Origin: Nitrospiraceae bacterium
GTDB lineage: Bacteria; Nitrospirota; Nitrospiria; Nitrospirales; UBA2166
Length of the DNA: 40,861 nt
Assembly: GCA_002726235.1 (NCBI GenBank)
Contig: PBSN01000001.1
Location: forward strand, 17,266-58,126
Reading direction: 5' to 3'
In this document: one piece after another, positions 1 to 40,861 of the stretch
Layout: each line of letters opens with the position of its first letter
How positions within the stretch are numbered: the first letter of the stretch is position 1
Notes under the pieces: generated by a model
Told to the model about the DNA's origin: nothing
Database searches by the model: none
What the model saw: only the letters and a program-made list of their open reading frames with translations
Translations under genes and position numbers: made by a program

Positions 1-1476
1 CCGGCGGATTATGAGGCTGCACGCGGTGCAAAGATACAAACGCACATGTCGTCGATAGAAGAGGTGACCTCAGACCTTGTGAGCTATCTCCAAGGCATGA
101 CGATTTGCAGTCACCCCTATACCCAGCAAAATGTTGTACCCCCACCTTCAATCCCAAGTCTTATTGGTGTCCTTCTCTCGTCCTTATACAACGCGAATAT
201 CTCTTGGGACGAATACAGTCGCCGTGTTTCATTGGCTGAAGTGGAGGCAATCGCCATCACGGCACAACTCCTCGGGTACGATCCAGATAAGGCGGGAGGC
301 GTATTTACCTTTGGAGGAACCGGAACCACCCTCTATGGCGTCAAGATTGGGTTAGAAAAAGCCTGTCCACATACCATGCGAGACGGGATATCCAACGACA
401 TCGTCGTCTTCGTCTCGGATGCCGGTCACTATTGTGCCCATAACGTCACCAGTTGGCTTGGCATTGGCACCTCACGCCTCCATACCATCCCGACGACAGC
501 CGAAAATGAAATTGACGTGCATCTCCTTGAGCAGGAAGCTCGCACGGCACTGAGCACTGGAAAAAAAATTGCGGCGTTTATCGCGACCCTTGGCACAACC
601 GATGCGTTTGGCCTTGATGATTTGCAACGTATTGCCGTATTGCGAAACACATTGGTTGACGAATTCCAGCTTTCCTATCGCCCTCACATCCATGCAGATG
701 CTGTCATCGGATGGGCGTGGTCAGTCTTCAACGACTACGATTTTGAAGACAATCCTCTCGAGTTTCGCCCGCGTACCGTTCGTGCCCTCGCAGGAACCTG
801 CCGCCGAATACGCCACTTGCATCTCGCAGATTCCATCGGCGTGGATTTCCACAAGACAGGGTTCGTGCCATATATTTCAAGTGCCTTCATCGTCAAAAAT
901 CGAGAAGACCTGCATCTCATTACACGCCCACAGGAACAGATGCCCTATCTCTATCACTTTGGCGAACATCGCCCAGGAATGCTGACTCTAGAAACCTCAC
1001 GCGCAGGAACCGGGCCGTTAGCAGCACTCGCCAATCTCCGCCTCCTTGGCCAAGAGGGACTTCGCGTCATCATCGGCCACATCGTCGAGATGGCTCAACT
1101 CCTCCGTGAACATTTAGAAGGACATGAAGCCATTACCATCCTCAACCGTGATAACTTTGGAACCGTAAACATCTTCCGTACCTACCCACTCGGCGTCGAT
1201 ACCTTTGCGATCAAAGAACAGGAGTTTGAAGACCCAGATTACCGAACCTCACTATTAGAGCATAATGAATATAATCGAAAGATTTTTCATTACGTCCATG
1301 CCGAGGCGATGGCCGGACGAGGGGTCGTGCTTTCACAAACCGAGTGTTATAGGCGAACACACTATGGCGAACCCATTGCAGCGATAAAATCATTCATTTT
1401 GTCCCCATTCGTTGATACACAAGACGTCGAGATTGTCGTCAGCAAAATTCTTGAAGCGAGAAAACACATATCATGA
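1..1476 (+). CDS. PLP-dependent group II decarboxylase (5' end outside window)
   Basis: Amino-acid decarboxylase of the pyridoxal-phosphate group II family (glutamate/tyrosine/aromatic amino-acid decarboxylases). The frame is open to base 1, with no stop before the ATG at 46 and no ribosome site in front of that ATG, so the gene probably starts outside the window. Numbering from ATG 46: the PLP-stacking His is H128 (DAGHYCAHN), the pyridine-contacting Asp is D218 in HADA, and the Schiff-base lysine is K270 in VDFHKTG. All core residues are present, so the enzyme should be active. The entry block (HPYTQQNVVPPPSIPSLIG) lies near residue 25; relatives have about 100 residues before it, which again implies truncation by the window. 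Substrate cannot be read from the sequence; tyrosine or another aromatic/acidic amino acid is possible. Confidence 0.9.
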   Translation, partial: PADYEAARGAKIQTHMSSIEEVTSDLVSYLQGMTICSHPYTQQNVVPPPSIPSLIGVLLSSLYNANISWDEYSRRVSLAEVEAIAITAQLLGYDPDKAGGVFTFGGTGTTLYGVKIGLEKACPHTMRDGISNDIVVFVSDAGHYCAHNVTSWLGIGTSRLHTIPTTAENEIDVHLLEQEARTALSTGKKIAAFIATLGTTDAFGLDDLQRIAVLRNTLVDEFQLSYRPHIHADAVIGWAWSVFNDYDFEDNPLEFRPRTVRALAGTCRRIRHLHLADSIGVDFHKTGFVPYISSAFIVKNREDLHLITRPQEQMPYLYHFGEHRPGMLTLETSRAGTGPLAALANLRLLGQEGLRVIIGHIVEMAQLLREHLEGHEAITILNRDNFGTVNIFRTYPLGVDTFAIKEQEFEDPDYRTSLLEHNEYNRKIFHYVHAEAMAGRGVVLSQTECYRRTHYGEPIAAIKSFILSPFVDTQDVEIVVSKILEARKHIS

Positions 1477-1675
1477 CCATCAATCATTATTACACACCAC
1501 CCCTTCAACCAAAATTGAGAGAGAGGGGATAGGGGAAAAAGACTCTCGCTCTCATGCATTACCAGTCACGTTGCTGCAAAGCCTTAGATTCATTCCTTTG
1601 CAGAATCGCTAGATTCTTTGTACAAAAAAAGGTATCGTTCTTCGACCATGTCGCACTCCCACTTGATTAATCGCC

Positions 1676-1924
1676 TTGATGGACATTCTAAACTTCGCCA
1701 CAAATCTTGATTTGACCAACTCAGTAGCCATAGCTGCAATTACAGCCATTTTTCTATTTGCGAATCGAATCGTAACACTCAAATTAGGCATTCCGTTCTT
1801 GGTGACCATAGTATGTGGAGGAAGTTCACTGTTTATCATTCTCTACAACGATCCAGTTGATCCTTGGGCATACGCTGTCGTTGGAGCCTTTATCGGATAC
1901 TGGATGAGAAATAAATTCTCCTAA
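1676..1924 (+). CDS. small two-helix membrane protein, unknown function
   Basis: Predicted 81-82 aa protein with two hydrophobic segments (about residues 16-31 and 40-57) and a third weaker one near 64-76 ending in a basic tail (YWMRNKF). Start could be TTG 1676 or the adjacent ATG 1679; neither has a clear ribosome site. It follows the decarboxylase by 200 nt. I do not recognise the family. The hydrophobic pattern looks like a real protein, but an overlapping opposite-strand frame exists, so the call is moderate. Confidence 0.45.
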   Translation: MMDILNFATNLDLTNSVAIAAITAIFLFANRIVTLKLGIPFLVTIVCGGSSLFIILYNDPVDPWAYAVVGAFIGYWMRNKFS

Positions 1925-2008
1925 ACACTCAATGACACACAAGTCTGGAAAAACACCATAGGAACCCATGAGCACGTTTTCATCAAAATACATCCTTAGT
2001 CGATGATA

Positions 2009-2079
2009 GTGCCTAGTTTTTAGGTTTACACCTGTGTAACGGGTTAATCAAAGACGAACATAAAGCCCTGCGCGTGAAC
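2009..2079 (+). repeat. dispersed repeat copy 1
   Basis: Begins with GTGCCTAGTTTTTAGG (2009-2024), an imperfect palindrome. A second block, ATAAAGCC (2060-2067), five variable bases and CGTGAAC (2073-2079), follows. The same two blocks occur in inverted orientation at 26828-26879. This copy ends about 30 nt upstream of the tRNA gene. Confidence 0.6.
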
Positions 2080-2082
2080 AAC

Positions 2083-2091
2083 TGCTACACT
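2083..2091 (+). promoter_or_regulatory. candidate extended -10 of the tRNA-Arg gene
   Basis: TGCTACACT, an extended -10 (TG, one base, TACACT at 2086-2091), places a start site near 2098, about 14 nt before the mature tRNA. No good -35 is visible at 17 nt spacing. It resembles other TGCTA-type -10 boxes in this window. Confidence 0.35.
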
Positions 2092-2111
2092 GGGCGGAGA
2101 GCAAATAAAGT

Positions 2112-2189
<78 letters not shown>

Positions 2190-2328
2190 GTTTTCTCCTA
2201 AGAGAACAGGCAAGTGTTTGAACACGAAACGCATAAAGCAGTGATGAATTAAGGCAGAATTTGCACTAGTTCTATGGAAGTGATGATGTTGATCAACAGC
2301 CCCACTCGTGTGTAAAGATCTCAAATAA

Positions 2329-4713
2329 ATGAAACGTCGAGCGTATATTTTTGGTGCGGGAGTCAGTGGTCTCGTGTCCGGCTGGAAGCTTCTTGAGCGT
2401 GGATGGGATGTGACGATTCTTGAGAAGGAACAGTTTCACGGAGGGATGTCTCGCACATGGCGATGGACTGACTTTCTAATTGATGTCGGGCCTCACATCT
2501 ATCATACGCCCGATAAGATGCTCACAGAGTTCTGGGAGCGCGAATTCGGCGACTTGTTTATCACGCGAGATTTTTGGTGCAAGAACGTGAAGGGGCCAAA
2601 CTTTGATCAATACTATGATTACCCATTGTCGTATGAATCATTTGCCCAATACCCTCAAGACCTCAAACGGAAAATCTTTTCCGAACTAGAGCATCTCAAT
2701 CCTGACGAAAAAGCCAAGGCTCATAACTATAAAGAGTATGTGTCGGCCCTCGTGGGCCCAACCGTGCAGGACATGTTCTTCCAGAATTACCCGCAAAAAT
2801 TGTGGGGGATCAGTACGGAAGAGATGACTGCAAGTTGGGCACCGAAGCGTATTGAACTTCGAAAAAGTGTCACGCCGTTTTATCACGGACAATGGAATGC
2901 GGTCGGACGGTATGGGACGGGATGTGTGTACGATCGTATCTATGAAAAGATTGTGAAGCTAGGTGGAAACGTCATGCTAGGTCATGGAATTCAGGGCTTA
3001 GAACATCGCCACAACGTGTTGACAGCGTTGCAACTTGAAAATGATCAATCAATAATCTTAGAGCCAGATGACATTGTCATCTCCACGATGCCAATTAGTT
3101 TCTTGTGTCGCTTGTTAGGTCTTCAAAGCACCCTCGCATTTAGAGGCGTCACGTCAGTGTACCTTGCATTTGATCAAGAGTACGTGCTCCCTGATGGCTT
3201 GGATTGGCTTTATTTTGATTCCCCTGAACTATGGTTTCACCGGCTGAGTGAACAGAAGAAATTTTCTGTTGACTGTGCCGTCCCAGGGAAAACCTGTGTA
3301 ACGGCTGAAATCGCCTACTCTCGAAACGATGCGATCGACAACCTCGGACCAGAGCGGCTAATTGAAGGTGTGCTTGATCAAGTGTGCAGGACGGGATTAG
3401 CGCAACGGCATGATTTTATTGATGGAACGGTGCATCGCCAACCAGCGGTCTACCCTCTACTGCATAAAGACTACCAGCATGAACTCGCGAAGGTCCAAAG
3501 CCATTTGGGATTGTTTAAGCAACTGTACTCACTAGGAACCACGGGCGAATTCAATTACGCAGATAGCCAGATCTTGTTTCTGAAAGCCTTTGATCTCGTG
3601 GATATTCTTACCGATCAGCATTCTGAATTCTCTCAGGTAAAACGAAAACAATCGACTGCCGTTCTTAATACAACCGTCTCGCTTAACGGAAGACTCATTG
3701 GAGAAGGGCATCGTCCAATGATCATTGCGGAAGCGGGATTGAACCACAACGGAAACTTGGAGTTGGCAAGACAGTTGATTGATCAGGCCGCCGACACAGG
3801 TTGTGATGCCATCAAATTTCAAACGTATCAGAGCACAAGCCGAGTCTCCAGCAAAATTAAGTCAGTACGGTATGCTGAAACGACGCTCGGAGAACAGGAG
3901 ACGTTGCTCGAAATGTTTCAACGTCTGGAACTAAGCTACAACGACCATGTAAAGTTATTAGATTACGCTCGTCAGCGAGGCATCGAGATGTTCTCGACCC
4001 CCTTTGATACGAGTAGCGTCGACATGCTCGAGTCCCTCGGAGTCACTCTATATAAAGTTGCATCGTTTGACCTCGTCAATGTTCCGCTCCTCAAGTATAT
4101 AGCGTCAACCAAAAAGCCCATGATTGTCTCCACTGGAATGTCCACCCTTGGCCAGATTGAGGAAGCGCTTGAGATAATTCGAGGTGAGGGAAACGGTAAC
4201 GTTATTCTTCTGCATTGCGTTTCATCATACCCTGCGGCTCCCGAGGATATGAATCTGAGAGCAATTGAAACCCTGAAAAAAAGTTTTCGGATTCCCGTTG
4301 GACTTTCTGACCATACGCTTGGAACTATGGTTTCTCAGGTGGCATTATCTATTGGGGCCAACGTCATTGAGCGCCATTTTACACTGGATCGCAGTCTGGA
4401 AGGTCCAGACCACATTCTTTCCTCGGAGCCTGAGGAAATGCGGCATCTAACGCGTTGCTCACATCTTATCAACCATGTTCTTGGAGATGGTGTCAAAAAG
4501 ATCGAAGCCTGCGAGTACGAAACCATCAATGCACAGCGGAAAAGCTTGTACTCTCGCATTGATATTCCTGCAGGCGAAATTGTCACATCGGATGCCGTGA
4601 CGATTAAAGGACCGGGAGGTGGACTGCAACCACGCTATATTGACATCGTGATTGGACGGACCGCGAGACGAGATCTCAAAGCGGACCATCCAATTACCTG
4701 GGAAGATGTGTAG
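2329..4713 (+). CDS. FAD-dependent oxidoreductase / NeuB-type sialic acid synthase fusion
   Basis: A 794-aa two-enzyme fusion. Residues 1-440 form an amine-oxidase/UDP-galactopyranose-mutase-like FAD domain: GxGxxG at 9-14, ribose-binding E32, and GPHIYHTPDKM and YYDYPLSY blocks. Residues from about 461 are an N-acetylneuraminate synthase-type TIM barrel, with EAGLNHNG, DAIKFQTY, FSTPFDT, KVASFDLVN, STGMSTL, LLHCVSSYP, GLSDHT, and ERHFTLD with GPDH. About 735-794 form a SAF (antifreeze-like) domain. NeuB enzymes condense phosphoenolpyruvate with an amino sugar to give a nonulosonic acid. The reading frame is continuous across the junction (about 440-460), so this is not two adjacent genes. 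The ATG at 2329 has no strong ribosome site. The next gene starts 3 nt after its stop, so the two are co-transcribed. Exact product is unknown; the FAD half may act on the same sugar. Confidence 0.9.
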   Translation: MKRRAYIFGAGVSGLVSGWKLLERGWDVTILEKEQFHGGMSRTWRWTDFLIDVGPHIYHTPDKMLTEFWEREFGDLFITRDFWCKNVKGPNFDQYYDYPLSYESFAQYPQDLKRKIFSELEHLNPDEKAKAHNYKEYVSALVGPTVQDMFFQNYPQKLWGISTEEMTASWAPKRIELRKSVTPFYHGQWNAVGRYGTGCVYDRIYEKIVKLGGNVMLGHGIQGLEHRHNVLTALQLENDQSIILEPDDIVISTMPISFLCRLLGLQSTLAFRGVTSVYLAFDQEYVLPDGLDWLYFDSPELWFHRLSEQKKFSVDCAVPGKTCVTAEIAYSRNDAIDNLGPERLIEGVLDQVCRTGLAQRHDFIDGTVHRQPAVYPLLHKDYQHELAKVQSHLGLFKQLYSLGTTGEFNYADSQILFLKAFDLVDILTDQHSEFSQVKRKQSTAVLNTTVSLNGRLIGEGHRPMIIAEAGLNHNGNLELARQLIDQAADTGCDAIKFQTYQSTSRVSSKIKSVRYAETTLGEQETLLEMFQRLELSYNDHVKLLDYARQRGIEMFSTPFDTSSVDMLESLGVTLYKVASFDLVNVPLLKYIASTKKPMIVSTGMSTLGQIEEALEIIRGEGNGNVILLHCVSSYPAAPEDMNLRAIETLKKSFRIPVGLSDHTLGTMVSQVALSIGANVIERHFTLDRSLEGPDHILSSEPEEMRHLTRCSHLINHVLGDGVKKIEACEYETINAQRKSLYSRIDIPAGEIVTSDAVTIKGPGGGLQPRYIDIVIGRTARRDLKADHPITWEDV

Positions 4714-4716
4714 GAT

Positions 4717-5808
4717 ATGTCGTATCGTGAACAAACAGAAAATATATTGAAGCAAGTGATAGCAATTGCGAAAAAGGAAGGTAAGCTGACGGGATTTTGT
4801 ATTGGGAACACTACAAAGGTAGATACACATGGATTGTTTTTCTCTCCAATACGAAATACTAAACAACTAGTTGCCGGTAGCGTGATTGTGTACGAAGCAC
4901 ACCATTCTGAAGAAATCGCACGCATTGTGGATGGACGGGTCCAGTACATTCTTGTTGACACAGAAAAAAAAGTTGGCCCAGACCCAAAAACGTCCTATGG
5001 GATCGGGGATATGGGAAATATCGAAGGTGCCGTGCGCGATGCGATACAACATTCGACCCTGTTGACATACAAAGGAAATGACCTGACAGTCAATTCCATC
5101 GACTGCGCATTGAGCCAACTTATGACTTCCCCAATACAGAGCATGGGTGGCAAAAAGGTGACCATCATCGGAGCCGGAAACTTGGGAGCAAAGTTAGCGC
5201 TTAAACTGGTCGAACGTGGCGCGCACGTGGTGATTACGCGCCGAAACAAGAAGAAGTTGGAGGTCATTGTCCAAGCGTTAAACTATATCAAACCGGGAAA
5301 TACGGTGGCAGTTGTCGAAGGAATGACTGACAATGAATTAGCTGCAAGAGACGCGCACCTCCTCATCGGCATGGCGGTCGGACCACCAGTAATCACCGAA
5401 ACAATGGTCAGTAGCCTAGCAAAGAACGCGATCATCATGGACGGGGGAAAAGGCTGTCTGCATCCACTAGCAGTACAGCGTGCTCAACAACGTCAATTGA
5501 AAATTTTTCGTGTTGACATTCGCTCTGGGTTTGAGGGAGAAGTTGCAATGTTGCTAGAAATGCACCAGTTGCTCAAACATACCGTGGGTCGACGCCAATT
5601 CGACGGGATTCCCGTTGTATCGGGTGGTCTATTCGCCTGGAAAGATGAGATTGTCGTCGACAATATTCACCACCCCACTGCAATATTTGGCATCGCGGAC
5701 GGCCAAGGAGATTTTATGCGGCAACTATCGCAGGAACAGTCAAGGAATCTCGAACGACTCGATGAGTTAATCGCCAATGAGTCATTCGTGAAATGCCACG
5801 ACATTTAG
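4717..5808 (+). CDS. NAD(P)-binding Rossmann-fold dehydrogenase-like protein
   Basis: A 363-aa protein. The middle carries a Rossmann nucleotide-binding motif (IIGAGNLGAKLA, GxGxxG at 152-157) followed by a basic pair (TRR) that would favour NADP. The arrangement, with a ~140-residue catalytic-looking N-terminal part (IGNTTKVDTHG, YGIGDMGN) and a C-terminal part returning to it (IMDGGKGCLHP, VVSGGLF), recalls shikimate-dehydrogenase or ornithine-cyclodeaminase-like folds, but I cannot name the family. It starts 3 nt after the FAD-NeuB fusion, which implies translational coupling and a shared pathway, plausibly making or processing the amino-sugar substrate. That role is inference from position only. 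Confidence 0.8.
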   Translation: MSYREQTENILKQVIAIAKKEGKLTGFCIGNTTKVDTHGLFFSPIRNTKQLVAGSVIVYEAHHSEEIARIVDGRVQYILVDTEKKVGPDPKTSYGIGDMGNIEGAVRDAIQHSTLLTYKGNDLTVNSIDCALSQLMTSPIQSMGGKKVTIIGAGNLGAKLALKLVERGAHVVITRRNKKKLEVIVQALNYIKPGNTVAVVEGMTDNELAARDAHLLIGMAVGPPVITETMVSSLAKNAIIMDGGKGCLHPLAVQRAQQRQLKIFRVDIRSGFEGEVAMLLEMHQLLKHTVGRRQFDGIPVVSGGLFAWKDEIVVDNIHHPTAIFGIADGQGDFMRQLSQEQSRNLERLDELIANESFVKCHDI

Positions 5809-5932
5809 CAAACTTTCTCACAAGAGAAGTCTAAACAATCAAACGAAAATCTACTTCATGCCGCATAAACTGCTACGGGTTCCGCTTAAAGTCTCAGAGT
5901 CGTTTACTGGCAGTGAGTCGCATGATGAAATG

Positions 5933-6526
5933 TTAGTGATTCGATATACAGTCGTGGGAGAACCGTTTCGCTTCCGCGAGTTGTTCTGGTGACATCCGGT
6001 TTTTGACACGATCACGATTCTTGATTGCAAGATTCCTGACTTCGCTGTCAGTCAAAGTCGTCGCGGCGAGGCTAAAGCACTTATGCGCTAGCACATAGTC
6101 TCGTGGTACCCCTTGCCCGTTGGCGTACATCACGCCAAGATTGTATTGGGCCAACACATAGCCAGCTTCCGCAGCTTGACGGTACCAGTACACCGCTGCC
6201 TTAACATCTTGCAGCACTCCTCTTCCCTCCTCGTACATCAGGCCAAGATTTACTTGGGCCAACGCATAGCCGGCCTTAGCGGCTTGGTGATACCAGCGCA
6301 CCGCTACTTCAACGTCTTGCGGCACCCCATTTCCATCCTCGTACATCAATCCAAGATTGAATTGAGCCTTCGTATCGCCAGTCTCCGCAGCTTGCCTGAA
6401 CTTCTGGATAGCCATTACATAGTCCGTACGGTTATACGCATCCACACCATCGTCATAGTTACCAGCCAGTACAATCTGGCTAACACTAAATACCAAAAGC
6501 AGGGAGAACACGACGGGTGTCATCAT
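5933..6526 (-). CDS. Sel1-repeat (TPR-like) exported protein
   Basis: A 197-aa protein with an N-terminal signal peptide (MMTPVVFSLLLVFSVSQIVLA) and then about three Sel1 repeats: A-x-FNLG-x-MYEDGNGV-PQD, QVNLGLMYEEGRGV, QYNLGVMYANGQGV, each followed by a WY-x-QAAxAG half. The C-terminus (SPEQLAEAKRF) matches the tails of the other two Sel1 proteins in the window. Sel1 proteins are secreted or periplasmic protein-interaction scaffolds; no catalytic residues. No shared promoter element is visible upstream, unlike its neighbours. The start codon has no strong ribosome site. Confidence 0.85.
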   Translation of the reverse strand: MMTPVVFSLLLVFSVSQIVLAGNYDDGVDAYNRTDYVMAIQKFRQAAETGDTKAQFNLGLMYEDGNGVPQDVEVAVRWYHQAAKAGYALAQVNLGLMYEEGRGVLQDVKAAVYWYRQAAEAGYVLAQYNLGVMYANGQGVPRDYVLAHKCFSLAATTLTDSEVRNLAIKNRDRVKNRMSPEQLAEAKRFSHDCISNH

Positions 6527-7060
6527 GCCAACAAGTGGAGAGAAGTATCAGAACAGTATGTTTTGTTCCATTTTGGTGGACATTGCACATCACCACATGA
6601 ACAAAAAACGCAATAGTTGTCAGCTTTTGGATTGAGCATTCTCTTGCAACCCGTGCACACATAGAAGATCTAGCAGAGGCGGTGTGAGCATCATTTCTGT
6701 CGTAATCAATTTGCACAGCGGGCAGCATATCGGTAATATGCCTTCGCCTGCTAAATCTATTGGCGCACCCTACAATAAATCCTCACCGTCGAGATTGGCT
6801 TACCAAGTCCAACGCTGGAAGCATCGGGAGATTGTATCCTCTAGACTGAGGACACTTGACTCACCGCTGTGCCATTTCCAATCAAGGATAAATAGAAAAC
6901 CCAAGAACTTGCAGTTGCTTTTTCACTCTCGCAACGGTGAGGTATAGCAACAAAAAAAATATATAAACATTAACAAATTACCCAACAACAACCACGGAAC
7001 TACCGGATGCATTAACCAACCCTACACAAAACTATAATTTCAAACCTTAGAGGGTCGAAC
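6527..7060. other. intergenic region, no supported gene
   Basis: 534 nt between two minus-strand genes. Short open frames exist on both strands, but none has a ribosome site or a recognisable protein. The stretch near 6945-7030 is A+T-rich (poly-A tract around 6950). I see no transposase relic or clear terminator. Confidence 0.5.
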
Positions 7061-7447
7061 TCATGGCGTGATGGCTACCCCATTAGGACCATCCCCAACA
7101 GGAATCGTGGCGACGACCGTATTCGTGGTCACATCAATCACTGAGACAGTATTAGAAAGCCAGTTCGTCACATAAGCGCGAGTCCCATCCGGCGTAATGG
7201 CGACTCCGTTGGGAGCATCCTCAACCGGAATCGTGGCAATGACCGTATTCGTGTCTACGTCAATCACTGAGACGGTGCCGGAGGAATTGTTTGTCACATA
7301 GGCACGCGTTGATGACTTGACCGACTGCGAGACTGTGGGCTGCTGAAGGGATACGGGTTCAACATTTTTATCCCCTTCGCACGAAACGGCAACGAACGAA
7401 AATACTAAGATAACAACAATTCTTGTAAGTTGGATACATCTCATCAT
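7061..7447 (-). CDS. two-blade YVTN beta-propeller lipoprotein, probably truncated
   Basis: A 128-aa lipoprotein: signal peptide, then lipobox VAVSC (Cys about residue 23). A linker is followed by two ~42-residue YVTN blades (AYVTNNSSGTVSVIDVDTNT and AYVTNWLSNTVSVIDVTTNT), each continuing ATIPV-x-PNGVAITP. The two blades are also similar as DNA (about 126-nt unit). YVTN proteins normally need about seven blades for a closed propeller. This one stops immediately after the second VAITP, exactly where the next blade (DGTRAYVTN) should begin, so it is probably a 3'-truncated remnant or a repeat-contracted allele. It has its own promoter of the shared family at 7482-7510. Confidence 0.75.
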   Translation of the reverse strand: MMRCIQLTRIVVILVFSFVAVSCEGDKNVEPVSLQQPTVSQSVKSSTRAYVTNNSSGTVSVIDVDTNTVIATIPVEDAPNGVAITPDGTRAYVTNWLSNTVSVIDVTTNTVVATIPVGDGPNGVAITP

Positions 7448-7481
7448 GGGATGTTATTCATTTTTTCACCATAGCGGAAGA

Positions 7482-7533
7482 AGTGTACGCCTCACAGGAA
7501 CACAATTCAATATCCACCGTCGGGAGGGAATGG
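7482..7533 (-). promoter_or_regulatory. shared promoter element, copy A
   Basis: On the minus strand: -35 TTGAAT (7510-7505), 17-nt spacer, -10 TACACT (7487-7482), with an upstream box CCATTCCCT (7533-7525) 14 nt above the -35. The predicted start near 7475 gives a ~28-nt leader for the YVTN lipoprotein. Same architecture as copies B, C and D. Confidence 0.65.
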
Positions 7534-7674
7534 CTTTGCGGAGAAGTATCATTTTTGCCCATGCCATTTTCATCTCGGTTGAAGGCCTTGAGTTTGGGTG
7601 ATATTAAGATACGGATTCTTTGAGCATGCAATAGAACGACACCGCCTCACGAGTGGAGCTATTCTAAATTGAAC

Positions 7675-8899
7675 CTATCCCACCACCTCAGACAAAGGTC
7701 TGCGCATTGCTTGCGAACGTGCTTCTTCTGCACGGGATATGGCTACCGCTGACATTGGAGTGTTATAGGATGCTTTGGTCAGATCAAACCCAAGCACGCA
7801 ATAGAGTTCATCCAAATTGGCCTCATCTAAATCGCGAGCGAGTACCCACTTGTGATTCTCTACTGGCAAGCAGTAACCGGACTGCTGGAGGTCTCGCATA
7901 ATTTCAAAAACAGTAGCTACGCCAAGTTCGCGTTCGAGGACGTCATCACTCAATCCACCGCCTTTCTGATGTTGGCTCTTAAGCAAATGGAGAACATGCA
8001 ACACCGCCGCCATCCTTTCGGCTGGTGTCATGGGATGTTCTGAGACGTAGCTGGAATATTTCCAGTCCTCAAGAGCAGAAGTCAGCAATGCCCCAAGAAG
8101 GACGACGACCCAAACCAAAAACATCCAGATCAGAAAAATAGGAATAGCCGCGAGCACACCATAGATGACATGGTAGGAAGAAAAAATTAAAATAACCCCC
8201 CCCACAAATAGTTTCTTAAGAATCGCAAATAGAACCCCGGCCAAGATGCCCCCGGTCACTCCACTTTGCCAATGAACAGTGCGGTTGGGAACAGCACTGT
8301 AAAAGATGGTCAACTCAATCACCATGATCAGATTTGGAACAACCTCATGGACTAGTGAAGATCCAAGAGAATTACTGAACTGAGCGACATCAAACCAAGC
8401 GGACAACGCGTAAAGATACGTGGACAACGACAAACTGATTCCAATAAGCAACGGGCTCAGAGTTAACAAAGCCCAGAACATGAGCACCCGAAAAGCCAGT
8501 GGGCGCTGGATGCGTACGCGAAAAATTCGATTCAGCGCACTTTCAATGGTGGCAAGCAGAATGATGGCCGTCACTCCCAGTCCAATAATTCCCATTGTTG
8601 TCAGCTTGCCTGTTTGTTGAGTGAAGTTGTGCAGATAGCGAGACACAACATCGCCTGCAGCAGGCACAAAGTTCTGAAAGACGTAGTACTGAACCTGTTG
8701 CTGAATCCCGTCAAAGGCAGGAAAAGCTGAAAAAAATGGCAAAACTGATAGCGAGCAGAGGTACCAGCGATAACAAAGTGGTGTAGCTCAACGATGCCGC
8801 AATGCGCAAACACTGATCATCATGAAACCGGTACAGAATAGAGCCTGAGAGTTCCTTGAGATCGCCTACATGAAAATTGCGTGGGCTCGACGTAGCCAT
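7675..8899 (-). CDS. YihY/BrkB-family inner-membrane protein, interrupted by a frameshift
   Basis: Polytopic membrane protein of the YihY/virulence-factor-BrkB family, about 408 aa if restored. The N-terminal part (8899 to about 8730) reads MATSSPRNFHVGD...LLSLVPLLAISFAIF and then runs into a stop. The remainder continues in another frame as SAFPAFDGIQQQ...NFVPAAGDVV and carries the ATIESALNRIFRV segment, several helices and a soluble tail. The break is a run of seven T on the coding strand (plus-strand A at 8730-8736); six T would restore the family sequence exactly. This could be a real disruption, a phase-variable tract or a sequencing error. ATG 8742 could start the downstream fragment, but that would lack the first helix. 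Promoter copy B lies ~220 nt upstream. Confidence 0.85.
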
Positions 8900-9266
8900 A
8901 GTGCAATCCTCCCTATTGGACTAAGAGTCCTCTACCATCAGTAAGGATAGGTTGTCCAGAACACTCCCATCCCTATCACTCTATAAATTTTCCACATCAT
9001 TGGGTGGGTAACGCCCAGCAAGACGGCTCTTCTTTTTGAGAAATCAGACAAGGTTGGGAAAGAAAAGGTGTAGCAGTGAGGAAGGGACCAAAGCACTGAA
9101 AACTTCCTCAACAATGATGTGTGCAGGGTACGCCGAACCGAAACAGGATTCAATCTTCCCCTTCATATGTTGGGATAAATCAAGGAGGAGCAAACGGTGT
9201 GTTATGGCTAATATCGACTTCGAACGTGTTGACGTAATCGATACGTATGTGTCGCGTGATGAGGTG
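8900..9266. other. intergenic region containing promoter copy B
   Basis: 367 nt upstream of the YihY-family gene and downstream of a Sel1 gene. It holds shared promoter element copy B (9125-9178). Beyond it, about 9180-9213 resembles the sequence upstream of copy C (both end in a GTTATG-x-CTAAT motif), suggesting a duplicated promoter segment. No gene is supported. Confidence 0.5.
9125..9178 (-). promoter_or_regulatory. shared promoter element, copy B
   Basis: Minus strand: -35 TTGAAT (9153-9148), 17-nt spacer, -10 TACCCT (9130-9125), and a diverged upstream box (TATCCCA) 17 nt above the -35. It would start transcription near 9118, giving a ~220-nt leader for the YihY-family gene. Weakest -10 of the four copies. 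Confidence 0.5.
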
Positions 9267-9830
9267 TTAGCGAGTTGGTGTCCACTCGCGGGCCAACCGG
9301 TTTGCTTCCGCAATCTCCTGTTGCGACATCTTTTGTGCGAGTTCATCACGGCGTTCGATGACTCGATCTCGTGTTTCTTGGATAGACACATCCGCTACAG
9401 CAAGGGTATACCACTTATACGCTTGGATGGCATCTGGCAATACCCCTCGCCCCAATTCATACATCTTGCCAAGATTAACCTGAGCAATCGCATAGCTACC
9501 CTCTGCGGATTTCGTATACCAGTTCAACGCTTCCTGATTATTCTGCGGCACACCCTTTCCGTAATAGTACATCCAGCCAATCCAGTTATGGGCCTTGGCA
9601 TGGCCAGACTCTGCAGCCTTCATGAACTGCTCTAAGGCAGTTGCATAGTCCTTCTGATTAAACGCATCCTTTCCATCGTGATAGAAGTCGTCGCCTTGGG
9701 GTACTTCAGCTGAGGTAGAGGAGGAGACTACTGCGGGAAGCGGATCGACAGAGTCCGCGGTCTTCTTGGGTTCACATCCGATACTGGACACAATGAGAAT
9801 GACGAGAAGAGGCATCGTGATCAAAGGCAT
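9267..9830 (-). CDS. Sel1-repeat lipoprotein
   Basis: A 187-aa protein from ATG 9830, chosen because GGAG sits 8 nt upstream and the product begins directly with a lipoprotein signal (MPLITMPLLVILIVSSIGC, Cys 19). The longer frame to 9905 would bury the signal behind 25 residues. After a linker come about two to three Sel1/TPR-like repeats (AHNWIGWMYYYGKGVPQN, AQVNLGKMYELGRGVLPD), and then a C-terminal MSQQEIAEANRLAREW helix shared with the neighbouring Sel1 proteins. Expected to be membrane-anchored and scaffold-like. Promoter copy C lies upstream with a leader of about 148 nt. Confidence 0.85.
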   Translation of the reverse strand: MPLITMPLLVILIVSSIGCEPKKTADSVDPLPAVVSSSTSAEVPQGDDFYHDGKDAFNQKDYATALEQFMKAAESGHAKAHNWIGWMYYYGKGVPQNNQEALNWYTKSAEGSYAIAQVNLGKMYELGRGVLPDAIQAYKWYTLAVADVSIQETRDRVIERRDELAQKMSQQEIAEANRLAREWTPTR

Positions 9831-10133
9831 ACAGTTTTCTCCAACCAGAACTTTAGATTGATAGTCACTTATCGCCAGAAGACTGTGCGGAACAATCTTC
9901 ACCACATTACACCTTTCTTAATCAAGCAGGTTGAAGGAGGTGTCATTGTAACTCAGAATTCACTCACATTATCATCACTGAATAAGTGTACGTCTGCCAA
10001 AAACACGACTCAAGCTTCACCTCATGTAGGGAATGGAGAGAGGAAGAACGATGCGTTATGACTAATGACGGTGTTTTGCTTCAGATGCGAGAAACTACTA
10101 ACAAGCAAGCCCCCACGTGACCAAATCATGAAC
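9831..10133. other. leader and promoter region, no supported gene
   Basis: About 300 nt upstream of the Sel1 lipoprotein, holding promoter copy C (9985-10036). The segment 10030-10065 resembles that above copy B. Nothing else recognisable. Confidence 0.5.
9985..10036 (-). promoter_or_regulatory. shared promoter element, copy C
   Basis: Minus strand: -35 TTGAGT (10013-10008), 17-nt spacer, -10 TACACT (9990-9985), upstream box CCATTCCCT ending 14 nt above the -35. Same length as copy A and about 70% identical to it over 51 nt. Drives the Sel1 lipoprotein. Confidence 0.65.
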
Positions 10134-10316
10134 CTAGAGAAAGCAGGTTGTAAATTTATTGACGAGCTTGGAGGTGAATGCAAACGGTATCGCAAGAGGT
10201 CCAAATATTGCGCCCATTAAACCCAAAAAAACAGACTTTGCTCCTCTACGTTTTGCTACGGAATGACAGACAACTATGCTCAATATATTTAGCGCTACTA
10301 AAACGTAAATCGCCAT
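10134..10316 (-). CDS. 60-aa membrane protein
   Basis: Small protein with one N-terminal helix (MAIYVLVALNILSIVVCHSVA), a basic turn (KRRGAKS) and a second helix with GLMGAIFGPLAIPFAF. This helix, Lys/Arg-rich turn, G-x-x-GA-x-FGP pattern is common among small bacterial membrane proteins annotated only as hypothetical. ATG 10316 is preceded by GGAG with 6-nt spacing, which supports real translation. No function can be proposed. Confidence 0.6.
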   Translation of the reverse strand: MAIYVLVALNILSIVVCHSVAKRRGAKSVFLGLMGAIFGPLAIPFAFTSKLVNKFTTCFL

Positions 10317-10743
10317 CTTTGTTCTCCATCAATAAACCCCATTCATGTCCGGTTAGACGCAGAGCATTATCATTCACGCGCACATTCCACCTCACTACTG
10401 CGCAACACTTTATAGCCCATGGTAGATATCTTCACATGATTCCTTCGAGTAAAGCATCAGCCTTTCTAGTGCATGGGGCTTTACCTCATTTCATTTGTCA
10501 ACCTTTGGGCTTCATCGATTTGTCCAGCATTCAGATTCAAGGCTACTTGGCATCAACCGGATTGCTCCAACAGATTGATGACAACAAATATCGTGACAAC
10601 GAGAGTCGGGGTTAACGCCGCTGAACAATCGATGCCAAGTTTGACGATTCATCGACCATATACATTATGTCACGCGGTCCAAGATTCAAAAGCACTATGG
10701 CAAACGGGACAATAATTATAAAACCAACGAGGTTGATGAGGTG
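10317..10743. other. intergenic region with a Sel1 relic
   Basis: 427 nt between the 60-aa protein and the third Sel1 gene. It contains a decayed minus-strand Sel1-like fragment (separate entry). The remainder shows no supported gene. Confidence 0.5.
10480..10620 (-). pseudogene. relic of a Sel1-type gene
   Basis: Translating the minus strand gives a hydrophobic signal-like stretch (LVVTIFVVINLLEQSG), an in-frame stop, and then NAGQIDEAQRLTNEM and further stops. The last block aligns with the C-terminal helix of the neighbouring Sel1 proteins (HQIAEAEKFIRERM and QQEIAEANRLAREW). It looks like a Sel1 gene that lost its central repeats by deletion and then decayed. Short match, so modest confidence. 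Confidence 0.35.
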
Positions 10744-11457
10744 CTAGCGAATCGGCATCCGCTCGCGGATGAACTTTTCAGCCTCAGCGATTTGGTGAGG
10801 GGTCATAAACGCGACAATCGCATCACGTTTCCTAACTTCATTCCCTCCATCTCCAGAAGCCGCGAGAGTGGCCCACACATAAGCGAGCACGTAATCCATG
10901 GGAACGCCTTTCCCAAAATAATACATTGAGGCAAGATTGTATTGGGCTCCCCGATCACCAGCTTCAGCGGCTTTCCGATACCACCTCACCGCTCGCTGAT
11001 CGTCCTGCATCACACCTTTCCCATGAGCATACATCACGCCAAGGGCGGTCTGAGCACCCGTATCGCCAGCCTCAGCGGCTTTCGTGTACCAGTACATTGC
11101 TTGCGCATAATCCTGTGGTCCACCCCTCCCCTCGACGCACATTGAGGCAAGATTGTATTGAGCCTCCATGTAACCATCTTCAGCAGCTTCTATGTACCAG
11201 TGCATCGCCTGCTCATGGTCTTGCGACACACGTTCTCCAAACCGGTACAGTGATCCAAAAATAGATTGTGGCCGTAGATTGCCGGTCTTGTCCGACTCCA
11301 TCAACTTCGTAAAAGTCGCCGCATAGTCATCCTTAAGATAAGAAATCAAGGCATCTTCACCGTCTCCAGCCACCGCAACGCCAGTCCCACCGACCAGAAA
11401 TACCAGTGCGAACACTATGGACTTCACCACACCTCCAATTGAAAATTGATAGATCAT
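10744..11457 (-). CDS. Sel1-repeat exported protein
   Basis: About 237 aa from ATG 11457; the frame is open to 11499 but the extra residues precede the signal peptide. Signal peptide around SIVFALVFLVGGTGVAVA, then four Sel1 repeats (SIFGSLYRFGERV, YNLASMCVEGRGG, TALGVMYAHGKGV, YNLASMYYFGKGV), each with a WY-x-AAEAGD half. The C-terminus is TPHQIAEAEKFIRERMP. A GTG with GGAGG just upstream, inside the signal region, is an alternative start. It lies 91 nt downstream of the holin-like gene and has no promoter element of its own, so it is probably transcribed with it from copy D. Confidence 0.85.
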   Translation of the reverse strand: MIYQFSIGGVVKSIVFALVFLVGGTGVAVAGDGEDALISYLKDDYAATFTKLMESDKTGNLRPQSIFGSLYRFGERVSQDHEQAMHWYIEAAEDGYMEAQYNLASMCVEGRGGPQDYAQAMYWYTKAAEAGDTGAQTALGVMYAHGKGVMQDDQRAVRWYRKAAEAGDRGAQYNLASMYYFGKGVPMDYVLAYVWATLAASGDGGNEVRKRDAIVAFMTPHQIAEAEKFIRERMPIR

Positions 11458-11514
11458 ACGCGAGTCCGAGCCTCGTTCAGTTCCATGAACATGCACCACC
11501 GTGAAATTGGTGCG

Positions 11515-11548
11515 AGTGTTTTGGTGTCCATTCGCTGGCTAGATAGCT
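11515..11548 (-). pseudogene. possible 3'-end relic of a Sel1 gene
   Basis: Immediately after the stop of the holin-like gene, one minus-strand frame reads ASEWTPK, matching the C-terminus AREWTPTR of the Sel1 lipoprotein at 9267-9830, with similar DNA (the TGGACACCAA core is shared). Very short, so only suggestive. Confidence 0.25.
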
Positions 11549-11821
11549 TCAACAACAAGGTTTTTGATCGACTCTTCTAGAAATCAGGTTGTAAAGCCAC
11601 GCGAAGATCGCCCCCCCAACGATGCCATCGACAAAAGCCCACATAAGGCCAATGATGCTTCCAAGCGGACTGATGGTGTAGCCCCGATAGACATACCCAA
11701 TAAAGGTCTTTTCCCCGATGACATGCGGTTCAAAAAAAATGATCCACCACGTAAGTATGAAAAGGCCGAGTCCCCAAAAAATCCCACATGCGAGAGCAAA
11801 CGCTTTTATATTGAATGTCAT
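11549..11821 (-). CDS. bacteriophage-holin-like small membrane protein
   Basis: A 90-aa protein with two membrane segments: ALACGIFWGLGLFILTWWII and a second around SIIGLMWAFVDGIVGGAIFAW, separated by a short loop containing YVYRGYTISPLGS. This matches the small bacterial family usually annotated as bacteriophage holin, although no other phage gene is present here, so a lysis role is doubtful. ATG 11821 has a strong ribosome site (GAGGAGG, 6-nt spacing). Promoter copy D lies ~60 nt upstream. First gene of a likely two-gene unit with the Sel1 protein. Confidence 0.8.
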   Translation of the reverse strand: MTFNIKAFALACGIFWGLGLFILTWWIIFFEPHVIGEKTFIGYVYRGYTISPLGSIIGLMWAFVDGIVGGAIFAWLYNLISRRVDQKPCC

Positions 11822-12330
11822 GATTCACCTCCTCGTGTTAAAGAAAGCAAGTGGTGAACAACAAATATAACGCAACGACACATACAGTGTACGCCTCTCC
11901 GAATCGCGATTCAATCTTTACTGCCGATGCATATAGGGAATAGGAGAAAAATTACGGAGCTCCAGCATCTCACTAGATGCCTTGCTCAGGAGACTGTCCG
12001 TCTTAGAGACGGGGAATAGTTAGAGTTCGCTAGCATCGACCTTTTCAATTGTTCACAGTTAACTAAAGTTTCTTCCTAATAAATCTTCCTATAAGAATTT
12101 GGCCAATTCGAACAAACCGATGCCGGATCTCTTCACTTTGTCGTTTCACCTGATATTAATGCCGAGACTAATTGTGTATGATTGGCACTCAACACAATCT
12201 TGCCGTACTTGTCTTGAAAATTTCCAATTTGGGACTTACCCGCACCGCCTGCATTACCCTTACCATTAGTACAAGACAGGAACCTACCCACCAATGCGAC
12301 GCAAGAAGATCATCCGCGTAAACTAAGCCA
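11822..12330. other. divergent intergenic region with promoter copy D and two hairpins
   Basis: 509 nt between the minus-strand holin-like gene and the plus-strand DUF123 gene. It contains promoter copy D, a hairpin GCATCT-CACT-AGATGC (11965-11980) and a tight hairpin CCGTCT-TAG-AGACGG (11998-12012). Neither hairpin is followed by a T-run, so they are not classical terminators. No gene is supported. Confidence 0.5.
11886..11945 (-). promoter_or_regulatory. shared promoter element, copy D
   Basis: Minus strand: -35 TTGAAT (11914-11909), 17-nt spacer, -10 TACACT (11891-11886), and an upstream box TATTCCCTA 20 nt above the -35 (six more than in copies A and C). Start near 11879. Drives the holin-like and Sel1 genes. 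Confidence 0.65.
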
Positions 12331-12777
12331 ATGGTTATCTCAACTCACAGTGATCAACCCGCCACATGTAAGCCTGGTACTTATGCGCTCATCCTCAAAA
12401 GCACAACTCGGCAGAAAATTCACATTGGCCGACTCGGAGCGTTGTCATTGAAAAAAGGTATCTATGTCTACATAGGTAGTGGATTCGGCCCCGGAGGTGT
12501 TCGTGCCCGTCTAAAGCACCATCGTCGCGTGTCTCCCTCTCCTCATTGGCACATCGACTACCTGCGACAAGTTCTCCCTATCGTCAGCATATGGTATTCC
12601 CATGACCCCGAACGACACGAGCATCACTGGGCAACAACGTTCATGCTACTCTCTGGCACAGACATTCCACTACTGGGGTTCGGGGCATCAGATTGTCGGT
12701 GTAGAACCCACCTGCTCTATTTCGTTGAAGCCCCGTCACCTACAGAGTTTCGACAGCACTCAAGAAAATTACGCTGA
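12331..12777 (+). CDS. DUF123 family GIY-YIG-like protein
   Basis: A 148-aa protein of the DUF123 family, related to GIY-YIG nucleases; archaeal relatives are sometimes fused to endonuclease III. Visible blocks: GTYALIL (residue ~17), KGIYVYIGSGFGPGGVRARLKHH (GIY and YIG pair), HWHIDYLR, and a C-terminal GFGASDCRCRTHLLYF. No partner gene is nearby. Convergent with HU, 68 nt away. The exact activity of DUF123 proteins is unproven. Confidence 0.85.
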   Translation: MVISTHSDQPATCKPGTYALILKSTTRQKIHIGRLGALSLKKGIYVYIGSGFGPGGVRARLKHHRRVSPSPHWHIDYLRQVLPIVSIWYSHDPERHEHHWATTFMLLSGTDIPLLGFGASDCRCRTHLLYFVEAPSPTEFRQHSRKLR

Positions 12778-12845
12778 GAATTACGGCTTCCATCGCCATC
12801 GTGTTGCACCACCATCAATGGGGTCATTGCTTAACATTTACCCCA

Positions 12846-13136
12846 TTACCCTTTCAGTCCGAGAACCCCATCTTTGCACGCCTTGGCTACCCGAAACTTC
12901 ACGGCCCTTTTAGCGGGGATCTTAATCGATTCACCAGTCTGAGGATTTCGCCCCGTTCGCGCTTTACGATTGCTAACAGCAAGCTTCCCTATACCGGGAA
13001 GGAGAAAAGTGTTCTTGGCCTCCTTGTAAGCCAACGCCACAAATTCATCAAGGCTCTCTGTTATTGCTCTCTTGGTCAGCCCGGCCTTCGTGGCCAAATG
13101 GCTAACAATCTTAGTTTTGATCATTGGTTTGGTCAC
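12846..13136 (-). CDS. HU/IHF-family DNA-binding protein
   Basis: A 96-aa histone-like protein: helical dimerisation part (KTKIVSHLATKAGLTKRAITESLDEFV), then FLLPGIGKLAVSNRKARTGRNPQTGE and the DNA-minor-groove arm (IKIPAKRAVKFRVAKACKDGV). The arm proline sits in RNPQTG. Start GTG 13136 is supported by GGAAGAG five nt upstream; ATG four codons later is an alternative. Binds and bends DNA as a homo- or heterodimer. Confidence 0.92.
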   Translation of the reverse strand: MTKPMIKTKIVSHLATKAGLTKRAITESLDEFVALAYKEAKNTFLLPGIGKLAVSNRKARTGRNPQTGESIKIPAKRAVKFRVAKACKDGVLGLKG

Positions 13137-13430
13137 AGCTACTCTTCCTCATTTCAATTACCTGGGGTTAAGGATAGCGTATCGCACGAGCAGAATTGCA
13201 TCTGATTTTCAAAAGAAAGTTTCAAAAAACCGATGCAGGCTCTGGAATGCTTGGGGAGCGATGAGAGAGGAAGGTAGGTGGAAGCGCCCGTATGAGTTTA
13301 AGCCTCGCCTCCGGAGCCACCCTTTCCCTTTGATGAGCAAGAGCCTTTTCTCCTTCTGAATTCCCCCACCAATCCACTCGGAACCCTGTCTTCGAGATAC
13401 CCGGATTAAATCTCACCCTAGCGCAACCCG

Positions 13431-15287
13431 TCACCTCGGAACCCGGATCCGTTCTACAAGTTGTTGGACATGCTCAGGCGGAGCACTTGTGACTCGTGAA
13501 ACAGCATAAGCCACGGAAAAATTGAGAATCATCCCGATTGTCCCAATCCCCTCTGGAGAGATCCCAAAGAGCCAATTTTCCGGAGTATTTGCATAGAGCG
13601 GCATGATAAATATCCCTTTTAAGCAAACAATATAGCCCATGGTGAAGATAAGCCCAGTGAGCATGCCGGAGATGACGCCCCACTTGTTCATCCTTTTGCT
13701 GAAGATGCCAAGGAACAGAGCAGGAAACAACGATGCCGCTGCCAGGCCAAATGCAAAAGCCACAACTTGTGCGACAAAGGCTGGTGGATGTAGTCCAAGA
13801 TATCCCGCAATGCAGATCGCGCCTGTGGCCGCCACTCTACTAGCCATCAATTCGAGCTTTTCACTAATCGTTGGTGCAATCGTGCTCTTGAGAAGATCAT
13901 GAGACACACTGACGGAGATCACCAAAAGCAACCCTGCCGCAGTTGAAAGTGCGGCCGCTATTCCCCCGGCAGCAATAAGCGCGATCACCCAATTTGGAAG
14001 CCCAGCAATTTCTGGATTAGCTAACACCATGATGTCACGATCAACGTAGATCTCGTTAGCGAACGACGCACCGTCAGCGATATGTCCCTCTCCGGGATTT
14101 GTCACTAGCCGTTCGCCATATATACCTCGACGATCACTATCAAAATGCGGTGCGTCGGTCACGCTCCCGGTCAATGCATTGCCAGCAGCATATTGCACCT
14201 TGCCATCATTATTGTGATCAACCCACGCGATAAGACCAGAATCTTCCCAAGTGTGAAACCATGACGGCATGGTTCTGTAGACCTGGCCATGACCATCAGG
14301 GCCATTAACTGTGGTCACGAAATTCATCATAGCCAGTGCACCAACAGCCGGTGCTGATGTATAAAGCAAAGCGATAAAAACCAGAGCCCAACCGGCTGAG
14401 CGTCGCGCATCGCGAACCTTGCGAACGGTGAAAAACCGTACAATAACGTGTGGAAGCCCCGCAGTTCCAAGCATCAATGCCAAGGTGATGGCAAAAACAT
14501 CAATCATCGACTTCTGGTTGAATGGCGCGGTGTAAGACGCGAGCCCAAGATCGACGAGCACCCGATCCAGCGTTTCAAGCAGATATCCAGAGCCATCACT
14601 CAACTGAGAGCCCAACGCCAATTGAGGAACAAGATTGCCGGTAAACTGGAAGGAGATAAATACCGCTGGAACCGTATACGCAAATATCAGCACGCAGTAT
14701 TGTGCAACCTGCGTGTAAGTAATCCCACGCATGCCACCAAGAACAGCGTAAGTAAACACAACAGCCATGCCAACATAGAGTCCTACCTCAACAGAGACCC
14801 CAAGAAAACGAGAAAAGACGATCCCAACACCCCGCATCTGCCCGGCGACGTAGGTAAAGGAGATGAAGATTAGGCAGATAACAGCGACCACACGCGCAAC
14901 CTGAGAATCGTATCGATCACCGATAAATTCTGGGACCGTGTACTTCCCAAACTTGCGAAGGTACGGAGCGAGCAACATAGCGAGGAGCACGTACCCTCCC
15001 GTCCAGCCCATGAGGTAAATGCTGCCTTCGTATCCTAGGAACGCAATCAACCCCGCCATCGAAATAAATGACGCCGCCGACATCCAATCCGCAGCAGTAG
15101 CCATCCCATTTGTGATCGGGTGAACATGAGCCCCAGCCACGTAAAACTCGCTAGTTGACCTGGCTCGAGACAAAATCGCAATGCCTATATAGAGCACAAA
15201 GCTAAAGCCTACGACACAATACGTAAGGGTTTGGAGTTCCACTACCAGGTCCGTGTCAATCGTCCTGAACGCCAAACTTTCGATCAA
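13431..15287 (-). CDS. sodium:solute symporter, VC_2705 subfamily (acetate-permease-like)
   Basis: A 618-aa SSS-family transporter with about 13 membrane segments, most like the VC_2705 subfamily related to ActP acetate permease. Features: the Na+-site-like region GMATAADWMSAASFISMAGL near residue 60, the conserved GGMRGITYTQVAQY block near 185, and AGLLLVISVSVSHDLLK near 460. A large extracytoplasmic insertion around 325-410 contains DHNNDGKVQ, resembling a Ca-binding D-x-N-x-DG loop. The start overlaps the DUF4212 gene by 32 nt, the normal arrangement for this two-component transporter. Substrate (acetate or another small carboxylate) is inferred from the family. Confidence 0.92.
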   Translation of the reverse strand: MIESLAFRTIDTDLVVELQTLTYCVVGFSFVLYIGIAILSRARSTSEFYVAGAHVHPITNGMATAADWMSAASFISMAGLIAFLGYEGSIYLMGWTGGYVLLAMLLAPYLRKFGKYTVPEFIGDRYDSQVARVVAVICLIFISFTYVAGQMRGVGIVFSRFLGVSVEVGLYVGMAVVFTYAVLGGMRGITYTQVAQYCVLIFAYTVPAVFISFQFTGNLVPQLALGSQLSDGSGYLLETLDRVLVDLGLASYTAPFNQKSMIDVFAITLALMLGTAGLPHVIVRFFTVRKVRDARRSAGWALVFIALLYTSAPAVGALAMMNFVTTVNGPDGHGQVYRTMPSWFHTWEDSGLIAWVDHNNDGKVQYAAGNALTGSVTDAPHFDSDRRGIYGERLVTNPGEGHIADGASFANEIYVDRDIMVLANPEIAGLPNWVIALIAAGGIAAALSTAAGLLLVISVSVSHDLLKSTIAPTISEKLELMASRVAATGAICIAGYLGLHPPAFVAQVVAFAFGLAAASLFPALFLGIFSKRMNKWGVISGMLTGLIFTMGYIVCLKGIFIMPLYANTPENWLFGISPEGIGTIGMILNFSVAYAVSRVTSAPPEHVQQLVERIRVPR

Positions 15288-15510
15288 TGATGTTCATACG
15301 CCAAGCGTAAAAAAAAATGATCCCCACAAATGTGCATATCGATCCCTGTTGAGCAAACCAGAACCCTAGCCGATATCCCCCAAACTTGACGTGATTGAGT
15401 AGTTCAACCAACACAATCCCGAACAGAAGGGATGTCGTGAACCAGACCAAAAGGCACCCGATAATCAAGCGGATATTGGCATTCCAGTATGTCTGTTTGT
15501 CACTCTTCAT
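15256..15510 (-). CDS. DUF4212 symporter small subunit
   Basis: An 84-aa protein with two membrane helices (LIIGCLLVWFTTSLLFGIVLVELL and GSICTFVGIIFFYAWRM), an N-terminal YWNANIRL motif and the FGGYRLGFWFAQQG signature of DUF4212. Its C-terminus (MNIIDRKFGV) overlaps the start of the symporter, implying coupled translation. Predicted small subunit of the VC_2705-type transporter. Confidence 0.92.
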   Translation of the reverse strand: MKSDKQTYWNANIRLIIGCLLVWFTTSLLFGIVLVELLNHVKFGGYRLGFWFAQQGSICTFVGIIFFYAWRMNIIDRKFGVQDD

Positions 15511-15833
15511 GGCACACTAGCCGATCTGGCACTGATCTCATCATGGTCTTCCGTTATTACGAATACTGCACGCACAGCGACGCCGAAAAGGGAAGGTGCA
15601 CAAAACAAATTTCGTTCTGGTATGTAGTGCTATGAAAACACCAAAAAGCGACGGACACCATTTCCATTTTCCAAACTCATGTCGCTTCTGATGCTCTCTC
15701 TAATCCCTCATACTTGGACATTCCTCTCAATCTCCTTGTAGGCTCATCCCATTCCAGCAATCTGATCGGCTGGCACCACTTCTTCGACTAACGCATCAGA
15801 CTGGTTCCCCAAGTCGTAAAATGCGTGCTCCCA
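15511..15833. other. intergenic region
   Basis: 323 nt between the DUF4212 gene and the 3' end of mtfA, presumably holding the symporter promoter. I see no convincing -35/-10 pair, no copy of the shared promoter element and no gene. Confidence 0.4.
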
Positions 15834-16631
15834 TCACTTCTTGCGGAATAGCCACATAACCGGATCCTGTTGATAATATCCTTTGATCGCACTGTACAAT
15901 GCGGAATGCTGTTGTTTCAGTGCAGTAGGGTTCTCAAAAAATGCTTCGGTTGCCACTGCAAAAAATTCTGCAGGGTGTTCGGTTCCGTACTTGTCTAACA
16001 CTGTTGAACGACCCCGCCGCCTTGCCCGACGAAGATATTGAAACTCCGCTTCGAAGACCTTCACCCACCCCATATACTGTTTATGGTTCCTTAAGATTGG
16101 TGTACCATCCGCCGCTCCACCCTCCATGTCAAGAAGATGTGCAAACTCGTGTACTGTCACGTTTGTTCCATCGCGGTCATCCAAAGATGCCTTGCACACT
16201 TCATCCCACGAAAGCACAATCGCTCCCGTCGGCCACGCTTCACCACAGAGAGCATCCACCCCCTCATGAACAATACCAGGCGCGTCACCAAAATCACGCT
16301 TTACGGGGACCAAAAACGCACTGGGATACAGCAATATTGAATAGAGCTCTGGATAAAAGTCCGTATCTCGACGCAACAATAACAAACACGCATGTCCAGC
16401 AATGGTCACGATCATCTCATCTGTAATCGTCAGCCCCCCACATCCTTCAAATCGTTTCTCCGCAAGAAATACTTGAACTCGCCACTTCAGCTGATCCTGA
16501 TCAGAAGCACTCAATTGAGTGTACAGCGGAACATTGGTCTTGAGAATTTCAAGCCAATGAGATGGAAATTTTGCAAAGCGTAACCGCTCACGGTGACTGC
16601 GTCTCAAAAGCCCGTTTATGAAACCAAACAT
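15834..16631 (-). CDS. mtfA: MtfA-type zinc peptidase (M90)
   Basis: A 265-aa cytosolic metallopeptidase. The zinc motif HEFAH lies at 161-165, followed by LLDMEGGAADGTP, typical of MtfA. The third ligand region (FFAVATEAFFENP) is near the C-terminus. In E. coli MtfA binds the repressor Mlc and has aminopeptidase activity; whether Mlc regulation exists here is unknown. Length is normal. Monocistronic by context. Confidence 0.92.
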   Translation of the reverse strand: MFGFINGLLRRSHRERLRFAKFPSHWLEILKTNVPLYTQLSASDQDQLKWRVQVFLAEKRFEGCGGLTITDEMIVTIAGHACLLLLRRDTDFYPELYSILLYPSAFLVPVKRDFGDAPGIVHEGVDALCGEAWPTGAIVLSWDEVCKASLDDRDGTNVTVHEFAHLLDMEGGAADGTPILRNHKQYMGWVKVFEAEFQYLRRARRRGRSTVLDKYGTEHPAEFFAVATEAFFENPTALKQQHSALYSAIKGYYQQDPVMWLFRKK

Positions 16632-16983
16632 TGCTACGATGACTTTTTTTCCGAAAGGTGTTTTTCCCTGAGAGACTACTACATCTTGAATGCTACCCTG
16701 CTAGACAAACACACAAGACTCGCATAGATCGCAGCATATATCACGTCTTGCCATGCGATCGCCTCAACCCAAATAATCTTGCGTTGGGTTCAATGCAAGC
16801 AACTAGAGCAACTGCATCACGAGCTAAGTTAACACTGACAATAGGCAGAAATAAATCCGTCTAGGTAAATAATTTGCAATCTAGGTCACATTTTTCAGGG
16901 GCACTTTCCCTTATTCTAGAACGGTTTGTTGCCATTTTGGTTGATTTTACGCGCTTTACTCTGCAGTCATGTGTGAATTTTGA
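16632..16983. other. divergent promoter region, possible operator
   Basis: 352 nt between mtfA (minus) and the response regulator (plus). It contains the inverted repeat AACCCAA/TTGGGTT (16766-16790, 11-nt loop) and two direct copies of TCTAGGT (16860-16866 and 16880-16886) exactly 20 nt apart, upstream of the regulator gene. No gene. Confidence 0.45.
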
Positions 16984-17448
16984 GTGATGAATTCTAACGC
17001 CGAAAACGCCTCCGAAAGCCCCTCTTCAGGTGATTCGTCTGACCTTCCCCCCCCACGAATTCTGGTTGTGGAGGACGATGCCGCCGCCGCAAATGTTCTA
17101 TCCATCACGCTTCCAAAGCTAGGATATGTCGTAGCAGGGACAGTCTCCACAGGCGAAGCTGCCATTGAACATATGAAACGAGAGCGCCCAGACCTTGCTA
17201 TGATGGACATCCGCCTAGAGGGGCGAATGGACGGAATCAAAACCGCACAAATCGCACAAGATCAATTTGATGTTCCTGTAGTCTACATGACCGCTTACAC
17301 GGGCACGCTTGCCTTCCAATGTGTGCTCGGCACAGATCCTCGAACCCAACTCAGCAAACCGTTTACCAAGCGCGACATTAAAGCAGCAATTGACCTCGCA
17401 TTATCGCAGGCAAAACTCAACAACTCGAATCCACCCCTCGCACTGTAA
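16984..17448 (+). CDS. single-domain response regulator (CheY-like receiver)
   Basis: A 154-aa protein with one receiver domain (about residues 24-140) and no output domain. The acidic pair is E30/D31-D32 (VVEDD), the phosphoacceptor D75 (MMDIRLEG), the conserved Thr T103 (YMTAYT) and the Lys K125 (SKPF). The MDIRLEGRMDGIKTA stretch is typical of receivers paired with hybrid or PAS kinases. A Ser/Glu-rich ~20-residue N-terminal tail precedes the domain. Start is GTG 16984 or ATG 16987; the ribosome site is weak. No kinase is adjacent, so it is an orphan. Confidence 0.9.
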   Translation: MMNSNAENASESPSSGDSSDLPPPRILVVEDDAAAANVLSITLPKLGYVVAGTVSTGEAAIEHMKRERPDLAMMDIRLEGRMDGIKTAQIAQDQFDVPVVYMTAYTGTLAFQCVLGTDPRTQLSKPFTKRDIKAAIDLALSQAKLNNSNPPLAL

Positions 17449-17829
17449 ACCACTGCCCAGGATTTCACCTGGTAACAGACCGCCCCAGTATTTAAAATCC
17501 CCGTTGCTTCCTCTCATTTTCGTAAAAACTATCTGCATAGAGTTTTAAAAAAGTGTTATATATTGCGCGTTAGGGAGGATGCGTTAGGAAACAGAACTCC
17601 CCTTATGCTTAAATCATACAGATGATATTTTGAGTCTTTAATGTTAAGACTTTTCCTAAGTAATTTTTCAACAAAAAAATCTAGAACGATTATTTTACGG
17701 TAGTAAAATGACGGGGCAGAACACCTTCATGCCCCTAGGCATACTCCACCTCGTCGAGGCCAAAGCTTTCTATTAGGAATAAAATGGTATACTCAGCCGA
17801 CAGAGCAAAAATCAAATATTCTGCAAGGG
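17449..17829. other. A+T-rich intergenic region at a probable island boundary
   Basis: 381 nt where base composition drops sharply. It holds the perfect inverted repeat ATTTTAC-GGTA-GTAAAAT (17692-17709), the first copy of a direct repeat (17721-17756), and a possible -10 TATACT (17788-17793) for the methyltransferase. No gene. Confidence 0.45.
17721..17756. repeat. imperfect direct repeat flanking the methyltransferase, left copy
   Basis: CACCTTCATGCCCCTAGG, then CATACTCCACCTCGTC. It matches 18669-18705 at about 28 of 35 positions with a one- or two-base indel. An ATT-x-TTTTACG motif lies upstream in both copies. Confidence 0.5.
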
Positions 17830-18561
17830 GTGGGAAGTGTGAGGATAAGGATAGACCAGAGTGTATGGTGTTCGAAGTATACGATGAAGCAACATCCGAA
17901 ACTAAGTGATTACTTTCACGCATTTAATTCAGATAATATTCAGTATTTTGAGAGTGTAAAAAAATACTTGCTAATGACTCAAAAAATTAAAGGCGACATT
18001 GTTGAGTGTGGCATTGGAAGAGGCCGATCTTTAATAGCAATCTGTCATATCATAAACGAGTGGAAGCAGGGGAAAAAAGTTCATGCTTTCGACTCATTTG
18101 AAGGTTTTGGATTTATCAATCCTCAAGATAGGTCTTTTAGAGATCCGAAAAATGGAGAATGGTCACATTCACCTAATGAAAAAATCAGACATAATAAAAA
18201 ATTTATAAGCAGGATTTTGGAATTGCATATTTACGAAAAAAATTTCAAAAACGTCGAATTGGTCAAAGGATTCGTTGAAAACACGTTACCGAAACATGCA
18301 AACAAAATTAAGAAAATATCATTCCTGAATGCCGACGTAGATTTATATAGTGGCCATACAGCAATCCTTGAAAATTTATGGACGAAAATATCAAAAAATG
18401 GAATTATTTATTTTGATGATATTTATCATAAGAAAGTTAAAAAGGTGCCTTTTCCTGGAGCAAGAAAGGCATATGACTATTTCTTTGCAGGTAAACGAAA
18501 ATATATTAAAGAATTAATTTGTGAAAAAAGAGGAAATCTAATTGTACAAAAAATTATTTAA
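17830..18561 (+). CDS. TylF/MycF-like SAM-dependent methyltransferase, A+T-rich
   Basis: Up to 243 aa, class I methyltransferase of the TylF/MycF (macrocin O-methyltransferase) type found in sugar and O-antigen clusters. SAM site: DIVECGIGRGRSL (about 58-70); acidic motif AFDSFEGFGF; metal/catalytic motifs NADVDLYSGH and YFDDIY. Starts GTG 17830, GTG 17839 and ATG 17884 are all possible; AAGGGG upstream favours one of the GTGs. The gene is Lys/Asn/Ile-rich with A/T-ending codons, clearly poorer in G+C than all neighbours, and sits between imperfect direct repeats. Probably horizontally acquired. Substrate unknown; a surface or capsular sugar is likely. Confidence 0.85.
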   Translation: MGSVRIRIDQSVWCSKYTMKQHPKLSDYFHAFNSDNIQYFESVKKYLLMTQKIKGDIVECGIGRGRSLIAICHIINEWKQGKKVHAFDSFEGFGFINPQDRSFRDPKNGEWSHSPNEKIRHNKKFISRILELHIYEKNFKNVELVKGFVENTLPKHANKIKKISFLNADVDLYSGHTAILENLWTKISKNGIIYFDDIYHKKVKKVPFPGARKAYDYFFAGKRKYIKELICEKRGNLIVQKII

Positions 18562-18668
18562 ACCTTTGAATTTGATACTTGTTAATACTTATCCCGACAA
18601 AGTTTTCACCGCCGAATTTCAGAAACCATTGTTTTACGCCAATCAATTAACACGAAAAGAGTAACACA

Positions 18669-18705
18669 GCACCTTCACGCTCCTAGAAACATACTCCGTC
18701 TCGTG
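18669..18705. repeat. imperfect direct repeat flanking the methyltransferase, right copy
   Basis: CACCTTCACGCTCCTAG, then AAACATACTCCGTCTCGTG. Partner of 17721-17756 in the same orientation, ~108 nt after the methyltransferase stop. Confidence 0.5.
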
Positions 18706-18733
18706 CCCTCTCTCAACGCAGGTTAGCTCAGGT

Positions 18734-18742
18734 TGCTATGAT
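18734..18742 (+). promoter_or_regulatory. candidate extended -10
   Basis: TGCTATGAT (-10 TATGAT at 18737-18742 with an upstream TG) would start transcription near 18749, ahead of ATG 18762. This argues against ATG 18738, which lies inside the box. Confidence 0.35.
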
Positions 18743-18761
18743 TATCAGCGGGAATTCGCTC

Positions 18762-19022
18762 ATGAGAAACAGTGACAAGACTACGAACGGCCAAGCACAA
18801 GAAACCTGGCTTGACCATGCTCATACCTCAGGTCAAATTCTTCTTCTTCTTCTCACGTGCTTTATTGTTCTTTTTTCGATCTTCACCGCAGGGGTTGAGA
18901 GCGGAATATTGATAGGCACGATTCTTGCCATCGCGTGGTTGTTTCTGTCTATTGGGTGGTGGGTTATATATCGCCTACTTTACTATGTCCTATCTCCACG
19001 GAGCAGGTCTCACACTCCATGA
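18762..19022 (+). CDS. small two-helix membrane protein
   Basis: An 86-aa protein from ATG 18762; an in-frame ATG at 18738 would add eight residues but overlaps a candidate -10 box. A hydrophilic N-terminus (MRNSDKTTNGQAQETW) is followed by two hydrophobic segments (ILLLLLTCFIVLFSIFTAG and IGTILAIAWLFLSIGWWVIY) and a basic tail. Family not recognised. Just outside the right repeat of the methyltransferase segment. Confidence 0.55.
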   Translation: MRNSDKTTNGQAQETWLDHAHTSGQILLLLLTCFIVLFSIFTAGVESGILIGTILAIAWLFLSIGWWVIYRLLYYVLSPRSRSHTP

Positions 19023-19117
19023 TCACCCCTAACATCTGAGGTTTTTGCTTTTCATCGACATCATGGTAGTCGAAAAGTATTTGTATACCACCGTGATCTT
19101 CAAGCTTCTTTCCCTAG

Positions 19118-19510
19118 TCATGGTTCATGGTGATTACAAATACTTGTATCAGGTTCAAACTCGCGTTCAAGGTACTCGATAAGAAGCTGCACGTTTTTCA
19201 GGTTGGATTTCAAATAGACATCATACAGATCCCCGACGACAGGAACCGCCCCTAAGATGAAATCGATCCCAACATTCCACATCATGCGCATGAGAATTGT
19301 CTTCGGCACACCAAGCCTCCATGCCTCACGCAAAATATAGAGTGCCGTCACAGATGTGAACACGTCTCCGACAACCGGAATAAATCCGATGATAGCGTCG
19401 AGACCGACGCGTTGGTCTGTTCCAGGAATAGGGATACGGTCGTCAAGCCATGTGGCAAAGCGCTTTAACCGTGCAAGGTGAATTTCTTTATCTTCTTGAA
19501 GCTCCATCAC
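19118..19510 (-). CDS. DUF4112 membrane protein
   Basis: A 130-aa DUF4112 protein. Diagnostic blocks: LDDRIPIPGTDQRVGLDAIIGFIPVVGD and a second, related GIDFILGAVPVVGDLYD, forming two hydrophobic re-entrant/helical segments with repeated P-VVGD motifs, then a charged C-terminus. Function unknown in the family. Last gene of a five-gene minus-strand run, 25 nt after the cysteine-cluster gene. Confidence 0.88.
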   Translation of the reverse strand: MMELQEDKEIHLARLKRFATWLDDRIPIPGTDQRVGLDAIIGFIPVVGDVFTSVTALYILREAWRLGVPKTILMRMMWNVGIDFILGAVPVVGDLYDVYLKSNLKNVQLLIEYLEREFEPDTSICNHHEP

Positions 19511-19535
19511 GCCTATGACCGTTACGCGTCACTCA

Positions 19536-20174
19536 TTAAAGTGCTGACTCTGGCCATTGCAATAAAATCGTCGTGCGCTCGCATCCTGCTTCTGCAGCAT
19601 TCACAATCTGCATACGCACATCCGTTCCATAGACCTGCTCGATCGTATCCATTAAGGCTCTCTGAGAGATCGGCTTGCTAGATTCACACCGCGTATTGCA
19701 GTGAAACGCCAGCGCATCCTCTGCAATCGAAAGCTGTTGTGGATCATCATCTGAAATACTTAGCGGCCAAAGAAGACATACCGCTGGCTTGACCTGGTCA
19801 AACGGAATCTTCAAATGTGCGGCGGCACTGTGAAGCCCACAACGAGTCTTATCTTCTGACTGGTAGGCAAAGACACACAGTCCGTCTTCTGTCGTATCGA
19901 GACTAATCAGTCCATCATCTGTCTCTTCAAAAACATTCTGGAAACCATCCCTGTTCTTCAAATCGGGGCAAAACTTCGATGCCTCTGGAAATACACCGAC
20001 AATGGCTTCCATCTCATCTGGTGTAATACAAACTTCATAGGTCGCACAACACGACCGCCTAGGGCCTTTGCCTTGGCATCCGTCACATGTATGCGAGAGG
20101 GTCTCAACCTGCTTTATCTCAACGACCATGGATGTGTTTTTCAACTTCTTCGAGGCTTGTCGCATCACTAGCAC
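19536..20174 (-). CDS. DUF3109/YkgJ-like cysteine-cluster protein
   Basis: Up to 212 aa. Cysteine pattern: CDGC near residue 30, SCCATYEVCIT near 41-51, LCVFAYQSEDKTRCGLH near 100-114, AVCLLWPLSI and FHCNTRC. This matches cysteine-cluster proteins of the DUF3109/YkgJ group, thought to bind zinc or an Fe-S cluster. Function unestablished. GTG 20174 or ATG 20165 may start it; the latter gives MRQASKK. It begins 3 nt after the preceding gene ends, so translation is probably coupled. Confidence 0.8.
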   Translation of the reverse strand: MLVMRQASKKLKNTSMVVEIKQVETLSHTCDGCQGKGPRRSCCATYEVCITPDEMEAIVGVFPEASKFCPDLKNRDGFQNVFEETDDGLISLDTTEDGLCVFAYQSEDKTRCGLHSAAAHLKIPFDQVKPAVCLLWPLSISDDDPQQLSIAEDALAFHCNTRCESSKPISQRALMDTIEQVYGTDVRMQIVNAAEAGCERTTILLQWPESAL

Positions 20175-20176
20175 TC

Positions 20177-20527
20177 TTATCGGCTACGTCCCTGTCGGCG
20201 AGGTCGGAGAGCGTGCGAACAGTGCGGGCATGTGTCTAAATGTACGAGATCAACCAACCAAGTCGTATGCGAACGTGTCGTGATCATATTCCACACCAGC
20301 GAGCGGTGACAAGTCAGACAGCGGAGCGACCACATCAGCCAGAGCACTATCACGATACTGAGCACAGTTCCAGTAACCAAATAGGGCATGATTGGGCCAT
20401 GCCCAGCAATCAAGGCAATCACGGCAAAGGGAAAGGCAATCAACGCAATCCCGCAACTGAGAAGTGCTAAATACAGTTTCCACATCTGACCGGTAGCTTC
20501 AAGCCAATTGGACTTCGTCACATCCAT
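20177..20527 (-). CDS. two-helix membrane protein with a C-terminal Zn-ribbon-like tail
   Basis: A 116-aa protein. Two membrane segments (LYLALLSCGIALIAFPFAVIALI and YLVTGTVLSIVIVLWLMWSL), then a cytoplasmic tail with CLTC and CPHC pairs 28-30 residues apart that could bind zinc, ending in RPRRQGRSR. Start ATG 20527 has GAGGT seven nt upstream. I do not recognise the family. It sits directly before the cysteine-cluster gene, and both carry metal-binding cysteines. Confidence 0.7.
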   Translation of the reverse strand: MDVTKSNWLEATGQMWKLYLALLSCGIALIAFPFAVIALIAGHGPIMPYLVTGTVLSIVIVLWLMWSLRCLTCHRSLVWNMITTRSHTTWLVDLVHLDTCPHCSHALRPRRQGRSR

Positions 20528-20586
20528 TCGTTGACCTCATGATCCGGCAGTCGAGATTCATTTGCCACAACAAGATTTTTATCGAT

Positions 20587-20877
20587 TCACATTGGCGGAA
20601 CCAAGCGAATCGGCATCACCTCAACATCAATCCATACGCCTTTAGTCACATAGGGATCGGATTGAAGCCACAGATCTAATGCGGCCCGAGACTCAAAATT
20701 CATGTACAGCGTTGAGCCGATCATATTACCTTGATTGTCCAAAATTGCTCCCCCATTGATAAACACACCTGTCTCCTTGAGAGCAACGATGTTGTCCAAA
20801 TGCGCTGATCTCGCTTGAAGCCTTCGCGTTTTAGCTTCAGCATCTTTACCATCGTAAGCCATGACAAGAAACTCCAT
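20587..20877 (-). CDS. YciI family protein
   Basis: A 96-aa YCII-related (dimeric ferredoxin-like fold) protein: FLVMAYDGKDAEAKTRRL, the R-x-x-HL pair (RSAHLDNI) containing the conserved His, GAILDNQGNMIGS, and the DPYVTKGVW block typical of YciI. Often considered a small hydrolase or binding protein; the substrate is unknown. Strong ribosome site (GGAGGGGG). 19 nt after the GIY-YIG gene. Confidence 0.9.
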   Translation of the reverse strand: MEFLVMAYDGKDAEAKTRRLQARSAHLDNIVALKETGVFINGGAILDNQGNMIGSTLYMNFESRAALDLWLQSDPYVTKGVWIDVEVMPIRLVPPM

Positions 20878-20896
20878 CGCCCCCTCCAGAGAAATC

Positions 20897-21202
20897 TTAT
20901 AGGCAACGCCGTTCGGCGCGTATCACCATCCCATCGATAATATCGTTTTGTATAAGTACCGCTTCCTTCCGCAATTTTGAAAGATTCTTAATCTGACGTT
21001 CGACACTCAGTGCAACGCATTTATTGTCTCCAATGGCCTTCGCAAGCACTAACTCCAATGGCCCTCTACCGCGAAGATATTTTGCCGCCTTGTTTGAATT
21101 GTCCTGATGCTCCGCAAAACGTCGCGCAACATCAGTGGAAATACCCGTATAAAGCGTCCCTTCTCTACATCGAACTATATAGAGATGCCATTGCAATGCC
21201 AC
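20897..21202 (-). CDS. GIY-YIG endonuclease-superfamily protein (UPF0213-type)
   Basis: A 101-aa single-domain GIY-YIG protein: WHLYIVRCREGTLYTGISTD (the Y-x-V...YTG pair), RRFAEHQ with catalytic-type Arg, and a C-terminal helix (ALSVERQIKNLSKLRKEAVL) including the conserved Glu. Small UvrC-like nucleases of this type are widespread with unclear roles. Start GTG 21202. First gene of the minus-strand run down to 19118. Confidence 0.88.
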   Translation of the reverse strand: MALQWHLYIVRCREGTLYTGISTDVARRFAEHQDNSNKAAKYLRGRGPLELVLAKAIGDNKCVALSVERQIKNLSKLRKEAVLIQNDIIDGMVIRAERRCL

Positions 21203-21653
21203 AGAGCCATCGCCCCCCTGACTACATGCGGACGTCGAGCGCCATGCTAAAATCCAATGCCTGCATAGCCACTACAATCACAATTGTGGGAGGGTACTCC
21301 AAACAGCAAAGGGACCCAATCGCACGACAGAGCAAGGAGCCAGCACGAACCACCTTCGATTAAACAATTGCAACTGCTCGGTTATTTAGGCTGAAAGTGA
21401 AAGCAGATACGCGACATTTCTAACCTCTTCTACATCTGATAATGATACTATGGGACCTTGGTCACTGTCTCCCCCTTCGTACCTCGGTCTGTCCATCCAA
21501 GCAATTTCCCACTATATTGACCATTTGGCGTTCAGCAATCATCATTTTTAGCAGGACTGCTATAATTTCTTAGACAATTTGAATGCACTGTATAATTTCC
21601 CTTGTGCTGAGCCAAGCACAAAGCCCAATCCACGTACACATCAGGTGAACAAC
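21203..21653. other. divergent intergenic region with candidate promoters
   Basis: 451 nt between the GIY-YIG and DUF3750 genes. It contains the extended -10 TGCTATAAT (21558-21566) and a second TATAAT (21591-21596), both oriented toward the DUF3750 gene. Small open frames here are not supported as genes. Confidence 0.45.
21558..21566 (+). promoter_or_regulatory. extended -10 promoter of the DUF3750 gene
   Basis: TGCTATAAT: perfect -10 with the upstream TG. No good -35 at 17 nt, as is usual for extended -10 promoters. A second TATAAT at 21591-21596 could serve instead and would make ATG 21654 the only usable start. Confidence 0.45.
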
Positions 21654-22400
21654 ATGAAATGGGCAAAACGACTAAGCATTGTTTCCACCGTTGTCCTGAT
21701 CGGGCCTGTCCTAAGCATCGCGTGTGGACAGGTGCATCTGGATCGAGACTGGCGGACCGCCAGCCGAGTCAGTGCGCAGATTGCGCCTGCCCCTGAGATT
21801 CCAGAAGCCATTGTCCAGATCTATGCCGCACGCGCATTTAACTGGCGAGGAATTTTTGGCGTTCATACTTGGATTGCCACGAAGAGATCACAGGATCAGC
21901 ATTTTGTGGTCCATGATGTAATTGGGTGGCGTAGGTTTTCCAATCGTGCTGTGCTGGCTTCATATGTCGATGTTCCAGACCGACTCTGGTTTGGAAACCA
22001 ACCTGAGATTCTCGTCGACCTACGAGGACAAGCCGCCGAAGAAGCAATCCTCCACATCGCTGACGCAATTGGCACATATCCCTACACATGGGACTACCGC
22101 CTATGGCCAGGACCAAACAGCAATACTTTTACGGCTTTTGTCGGACGGCATGTACCCGAGCTTCGACTGCACCTTCCGCCAACGGCAATCGGTAAGGATT
22201 TTCTTGAGAACAGCACTATCCTCGCCCGAACGCCAAGCGGAACAGGCTATCAACTCTCTCTCGCCGGCCTCGTTGGAATGACAGCGGCATGGCGAGAAGG
22301 GATTGAGGTGAATATTATTGGGTTGGTGTTCGGTGTAGATGTCCGCCGTCCAGCCATCAAACTCCCTGGTATCGGTCGAGTGGGATTTTCTCAGGACTAA
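21654..22400 (+). CDS. DUF3750 family exported protein
   Basis: About 248 aa from ATG 21654 (AGGTG seven nt upstream; the upstream in-frame ATG 21579 lies between the two -10 boxes). N-terminal signal (MKWAKRLSIVSTVVLIGPVLSIACG), possibly a lipoprotein at the Cys though the lipobox is weak. DUF3750 hallmarks: IYAARAFNWRGIFGVHTWIATK, VVHDVIGWRR, LVDLRGQAAEEAI, YRLWPGPNSNTF, and LRLHLPPTAIGKD. Envelope protein of unknown role. Its stop is 4 nt from the convergent YheT stop. Confidence 0.9.
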   Translation: MKWAKRLSIVSTVVLIGPVLSIACGQVHLDRDWRTASRVSAQIAPAPEIPEAIVQIYAARAFNWRGIFGVHTWIATKRSQDQHFVVHDVIGWRRFSNRAVLASYVDVPDRLWFGNQPEILVDLRGQAAEEAILHIADAIGTYPYTWDYRLWPGPNSNTFTAFVGRHVPELRLHLPPTAIGKDFLENSTILARTPSGTGYQLSLAGLVGMTAAWREGIEVNIIGLVFGVDVRRPAIKLPGIGRVGFSQD

Positions 22401-22404
22401 TCAT

Positions 22405-23367
22405 TTACGTAATGTACTGTTTGAAATATTCTGGTATTCGCTTTTCAAGCCAATACTCTTCTTTCCCAGGAAATGTTCCCTGGACAAACCCCACATGTCC
22501 ACCACGCGCACTAAGTTCAAGACTGACAATCGGTGAAAGTTGATCGACCGTTGGAATAGCTTCGACAGACGAAAATGGATCATCTTTTGCGTGAATAATC
22601 AGTGTAGGAATACGAATATCCAAAAGATAGGGCCCGCAACTTGAACGAGTGTAATAGTCGTCGACCCCTGCAAATTCGTGTAACGGGGCAGTAACGTAAT
22701 CGTCAAAGTCACGAAATGTCTTGAGCGTAGTTATCTGTTCCACATCAAACGGAAACGATGCGGTCTGAGATTTCATTTTTATTTTGTTGACCAGCCTTTT
22801 TACAAGATACCACTGATACAAGCGTGAAAATCCTTTATCCAATTCCTGCGCTGCAAGATGCAGATCAAACGTGGGCGACACGGCAATACCAGCACATAAA
22901 GGGTTGTTCGCACCAGTTTCTCCCACCCATTTCAGAAAGACATTCCCGCCCATCGAATATCCTAATGCCACTAATGGGACTCCCGGTTCACAAATTTTGA
23001 TATGGCGGATGACAGCAGCGAAATCACTAGTGTCTCCGGAATGATAGGCACGCGACAAGCGATTGTGTTCGCCACTGCAACCTCTGAAGTGGACAAGGAC
23101 ACCGCGCCACCCGTGAGAATGAATCGTCTCGAGAATTCCGGGGATGTAGTGAGATCGATAGGAACCCTCTAATCCATGAAGCACAACAACGATCGGACCA
23201 TCCTCACGCGCAGTCCATGCGAGATCGAGAAAATCTCCATCCTGCAACTCAAGCCGTTCGTATTTGAGAACCATGGAGTTATTGCGCCTGAAGAGTACCC
23301 CCCACAGCGTTTGAATATGGCGATTTGAGCACCACCACGGCGCGGTGAAACTACTCTCCTGAATCAT
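22405..23367 (-). CDS. yheT: YheT-family alpha/beta hydrolase
   Basis: A 320-aa hydrolase of the YheT/UPF0017 family. The N-terminal PWWCSNRHIQTLWG is diagnostic. Catalytic triad: Ser138 (GYSMGGN), Asp263 (HAKDDPF), His291 (GGHVGFV); the oxyanion region is VVLHGLEGSY. Likely an esterase or acyl hydrolase with unknown substrate. Start ATG 23367 has AGGAG immediately upstream. It follows the antiporter by 12 nt, so the two form an operon. Confidence 0.92.
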   Translation of the reverse strand: MIQESSFTAPWWCSNRHIQTLWGVLFRRNNSMVLKYERLELQDGDFLDLAWTAREDGPIVVVLHGLEGSYRSHYIPGILETIHSHGWRGVLVHFRGCSGEHNRLSRAYHSGDTSDFAAVIRHIKICEPGVPLVALGYSMGGNVFLKWVGETGANNPLCAGIAVSPTFDLHLAAQELDKGFSRLYQWYLVKRLVNKIKMKSQTASFPFDVEQITTLKTFRDFDDYVTAPLHEFAGVDDYYTRSSCGPYLLDIRIPTLIIHAKDDPFSSVEAIPTVDQLSPIVSLELSARGGHVGFVQGTFPGKEEYWLEKRIPEYFKQYIT

Positions 23368-23379
23368 TCTCCTATGTTG

Positions 23380-24633
23380 CTATGATCTGGAGGGGACAAT
23401 TCGTTTGACGAGAGCTTTCATACTCATGCCTTGAACCACGATAGAAAAGATTACAACAGCATACGTCGCAGTCAGAATAAGTGGTTTGAACTCGTTTTCT
23501 GGTAACGATAATGCCAACGCAACAGCAATACCACCACGAAGACCACCCCATATCAGCACGGGGATAGCCCCTTGTGTAAACGTCATACGTACTGAAAGTG
23601 CAGCCATCGGAATTCCGACGCCAAACGACCGCCCAAGCAACGTGATAGGAATTGCCAAAATTGCAGCGGAGATGTGATCAATCGAAAAACTTACCACCAG
23701 AACTTCTAGGCCGATCAGAAGAAAGAGCACTGAATTAAGAATTTCGTCCATCAACTCCCAAAAGTGAAACAGATGTTCTCTAGTTGTTTCAGACATGGCA
23801 AACTGCGCGCCTTGATTCCCAATGAAGAGGCCAGCGACCACCATCGCGATCGGCCCACTCATATGGACTTTGATTGCGATTGCATAAGTCACCATTACCA
23901 ACGCTAAGCTAATAAGAATTTCAATGACATATTCGTCGATAACATGCATCGCGCGATAGCCGACATATCCAGCCACAAGCCCCAACAAAATTCCGCCGAC
24001 TGCCTCTTGGAGAAACACGATCATGACATCCTTCGGCCCTACCTGCCCATAGTCTCCTCCAACGGCAATAGAAAGCAGAATAGTGAACACCACCACCCCT
24101 ACTCCATCATTGAATAGCGACTCGCCAGCCACCTTTGCTTCCAGTGCAGACGGAACATTGATGGTCTTAAAAATTCCAAGCACTGCCACCGGATCCGTCG
24201 GGCTAATGAGAGCACCGAACACCAACGCCCATATCCACGGCAGCGACAACCCAAGTAAGCCAAGCACAAACCACAGTGCGGTTCCAATCACAAACGTTGA
24301 CGTGAGGATACCAACTGTAGCCAATGTCAAAATTGGCCACTTGCGATCTGCCATAGCAATGAAGTCGACATGTAACGCCCCAGCAAAGAGGAGAAAGCTC
24401 AACATCCCATGCATCACCGTCTCATGAAAGTCAATTTGTGCAAGGAGCTTTGAGATAGTTATTCCTATTTCACTCCCCGGAAGAGTTGCATCAGCAAAAA
24501 TGACCACGCTCGATGCCGAAAGGGCAATCAGTAACAAGCCAATAGTATGCGGAAGTTTCAGATATCGATGATTGAGAAACCCAAACAATGCCGCTAAACC
24601 AATGAGAATGGCGGCGATATCAAATACAGACAT
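23380..24633 (-). CDS. CPA1-family Na+/H+ antiporter
   Basis: A 417-aa antiporter starting at ATG 24633, preceded by GGGGAGG at 5-nt spacing; the longer frame to 24654 would start within the ribosome site. About 12 helices. CPA1 motifs: FGALISPTDPVAVLGI (cation-site TDP), KVAGESLFNDGVGVVVF (conserved ND Asp), and LIWGGLRGGIAVALAL near the C-terminus with the conserved Arg. Exchanges Na+ or K+ for H+ across the inner membrane. No regulatory C-terminal domain. Confidence 0.93.
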   Translation of the reverse strand: MSVFDIAAILIGLAALFGFLNHRYLKLPHTIGLLLIALSASSVVIFADATLPGSEIGITISKLLAQIDFHETVMHGMLSFLLFAGALHVDFIAMADRKWPILTLATVGILTSTFVIGTALWFVLGLLGLSLPWIWALVFGALISPTDPVAVLGIFKTINVPSALEAKVAGESLFNDGVGVVVFTILLSIAVGGDYGQVGPKDVMIVFLQEAVGGILLGLVAGYVGYRAMHVIDEYVIEILISLALVMVTYAIAIKVHMSGPIAMVVAGLFIGNQGAQFAMSETTREHLFHFWELMDEILNSVLFLLIGLEVLVVSFSIDHISAAILAIPITLLGRSFGVGIPMAALSVRMTFTQGAIPVLIWGGLRGGIAVALALSLPENEFKPLILTATYAVVIFSIVVQGMSMKALVKRIVPSRS

Positions 24634-24793
24634 TGGCGCCTCCCCTCTCTGCAATCTAGATATGAACGATAATAAGCAAGGCGTAGGACATCGGTTGCGG
24701 AGAACATGGCGCGATTTAACAGGGAAGTCAAGAGTCTAGATTCAGCCCTCCAAGTTTATCCTTCGGCATCAATACCTACCTGACAAAACAGAT

Positions 24794-24802
24794 TGCTATA
24801 AT
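24794..24802 (+). promoter_or_regulatory. extended -10 promoter of the zinc metallopeptidase gene
   Basis: TGCTATAAT, identical to the box upstream of the DUF3750 gene, 26 nt before ATG 24828. No recognisable -35. Confidence 0.45.
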
Positions 24803-24827
24803 AACCAGCGTTACACAGGAGAAACAC

Positions 24828-25514
24828 ATGCGAATTATCATTTTTTTGATTTTTGTTCTGGCCATTGTCTTTGGACCTCAATTGTGGACCCGGCGAGTGT
24901 TTAAGAAACACAGCACGCCACGCCAAGATTTTCAAGGAACCGGCGGGGAATTTGCGAGGCATCTGCTCGACCTCATGAATATGGGCCATGTAAAGGTCGA
25001 AACCACCCCAAGTGGAGATCACTACGACCCAATGACCAAAACCGTCAGGCTCACGCAAGACAACTACGACAAGAAATCACTGACCGCGGTGACCGTTGCG
25101 GCACACGAAGTTGGTCATGCGATGCAAGACCAATCAGGATATCCTCCACTCAAACAACGCACCCGCTTAATTGGCGTGGCTCAAGGCGCAGAGAAGATTG
25201 GTGCTGGAATCACGATGGGCATTCCAATTGTTGCGATGATCACACAAACTCCAGCCGCAGGGTTGATCGTACTGTATGCCGGCATTCTGACCATGGGCAT
25301 CTCCACCCTTGTCCATCTCATTACACTTCCAGTCGAATGGGACGCAAGCTTTAGCCGCGCACTGCCAATATTGCAACGCGGCGGGTATCTGTCAAAGCAA
25401 GACATGCAGGGTGCTCGCCAAATCCTCACTGCCGCAGCATTTACCTATGTCGCCGCATCACTAGCAAGTCTCCTCAATCTCTGGCGCTGGATTATGCTAC
25501 TCCTAAGGCGATAG
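24828..25514 (+). CDS. YugP-like membrane zinc metallopeptidase
   Basis: A 228-aa membrane protease of the YugP family. An N-terminal anchor (IIIFLIFVLAIVFGPQLW) is followed by the substrate-side TPSGDHYDPMTKTVRLTQDNY block, the zinc motif HEVGH at 93-97, two central helices (IVAMITQTPAAGLIVLYAG) and a third-ligand Glu in LPVEWDASFSRA (about 169). A C-terminal helix contains TYVAASLASLLNLWRW. Excellent ribosome site (AGGAG, 7-nt spacing). Probably membrane-protein quality control, but targets are unknown. Confidence 0.92.
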   Translation: MRIIIFLIFVLAIVFGPQLWTRRVFKKHSTPRQDFQGTGGEFARHLLDLMNMGHVKVETTPSGDHYDPMTKTVRLTQDNYDKKSLTAVTVAAHEVGHAMQDQSGYPPLKQRTRLIGVAQGAEKIGAGITMGIPIVAMITQTPAAGLIVLYAGILTMGISTLVHLITLPVEWDASFSRALPILQRGGYLSKQDMQGARQILTAAAFTYVAASLASLLNLWRWIMLLLRR

Positions 25515-25609
25515 TACGAGTTGAAAAAAGAAAACAAATTTCCTGTCCGCTCATGGCAACTTAAATGTCATACACTATAACCTCACAAACCCCATGGAAG
25601 GAGAAAACA

Positions 25610-25840
25610 GTGAATCTGATTAAAGTTGTCTTATTAGTGATGATAGCGATGTATCTCACCGGGTGTTTTTTTACCAAAGCTATTACCGTCCCGATGCGTG
25701 GCGTCGGTGCAATGATTTCTGGAGTGGGGGCCGTGATTTCTGTCATTCCCGTTGCCGGCAATATCGCTGATGATGCACTCGAAGAGGTTGATGATGCAAT
25801 CGATGAGGTTGCGGATACCATTGACAAGGTTCCGATCTGA
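25610..25840 (+). CDS. small lipoprotein, DUF6726-like
   Basis: A 76-aa lipoprotein from GTG 25610 (AAGGAG, 6-nt spacing), much better placed than the in-frame ATG 25565. Signal peptide and lipobox LTGC (Cys 18), then FFTKAITVPMRGVGAMISG, a valine/glycine-rich segment (VISVIPVAGNIADDALEE), and an acidic helix VDDAIDEVADTIDKV. Resembles short bacterial lipoproteins with a TKxVTVPxRxVGAxxS core. A possible promoter (TGGCAA, 16-nt spacer, TATAAC at 25576-25581) precedes it. Co-transcribed with the TerB-like gene 11 nt on. Confidence 0.75.
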   Translation: MNLIKVVLLVMIAMYLTGCFFTKAITVPMRGVGAMISGVGAVISVIPVAGNIADDALEEVDDAIDEVADTIDKVPI

Positions 25841-25851
25841 AGGGCATCTCC

Positions 25852-26316
25852 ATGTTGCAATCCATTAAAGCGTTTTTTCAAGAAAAAATTTCGGCGGTCC
25901 CCGACAACAAGCCAGACACCTCTGAACACGCGCTGCAGCTCGCCACTGCAGCGCTTCTCATTGAGATAGCCCGTGCGGATTTTGAAGTAAAGGATGAGGA
26001 ACGCCACGCGGTAACTGCGGCTATCCAATCGGCCTTTCAACTCTCATCAAATGAGACAGCAACGCTCATCGCACTGGCAGAAGAAGAGGTTAACCAAGCT
26101 ACGGATATGTTTCAGTTTGCCGCATTGATTAATGAACAGTTTCCGCGAGAACGGAAAATCCTCGTGCTGGAATACCTCTGGACAGTGGCCTTTGCGGACG
26201 CGGATCTAGAGAAGTACGAAGAGCATTTGATCAGAAAAGTGACGACACTGCTGCATCTCGATCACAAAGACTTCATCGATGCCAAACTTCGAGTGAAGCA
26301 ACAATTACGCCCTTGA
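25852..26316 (+). CDS. TerB-family protein
   Basis: A 154-aa all-helical TerB-like protein: ATAALLIEIARADFEVKDEERHAVTAAIQSAF, an acidic DMFQFAALINEQF region, then a repeat-like half (VLEYLWTVAFADADLEKYEEHLIRKVTTLL). The two halves each carry the A-D acidic motif seen in TerB folds. TerB family members are linked to tellurite and membrane stress, but homologues of this length are often of unknown function. Second gene after the small lipoprotein. Confidence 0.88.
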   Translation: MLQSIKAFFQEKISAVPDNKPDTSEHALQLATAALLIEIARADFEVKDEERHAVTAAIQSAFQLSSNETATLIALAEEEVNQATDMFQFAALINEQFPRERKILVLEYLWTVAFADADLEKYEEHLIRKVTTLLHLDHKDFIDAKLRVKQQLRP

Positions 26317-26332
26317 GCATCGCCTACTGAGC

Positions 26333-26363
26333 GTTGTGGCCACCAGCCAGATAGTGCCACAAC
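26333..26363. repeat. perfect 8-bp hairpin downstream of the TerB gene
   Basis: GTTGTGGC (26333-26340) and GCCACAAC (26356-26363) with a 15-nt loop, 17 nt past the stop codon. No T-run follows, so it is not a classical intrinsic terminator; it may still end or stabilise the transcript. Confidence 0.4.
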
Positions 26364-26827
26364 ACTCCATGCAAATCTCTATATTTGGGTGGACTAAACC
26401 GGGTGTCACCAATACGTAGGAAGGTCAGACTCTCCCTCTCTGAATCGAGCACAATGCCTCGGTTTTCACCCAGCCGAGCCAAACTTCTATCCGAACTCGT
26501 TTTTTTTCAGTCGATGAGCCAATTACATCATTGTCAATAACCAAATCTCCCTTGTTTTCGCTAAAAAACAGTACGTTATCCTGTGCATAAAGTGCTATTC
26601 ATAAAAACAAACACTATTTTCTATTGACAAAACATGTGTTGTGTGCAGACCAAAATTTAGTTGCGCTTTTTAGCATAAAGTTGCCTTTTCCCCCAATAAA
26701 CACAGTGTTTCCACGCGTCAGATGTACCATTCATGCTTTAATACAGGCGTTCAGACGATTGGATTTTCTGACACGAATTTTGTTACACACATGGCGCTGT
26801 GCATAACTGCGTGAGGGCAACCTTGAA

Positions 26828-26879
26828 GTTCACACAACTGGCTTTATCGATTTCATCGTATTGCCTAAAAACTAGGCAC
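26828..26879 (-). repeat. dispersed repeat copy 2 (inverted relative to copy 1)
   Basis: Reverse complement begins GTGCCTAGTTTTTAGG (26879-26864), and ATAAAGCC (26847-26840), five bases and TGTGAAC (26834-26828) follow in the same order as copy 1 at 2009-2079. The spacer between blocks is 17-18 nt shorter. This copy's first block is a better palindrome (GCCTAgtttTTAGGC). Confidence 0.6.
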
Positions 26880-27172
26880 ACTGGACGAGACTAGAAAGCA
26901 GGCATACTGAAAGAAAATTGTTAGACTCCCCACGCCATGAGGGCAAAACGGAGCATTGTCGGTAATTATCGGTTAAAGTCCTGCAATCCATCAGAGAAAC
27001 GAAGCCCCACTTTCCACAGCAACACAGGCCATAAAACATAACGTCAGATTGAACCAAACGTCTCACCCCACCCTTTCAGCTTCAAGGGGCAGGTGATGAT
27101 ATTCATAACGTCCCCCACAACCAACAAGTGAAATAACGGGCGTGATAGCGTACATTGCAAATTTAAGAAGTA

Positions 27173-28264
27173 CTACGCTTTTAAAAATTGTTTTCCCTGG
27201 CCAACAAGACGATAGGGCTCAATAAATACGCGCCGATGCTCATCAGGAATCACCTCACCAATTTTCAGGGCTCGTTTCCCGTGAGAGTGTACAGTTGACA
27301 ACACACAATCAACGTTAGTCGCCTCAACAATAATGCAGAAACCGATACCCATGTTGAACACGGCAAACATCTCTTCATGTGAAATGCCCCCTACCTGTTG
27401 AATAAGAGAAAAGATTGGCATTGCTTCTGGTACATGGTCGAGACGAAACCCGACCTTCGCTTTCACCCGTGACAAATTGAGCAATCCATCACCGGTAATG
27501 TGAATCATGGCCTTCACAGACACCCCTCTGCCGAGAATATCCATCACTTCTTTGACATAAATAGAAGTTGGTCGTAGTAGCTCTTCACCAAGTGTATAAG
27601 GCAGCGTTGAAAGTCGAGAGTCAACGGTGTATTGGCCCTGCTCAAAAAGAACCTTTCTGGCCAGCGTCAGGCCGTTACTGTGAATGCCATTACTCTCTAT
27701 CCCAATGATCGCATCTCCCACACAAAGATCCTGCCCGATGATGACCTGATCAAGAGCCACCACACCGATTGCCATTCCAACCAAGTCAAACCCATACCCA
27801 TCCTTATGTCCCGTAACAACTTCTGGAATCTGCGAAATTTCCCCACCTGGAATAGAGATCTCAGCCTGTACTGCGCCCTCACACAAACCAATCGAGATGG
27901 CTTCAAGCATATCAGGGTGTGGATCCTGCACCCCAATATATTCGACCATCGAGATGGGCTTCGCCCCAACACAAAGGAGATCATTGACATTCATTGCGAC
28001 ACAGTCGATTCCGATGGTGTCATATCGATCCATCATTTGTGCAATCAGGACCTTAGATCCAACACCATCAGCCGTAATGGCACAGCCAGTTCCACCCAGA
28101 TCAATCACATTCGCAAAATACCCCCATGGAAGTGTGACAGATCCGACCCCTCCTCCCTGAGGCCATGTGTGACCGAGTCGCGCAGTAATTCGTTTGAGGG
28201 CATCCCCAACACGATCAACCGCAACACCAGCCTTGTGATGTGGGGCATCAGAATCGTTGCTCAT
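27173..28264 (-). CDS. purM: phosphoribosylformylglycinamidine cyclo-ligase (divergent AIR synthase)
   Basis: A 363-aa protein, the family's usual length. AIR synthase features: HHKAGVAVDRVGDAL (N-terminal YKxAGVD-like), TADGVGSKVLIAQ, the YDTIGIDCVAMNVNDLLCVGAKP block, IPGGEISQIPEVV, GFDLVGMAIGVV, NGIHSNGLTLARKVL, and HITGDGLLNLSRV. Closes FGAM to AIR in purine synthesis. Some blocks (GGVGS and GGEISQIPEVV in place of the canonical GGFGG and GGETAEMP) resemble archaeal-type PurM more than the common bacterial form. A purM-like paralogue with another role cannot be excluded. No other pur gene is nearby. Confidence 0.85.
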   Translation of the reverse strand: MSNDSDAPHHKAGVAVDRVGDALKRITARLGHTWPQGGGVGSVTLPWGYFANVIDLGGTGCAITADGVGSKVLIAQMMDRYDTIGIDCVAMNVNDLLCVGAKPISMVEYIGVQDPHPDMLEAISIGLCEGAVQAEISIPGGEISQIPEVVTGHKDGYGFDLVGMAIGVVALDQVIIGQDLCVGDAIIGIESNGIHSNGLTLARKVLFEQGQYTVDSRLSTLPYTLGEELLRPTSIYVKEVMDILGRGVSVKAMIHITGDGLLNLSRVKAKVGFRLDHVPEAMPIFSLIQQVGGISHEEMFAVFNMGIGFCIIVEATNVDCVLSTVHSHGKRALKIGEVIPDEHRRVFIEPYRLVGQGKQFLKA

Positions 28265-28381
28265 ATCTTGCTCGCGCGATATATTTTGCGTATTGGGTCC
28301 TCTCAGGAGACACCATTACGATTACATGTAGGCACCTTCAGGTCAAGAGATGATGTGGAGAGATAAAACGTTCTAGTCACA

Positions 28382-28411
28382 TTGATCTTAAATCCGTCAA
28401 GATGCTAGACT
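28382..28411 (+). promoter_or_regulatory. promoter of the USP/PCP_red gene
   Basis: -35 TTGATC (28382-28387), 18-nt spacer, -10 TAGACT (28406-28411) with an extended TG (28403-28404). It lies ~68 nt upstream of the ATG. Confidence 0.45.
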
Positions 28412-28478
28412 AGCGGTTTCTTGTTCCCAGCTGAATTCCATCGTTTCGTCAAGCGTAGCAATTGAGTAGGAGGCTTTG

Positions 28479-30455
28479 ATGTACAAGAGCATTTATGTCC
28501 CTGTCGATAACTCTGATCACTCCAATGCGGCCCTCGACATTGGGGTATCCCTCGCCAAAACCTTTGGTGGGAAAGTTGTCGGGAGCCACGTCTATGCTGC
28601 GAAAATGCATGATCGGCGTTTTAAGCAAATGGAAGCGGGACTACCCGAAGAATATCAGGGAGAAAAGGAACTTGAGCGGCAGCGCCAGATCCATGATTCG
28701 CTAATCACACGTGGCCTTGAGATCATTTCGGACTCCTACATGGACGTCGTCACCAAGAAATGCGGCGATGCCAATGTCCCCCACGAAACGCTGGGCCTCG
28801 AAGGACGCAACTTCAAGGTTCTTGTCGAAGACATTAATACCAATAAGTATGATCTTTCCATCATCGGATCGTTAGGCCTCGGTGCAGTCAAAGACAGCGT
28901 TATCGGAAGCGTCTGCGAACGTGTAGTCAGACGAGTACGAACGTCCGACGTACTGGTGGTCAAGGACACCGCTCCAATGAATGGTGGTTCCATCGTTGTT
29001 GCGGTCGACGGCAGCCCCCTTTCATTTGGAGGTCTCAAAACCGGCATTGCCCTTGGAAAAGCGCTCAACAAGCCGGTTGAGGCAATCGCCGCCTTTGATC
29101 CCTATTTCCACTACGCAGCATTTCATAGCATCTCTGGAGTTTTGAGTGAGGAGGCAGGGAAAGTCTTCAGATTTAAAGAACAGGAAAAACTCCATGAGGA
29201 GATCATCGACAGCGGACTTGCAAAAATTTATCAGTCACATCTCGATGTGTCACGAGATGTTGCACAAGAAGATGGCGCAGACATCAAAACAACACTGCTC
29301 GATGGAAAAGCCTTCGAGAAGATCCTCAGATACGCTCGCCAAGTAAACCCATGGTTGCTCATTGTCGGGCGTATTGGAATCCACAGCGACGATGAGATGG
29401 ATATCGGCAGTAATACCGAAAACCTCCTGAGATCCCTTCCGTGCAATGTTCTAGTATCAAACCGGGCGTTTATTCCTCCGGTAGATACCCAAGCCGAGTA
29501 CACCATGGCGTGGTCTGAAGAAGCGCTTCGCCGTATGGAGAAAATTCCGATCTTCGCCCGCGGTGTTGCCAAAACCGCGATTCATCGTTACGCCATTGAA
29601 AAAGGGTATACCATCATCAGCAACTCCGTCGTAGACGAAGCGATTGGAACTATTCTCCCCAAATCAGCCTTGGACTCGATGCGAGCCCTCGGGGAAACAC
29701 TTGATAAGCAAGACATCGACCGGAATACTATGCAGGGTGACGATTCTGTAGCCAAAGACCTTATGGAAAATACCCTCAGCGGAATGATGGCGGGAGTTGT
29801 TGAGGAGAGCGGAGGAGAAACAAAAGCGCGTGATTACTATGTGTGCAAAAACTGCGGGCATATCGGAAAGGGTGCCAAACCCGTTACCTGCCCTGTATGT
29901 CCGGCATCCGGTGACTCCTTTGAGCTAGTGGATAAAGCAATCTTTGAAGCGGCCGCAGAAGTTGAGGGAAACATCGAATCTGAATATGCCTACGACGACG
30001 TGGCGATTCAATGGACCAGCACCGCAAAGCAGGCCATTCGTACCGTACCGGCTGGATACCAACGCCGACGATGCAAAGCACAGATCGAAAAGTCTGCACG
30101 AAAACTTGGCATGACAACGATCACTGAAAAATATGCGGGGCCAATGATTGCCGAGGCTATTGCATCTCCCTCCAGCAGAGAAAGCACAACGCCGCAAGCC
30201 TCCCCTCAGGCAAACACATCCAGCCCATGCATCTGGACCGACAGTGCCAAAGCTCGCATTGAGAGGGTCCCTGAAGGATATATGCGCGACTGCACACGAG
30301 CGTTAGTGGAAAAGTACGCCAAAGAAAACGGAATCACGAACATAACGCTCGATGTTGCCACAATCGGAATCGACCAAGGCAAAGTCACGATGGAAAAAGC
30401 CATGAAGACTGGGAATGTGAAAGAGGTCATCGACCAGATCCTCAAACTCGAATGA
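28479..30455 (+). CDS. tandem universal stress protein with rubredoxin-like site and three PCP_red domains
   Basis: A 658-aa soluble multidomain protein; ATG 28479 has TAGGAGG five nt upstream. Domains: UspA 1 (about 2-165, with GSLGLGAVKDSVIGS nucleotide-loop-like motif), UspA 2 (about 166-330, VGRIGIHSDDEMDIGSNTENLL), PCP_red 1 from W345 (WSEEALRRMEKIP), a rubredoxin-like CxxC pair (C456/C459 and C471/C474), PCP_red 2 from W512 (WTSTAKQAIRTVP), and PCP_red 3 from W586 (WTDSAKARIERVP). PCP_red is the small helical domain of light-independent protochlorophyllide reductase; in non-phototrophs such as Nitrospira it occurs next to USP domains. Suggests redox- or metal-linked stress sensing, which is inference. 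Confidence 0.88.
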   Translation: MYKSIYVPVDNSDHSNAALDIGVSLAKTFGGKVVGSHVYAAKMHDRRFKQMEAGLPEEYQGEKELERQRQIHDSLITRGLEIISDSYMDVVTKKCGDANVPHETLGLEGRNFKVLVEDINTNKYDLSIIGSLGLGAVKDSVIGSVCERVVRRVRTSDVLVVKDTAPMNGGSIVVAVDGSPLSFGGLKTGIALGKALNKPVEAIAAFDPYFHYAAFHSISGVLSEEAGKVFRFKEQEKLHEEIIDSGLAKIYQSHLDVSRDVAQEDGADIKTTLLDGKAFEKILRYARQVNPWLLIVGRIGIHSDDEMDIGSNTENLLRSLPCNVLVSNRAFIPPVDTQAEYTMAWSEEALRRMEKIPIFARGVAKTAIHRYAIEKGYTIISNSVVDEAIGTILPKSALDSMRALGETLDKQDIDRNTMQGDDSVAKDLMENTLSGMMAGVVEESGGETKARDYYVCKNCGHIGKGAKPVTCPVCPASGDSFELVDKAIFEAAAEVEGNIESEYAYDDVAIQWTSTAKQAIRTVPAGYQRRRCKAQIEKSARKLGMTTITEKYAGPMIAEAIASPSSRESTTPQASPQANTSSPCIWTDSAKARIERVPEGYMRDCTRALVEKYAKENGITNITLDVATIGIDQGKVTMEKAMKTGNVKEVIDQILKLE

Positions 30456-30529
30456 TCGAGACTTGCTTGATAACTCACCTTAATAATACATCATGATGGT
30501 TTTGTTGTGATACTTGGAAGTAGCGTTCG

Positions 30530-31015
30530 ATGACCGAAATTATCCCATCCCTGAACCATTGGGTTCACCTCATGTCTGCCATCATCTGGATAGGTGGTGC
30601 TATATTTCTTGCTATCGCAGTGACACCGATCTTACGAAAACATGTCGCGCCAGACCTTGCAGGAAAATTGGCTGCTGGAATGTACAAAAAATATCAACGA
30701 GTGGTTGGAGTCCTGTTTCTCATCATTCTCGTCACAGGTGGCATTAACCTTCACTTTGTTCGCATTCGCCTTGGCGGGACGCTTGACCAATTCTACATTA
30801 CCATCCTCTCCGCCAAGCTAGTGCTTGTCATGGTTCTTATGACATTGTTCCTCTACAATGCCCTGTTCTGGTCACCTGCAACCCCGGACAAATCTTCCTC
30901 AGATGACGAGGACACTGATCCCCCAGACACACGGTTTCCATTTCAACGCACAACGGTTTTGGCCGGCATTCTCGTCGTGCTAATGGCTGCAATCCTCAAA
31001 CACCTTCATTTGTAA
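30530..31015 (+). CDS. CopD-like four-helix membrane protein
   Basis: A 161-aa integral membrane protein. An N-terminal helix (WVHLMSAIIWIGGAIFLAIAVTPIL) carries the H-x-x-x-x-x-WIGG pattern typical of CopD/DUF2269-like cytochrome-b-type proteins, followed by three more helices (VVGVLFLIILVTGGINL, LSAKLVLVMVLMTLFLYNAL, TVLAGILVVLMAAILKHLHL) and an acidic Ser/Asp loop (about 123-135). Candidate heme- or copper-linked role. Follows the USP gene by 74 nt; could be co-transcribed. Confidence 0.75.
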   Translation: MTEIIPSLNHWVHLMSAIIWIGGAIFLAIAVTPILRKHVAPDLAGKLAAGMYKKYQRVVGVLFLIILVTGGINLHFVRIRLGGTLDQFYITILSAKLVLVMVLMTLFLYNALFWSPATPDKSSSDDEDTDPPDTRFPFQRTTVLAGILVVLMAAILKHLHL

Positions 31016-31038
31016 TCAAAATGCATGTGCGCTACACT
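31010..31038 (+). promoter_or_regulatory. promoter of the lytic transglycosylase/MFS unit
   Basis: -35 TTGTAA (31010-31015, overlapping the CopD stop), a 17-nt spacer and -10 TACACT (31033-31038), 66 nt before ATG 31104. Same -10 as the shared promoter family, but without its upstream box. Confidence 0.45.
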
Positions 31039-31103
31039 GCCCTCGGTACTCAGAATCATCACATTCCGCGCCAATAGAACTCTACACACCAGCTAACTAA
31101 AAG

Positions 31104-31679
31104 ATGAATGAGTTGATGTCGAACACTTTATGTTGTAGTTCCCTTCGCATTCTTGCCTTGGGTTTTTTTCTTCATTTGTTCCTCGCCGTACCTGCACATT
31201 CAACGTCCAACGATTTGCCTGACTGGGAAATGTGTCTCGCGATATCAGCGAAGAAAGTTGGTGTCCCAACCACCCTGCTTCATGCAATCGTCGATGTCGA
31301 ATCAAACGGGCATCCATGGGCATTTGGTTTCAGAAACAAAAACGGGAAATGGGCCAGTCGATATTTGGATGATCGACAAACCGCAGAAGAATTTCTTCGC
31401 TATCTGTGGAAGGAGCAATTGCACTTTGATGCGGGCTTAGCGCAAATTAGTAGCCCAAACCTCAAACGGTTTTGGAAAACTAAAGGCATTTCTCCTCTTG
31501 ATGCCCTCGAGCCATGCACCAATCTCCAGCTCGCCGCAATCGTGCTTGGTGAACAGATTGAAAAACACGGTTACACCTGGCGCGCAGTTGCCGGGTACAA
31601 CGGATCCGTAAAATACATTCCACGCGTGTGGAAAGCACTCTGCCAGCGACAACCAATGGCAGGCTGTCCACGCGGGTGA
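31104..31679 (+). CDS. lytic transglycosylase (SLT domain), exported
   Basis: A 191-aa protein with an N-terminal signal (ILALGFFLHLFLAVPAHS). The SLT catalytic domain starts near residue 45: LLHAIVDVESNGHPWAFG with catalytic Glu66, the GLAQISSPNLKRF block, ALEPCTNLQLAAIVLGEQI, and AVAGYNGSVKYIPRVW. Cleaves murein glycan strands in the periplasm, forming 1,6-anhydro ends; the short single-domain form resembles those of conjugation or secretion systems, but no such system is present here. Its stop overlaps the likely MFS start by 4 nt (GTGA), indicating coupled translation. Confidence 0.9.
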   Translation: MNELMSNTLCCSSLRILALGFFLHLFLAVPAHSTSNDLPDWEMCLAISAKKVGVPTTLLHAIVDVESNGHPWAFGFRNKNGKWASRYLDDRQTAEEFLRYLWKEQLHFDAGLAQISSPNLKRFWKTKGISPLDALEPCTNLQLAAIVLGEQIEKHGYTWRAVAGYNGSVKYIPRVWKALCQRQPMAGCPRG

Positions 31680-32974
31680 CCTCCATCCCATCAAGGACAC
31701 GTTGGGCCATTCTCGGCCTGCTCTTCCTGATTAGCGTCATCACCTACATCGACCGAGTGAATATCTCTGTCGCCGCCAAAGACATGATGCCAGCGATAGG
31801 TCTGACGCCAATTGAAATGGGAAATATTTTCTCGGCATTTGTGCTGGGGTATGCACTGTTTCAAATTCCAGGTGGATGGCTTGGTGATCGATTCGGACCA
31901 CGCCTCGTCCTCACAGTGGCAGTCATTTGGTGGTCCATATTTACCGTTCTGACCGCGTGGGCCCCCTCACTCCCAACTGCAACAGTTTTTGGGACCATTG
32001 GTTCGTTCATGCTCATACGATTTTTAATCGGCATGGGAGAAGCAGCTGCTTTGCCAAACTTTGCCCGAACTATCGCTAATTGGTTTGGGCCACATGAACG
32101 AGGATTTGGCATGGGCCTTTCGATTGGAGGTATCGGAATTGGCTCAGCCATAACTCCCCCACTCACCGCGTGGCTTATGCTCACCTACAATTGGCAAACA
32201 CCATTCTACGTCACTGGCATAGCAGGCATTCTGATTGGAACAATTTGGTACGTGTTGGCAACTGATCACCCCGAACAACACCCTCATGTCAATCAAGCAG
32301 AACTCAAGATCATCAAACAGATTGCAAACGATGATGCACCCAAGTGTCGCCAAAAATCCCCAATTCCATGGTGTGCTTTTGCGCTCAACCGATCAGTATG
32401 GCTGATAACGATGAGCTATACTTGTCTTGGCTATGTTGCCTATGTATATCTCTCCTGGTTTTATCTTTACCTGGTCAACGTCCGCGATTTCGATGTATTG
32501 AAAGGTGCTTTTTTCGCCGCAGGGCCATTCATTGCAATTGCCATTCTCTGTCCGTTGGGAGGATGGGTTTCAGACCGATGCTGTCAAGTATGGGGGATTA
32601 CTATTGGCCGTTCCATAGTGGGATGTTTTGGAATGGCATCTGCGGCGGCATTTATTGCAACCGGCATACAGATTTCCCAATCCTATACGGCAATCCTGTT
32701 CTTATCGTTGGGTGCGGGCTGTCTATACTTCAGCGTGGGATCGTTCTGGGCAAGTACGATTGATCTGTCAAAGAATCACTCCGGAACCCTATCGGGGATC
32801 ATGAATACCGGAGGAAATCTCGGCGGGACTCTCTCCCCAACCCTCACACCATGGCTGGCGGAAAAATTCGGATGGACGGTCTCACTGCACGTGGCAGCGG
32901 CCATCGCATTTCTGGGGGCAATGCTCTGGATCTTCGTGAAAGCCGGGGAGCAAATCGAGGAAAGTAATGCGTAG
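31676..32974 (+). CDS. MFS transporter, anion:cation symporter type
   Basis: A 432-aa transporter from GTG 31676, chosen because GTGA overlaps the preceding stop and leaves the normal short N-terminus before the first helix; an upstream in-frame GTG at 31628 is possible. Twelve helices. ACS-family signatures: ITYIDRVNISVAAKDM in helix 1, GYALFQIPGGWLGDRFGPR (MFS loop 2-3 motif), and RFLIGMGEAAALPNFARTIANWFGPHERG. Relatives take up organic anions such as sugar acids or phthalate; substrate unknown. Partner gene is the transglycosylase. Confidence 0.9.
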   Translation: MTSIPSRTRWAILGLLFLISVITYIDRVNISVAAKDMMPAIGLTPIEMGNIFSAFVLGYALFQIPGGWLGDRFGPRLVLTVAVIWWSIFTVLTAWAPSLPTATVFGTIGSFMLIRFLIGMGEAAALPNFARTIANWFGPHERGFGMGLSIGGIGIGSAITPPLTAWLMLTYNWQTPFYVTGIAGILIGTIWYVLATDHPEQHPHVNQAELKIIKQIANDDAPKCRQKSPIPWCAFALNRSVWLITMSYTCLGYVAYVYLSWFYLYLVNVRDFDVLKGAFFAAGPFIAIAILCPLGGWVSDRCCQVWGITIGRSIVGCFGMASAAAFIATGIQISQSYTAILFLSLGAGCLYFSVGSFWASTIDLSKNHSGTLSGIMNTGGNLGGTLSPTLTPWLAEKFGWTVSLHVAAAIAFLGAMLWIFVKAGEQIEESNA

Positions 32975-33114
32975 GCCAAAGCGACTCCACTCTTCTCTTA
33001 AACATCTCCTTATCTGTTCCATCACGTACTCGTAAATCAGACTCGCCATGATGGGCTGGGAAGACAGCTCGGATTGCTTGCTTTGCATCTTGCAATAATG
33101 GTCTTCGGTAATAT

Positions 33115-34311
33115 TTAGGACAAGGGCTTTAAAATCAGCGCGTCAAACGCTCCCTTCAGTACTTTTCGATCCATGCAGGTTGCTGCTGGCTTCTCGACAT
33201 CCTTTACCTTGCGTTCGTCATAGATGTAGTCTGCGATGGTTTTAGCTAGAGCCGTCGTTAAGATGGGTTGCATGGAACCTAATGCTCGACGCTTGGCTTC
33301 GTCAAACGAGAGATGGCCTTCTTTTCCAAAATGCGAGAGTGCTCCAATGATACGGTGAGTGTCCATTTCGACGACGACAAAATCCATGCACCACCGAACA
33401 AATGTAAAGACCGGATCCGGAATCATGGCTGGCCAAAACTCTGCCTTTCCACGGACTACGAGGTTCGGTCCTGCCATTACCCCACCCTCTCCGCTAAACT
33501 GCGAGGCCGACTTTGACAGATCCAAACGATCTGCAGTCACCGGCAAACCTTCTCGAATCAACCCTTCAGCAACTGCACGCCGAACGAGTTCTGCTTCATC
33601 TCCAGTCACTTCCACCGCAATGACTAGATGCTTAGCGAGTAACCGACTGAGTTCCGATCTGAGTTTGGGAATCTCATATGGAGCATCACCACCCACCGCA
33701 GTTGGCTTTATGACCCGCAGATCTTCAATATAGGTCTTCCTTATCCCAAGATCACTGATTGCTTTGCGAAGATATTTGACACGCTGAAGACTCCCACTGA
33801 ACGGGCCAGGATTTCTCGATTTCTCAACATAGTAAATGATTTCGGCATCAAGATCGGCAATGCGCGCCGTGAAGCTAGCACCGACAGTATCAAGATTCAT
33901 CACTGCAAGCGCGAAATGAGTCCCTGTTTTTTTATCATGCCAATTTTGAGCAATACGAACATCCTCAAGGACCTTGTCAGTAGAAACTTCAATGCGCCTA
34001 TCGATATCAACCTCGTGGATACTCATGGCACTTGAACCACTGTCACGAGTCACATATGATTCGATGTCGAGGTCATGCACCATCACCCTCGCTCGAAGTA
34101 CTTTTGCGATCGCCACATACGCTTTATTCTCTGCACTCTCACGTGATTTTGATTGTCCAATGCCCTTGAGAAACCGCTCAGGAGGATATTCAACGCTCGG
34201 CCCATTTATCCATCCTGGAGCAGATTTGTTCACAAAACGCACACCACAACCAGCCAACAGAATACATAGGAAAATAAGCAATACAACCTCAACGAGACCA
34301 TGTTGTTTCAT
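33115..34311 (-). CDS. LPP20-family lipoprotein (398 aa)
   Basis: Lipoprotein with lipobox LAGC (Cys 22). An LPP20 domain follows (APGWINGPSVEYPPERFLKGIGQSKSRESAENKAYVAIAKVLRARVM, then WHDKKTGTHFALAVMNLD). The long C-terminal part (about 190-398) is unlike standard LPP20 proteins: a beta-rich region with LSRLLAKHLVIAVEVTGDEAEL and a final amphipathic helix region. Last gene of the four-gene envelope cluster that starts at 36990, 4 nt after the COG3014 stop. Role is likely outer-membrane scaffold or peptidoglycan-related, by analogy. Confidence 0.85.
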   Translation of the reverse strand: MKQHGLVEVVLLIFLCILLAGCGVRFVNKSAPGWINGPSVEYPPERFLKGIGQSKSRESAENKAYVAIAKVLRARVMVHDLDIESYVTRDSGSSAMSIHEVDIDRRIEVSTDKVLEDVRIAQNWHDKKTGTHFALAVMNLDTVGASFTARIADLDAEIIYYVEKSRNPGPFSGSLQRVKYLRKAISDLGIRKTYIEDLRVIKPTAVGGDAPYEIPKLRSELSRLLAKHLVIAVEVTGDEAELVRRAVAEGLIREGLPVTADRLDLSKSASQFSGEGGVMAGPNLVVRGKAEFWPAMIPDPVFTFVRWCMDFVVVEMDTHRIIGALSHFGKEGHLSFDEAKRRALGSMQPILTTALAKTIADYIYDERKVKDVEKPAATCMDRKVLKGAFDALILKPLS

Positions 34312-34315
34312 CGCT

Positions 34316-35791
34316 CTACAACACCGTCCTATGGCTGAGAACCTTTAGCTCACCAATTGCAATCTCAACAGATGGGAACGCCTTCTCATCAAGGACTTTT
34401 CCATTCCGCCCTACATGGCGAACATGAAGCTCATACGTTCCAGGCTGAACACGAACACGTGCCAACTGAATCTCATCAGGCAACGTCCGCCAGCTGCGTA
34501 TATCAACCTGCTCAGTAATGGACCCCGCAAGTGTGGCGATAAAACCAACCAAACGTCCCAGGTCTTTCTTGTCTGTCGCTTGAGCAACTTCGCGCTCAGC
34601 AGCTTTGACAAGCGCAAATTTCAGAGCCGCTCGCGCAACCGCTCGTGAACTTTCCCACACAAGACGATCATCCAAATCCTGCTTTGCAATTTCTGTCACA
34701 TCTTCCATGAGGACGGTACGCACAGTCTTGGTTTTCCCTCCCCCAATCAACGAGATTTCAGTGTGATTGACTTTGGATGGCTGCGAATCAAATTTGGGGA
34801 GGGCGACGCTAAATACATTCCCAGTCAGACCATACAAAATATTCTGCGCCACACGACCATTTTTTGACGACTTGAGATCACGCGTCGCAAAAATCATCCC
34901 CAATGCCCGCATACTAAACGGAAGATCGATAAACTCTCCAGTTTTTTTGGGTGCTCGCCCATGGAAGCTGATCACCACGAGTTCACCAAACTCTTGTACC
35001 TCATCAGGAGATTGCCATGTCGCATCAGGAAAGTCTTGCTGGTATTTTTCAAACTCCTCTTCAAGGTTGAGCGCAACGCTCAGTCGAAGCAGGTCCTCTC
35101 CAAGAAGAGATGGAATGGAAGTTCCGTACACAGCGTGGTGAAGTTGAAACGCCTCATAGGCAAGACGATACGCAACGAACGCATCCTCCAACTCCCCACG
35201 AGATTCGAACAGCAACCCAGTCAGATAGCGTGCGAAGGCATCTTGTGTATAGGCATAGGTGTTTTCTGCGCGGTCTGACAAAACATTGAGTATATGATCA
35301 ATCTTCCGTGCTTCGACCAGCGCATCATCAAACAGCCCTTGATATGTATAATTCAAGGCCATAATGACGTGGATCAATACCTGCTCAAAGTGCTCACCTT
35401 CATACGGCAGTATATTGTCGTTGATCAACAACGCCACTGCCTCCGAGCTAATTCGACGTGTATACAAATCCTTGATCATATGTTCAGCTCTCTCAAAAAA
35501 CATGGTACTTTCCTGATACCGTCCGGACAGATGTAGCAACATGCCACGATCCATCGCGTAGAGGACTTGGTTCTCTTTTCCATACTCGTCCTTGTGTTTT
35601 TCGACAAGTGCGTCCGCAACCTCTGGCTTCCCTTTGGCAAGAGCCTGGTCGACCTGCACATAATGACTTTGGATGGAACTGCAACTCACCCCCATAGCGA
35701 AGATGAGCAGGGGAATACCGAGAGAAGCAATGGTCAGAAAATTACGCGCTTTCGTTCGACAACTTTCTTGAGTTTCTTCTGCCCAAACCAT
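34316..35791 (-). CDS. COG3014 family protein
   Basis: A 491-aa protein with a lipoprotein-like N-terminus (FAMGVSC, Cys 37; the lipobox is imperfect). TPR-like helices follow (VLYAMDRGMLLHLSGRYQESTMFFERAE, VLIHVIMALNYTYQGLFDDALVEARKID, AFARYLTGLLFESRGELEDAFVAYRLA), then a beta-rich half (ELVVISFHGRAPKK) and a C-terminal carbohydrate/peptidoglycan-type fold (VRVQPGTYELHVRHVG). COG3014 genes typically sit next to lpoB and LPP20, as here. ATG 35791 overlaps lpoB by 58 nt; a later start is possible. Confidence 0.85.
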   Translation of the reverse strand: MVWAEETQESCRTKARNFLTIASLGIPLLIFAMGVSCSSIQSHYVQVDQALAKGKPEVADALVEKHKDEYGKENQVLYAMDRGMLLHLSGRYQESTMFFERAEHMIKDLYTRRISSEAVALLINDNILPYEGEHFEQVLIHVIMALNYTYQGLFDDALVEARKIDHILNVLSDRAENTYAYTQDAFARYLTGLLFESRGELEDAFVAYRLAYEAFQLHHAVYGTSIPSLLGEDLLRLSVALNLEEEFEKYQQDFPDATWQSPDEVQEFGELVVISFHGRAPKKTGEFIDLPFSMRALGMIFATRDLKSSKNGRVAQNILYGLTGNVFSVALPKFDSQPSKVNHTEISLIGGGKTKTVRTVLMEDVTEIAKQDLDDRLVWESSRAVARAALKFALVKAAEREVAQATDKKDLGRLVGFIATLAGSITEQVDIRSWRTLPDEIQLARVRVQPGTYELHVRHVGRNGKVLDEKAFPSVEIAIGELKVLSHRTVL

Positions 35792-36396
35792 GCTTTGACG
35801 TTGTTCTCAATATTAACGAGCTCCAGATCAACCTGATAGAACACTGCCCTTGTTCCAGCATCCTCATCAAGAATCGTATTGATAGTTCCTTGAAGCATAA
35901 AATCAGCGCCAATTTCCTTGCTCGGCCCCTTTTGTGTGGATTCTACTGCATGCATCGCCTGTTCACGACGCTCAGCACGAATCTCCTCACGCGCTCCCCG
36001 CCCAGCAACAAACATAACCTGTTGTGAATTTGTCAGCTCTCGCTCCAGATCTTTCATAAACGTCTGCACGTTGATGTGTTCATGACTACGATTCACCACA
36101 CGCCCAACCACGACAACAGGCTGTGTGTTATGGGATATCATATAGCTTTTCAACCACGGCCGTTCTACCGCTTCCTTCACCATTGCCTCAGCCACCAAAC
36201 GAGAATCAGTATCATTCCAGCGACCACTGAGGTCAACGACAGTTCCCGTGTCAACACGCGAAACTCGGGTCGCCGAACAGGCAACCACCGCCACAACAAT
36301 GATCCCAAGACAGACAAACGCGAGCATCGAACGCCAATACTGCGTTCGGATAGAATTAACGCCAAACATCATATTTCCGGATCTATTCTTCGCCAC
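35734..36396 (-). CDS. lpoB: LpoB-type penicillin-binding-protein activator
   Basis: Up to 220 aa. Lipoprotein with VVAC (Cys 40); ATGs at residues 9 and 10 are equally plausible starts. The LpoB fold: VDLSGRWNDTDSRLVAEAMVKEAV, QPVVVVGRVVNRSHEHINVQTFMKDLERELTNSQQVMFVA, EIGADFMLQGTINTILDEDAG, and AVFYQVDLELVNIENNVKAWFGQKKLKK. LpoB stimulates a bifunctional PBP from the outer membrane. Cluster partners (two LPP20 proteins and COG3014) are the typical neighbours. Confidence 0.88.
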   Translation of the reverse strand: MAKNRSGNMMFGVNSIRTQYWRSMLAFVCLGIIVVAVVACSATRVSRVDTGTVVDLSGRWNDTDSRLVAEAMVKEAVERPWLKSYMISHNTQPVVVVGRVVNRSHEHINVQTFMKDLERELTNSQQVMFVAGRGAREEIRAERREQAMHAVESTQKGPSKEIGADFMLQGTINTILDEDAGTRAVFYQVDLELVNIENNVKAWFGQKKLKKVVERKRVIF

Positions 36397-36429
36397 ACTA
36401 CGTGAGTTTGAGTCATATCACACCGCAGT

Positions 36430-36990
36430 TCACTGATTACGTTCAGATTCCTCTGCACCGAGATGATCGAATAACCGCACAGCATTCTTCCGTAAGTACT
36501 CACGAACCTCACCATTGAATGCTTTAACCCGCTCGATTTGCGCCTCAAAGTCATCGAGATCAAGTTTGGCAAGTGAATAGGTAATATCCTCATCCTTGTC
36601 GGTCCAATGATTCACGATCTGCACACCGCTTAGCGTGGTGGCTGAAAAAGTTTTAAGCGCCTGCTCTATCAGTTGTTCTTCGGTGGACTCTGCAAAATCT
36701 CCCACAACACTTGATGCGGCATAGTCACGAATCAAACTTGCTGAATATGTTTCGAGAATCTTTCCTAATTCCGCACGCGCCCGATTGTCCGCAGCATTGG
36801 TTGCCAAAGGCGGATTGTGTATCCCCTTAATCGCACCAACCCCGTAGAACGCCTTGGTGTCACTTTGAAATGCCCCACTTCCCTTCTTGACCCATGCTGG
36901 CGGTCCTCCAAAACACCCCTGCAAGAACAGCGGAACCAAAACCAAGCTAGAGATCATAAATACGATCATCCACAGGGTTTTTCTGGCCAT
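36430..36990 (-). CDS. LPP20-family lipoprotein (186 aa)
   Basis: Lipobox LQGC (Cys 26), then an LPP20 domain: PPAWVKKGSGAFQSDTKAFYGVGAIKGI, ATNAADNRARAELGKIL, and DEDITYSLAKLDLDDFEAQI. The ribosome site is near perfect (GGAGGTGATC, 4-nt spacing), the best in the window, which suggests high expression. First gene of the four-gene cluster; 33 nt separate it from lpoB. Confidence 0.9.
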   Translation of the reverse strand: MARKTLWMIVFMISSLVLVPLFLQGCFGGPPAWVKKGSGAFQSDTKAFYGVGAIKGIHNPPLATNAADNRARAELGKILETYSASLIRDYAASSVVGDFAESTEEQLIEQALKTFSATTLSGVQIVNHWTDKDEDITYSLAKLDLDDFEAQIERVKAFNGEVREYLRKNAVRLFDHLGAEESERNQ

Positions 36991-37062
36991 CTGATCACCT
37001 CCGTATCACATGTTCACCACGCAGAAGAGGCTACCACGCTCCACTTCTAAACGTAGAACCTT

Positions 37063-37545
37063 TCATGGTATCGCCTCACCTGCCCTCTGAGGGAACGTTC
37101 GAATGTAGGTAATAACATACCAGGCTTGTTCTTCGTTAATCATTCCCGGACCGGTCATCTTCGGCATGGCTGTACCAGGTGATCCATTGTTAATCACCCA
37201 AAACAGTTCCCCATCAGTCCGCACTTCATGAAATTCTGGATTGGTAAAGTCACGCGGAGACGGATCGAGACCTCGATTCACTGCAACAGCGCCATCACCC
37301 TTCCCTCCAACCCCATGGCATTGACTACAAATCGCAACACCTTCGAACAACTCTTTCCCAAACCGAATATTTTCTGGGGTCGAGGCAATAGGATTGGTAA
37401 GGGTTTTGACTTCTGCGAGCAGCGCTAACGGAACACGCGGTTGCAGAGGATCGCGCTCAGCAGCGCTAGATCCAAAAACCCCAACAAACAGCAGACTAAG
37501 GAGAATGAAAGGAAGATGGTATTTGACTAAATATATATTTCGCAT
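37063..37545 (-). CDS. c-type cytochrome (mono-heme, exported)
   Basis: A 160-aa class I cytochrome c with a signal peptide (LPFILLSLLFVGVFGSSA). The heme site is C73-S-Q-C76-H77, then GVGGKGDG; the axial Met is in GTAMPKMTGPGMI near 130. C-terminal AWYVITYIRTF helix. The GLDPSPRDFTN block is typical of short electron-carrier cytochromes. Periplasmic electron transfer; partner unknown. Monocistronic between the LPP20 cluster and the TPR gene. Confidence 0.92.
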   Translation of the reverse strand: MRNIYLVKYHLPFILLSLLFVGVFGSSAAERDPLQPRVPLALLAEVKTLTNPIASTPENIRFGKELFEGVAICSQCHGVGGKGDGAVAVNRGLDPSPRDFTNPEFHEVRTDGELFWVINNGSPGTAMPKMTGPGMINEEQAWYVITYIRTFPQRAGEAIP

Positions 37546-37571
37546 GACATGTCACAATTGTTTCAGCTCGA

Positions 37572-38258
37572 TCACAGTTGAGGAGATTCTTCCTCTCTGA
37601 ACATCACTTCGAGATCTCGAAGGTAGTTCTCCAGTTGTTCCCTGTAGGTCCCTTGATTATCTGCCTCAATCGCTTCCTGGTATGAAGCACGAGCAAGTTC
37701 AATCTCTCCAACCTTTTCATAGAGACGTCCAAACTCTTGATGGATAAGAACCATCGGCATAGCGAGGGGCACAACAAGAGAGGCATTGCGCAACGCGATC
37801 AACGCTTCGTCATATTTCTCGATCTGACTCAAAGCCCGTGCAAGATTGTAATATGCACTGTCGGATAATGGGTACCTCGGGTTTTCTAAGGCCTTCCGAT
37901 ATTCCTCTATGGCTTCATCCCATCGTGCTTGACGGGCATACACCGTCCCAAGATTGTTATGGGCTTCAGAGTAATCTGAATCAATACGGATGGCCTGCTT
38001 GTAATGTTCTTCTCCCGCATCAAGGCGACCACGCTTCCCATAAATGACACCGAGTTCCAAATGTGCCTCGCGATGGTTGGGGTTCAAGTCGATAGCCTGC
38101 TCAAGCAACACAATAGCTCTCTGATGATCGGTCTGCAAATAGGATCCCCCAAGTTGGTAATGTTCATTTGCCTCACGTTGCTGTTTTAATGACACCTCAG
38201 TAGCACAACCGACAAGCCCCATCAATACACAGATCCCAACAACCCCCTTCCGGAACAA
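37572..38258 (-). CDS. TPR lipoprotein
   Basis: About 228 aa from TTG 38258, supported by AGGAGG nine nt upstream; an in-frame GTG at 38288 would place that site inside the gene. Lipobox LVGC, then about four TPRs (HYQLGGSYLQTDHQRAIVLLEQAI, AHLELGVIYGKRGRLDAGEEHYKQAI, AHNNLGTVYARQARWDEAIEEYRKAL, AYYNLARALSQIEKYDEALIALRNA) and a final TPR-like helix pair. PilF/PilW-like outer-membrane scaffold is possible, but no pilus genes are near. Lies 32 nt after the PfkB kinase, in an operon running from miaA. Confidence 0.88.
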   Translation of the reverse strand: MFRKGVVGICVLMGLVGCATEVSLKQQREANEHYQLGGSYLQTDHQRAIVLLEQAIDLNPNHREAHLELGVIYGKRGRLDAGEEHYKQAIRIDSDYSEAHNNLGTVYARQARWDEAIEEYRKALENPRYPLSDSAYYNLARALSQIEKYDEALIALRNASLVVPLAMPMVLIHQEFGRLYEKVGEIELARASYQEAIEADNQGTYREQLENYLRDLEVMFREEESPQL

Positions 38259-38290
38259 ATATTGCTCCCTCCTACACAACCGTATCACAC

Positions 38291-39193
38291 CTAAAACGTG
38301 GTGAATCGACTAAACTCAATGTATCGCTTTTTGATGTCCTCATCAGTCAATGCCGCAAGTCGATCGACGCTGAAGGATTGGACCGCGAACGATGCCATTA
38401 CGGACCCATAAACCACGGCTTGGCGAAGAGATTGCTCATCCGACGACGAAGCAGATGCCAGAAATCCCATGAAACCGCCAGCAAATGAATCCCCTGCTCC
38501 AGTCGGATCTTTGAGATCATCCAGAGGATATGCGGGCAACGCAAACATGGCATCGCCATGAAACATGGCAACTCCATATTCACCCCGCTTAATAATTAGG
38601 GTCCTCGGACCAAAACTCCGGATAATGCGTGACACCTGTACGAGATTCCGGTTGTCGCCCAGCGCCTGTGCTTCCCCGTCATTAATGATAAGAATATCGG
38701 CTTCCTTCAATACCTTTCGAAGCGCTCCAATCTTACCGTCAATCCAAAAATTCATGGTATCCAATGCGACAATAGAGGGACGTTGCACCTGGCTAAGCAC
38801 CATCAACTGTAACTCAGGATCAATGTTCGCAAGAAACAGTTGTGACGGAGTGCGGTATGATTCTGGAACCGTAGGACGAAATGTCTCAAACACATTCAGT
38901 TGAGTATCGAGGGTTTTGGCTTCATTCAGTTTATACGAATACTCCCCACGCCATCGAAAGGTTCGACCGGGACGACGTTCAAGTCCGTTCAGATCAACGC
39001 GATCTCGTTGCAAAACGGCAAGATGTTCCGGAGGAAAATCTTCCCCAACAACTGCAACCAACTGCACATCCGTAAAGTAACTCGCCGCAGTGCAAAAAAA
39101 TGTGGCCGAGCCTCCTAAAGCATCCGTGACCTCTCCAAACGGCGTTTTTACAGAGTCTAAGGCGACGGAGCCCACGACTAGAAGCTTACCCAT
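38291..39193 (-). CDS. PfkB-family carbohydrate/nucleoside kinase
   Basis: A 300-aa kinase. ATG 39193 overlaps the mtnP stop by one base (TAATG) and has GGGAGG just upstream; the longer in-frame extension lies inside mtnP and is rejected. N-terminal VGSVALDSVKTPFG with DALGGSATFF (substrate loop). Catalytic base Asp235 in DPTGAGDSFAGG, the PfkB signature. A ribokinase/adenosine-kinase-like enzyme; in this context (with mtnP and miaA) it could phosphorylate methylthioribose, adenosine or another nucleoside released by the pathway. Confidence 0.93.
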   Translation of the reverse strand: MGKLLVVGSVALDSVKTPFGEVTDALGGSATFFCTAASYFTDVQLVAVVGEDFPPEHLAVLQRDRVDLNGLERRPGRTFRWRGEYSYKLNEAKTLDTQLNVFETFRPTVPESYRTPSQLFLANIDPELQLMVLSQVQRPSIVALDTMNFWIDGKIGALRKVLKEADILIINDGEAQALGDNRNLVQVSRIIRSFGPRTLIIKRGEYGVAMFHGDAMFALPAYPLDDLKDPTGAGDSFAGGFMGFLASASSSDEQSLRQAVVYGSVMASFAVQSFSVDRLAALTDEDIKKRYIEFSRFTTF

Positions 39194-40173
39194 TATTTCC
39201 TCCCACGTGATTTTGGAACCAATGCTAAGCGACGCTGAGGGCGTTTCGCAAGCCGCTTCACCCGCTGCGGTCGAGGTGGAGGCTGCGGCCCACTGTGCCG
39301 CGCCAACAGAGGAGCCAGTCGCCGCCGCGTAGTCAATGGAACCATGTGCTGAGGTGTCACCAGCGCCATTTTGAGCGCCGACTCGCAGGGACAACTTCGA
39401 TCAATCGGCAGTGAAGTCAACGCCTCACGTATGATCTGTTTGGCACGCTCGACATTACGATGCAAAGTCTCAAGAATCGCTTCGACGGTGACCGACTCAT
39501 GTGTTTCATGCCAACAGTCATAATCCGTGACCATCGCCATAGTGGAGTAGCATATCTCTGCTTCACGAGCAAGCTTCGCCTCGGGAACATTGGTCATCCC
39601 GATCACATCAACACCCCAGCGGCGATAAATAAGAGACTCGCCTTTTGAGGAGAACTGTGGACCTTCGATGCACAAATAGGTTCCACCACGGTGAACCACC
39701 ACGTCCTGCGGTCCACACGCATCTGCCAGTATGCGCGCAAGATCGGGACACACCGGGTCGGCAAAACCAACGTGGGCGACAATTCCAGGTGCGACAGGTC
39801 CCCCAAAAAACGTATTAATTCGCTGTCGCGTGTGATCAAAAAATTGATCAGGAATAACAACCTGCCCAGGCTGAATGTCTTCCCTCATACTCCCCACTGC
39901 GCTCACAGAGAGAATCCACTCCACACCCAACTGCTTCAACGCAAAAATATTTGCACGATAATTGATATCACTGGGTGCGATACGATGACCTTGTCCGTGC
40001 CGCGAAAGAAACGCGACACGCATGCCTTCGAGTGTGCCAAGCACCAACGGACTAGAAGGCCGACCATAGGGTGTTGCGGGATTATACTCCCTGATATCTG
40101 ACAGCCCGTCGATCTCGTATAGCCCGCTTCCCCCAATAATCCCAACCGTCGTATGTATTGATCCCTTCTTCAT
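39193..40173 (-). CDS. mtnP: S-methyl-5'-thioadenosine phosphorylase with a basic C-terminal tail
   Basis: A 326-aa phosphorylase of methylthioadenosine salvage, which cleaves MTA with phosphate to adenine and methylthioribose-1-phosphate. Phosphate-binding GGSGLY (Ser16), the SRHGQGH block near 57-63, VSAVGSMREDIQPGQ, and the adenine-site region MTNVPEAKLAREAEICY and TDYDCWHE. The normal enzyme ends near RRRLAPLL (about 290). Here ~38 more residues follow, rich in Arg, Lys and Pro (GPQPPPRPQRVKRLAKRPQR). Ribosome site AGAGG; 31 nt after miaA. Translation of the kinase is coupled to its stop. Confidence 0.93.
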   Translation of the reverse strand: MKKGSIHTTVGIIGGSGLYEIDGLSDIREYNPATPYGRPSSPLVLGTLEGMRVAFLSRHGQGHRIAPSDINYRANIFALKQLGVEWILSVSAVGSMREDIQPGQVVIPDQFFDHTRQRINTFFGGPVAPGIVAHVGFADPVCPDLARILADACGPQDVVVHRGGTYLCIEGPQFSSKGESLIYRRWGVDVIGMTNVPEAKLAREAEICYSTMAMVTDYDCWHETHESVTVEAILETLHRNVERAKQIIREALTSLPIDRSCPCESALKMALVTPQHMVPLTTRRRLAPLLARHSGPQPPPRPQRVKRLAKRPQRRLALVPKSRGRK

Positions 40174-40203
40174 TATTCCTCTGCTTTCTTTAGTGAACGG
40201 TGT

Positions 40204-40861
40204 TTAGGACACCTGTGAGTAGCGAGCAACATCTCGCATGAGGTCGTCCACGATAGCATTCACAGTCTCATGGGCGGTGATTGATTTCCATATGATCGTT
40301 GGATCTTTTCGAAACCATGTCATTTGGCGTTTGGCATATCGCCGGGTATCACGCTTCAATCGCCGCACGCCCTCAGTGAGACTCTCCTGTCCTGCTAGAC
40401 ATCCCATCAACTGGCGATATCCTAGTCCTGTCATCGCCGGAAGATCGGCAGGATAGTTCCGCTGCCAGAGATCCCGCACTTCTGCAACCAACCCCTTTGC
40501 TATCTGGCGATCAACACGATCTTCAATGCGCCGGTACAACACACTCCGTTCACGTGTGAGAGCAAGCATCGTAGTCTGGAACGGCATCTCTCGAAATCCA
40601 TGTTGCTCATGGATCGTGGAAAGTGGTTGATGGCACACATGCATCACCTCGAGTGCACGAATAATTCTCACCTCGTCACGGGGATGGATCCGAGTGGCAA
40701 GACATGGATCTTGCCTCGTTAATTCCTTGTGTAATGTTCCCTTACATTCACGTTCCAGAGCCATCAGATGATCACGAAAAGCCCAATCTGGCTGCGGGCC
40801 ATCCCAAAGACCATACACAAGCGCTTTGACGTATAGTCCAGTCCCGCCGACAACTAATGCG
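40204..40861 (-). CDS. miaA: tRNA dimethylallyltransferase, 3' part (runs off the right edge)
   Basis: The frame continues past the window: the last complete codons read ALVVGGTGLYVKALVYGLWDGPQPDW, the MiaA core directly following its P-loop region. Further on: RDHLMALE, LTRQDPCLATRIHPRDEVRIIRALEV (tRNA-binding HPxDxxRxxRALEV motif) and KRDTRRYAKRQMTWFRKD near the C-terminus. MiaA isopentenylates A37 in tRNAs reading U-starting codons. First gene seen of the miaA-mtnP-pfkB-TPR run; at least 218 residues are present. Confidence 0.95.
   Translation of the reverse strand, partial: ALVVGGTGLYVKALVYGLWDGPQPDWAFRDHLMALERECKGTLHKELTRQDPCLATRIHPRDEVRIIRALEVMHVCHQPLSTIHEQHGFREMPFQTTMLALTRERSVLYRRIEDRVDRQIAKGLVAEVRDLWQRNYPADLPAMTGLGYRQLMGCLAGQESLTEGVRRLKRDTRRYAKRQMTWFRKDPTIIWKSITAHETVNAIVDDLMRDVARYSQVS

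Follow-up and report, generated by a model that had tools for sequence, protein, structure and literature searches.

Synthases of the NeuB family act on an open-chain aldose, and the known NeuB pathways need an enzyme, i.e., NeuC, LegG, or PseG, that frees the sugar from UDP. To our knowledge, sugar release and condensation are carried out by separate enzymes in the known nonulosonic acid (NulO) pathways. In UDP-galactopyranose mutase (UGM), the sugar becomes covalently attached to flavin N5, and the adduct then opens to an iminium (PMC7662398). In NmNeuB, the synthase of Neisseria meningitidis, Arg314 contacts ManNAc at its N-acetyl group and has an important role in catalysis (PMC6795526). 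Here we analyze a gene from a Nitrospiraceae bacterium (assembly GCA_002726235.1) in which a UGM-like flavin domain and a NeuB-type synthase form a single polypeptide. The product belongs to the NeuB family of synthases but carries a new fused domain and has an altered acceptor site, and no description of the FAD-NeuB architecture was found in the searchable open-licence literature. In the reading that we favor, to which we give a probability of roughly one in three, the flavin half would release an open-chain sugar from an NDP-sugar, for condensation with PEP by the NeuB half. Coordinates below refer to the window, i.e., the whole 40,861-nucleotide stretch of DNA analyzed, unless a locus is named. 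The features are as follows.

2329-4713 (+): fusion gene, UGM-like FAD domain plus NeuB barrel plus SAF domain, 794 aa (ORF, Pfam, homologues)
2329-3618 (+): FAD half, residues 1-430, UGM superfamily (Pfam, Foldseek, profile search against solved structures)
2494-2496 (+): His56, first His of the GPHIxHT motif (GPHIFHT here), matching the conserved His of UGM in the alignment; invariant in the fused set
2803-2805 (+): Trp159, equivalent to KpUGM Trp160 (HMMER alignment); invariant in the fused set
2848-2850 (+): Arg174, equivalent to KpUGM Arg174 (HMMER alignment); invariant in the fused set
3241-3243 (+): Arg305, equivalent to KpUGM Arg280 (HMMER alignment); invariant in the fused set
3619-3693 (+): linker joining the halves, residues 431-455 (low pLDDT at 431-444, domain limits)
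3694-4503 (+): NeuB barrel, residues 456-725, catalytic residues kept (Pfam, residue comparison)
4537-4710 (+): SAF domain, residues 737-794 (Pfam)
4609-4611 (+): Gly761, at the NmNeuB Arg314 position (17 of the 18 fused proteins have Gly here, the other one Ser)
4717-5808 (+): partner gene, encoding a two-domain Rossmann NAD(P) dehydrogenase of 363 aa (Pfam, fold search, conserved neighbor)

The fusion ORF runs from ATG to TAG with no internal stops. Pfam places NAD_binding_8 at residues 7 to 70, Amino_oxidase at 12 to 355 (1.2e-14), NeuB at 483 to 723 (2.7e-91; 305.7 bits against a cutoff of 22.1), and SAF at 739 to 794 (3.7e-10; 40.6 bits against a cutoff of 21), so that the second half has the barrel-then-SAF layout of the NeuB-family NulO synthases in the broad sense. 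An earlier note on this DNA had described one continuous frame holding an FAD domain and a complete NeuB barrel plus SAF domain, and the ORF and Pfam results confirm this. The domain border, which it put near residue 440, also proved right, the AlphaFold model having a low-confidence linker at residues 431 to 444.

When genome contigs were scanned with the full-length protein, 14 loci were obtained, and in 12 of these a single unbroken frame spans the query completely or nearly so. The homologues include an intact one in a congener, Nitrospiraceae UBA2166 (90% identity), one in a groundwater deltaproteobacterium (71%), and others in SAR11/Pelagibacteraceae and one Kaiserbacterium (45 to 48%). 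The remaining two loci are L040, cut by the contig start, and L038, where the gene is split within the FAD half (L038:5354-5827 and 5856-7748) in a single-cell assembly, probably by a frameshift error. Genome searches added Nitrospirota G207 and G292 and the SAR11-order genomes G552, G575, and G430. The fused set used hereafter comprises 18 full or nearly full proteins, the window protein included. Beyond the window, the intact fusion thus occurs in the congener and 16 further genomes (Nitrospirota, the deltaproteobacterium, SAR11, and Kaiserbacteria), spanning four phylum-level groups. The architecture is rare, being present in 4 of 395 Nitrospirota genomes, 4 of 197 SAR11-order genomes, and 1 of 297 genomes of the deltaproteobacterium's phylum.

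The draft assembly of the window genome consists of 27 contigs, and the earlier note had allowed for a sequencing error masking a stop near codon 440 to 460. The search for the same architecture that it proposed disposes of a sequencing or assembly error as the source of the fusion, to which we now attach a negligible probability, because 17 other homologues from independent assemblies, complete or nearly complete and all in one clade, carry the same join; a frameshift or assembly artifact was rejected on these grounds. Nor do relatives encode two proteins, the other outcome that would have undone the claim: no separate FAD and NeuB orthologues were found in the 395 Nitrospirota genomes, where orthologues of the FAD half exist only in fused form, since fused copies score 608 to 731 bits and the best stand-alone protein 231 bits.

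The tree unites the fused NeuB halves in a single clade (98/96) that excludes 25 stand-alone NeuBs and also three NeuBs belonging to another fusion. From this we infer that the FAD-NeuB fusion arose once and then spread horizontally. For the pair of congeners, dN/dS is 0.082 for the FAD half, 0.066 for the NeuB half, and 0.10 for the partner gene, and both halves of the fusion are therefore under purifying selection (0.07 to 0.08). No relative was confirmed in viral_contigs, and no plasmid record covers 80% of the query, the best plasmid matches being restricted to the NeuB half. A tRNA-Arg (TCG) gene lies at 2112-2189, 139 bases upstream of the fusion, and is a possible integration site for horizontally acquired DNA.

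The best NCBIfam matches of the FAD half are uncharacterized PRK07208 proteins (1e-49). Profile searches against solved structures rank UDP-galactopyranose mutases first, and Foldseek gives UGM as the best match to the FAD domain, narrowly above protoporphyrinogen oxidases; identity to UGM in the structural alignments is 15 to 18%, and the score for TIGR00031 (UGM) is 34.5 bits against a cutoff of 303.75 in NCBIfam. The half shows the UGM fold and carries the GxGxxG and GG motifs at its predicted FAD site. When its residues were mapped onto UGM through HMMER alignments, the positions of the active-site His, Trp160, Arg174, and Arg280 were invariant in the fused set. By these comparisons, the half is more specifically UGM-like than amine-oxidase-like, which refines the earlier assignment while upholding both domain identities and the retention of their key motifs. 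The FAD half may oxidize or isomerize the sugar, as the earlier note suggested; the kept active-site residues favor UGM-type flavin chemistry on an NDP-sugar, through isomerization or open-chain release, rather than an amine-oxidase-like oxidation. Stand-alone UGM-like paralogues lack the second His of GPHIxHT and mostly keep the Trp/Arg/Arg set, so that these residues back the family placement more than a particular reaction.

Recruitment of idle or regulatory domains is known in other fused enzymes, and the flavin half might likewise be idle or act as a redox sensor, the protein being a NeuB with an added domain. The active-site positions are, however, invariant over distant phyla, and the dN/dS of the FAD half is 0.08, making this an improbable account.

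The catalytic residues of NmNeuB (E25, K53, Q55, K129, H215, E234, and H236) are all kept in 18 of 18 fused proteins, and the half is, as judged from its sequence, a NulO synthase with predicted PEP-dependent condensation activity. It departs from the Neu5Ac synthases in the SAF domain, where Gly761 replaces Arg314. Arg or Lys occupies the position in 21 of 24 stand-alone NeuBs; the arginine is lost in the other three. The scores fall below the NCBIfam cutoffs for both Neu5Ac synthase (TIGR03569, 385.1 against 399.65) and PseI (TIGR03586, 322.5 against 340.25). Where NmNeuB has E134, every fused protein has Asp, as do some stand-alone NeuBs. Loss of the SAF arginine suggests an unusual acceptor, other than ManNAc or related 2-N-acetyl hexosamines.

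The partner gene starts 3 bases past the fusion stop codon. Of 18 informative loci, 15 have the partner dehydrogenase directly on one side or the other of the fusion (a count that omits the truncated loci L036 and L040). Profile searches found the dehydrogenase in 9 of 12 fusion genomes and in none of seven fusion-free relatives; its fold search returned generic two-domain Rossmann dehydrogenases and carbamoyltransferases. A class III aminotransferase (Aminotran_3) gene is present in six loci; other recurrent genes, found in part of the set, are of the SDR, radical-SAM, and methyltransferase types. Ten larger ORFs scanned in the rest of the window included no other NulO pathway genes. Downstream of the module lie three related short-repeat proteins with 35 to 42% mutual identity (5933-6526, 9267-9905, and 10744-11499 [-]), also found in the congener locus L029.

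The conserved dehydrogenase neighbor raises the possibility of redox tailoring, in which it and the FAD half would together oxidize or reduce a carbon of the acceptor sugar or NulO, the resulting ketone then being aminated to an amino-NulO in loci with the class III aminotransferase. The six Aminotran_3 loci and the fold that the FAD domain shares with oxidases such as protoporphyrinogen oxidase are in keeping with such a role. Yet the FAD half is closest to UGM, whose net reaction is non-redox, and keeps its active-site positions; the aminotransferase is missing from most loci, and a search for a close orthologue found none in the window genome, where the best match to that of L032 is 36% and unlinked. 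We regard redox tailoring as doubtful on its own, though nearly as likely as the open-chain release that we favor.

In 12 of 20 loci there are CMP-NulO-synthetase-type genes (CTP_transf_3), either free-standing or fused as NeuB-CTP_transf_3, and the FAD-NeuB fusion very probably belongs to a biosynthetic module for a CMP-activated NulO. The second type of fusion, a divergent NeuB plus a CMP-sugar synthetase domain of 580 to 595 aa in all, was located as follows.

L068:4884-6656 (-): NeuB-CTP_transf_3 fusion, window genome (G000:C7)
L031:11463-13205: NeuB-CTP_transf_3 fusion
L033:7253-8995: NeuB-CTP_transf_3 fusion
L037:11147-12892: NeuB-CTP_transf_3 fusion
L058:11327-13114: NeuB-CTP_transf_3 fusion

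It lies directly 3′ of the partner dehydrogenase in four loci and is unlinked in the window genome; its NeuB is without the His at the NmNeuB H215 position. The window genome's copy is 45% identical to the SAR11 one and sits beside a 641-aa gene; in G207, a homologue is beside a gene 51% identical to that 641-aa gene, all linked to the FAD-NeuB fusion. These adjoining 641- to 643-aa proteins (L068:2929-4854 [-] and L058:13133-15064; 51% identical) have weak GATase_7/Asn_synthase matches in one case and no Pfam match in the other.

With CMP synthetase genes nearby and a UGM fold with its active-site positions, the FAD half could also be a true furanose mutase, acting by ring contraction on an NDP-sugar or on CMP-NulO and fused for coexpression or colocalization only. 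Against this, its score lies far under the UGM cutoff (34.5 against 303.75 bits), CMP-NulO arises only after another enzyme, and we know of no furanose NDP-sugars among NeuB substrates; we consider it unlikely.

The distribution of sugar-releasing enzymes bears on the favored open-chain release. Epimerase_2-type genes, for the hydrolyzing 2-epimerase NeuC/LegG, were found near stand-alone NeuBs in L060, L061, L062, and L066, and in the genomes with both NeuB types (G000, G003, G057, and G059), they adjoin the separate NeuB, never the fusion. No Epimerase_2 match was obtained in fusion genomes G058, G060, and G061, some genomes being incomplete; in G575, one lies about 10 kb from the fusion. 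The only PseG over the cutoff is in G207 and unlinked, and a weaker one in G061 is beside a separate NeuB. Nitrospirota NulO loci also encode other long NeuB-domain proteins (L061:3951-5846, 631 aa, and L062:1783-4692, 969 aa).

We propose that the FAD half would bind an NDP-sugar via the conserved His, Trp, and Arg pair, and that N5 of the reduced FAD would displace the nucleotide and open the ring, as in UGM. The open-chain aldose would then pass to the fused NeuB half, to be condensed there with PEP. In this scheme, the FAD half would take the place of NeuC, LegG, or PseG, the free-standing sugar-releasing enzymes of known pathways, and the sugar would be tailored, either ahead of condensation or afterward, by the dehydrogenase and, in some genomes, a class III aminotransferase. 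Open-chain release is preferred as the most economical account linking a UGM-like domain, a NeuB, and the missing hydrolase. It accords with the conservation of the fusion as one clade across four phylum-level groups, the invariant UGM and NeuB catalytic positions, the loss of Arg314 in only the fused clade and 3 of 24 stand-alone NeuBs, the adjoining dehydrogenase absent from fusion-free genomes, the CMP-synthetase-type genes, the placement of Epimerase_2 beside the separate NeuB, and NeuB's use of an open-chain aldose. It also accords with the N5-iminium sugar adduct of UGM (PMC7662398). On the other side, the Trp/Arg/Arg set mostly kept by the stand-alone paralogues is no proof of nucleotide-sugar release; UGM itself re-forms the NDP-sugar without hydrolysis; an unrelated hydrolase could supply the sugar; the missing epimerases come partly from incomplete genomes, with the G575 gene not far off; and sugar release alone leaves the role of the conserved dehydrogenase unexplained.

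The functional coupling of the halves that the earlier note had suggested is supported by the conservation, single-origin clade, and conserved gene neighbors; substrate channelling between them is plausible. The probable product of the fusion is a sialic-acid-like surface sugar of an unusual kind, made by what would be a shortened route. More tentatively than open-chain release as such, UGM-type covalent flavin chemistry may strip the nucleotide off an NDP-sugar and hand the open-chain aldehyde directly to the synthase, which would be a new catalytic strategy for a chimera of flavoenzyme and aldol synthase, with an undescribed CMP-NulO as its product in SAR11, Nitrospirota, and other groups. 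From the conserved fusion, with its UGM-like domain and changed acceptor pocket, we predict a NulO of new structure; covalent flavin chemistry may also be put to a new use here. The fusion occurs in SAR11, which are among the most abundant ocean bacteria and whose surface sugars matter in recognition by phages and grazers.

Among known systems, pathways with NeuC or LegG and a separate NeuB presumably share the need for a free open-chain aldose, but there the epimerase is a gene of its own beside NeuB, while none stands beside the fusion. The PRK07208-type stand-alone FAD proteins, uncharacterized, are the best NCBIfam matches and about the length of the FAD half; they differ in being unfused, in lacking the second His of GPHIxHT, and in scoring at most 231 against at least 608 bits. 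The UGMs (Klebsiella pneumoniae 1wam, eukaryotic-type 4dsg, and Aspergillus fumigatus 3ute) have the same fold and the His, Trp160, Arg174, and Arg280 positions, whereas the FAD half is only 15 to 18% identical, far below the family cutoff, and fused to NeuB. The NeuB-family NulO synthases NmNeuB (1xuu/4ipi), Campylobacter jejuni PseI (8h2c), and Bacillus subtilis SpsE (1vli) share the TIM barrel plus SAF and the conserved PEP, lysine, and metal residues; the synthase described here differs in its FAD fusion, in the Arg314-to-Gly/Ser and Glu134-to-Asp changes, and in falling below the Neu5Ac and Pse synthase cutoffs. The NeuB-CTP_transferase fusions differ in the other fused domain and in their separate, distant NeuB clade, but resemble the FAD-NeuB fusion in joining NeuB to an enzyme of the NulO pathway, often in the same locus.

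What the first reader, a model, noticed from the sequence alone, without database searches (positions are those of the whole stretch)
7482..11945. A shared promoter/operator element drives four envelope-gene units
Four minus-strand regions (7482-7533, 9125-9178, 9985-10036, 11886-11945) align over ~52-60 nt. Each has a -35 TTGAAT/TTGAGT, an exactly 17-nt spacer and a TACACT (once TACCCT) -10. Three keep a CCATTCCCT/TATTCCCTA box 14-20 nt above the -35. The units they precede (YVTN lipoprotein, YihY/BrkB protein, Sel1 lipoprotein, holin-like plus Sel1) are all envelope proteins. The conserved upstream box beyond the core promoter suggests one activator or repressor and a small envelope regulon.
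Basis: seen in the sequence. Interest (0 to 1): 0.72.

Follow-up and report, generated by a model that had tools for sequence, protein, structure and literature searches.

The report
Lineage-specific promoter module before envelope genes
A roughly 50-base promoter element, repeated about a dozen times in the genome of an uncultured marine relative of nitrite-oxidising bacteria, sits in front of exported and membrane-protein genes and probably switches them on together; it is a real and previously undescribed regulon signal, but of a familiar kind.

Summary
The four promoter-like sites are real and far from chance: 4 matches within 3 mismatches against 0.01 expected. A profile built from them finds 13 copies on six contigs of the window's genome and 10 in one congener, Nitrospiraceae bacterium UBA2166. 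It finds none above chance in 55 other Nitrospirales genomes, including two congeners. It spans about -48 to +1, with a 17-nt spacer that is itself conserved. In six orthologue pairs the module is a conserved island (68-80%); in most pairs the flanks are no more alike than shuffles. Every copy with an identifiable downstream gene precedes an exported or membrane protein: Sel1 proteins, YVTN lipoprotein, BrkB, holin-like, OMP barrel, YgaP-TM, DUF6868. The 'CCATTCCCT box' is not a discrete element but part of a C/T-rich tract. tRNA genes with a recognisable promoter use mostly canonical TTGACA/TATAAT-type sequences. Its trans-acting factor is unidentified: probably RpoD polymerase plus a regulator over -35/spacer, less likely the single ECF sigma. 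Several other envelope genes in the window lack the module.

The parts
11879..11928 (-). Promoter module copy 1 (before holin-like protein and Sel1 protein): -35 TTGAAT 11914-11909, 17-nt spacer, -10 TACACT 11891-11886, predicted start near 11880
   Evidence: footprint against G003
9978..10027 (-). Promoter module copy 2 (before Sel1 lipoprotein): TTGAGT 10013-10008, TACACT 9990-9985, predicted start near 9979
9118..9167 (-). Promoter module copy 3 (before the YihY/BrkB gene; the most divergent of the four window copies): TTGAAT 9153-9148, TACCCT 9130-9125, predicted start near 9119; leader about 220 nt
7475..7524 (-). Promoter module copy 4 (before YVTN-repeat lipoprotein): TTGAAT 7510-7505, TACACT 7487-7482, predicted start near 7476
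   Evidence: conserved in the G003 orthologue
11549..11821 (-). Holin-like small membrane protein, 90 aa (NCBIfam holin_4), first gene behind copy 1
10744..11499 (-). Sel1-repeat protein with signal peptide, second gene behind copy 1
9267..9905 (-). Sel1-repeat lipoprotein behind copy 2
7675..8898 (-). YihY/BrkB-family inner-membrane protein behind copy 3; reading frame broken at a T7 run near 8735-8729
7061..7447 (-). Short YVTN-repeat lipoprotein behind copy 4

Best explanation
The four sites are members of a lineage-specific promoter class of about 23 copies over two species. The class has a sigma70-type geometry (TTGAA(T/C), 17 nt, TAnnCT) plus extra conserved sequence from about -48 to the start site. 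It works as the shared on-switch of a small set of exported and membrane-protein genes. Transcription starts about 7 nt below the -10, and each gene is read from its own copy. Shown by sequence: the module's existence, its boundaries, its position 30-221 nt upstream of start codons, its constraint between species and its kind of target. Inferred: that it is a promoter at all. Inferred with less certainty: that RpoD RNA polymerase uses it together with one common DNA-binding regulator contacting CRGTRAA/-35/spacer (a class II-like activator or an overlapping operator), so that the genes respond together.
For: Chance excluded in the window and in a 405 kb scan (real sites score 20-53 bits leave-one-out; no simulated control exceeds 14). 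13 copies in G000 on C1, C4, C6, C7, C8 and C12, and 10 in G003. The 21-site alignment shows near-invariant TTGAA, YCGTG, RGGCGTA and CT, with a 17-nt spacer in all but two copies. The module is a conserved island in six orthologue pairs, with flanks near shuffle level in most, and similarity between non-homologous genes is mostly confined to about -22..+60. All copies with an identifiable gene precede exported or membrane proteins of 8 unrelated families. Of the 11 sampled tRNA genes, those with a clear promoter have TTGAC(A/C)-16..18-TATxxx, all but one without GCG before the -10.
Against: No transcript data exist for this uncultured organism. No regulator gene was found that co-varies with or lies beside the module. 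About half of the identifiable targets are Sel1 paralogues, so part of the similarity could be inheritance by gene duplication. A loose hydrophobicity test already% of background ORFs membrane-like, so the envelope enrichment is significant (0.51^8, about 0.005, for 8 families) but not overwhelming. Two copies (C7:154355, C8:605474) have no evident gene.
Confidence: 0.68

Rival explanations
1. The module is the target of the genome's single ECF sigma factor (C6:29822, with an adjacent zf-HC2 anti-sigma gene), a SigW/RpoE-like envelope-stress sigma; TGAAYC is its -35 and GGCGTA its -10.
For: The motif resembles ECF sites (GAAC-type -35, CGTA -10), the ECF scores best against RpoE/SigW/SigM-type models among others, the targets are envelope genes, and only three sigma70-family genes were found in the genome.
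Against: The distance from TGAA to CGTA is about 2 nt shorter than the SigW arrangement known to me; the last T of TAnnCT is also near-invariant, which fits sigma70 better; the ECF gene's own upstream region has no module; the orthologous ECF is present in G001, which has no module.
Confidence: 0.22
2. The copies are mainly the residue of duplication: a promoter-plus-leader cassette of the expanded Sel1 family, copied with the genes and occasionally captured by neighbours, read by ordinary RpoD polymerase without any dedicated regulator.
For: Sel1 repeats number about 40 in the two genomes with the module against 7-10 in the two congeners without it; several Sel1 copies also share a leader, TTCAGTGATGATGCGAGTGAATTCTGAGGA; copies cluster on C1 and C7.
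Against: Between species the core is kept while adjacent DNA has mostly lost recognisable similarity, so it is under selection; unrelated genes (BrkB, YgaP-TM, DUF6868, OMP, YVTN, holin-like) carry it; conservation in the spacer and above the -35 exceeds what RpoD alone needs.
Confidence: 0.27
3. The similarity is an overlapping coding constraint or a chance match rather than a promoter.
For: In some Sel1 copies the downstream reading frame is open through the module.
Against: The module stands in different frames relative to the downstream gene at different loci, and unrelated proteins follow it; chance is excluded.
Confidence: 0.02

Closest known systems
Sigma70 (RpoD) promoters with extended elements and class II activator sites overlapping the -35
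   Same: TTGA -35, 17-nt spacer, TAnnnT -10, added conserved bases just above the -35 and before the -10
   Different: The conserved spacer YCGTGwTYC and the RGGCG (not TGn) extension match no motif I know; no activator has been identified
ECF sigma envelope-stress regulons (B. subtilis SigW, E. coli RpoE, S. coelicolor SigE, PMC6767563)
   Same: A small set of envelope genes under one sharply conserved two-block promoter; CGTA in the -10 block
   Different: Spacing, the additional near-invariant T of the -10, no autoregulated sigma gene, and absence from a congener that keeps the ECF
E. coli SigmaS-type -10 (CTACACT; from memory)
   Same: TACACT(T) with C at -8
   Different: G instead of C at -13; the sigma inventory contains RpoD, an RpoH-like protein and an ECF, with no RpoS found

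Membership tests
Sigma70-type promoter class | -35 and -10 hexamers with a fixed spacer near 17 nt | tested here: met
   17 nt in 19 of 21 aligned sites; TTGAA and TAnnCT near-invariant
Sigma70-type promoter class | Located upstream of, and pointing toward, genes genome-wide | tested here: met
   11 of 13 G000 copies precede a gene in the same orientation, start codon 30-221 nt below the predicted start
Sigma70-type promoter class | Transcription starts there | not testable with these tools
   needs 5'-end mapping
Regulon under one common factor | Conservation beyond the core promoter, kept between species by selection | tested here: met
   spacer and upstream information; conserved island in six orthologue pairs
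Regulon under one common factor | An identified regulator that binds or co-occurs with the sites | tested here: inconclusive
   sigma factors do not co-vary with the module; no adjacent regulator gene seen; other regulators not surveyed
ECF sigma regulon | Autoregulated sigma/anti-sigma operon carrying the same motif | tested here: not met
ECF sigma regulon | Motif present where the ECF orthologue is present | tested here: not met
   G001 has the ECF (79% identity) but no module; G001 is 88% complete and has few Sel1 genes, so this is weak
   1 of 18 other sites within one mismatch, P = 0.31 against shuffles

The most novel reading that the evidence does not exclude
A dedicated, as yet unknown regulator reads an unusually long promoter (CRGTRAA, -35, spacer and RGGCG all specified) and defines a new envelope regulon that arose within the UBA2166 lineage together with the expansion of Sel1 proteins, spreading to unrelated membrane genes by promoter capture.
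Probability: 0.35. Interest if true: 0.55.

Novelty: new member of a known kind. Interest (0 to 1): 0.4.

Why it matters
It ties unannotated small membrane proteins and Sel1 proteins of a barely studied marine, non-nitrifying sister lineage of the nitrite oxidisers (family UBA2166, PMC12342949) into one co-regulated set, which gives a handle on their function. It also shows a regulon that two species share and two congeners lack, so how a regulon arises can be studied. It is an ordinary kind of biological object otherwise.

Tried and rejected
First whole-genome pattern was mis-registered by one base and found nothing, then corrected. Two weak hits, in the trpS-like gene on C2 and a gene on C8, were rejected as chance because they lie inside coding sequence. 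A GTDB-wide exact-pattern scan gave 8 isolated single hits, fewer than the number expected by chance, one of which is G003 itself, so no spread beyond the genus is claimed. An autoregulated ECF promoter was looked for by footprinting the ECF and RpoH upstream regions of the genus; both look like vegetative promoters. A mobile-element origin was tested by aligning 500-nt flanks: no common boundaries, and similarity mostly ends near -22 and +60. Rfam: only a tRNA in the window. Literature searches found nothing on such a motif in Nitrospirota.

Full report
Observation. With up to three mismatches the 29-nt pattern occurs four times in the window against a mean of 0.01 in shuffled sequence. The copies are therefore related or under common selection.

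Genome-wide test. The 29-nt pattern allowed to mismatch found three further convincing sites on other contigs of the same genome. A 44-position profile from seven sites, and then a 50-position profile from 19 sites, gave 13 matches in G000 and 10 in the congener G003. Nearly all have E between 1e-11 and 1e-5; the weakest (about 0.005-0.4) are at or near chance level. Neither of the two other congeners (G001, G002) nor any of 53 further Nitrospirales genomes has a match better than 0.0036, which is what chance gives over that many genomes. An independent weight-matrix scan of 405 kb separates real sites (leave-one-out scores 20-53) from simulated background (none above 14) with almost nothing between; it added one weaker copy (C8:605474) and did not support the weakest profile hit (C6:13055), so the G000 total stays at 13. 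G003 is Nitrospiraceae bacterium UBA2166, since its contig 59 matches record DCWI01000003 over the compared 2 kb and in length. The window's genome is therefore a member of the UBA2166 family, which a comparative study describes as marine, basal and lacking nitrite oxidoreductase (PMC12342949).

Anatomy. Aligning 21 sites without gaps on the -35 gives C-R-G-T-R-A-A-n-A-TTGAA-Y-C-G-T-G-w-T-Y-C-n4-R-G-G-C-G-T-A-n-n-C-T-T-n-n-T-C. The -10 is TAnnCT rather than strictly TACACT (TATCCT, TAAACT, TATGCT, TACTCT, TAGACT also occur), nearly always with the RGGCG-like block before it. The spacer is 17 nt in all copies but C7_OMP (16) and one degenerate copy. Upstream of CRGTRAA there is no discrete box but a C/T-rich tract (72% C+T at -42..-9 against 51% further up); CCATTCCCT occurs at the other 18 sites no more than shuffles of the same tract give.

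Constraint. In six orthologue pairs between G000 and G003 the 50-nt module is 68-80% identical. The segments upstream are at or near the level of shuffled sequence in five of the six pairs; the exception is YVTN, where they are modestly above it. Between non-homologous genes of one genome, similarity mostly runs from about -22 to +35, in several Sel1-type copies to +60. The module is thus a selected island rather than the edge of a long duplication, although a shared leader (TTCAGTGATGATGCGAGTGAATTCTGAGGA) shows that some Sel1 copies did spread with their leader.

Targets. In the window the module precedes a holin-like protein plus a Sel1 protein, a Sel1 lipoprotein, a YihY/BrkB protein and a YVTN lipoprotein. 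Elsewhere it precedes Sel1 proteins (C4, C6, C7, C8), a YgaP-type membrane protein and an OMP beta-barrel (C7) and DUF6868 (C12); in G003 it also precedes an unclassified lipoprotein. Start codons lie 30-221 nt below the predicted start. Two copies have no evident gene. All identifiable targets are exported or membrane proteins. Against a loose background of 51%, eight unrelated families all of this kind gives about 0.005. The regulon is not 'the envelope genes': LPP20, LpoB, an SLT transglycosylase and the Sel1 gene at 5933-6526 in the same window have no module.

Which factor. A Pfam region-2 search finds three sigma70-family genes in G000: RpoD, an RpoH-like protein and one ECF with an adjacent zf-HC2 anti-sigma gene. 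Of 11 sampled tRNA genes, those with a clear promoter show TTGAC(A/C), 16-18 nt and TATxxx; only the tRNA-Gly one has GCG before the -10. The ECF hypothesis is attractive because of CGTA and the envelope targets, but the spacing is shorter than in the SigW-type motif I know, the final T of the -10 is near-invariant, the ECF gene itself lacks the module, and its orthologue exists in G001, which has no module. The holin-like orthologue in G002 likewise lacks it. I therefore favour RpoD polymerase with a common DNA-binding factor over the -35 and spacer. That step is inference; no factor was identified.

Verdict. It is a new instance of a familiar kind of thing.

Noticed in passing
window 8735-8729 (minus strand): The YihY/BrkB reading frame is broken at a run of seven T: the first 62 codons (from 8898) and the rest (from 8742) lie in different frames. 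A sequencing error in the assembly or a real frameshift cannot be told apart here.
   Followed up: partly
L031, L042, L029, L033, L014, L024 just below the module: Several Sel1-type copies (and the OMP copy) share a leader TTCAGTGATGATGCGAGTGAATTCTGAGGA, in some in frame with the protein (MMRVNS...), in others not; it may be a translated or regulatory leader.
   Followed up: partly
L108:18356 (G000 C7:154355): One of the best-scoring module copies faces no intact gene, only what looks like the end of a broken histidine-kinase gene and a convergent ABC-transporter ATPase gene.
   Followed up: partly
L117:28-2142 and L118:5335-7449 (G000 C4): A 2,115-bp inverted repeat, 100% identical, at the end of contig C4 and at about 91-93 kb, carrying tRNA-Arg and a Sel1 gene without the module; a recent duplication or an assembly artefact.
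   Followed up: partly
L132 (G003 C18:2639) and L131 (G001 C14): A second RpoD-like sigma factor (about 500 aa, 81% identical between the two) is present in G003 and G001 but was not found in G000 or G002; in G003 it lies about 8 kb from two module copies.
   Followed up: partly
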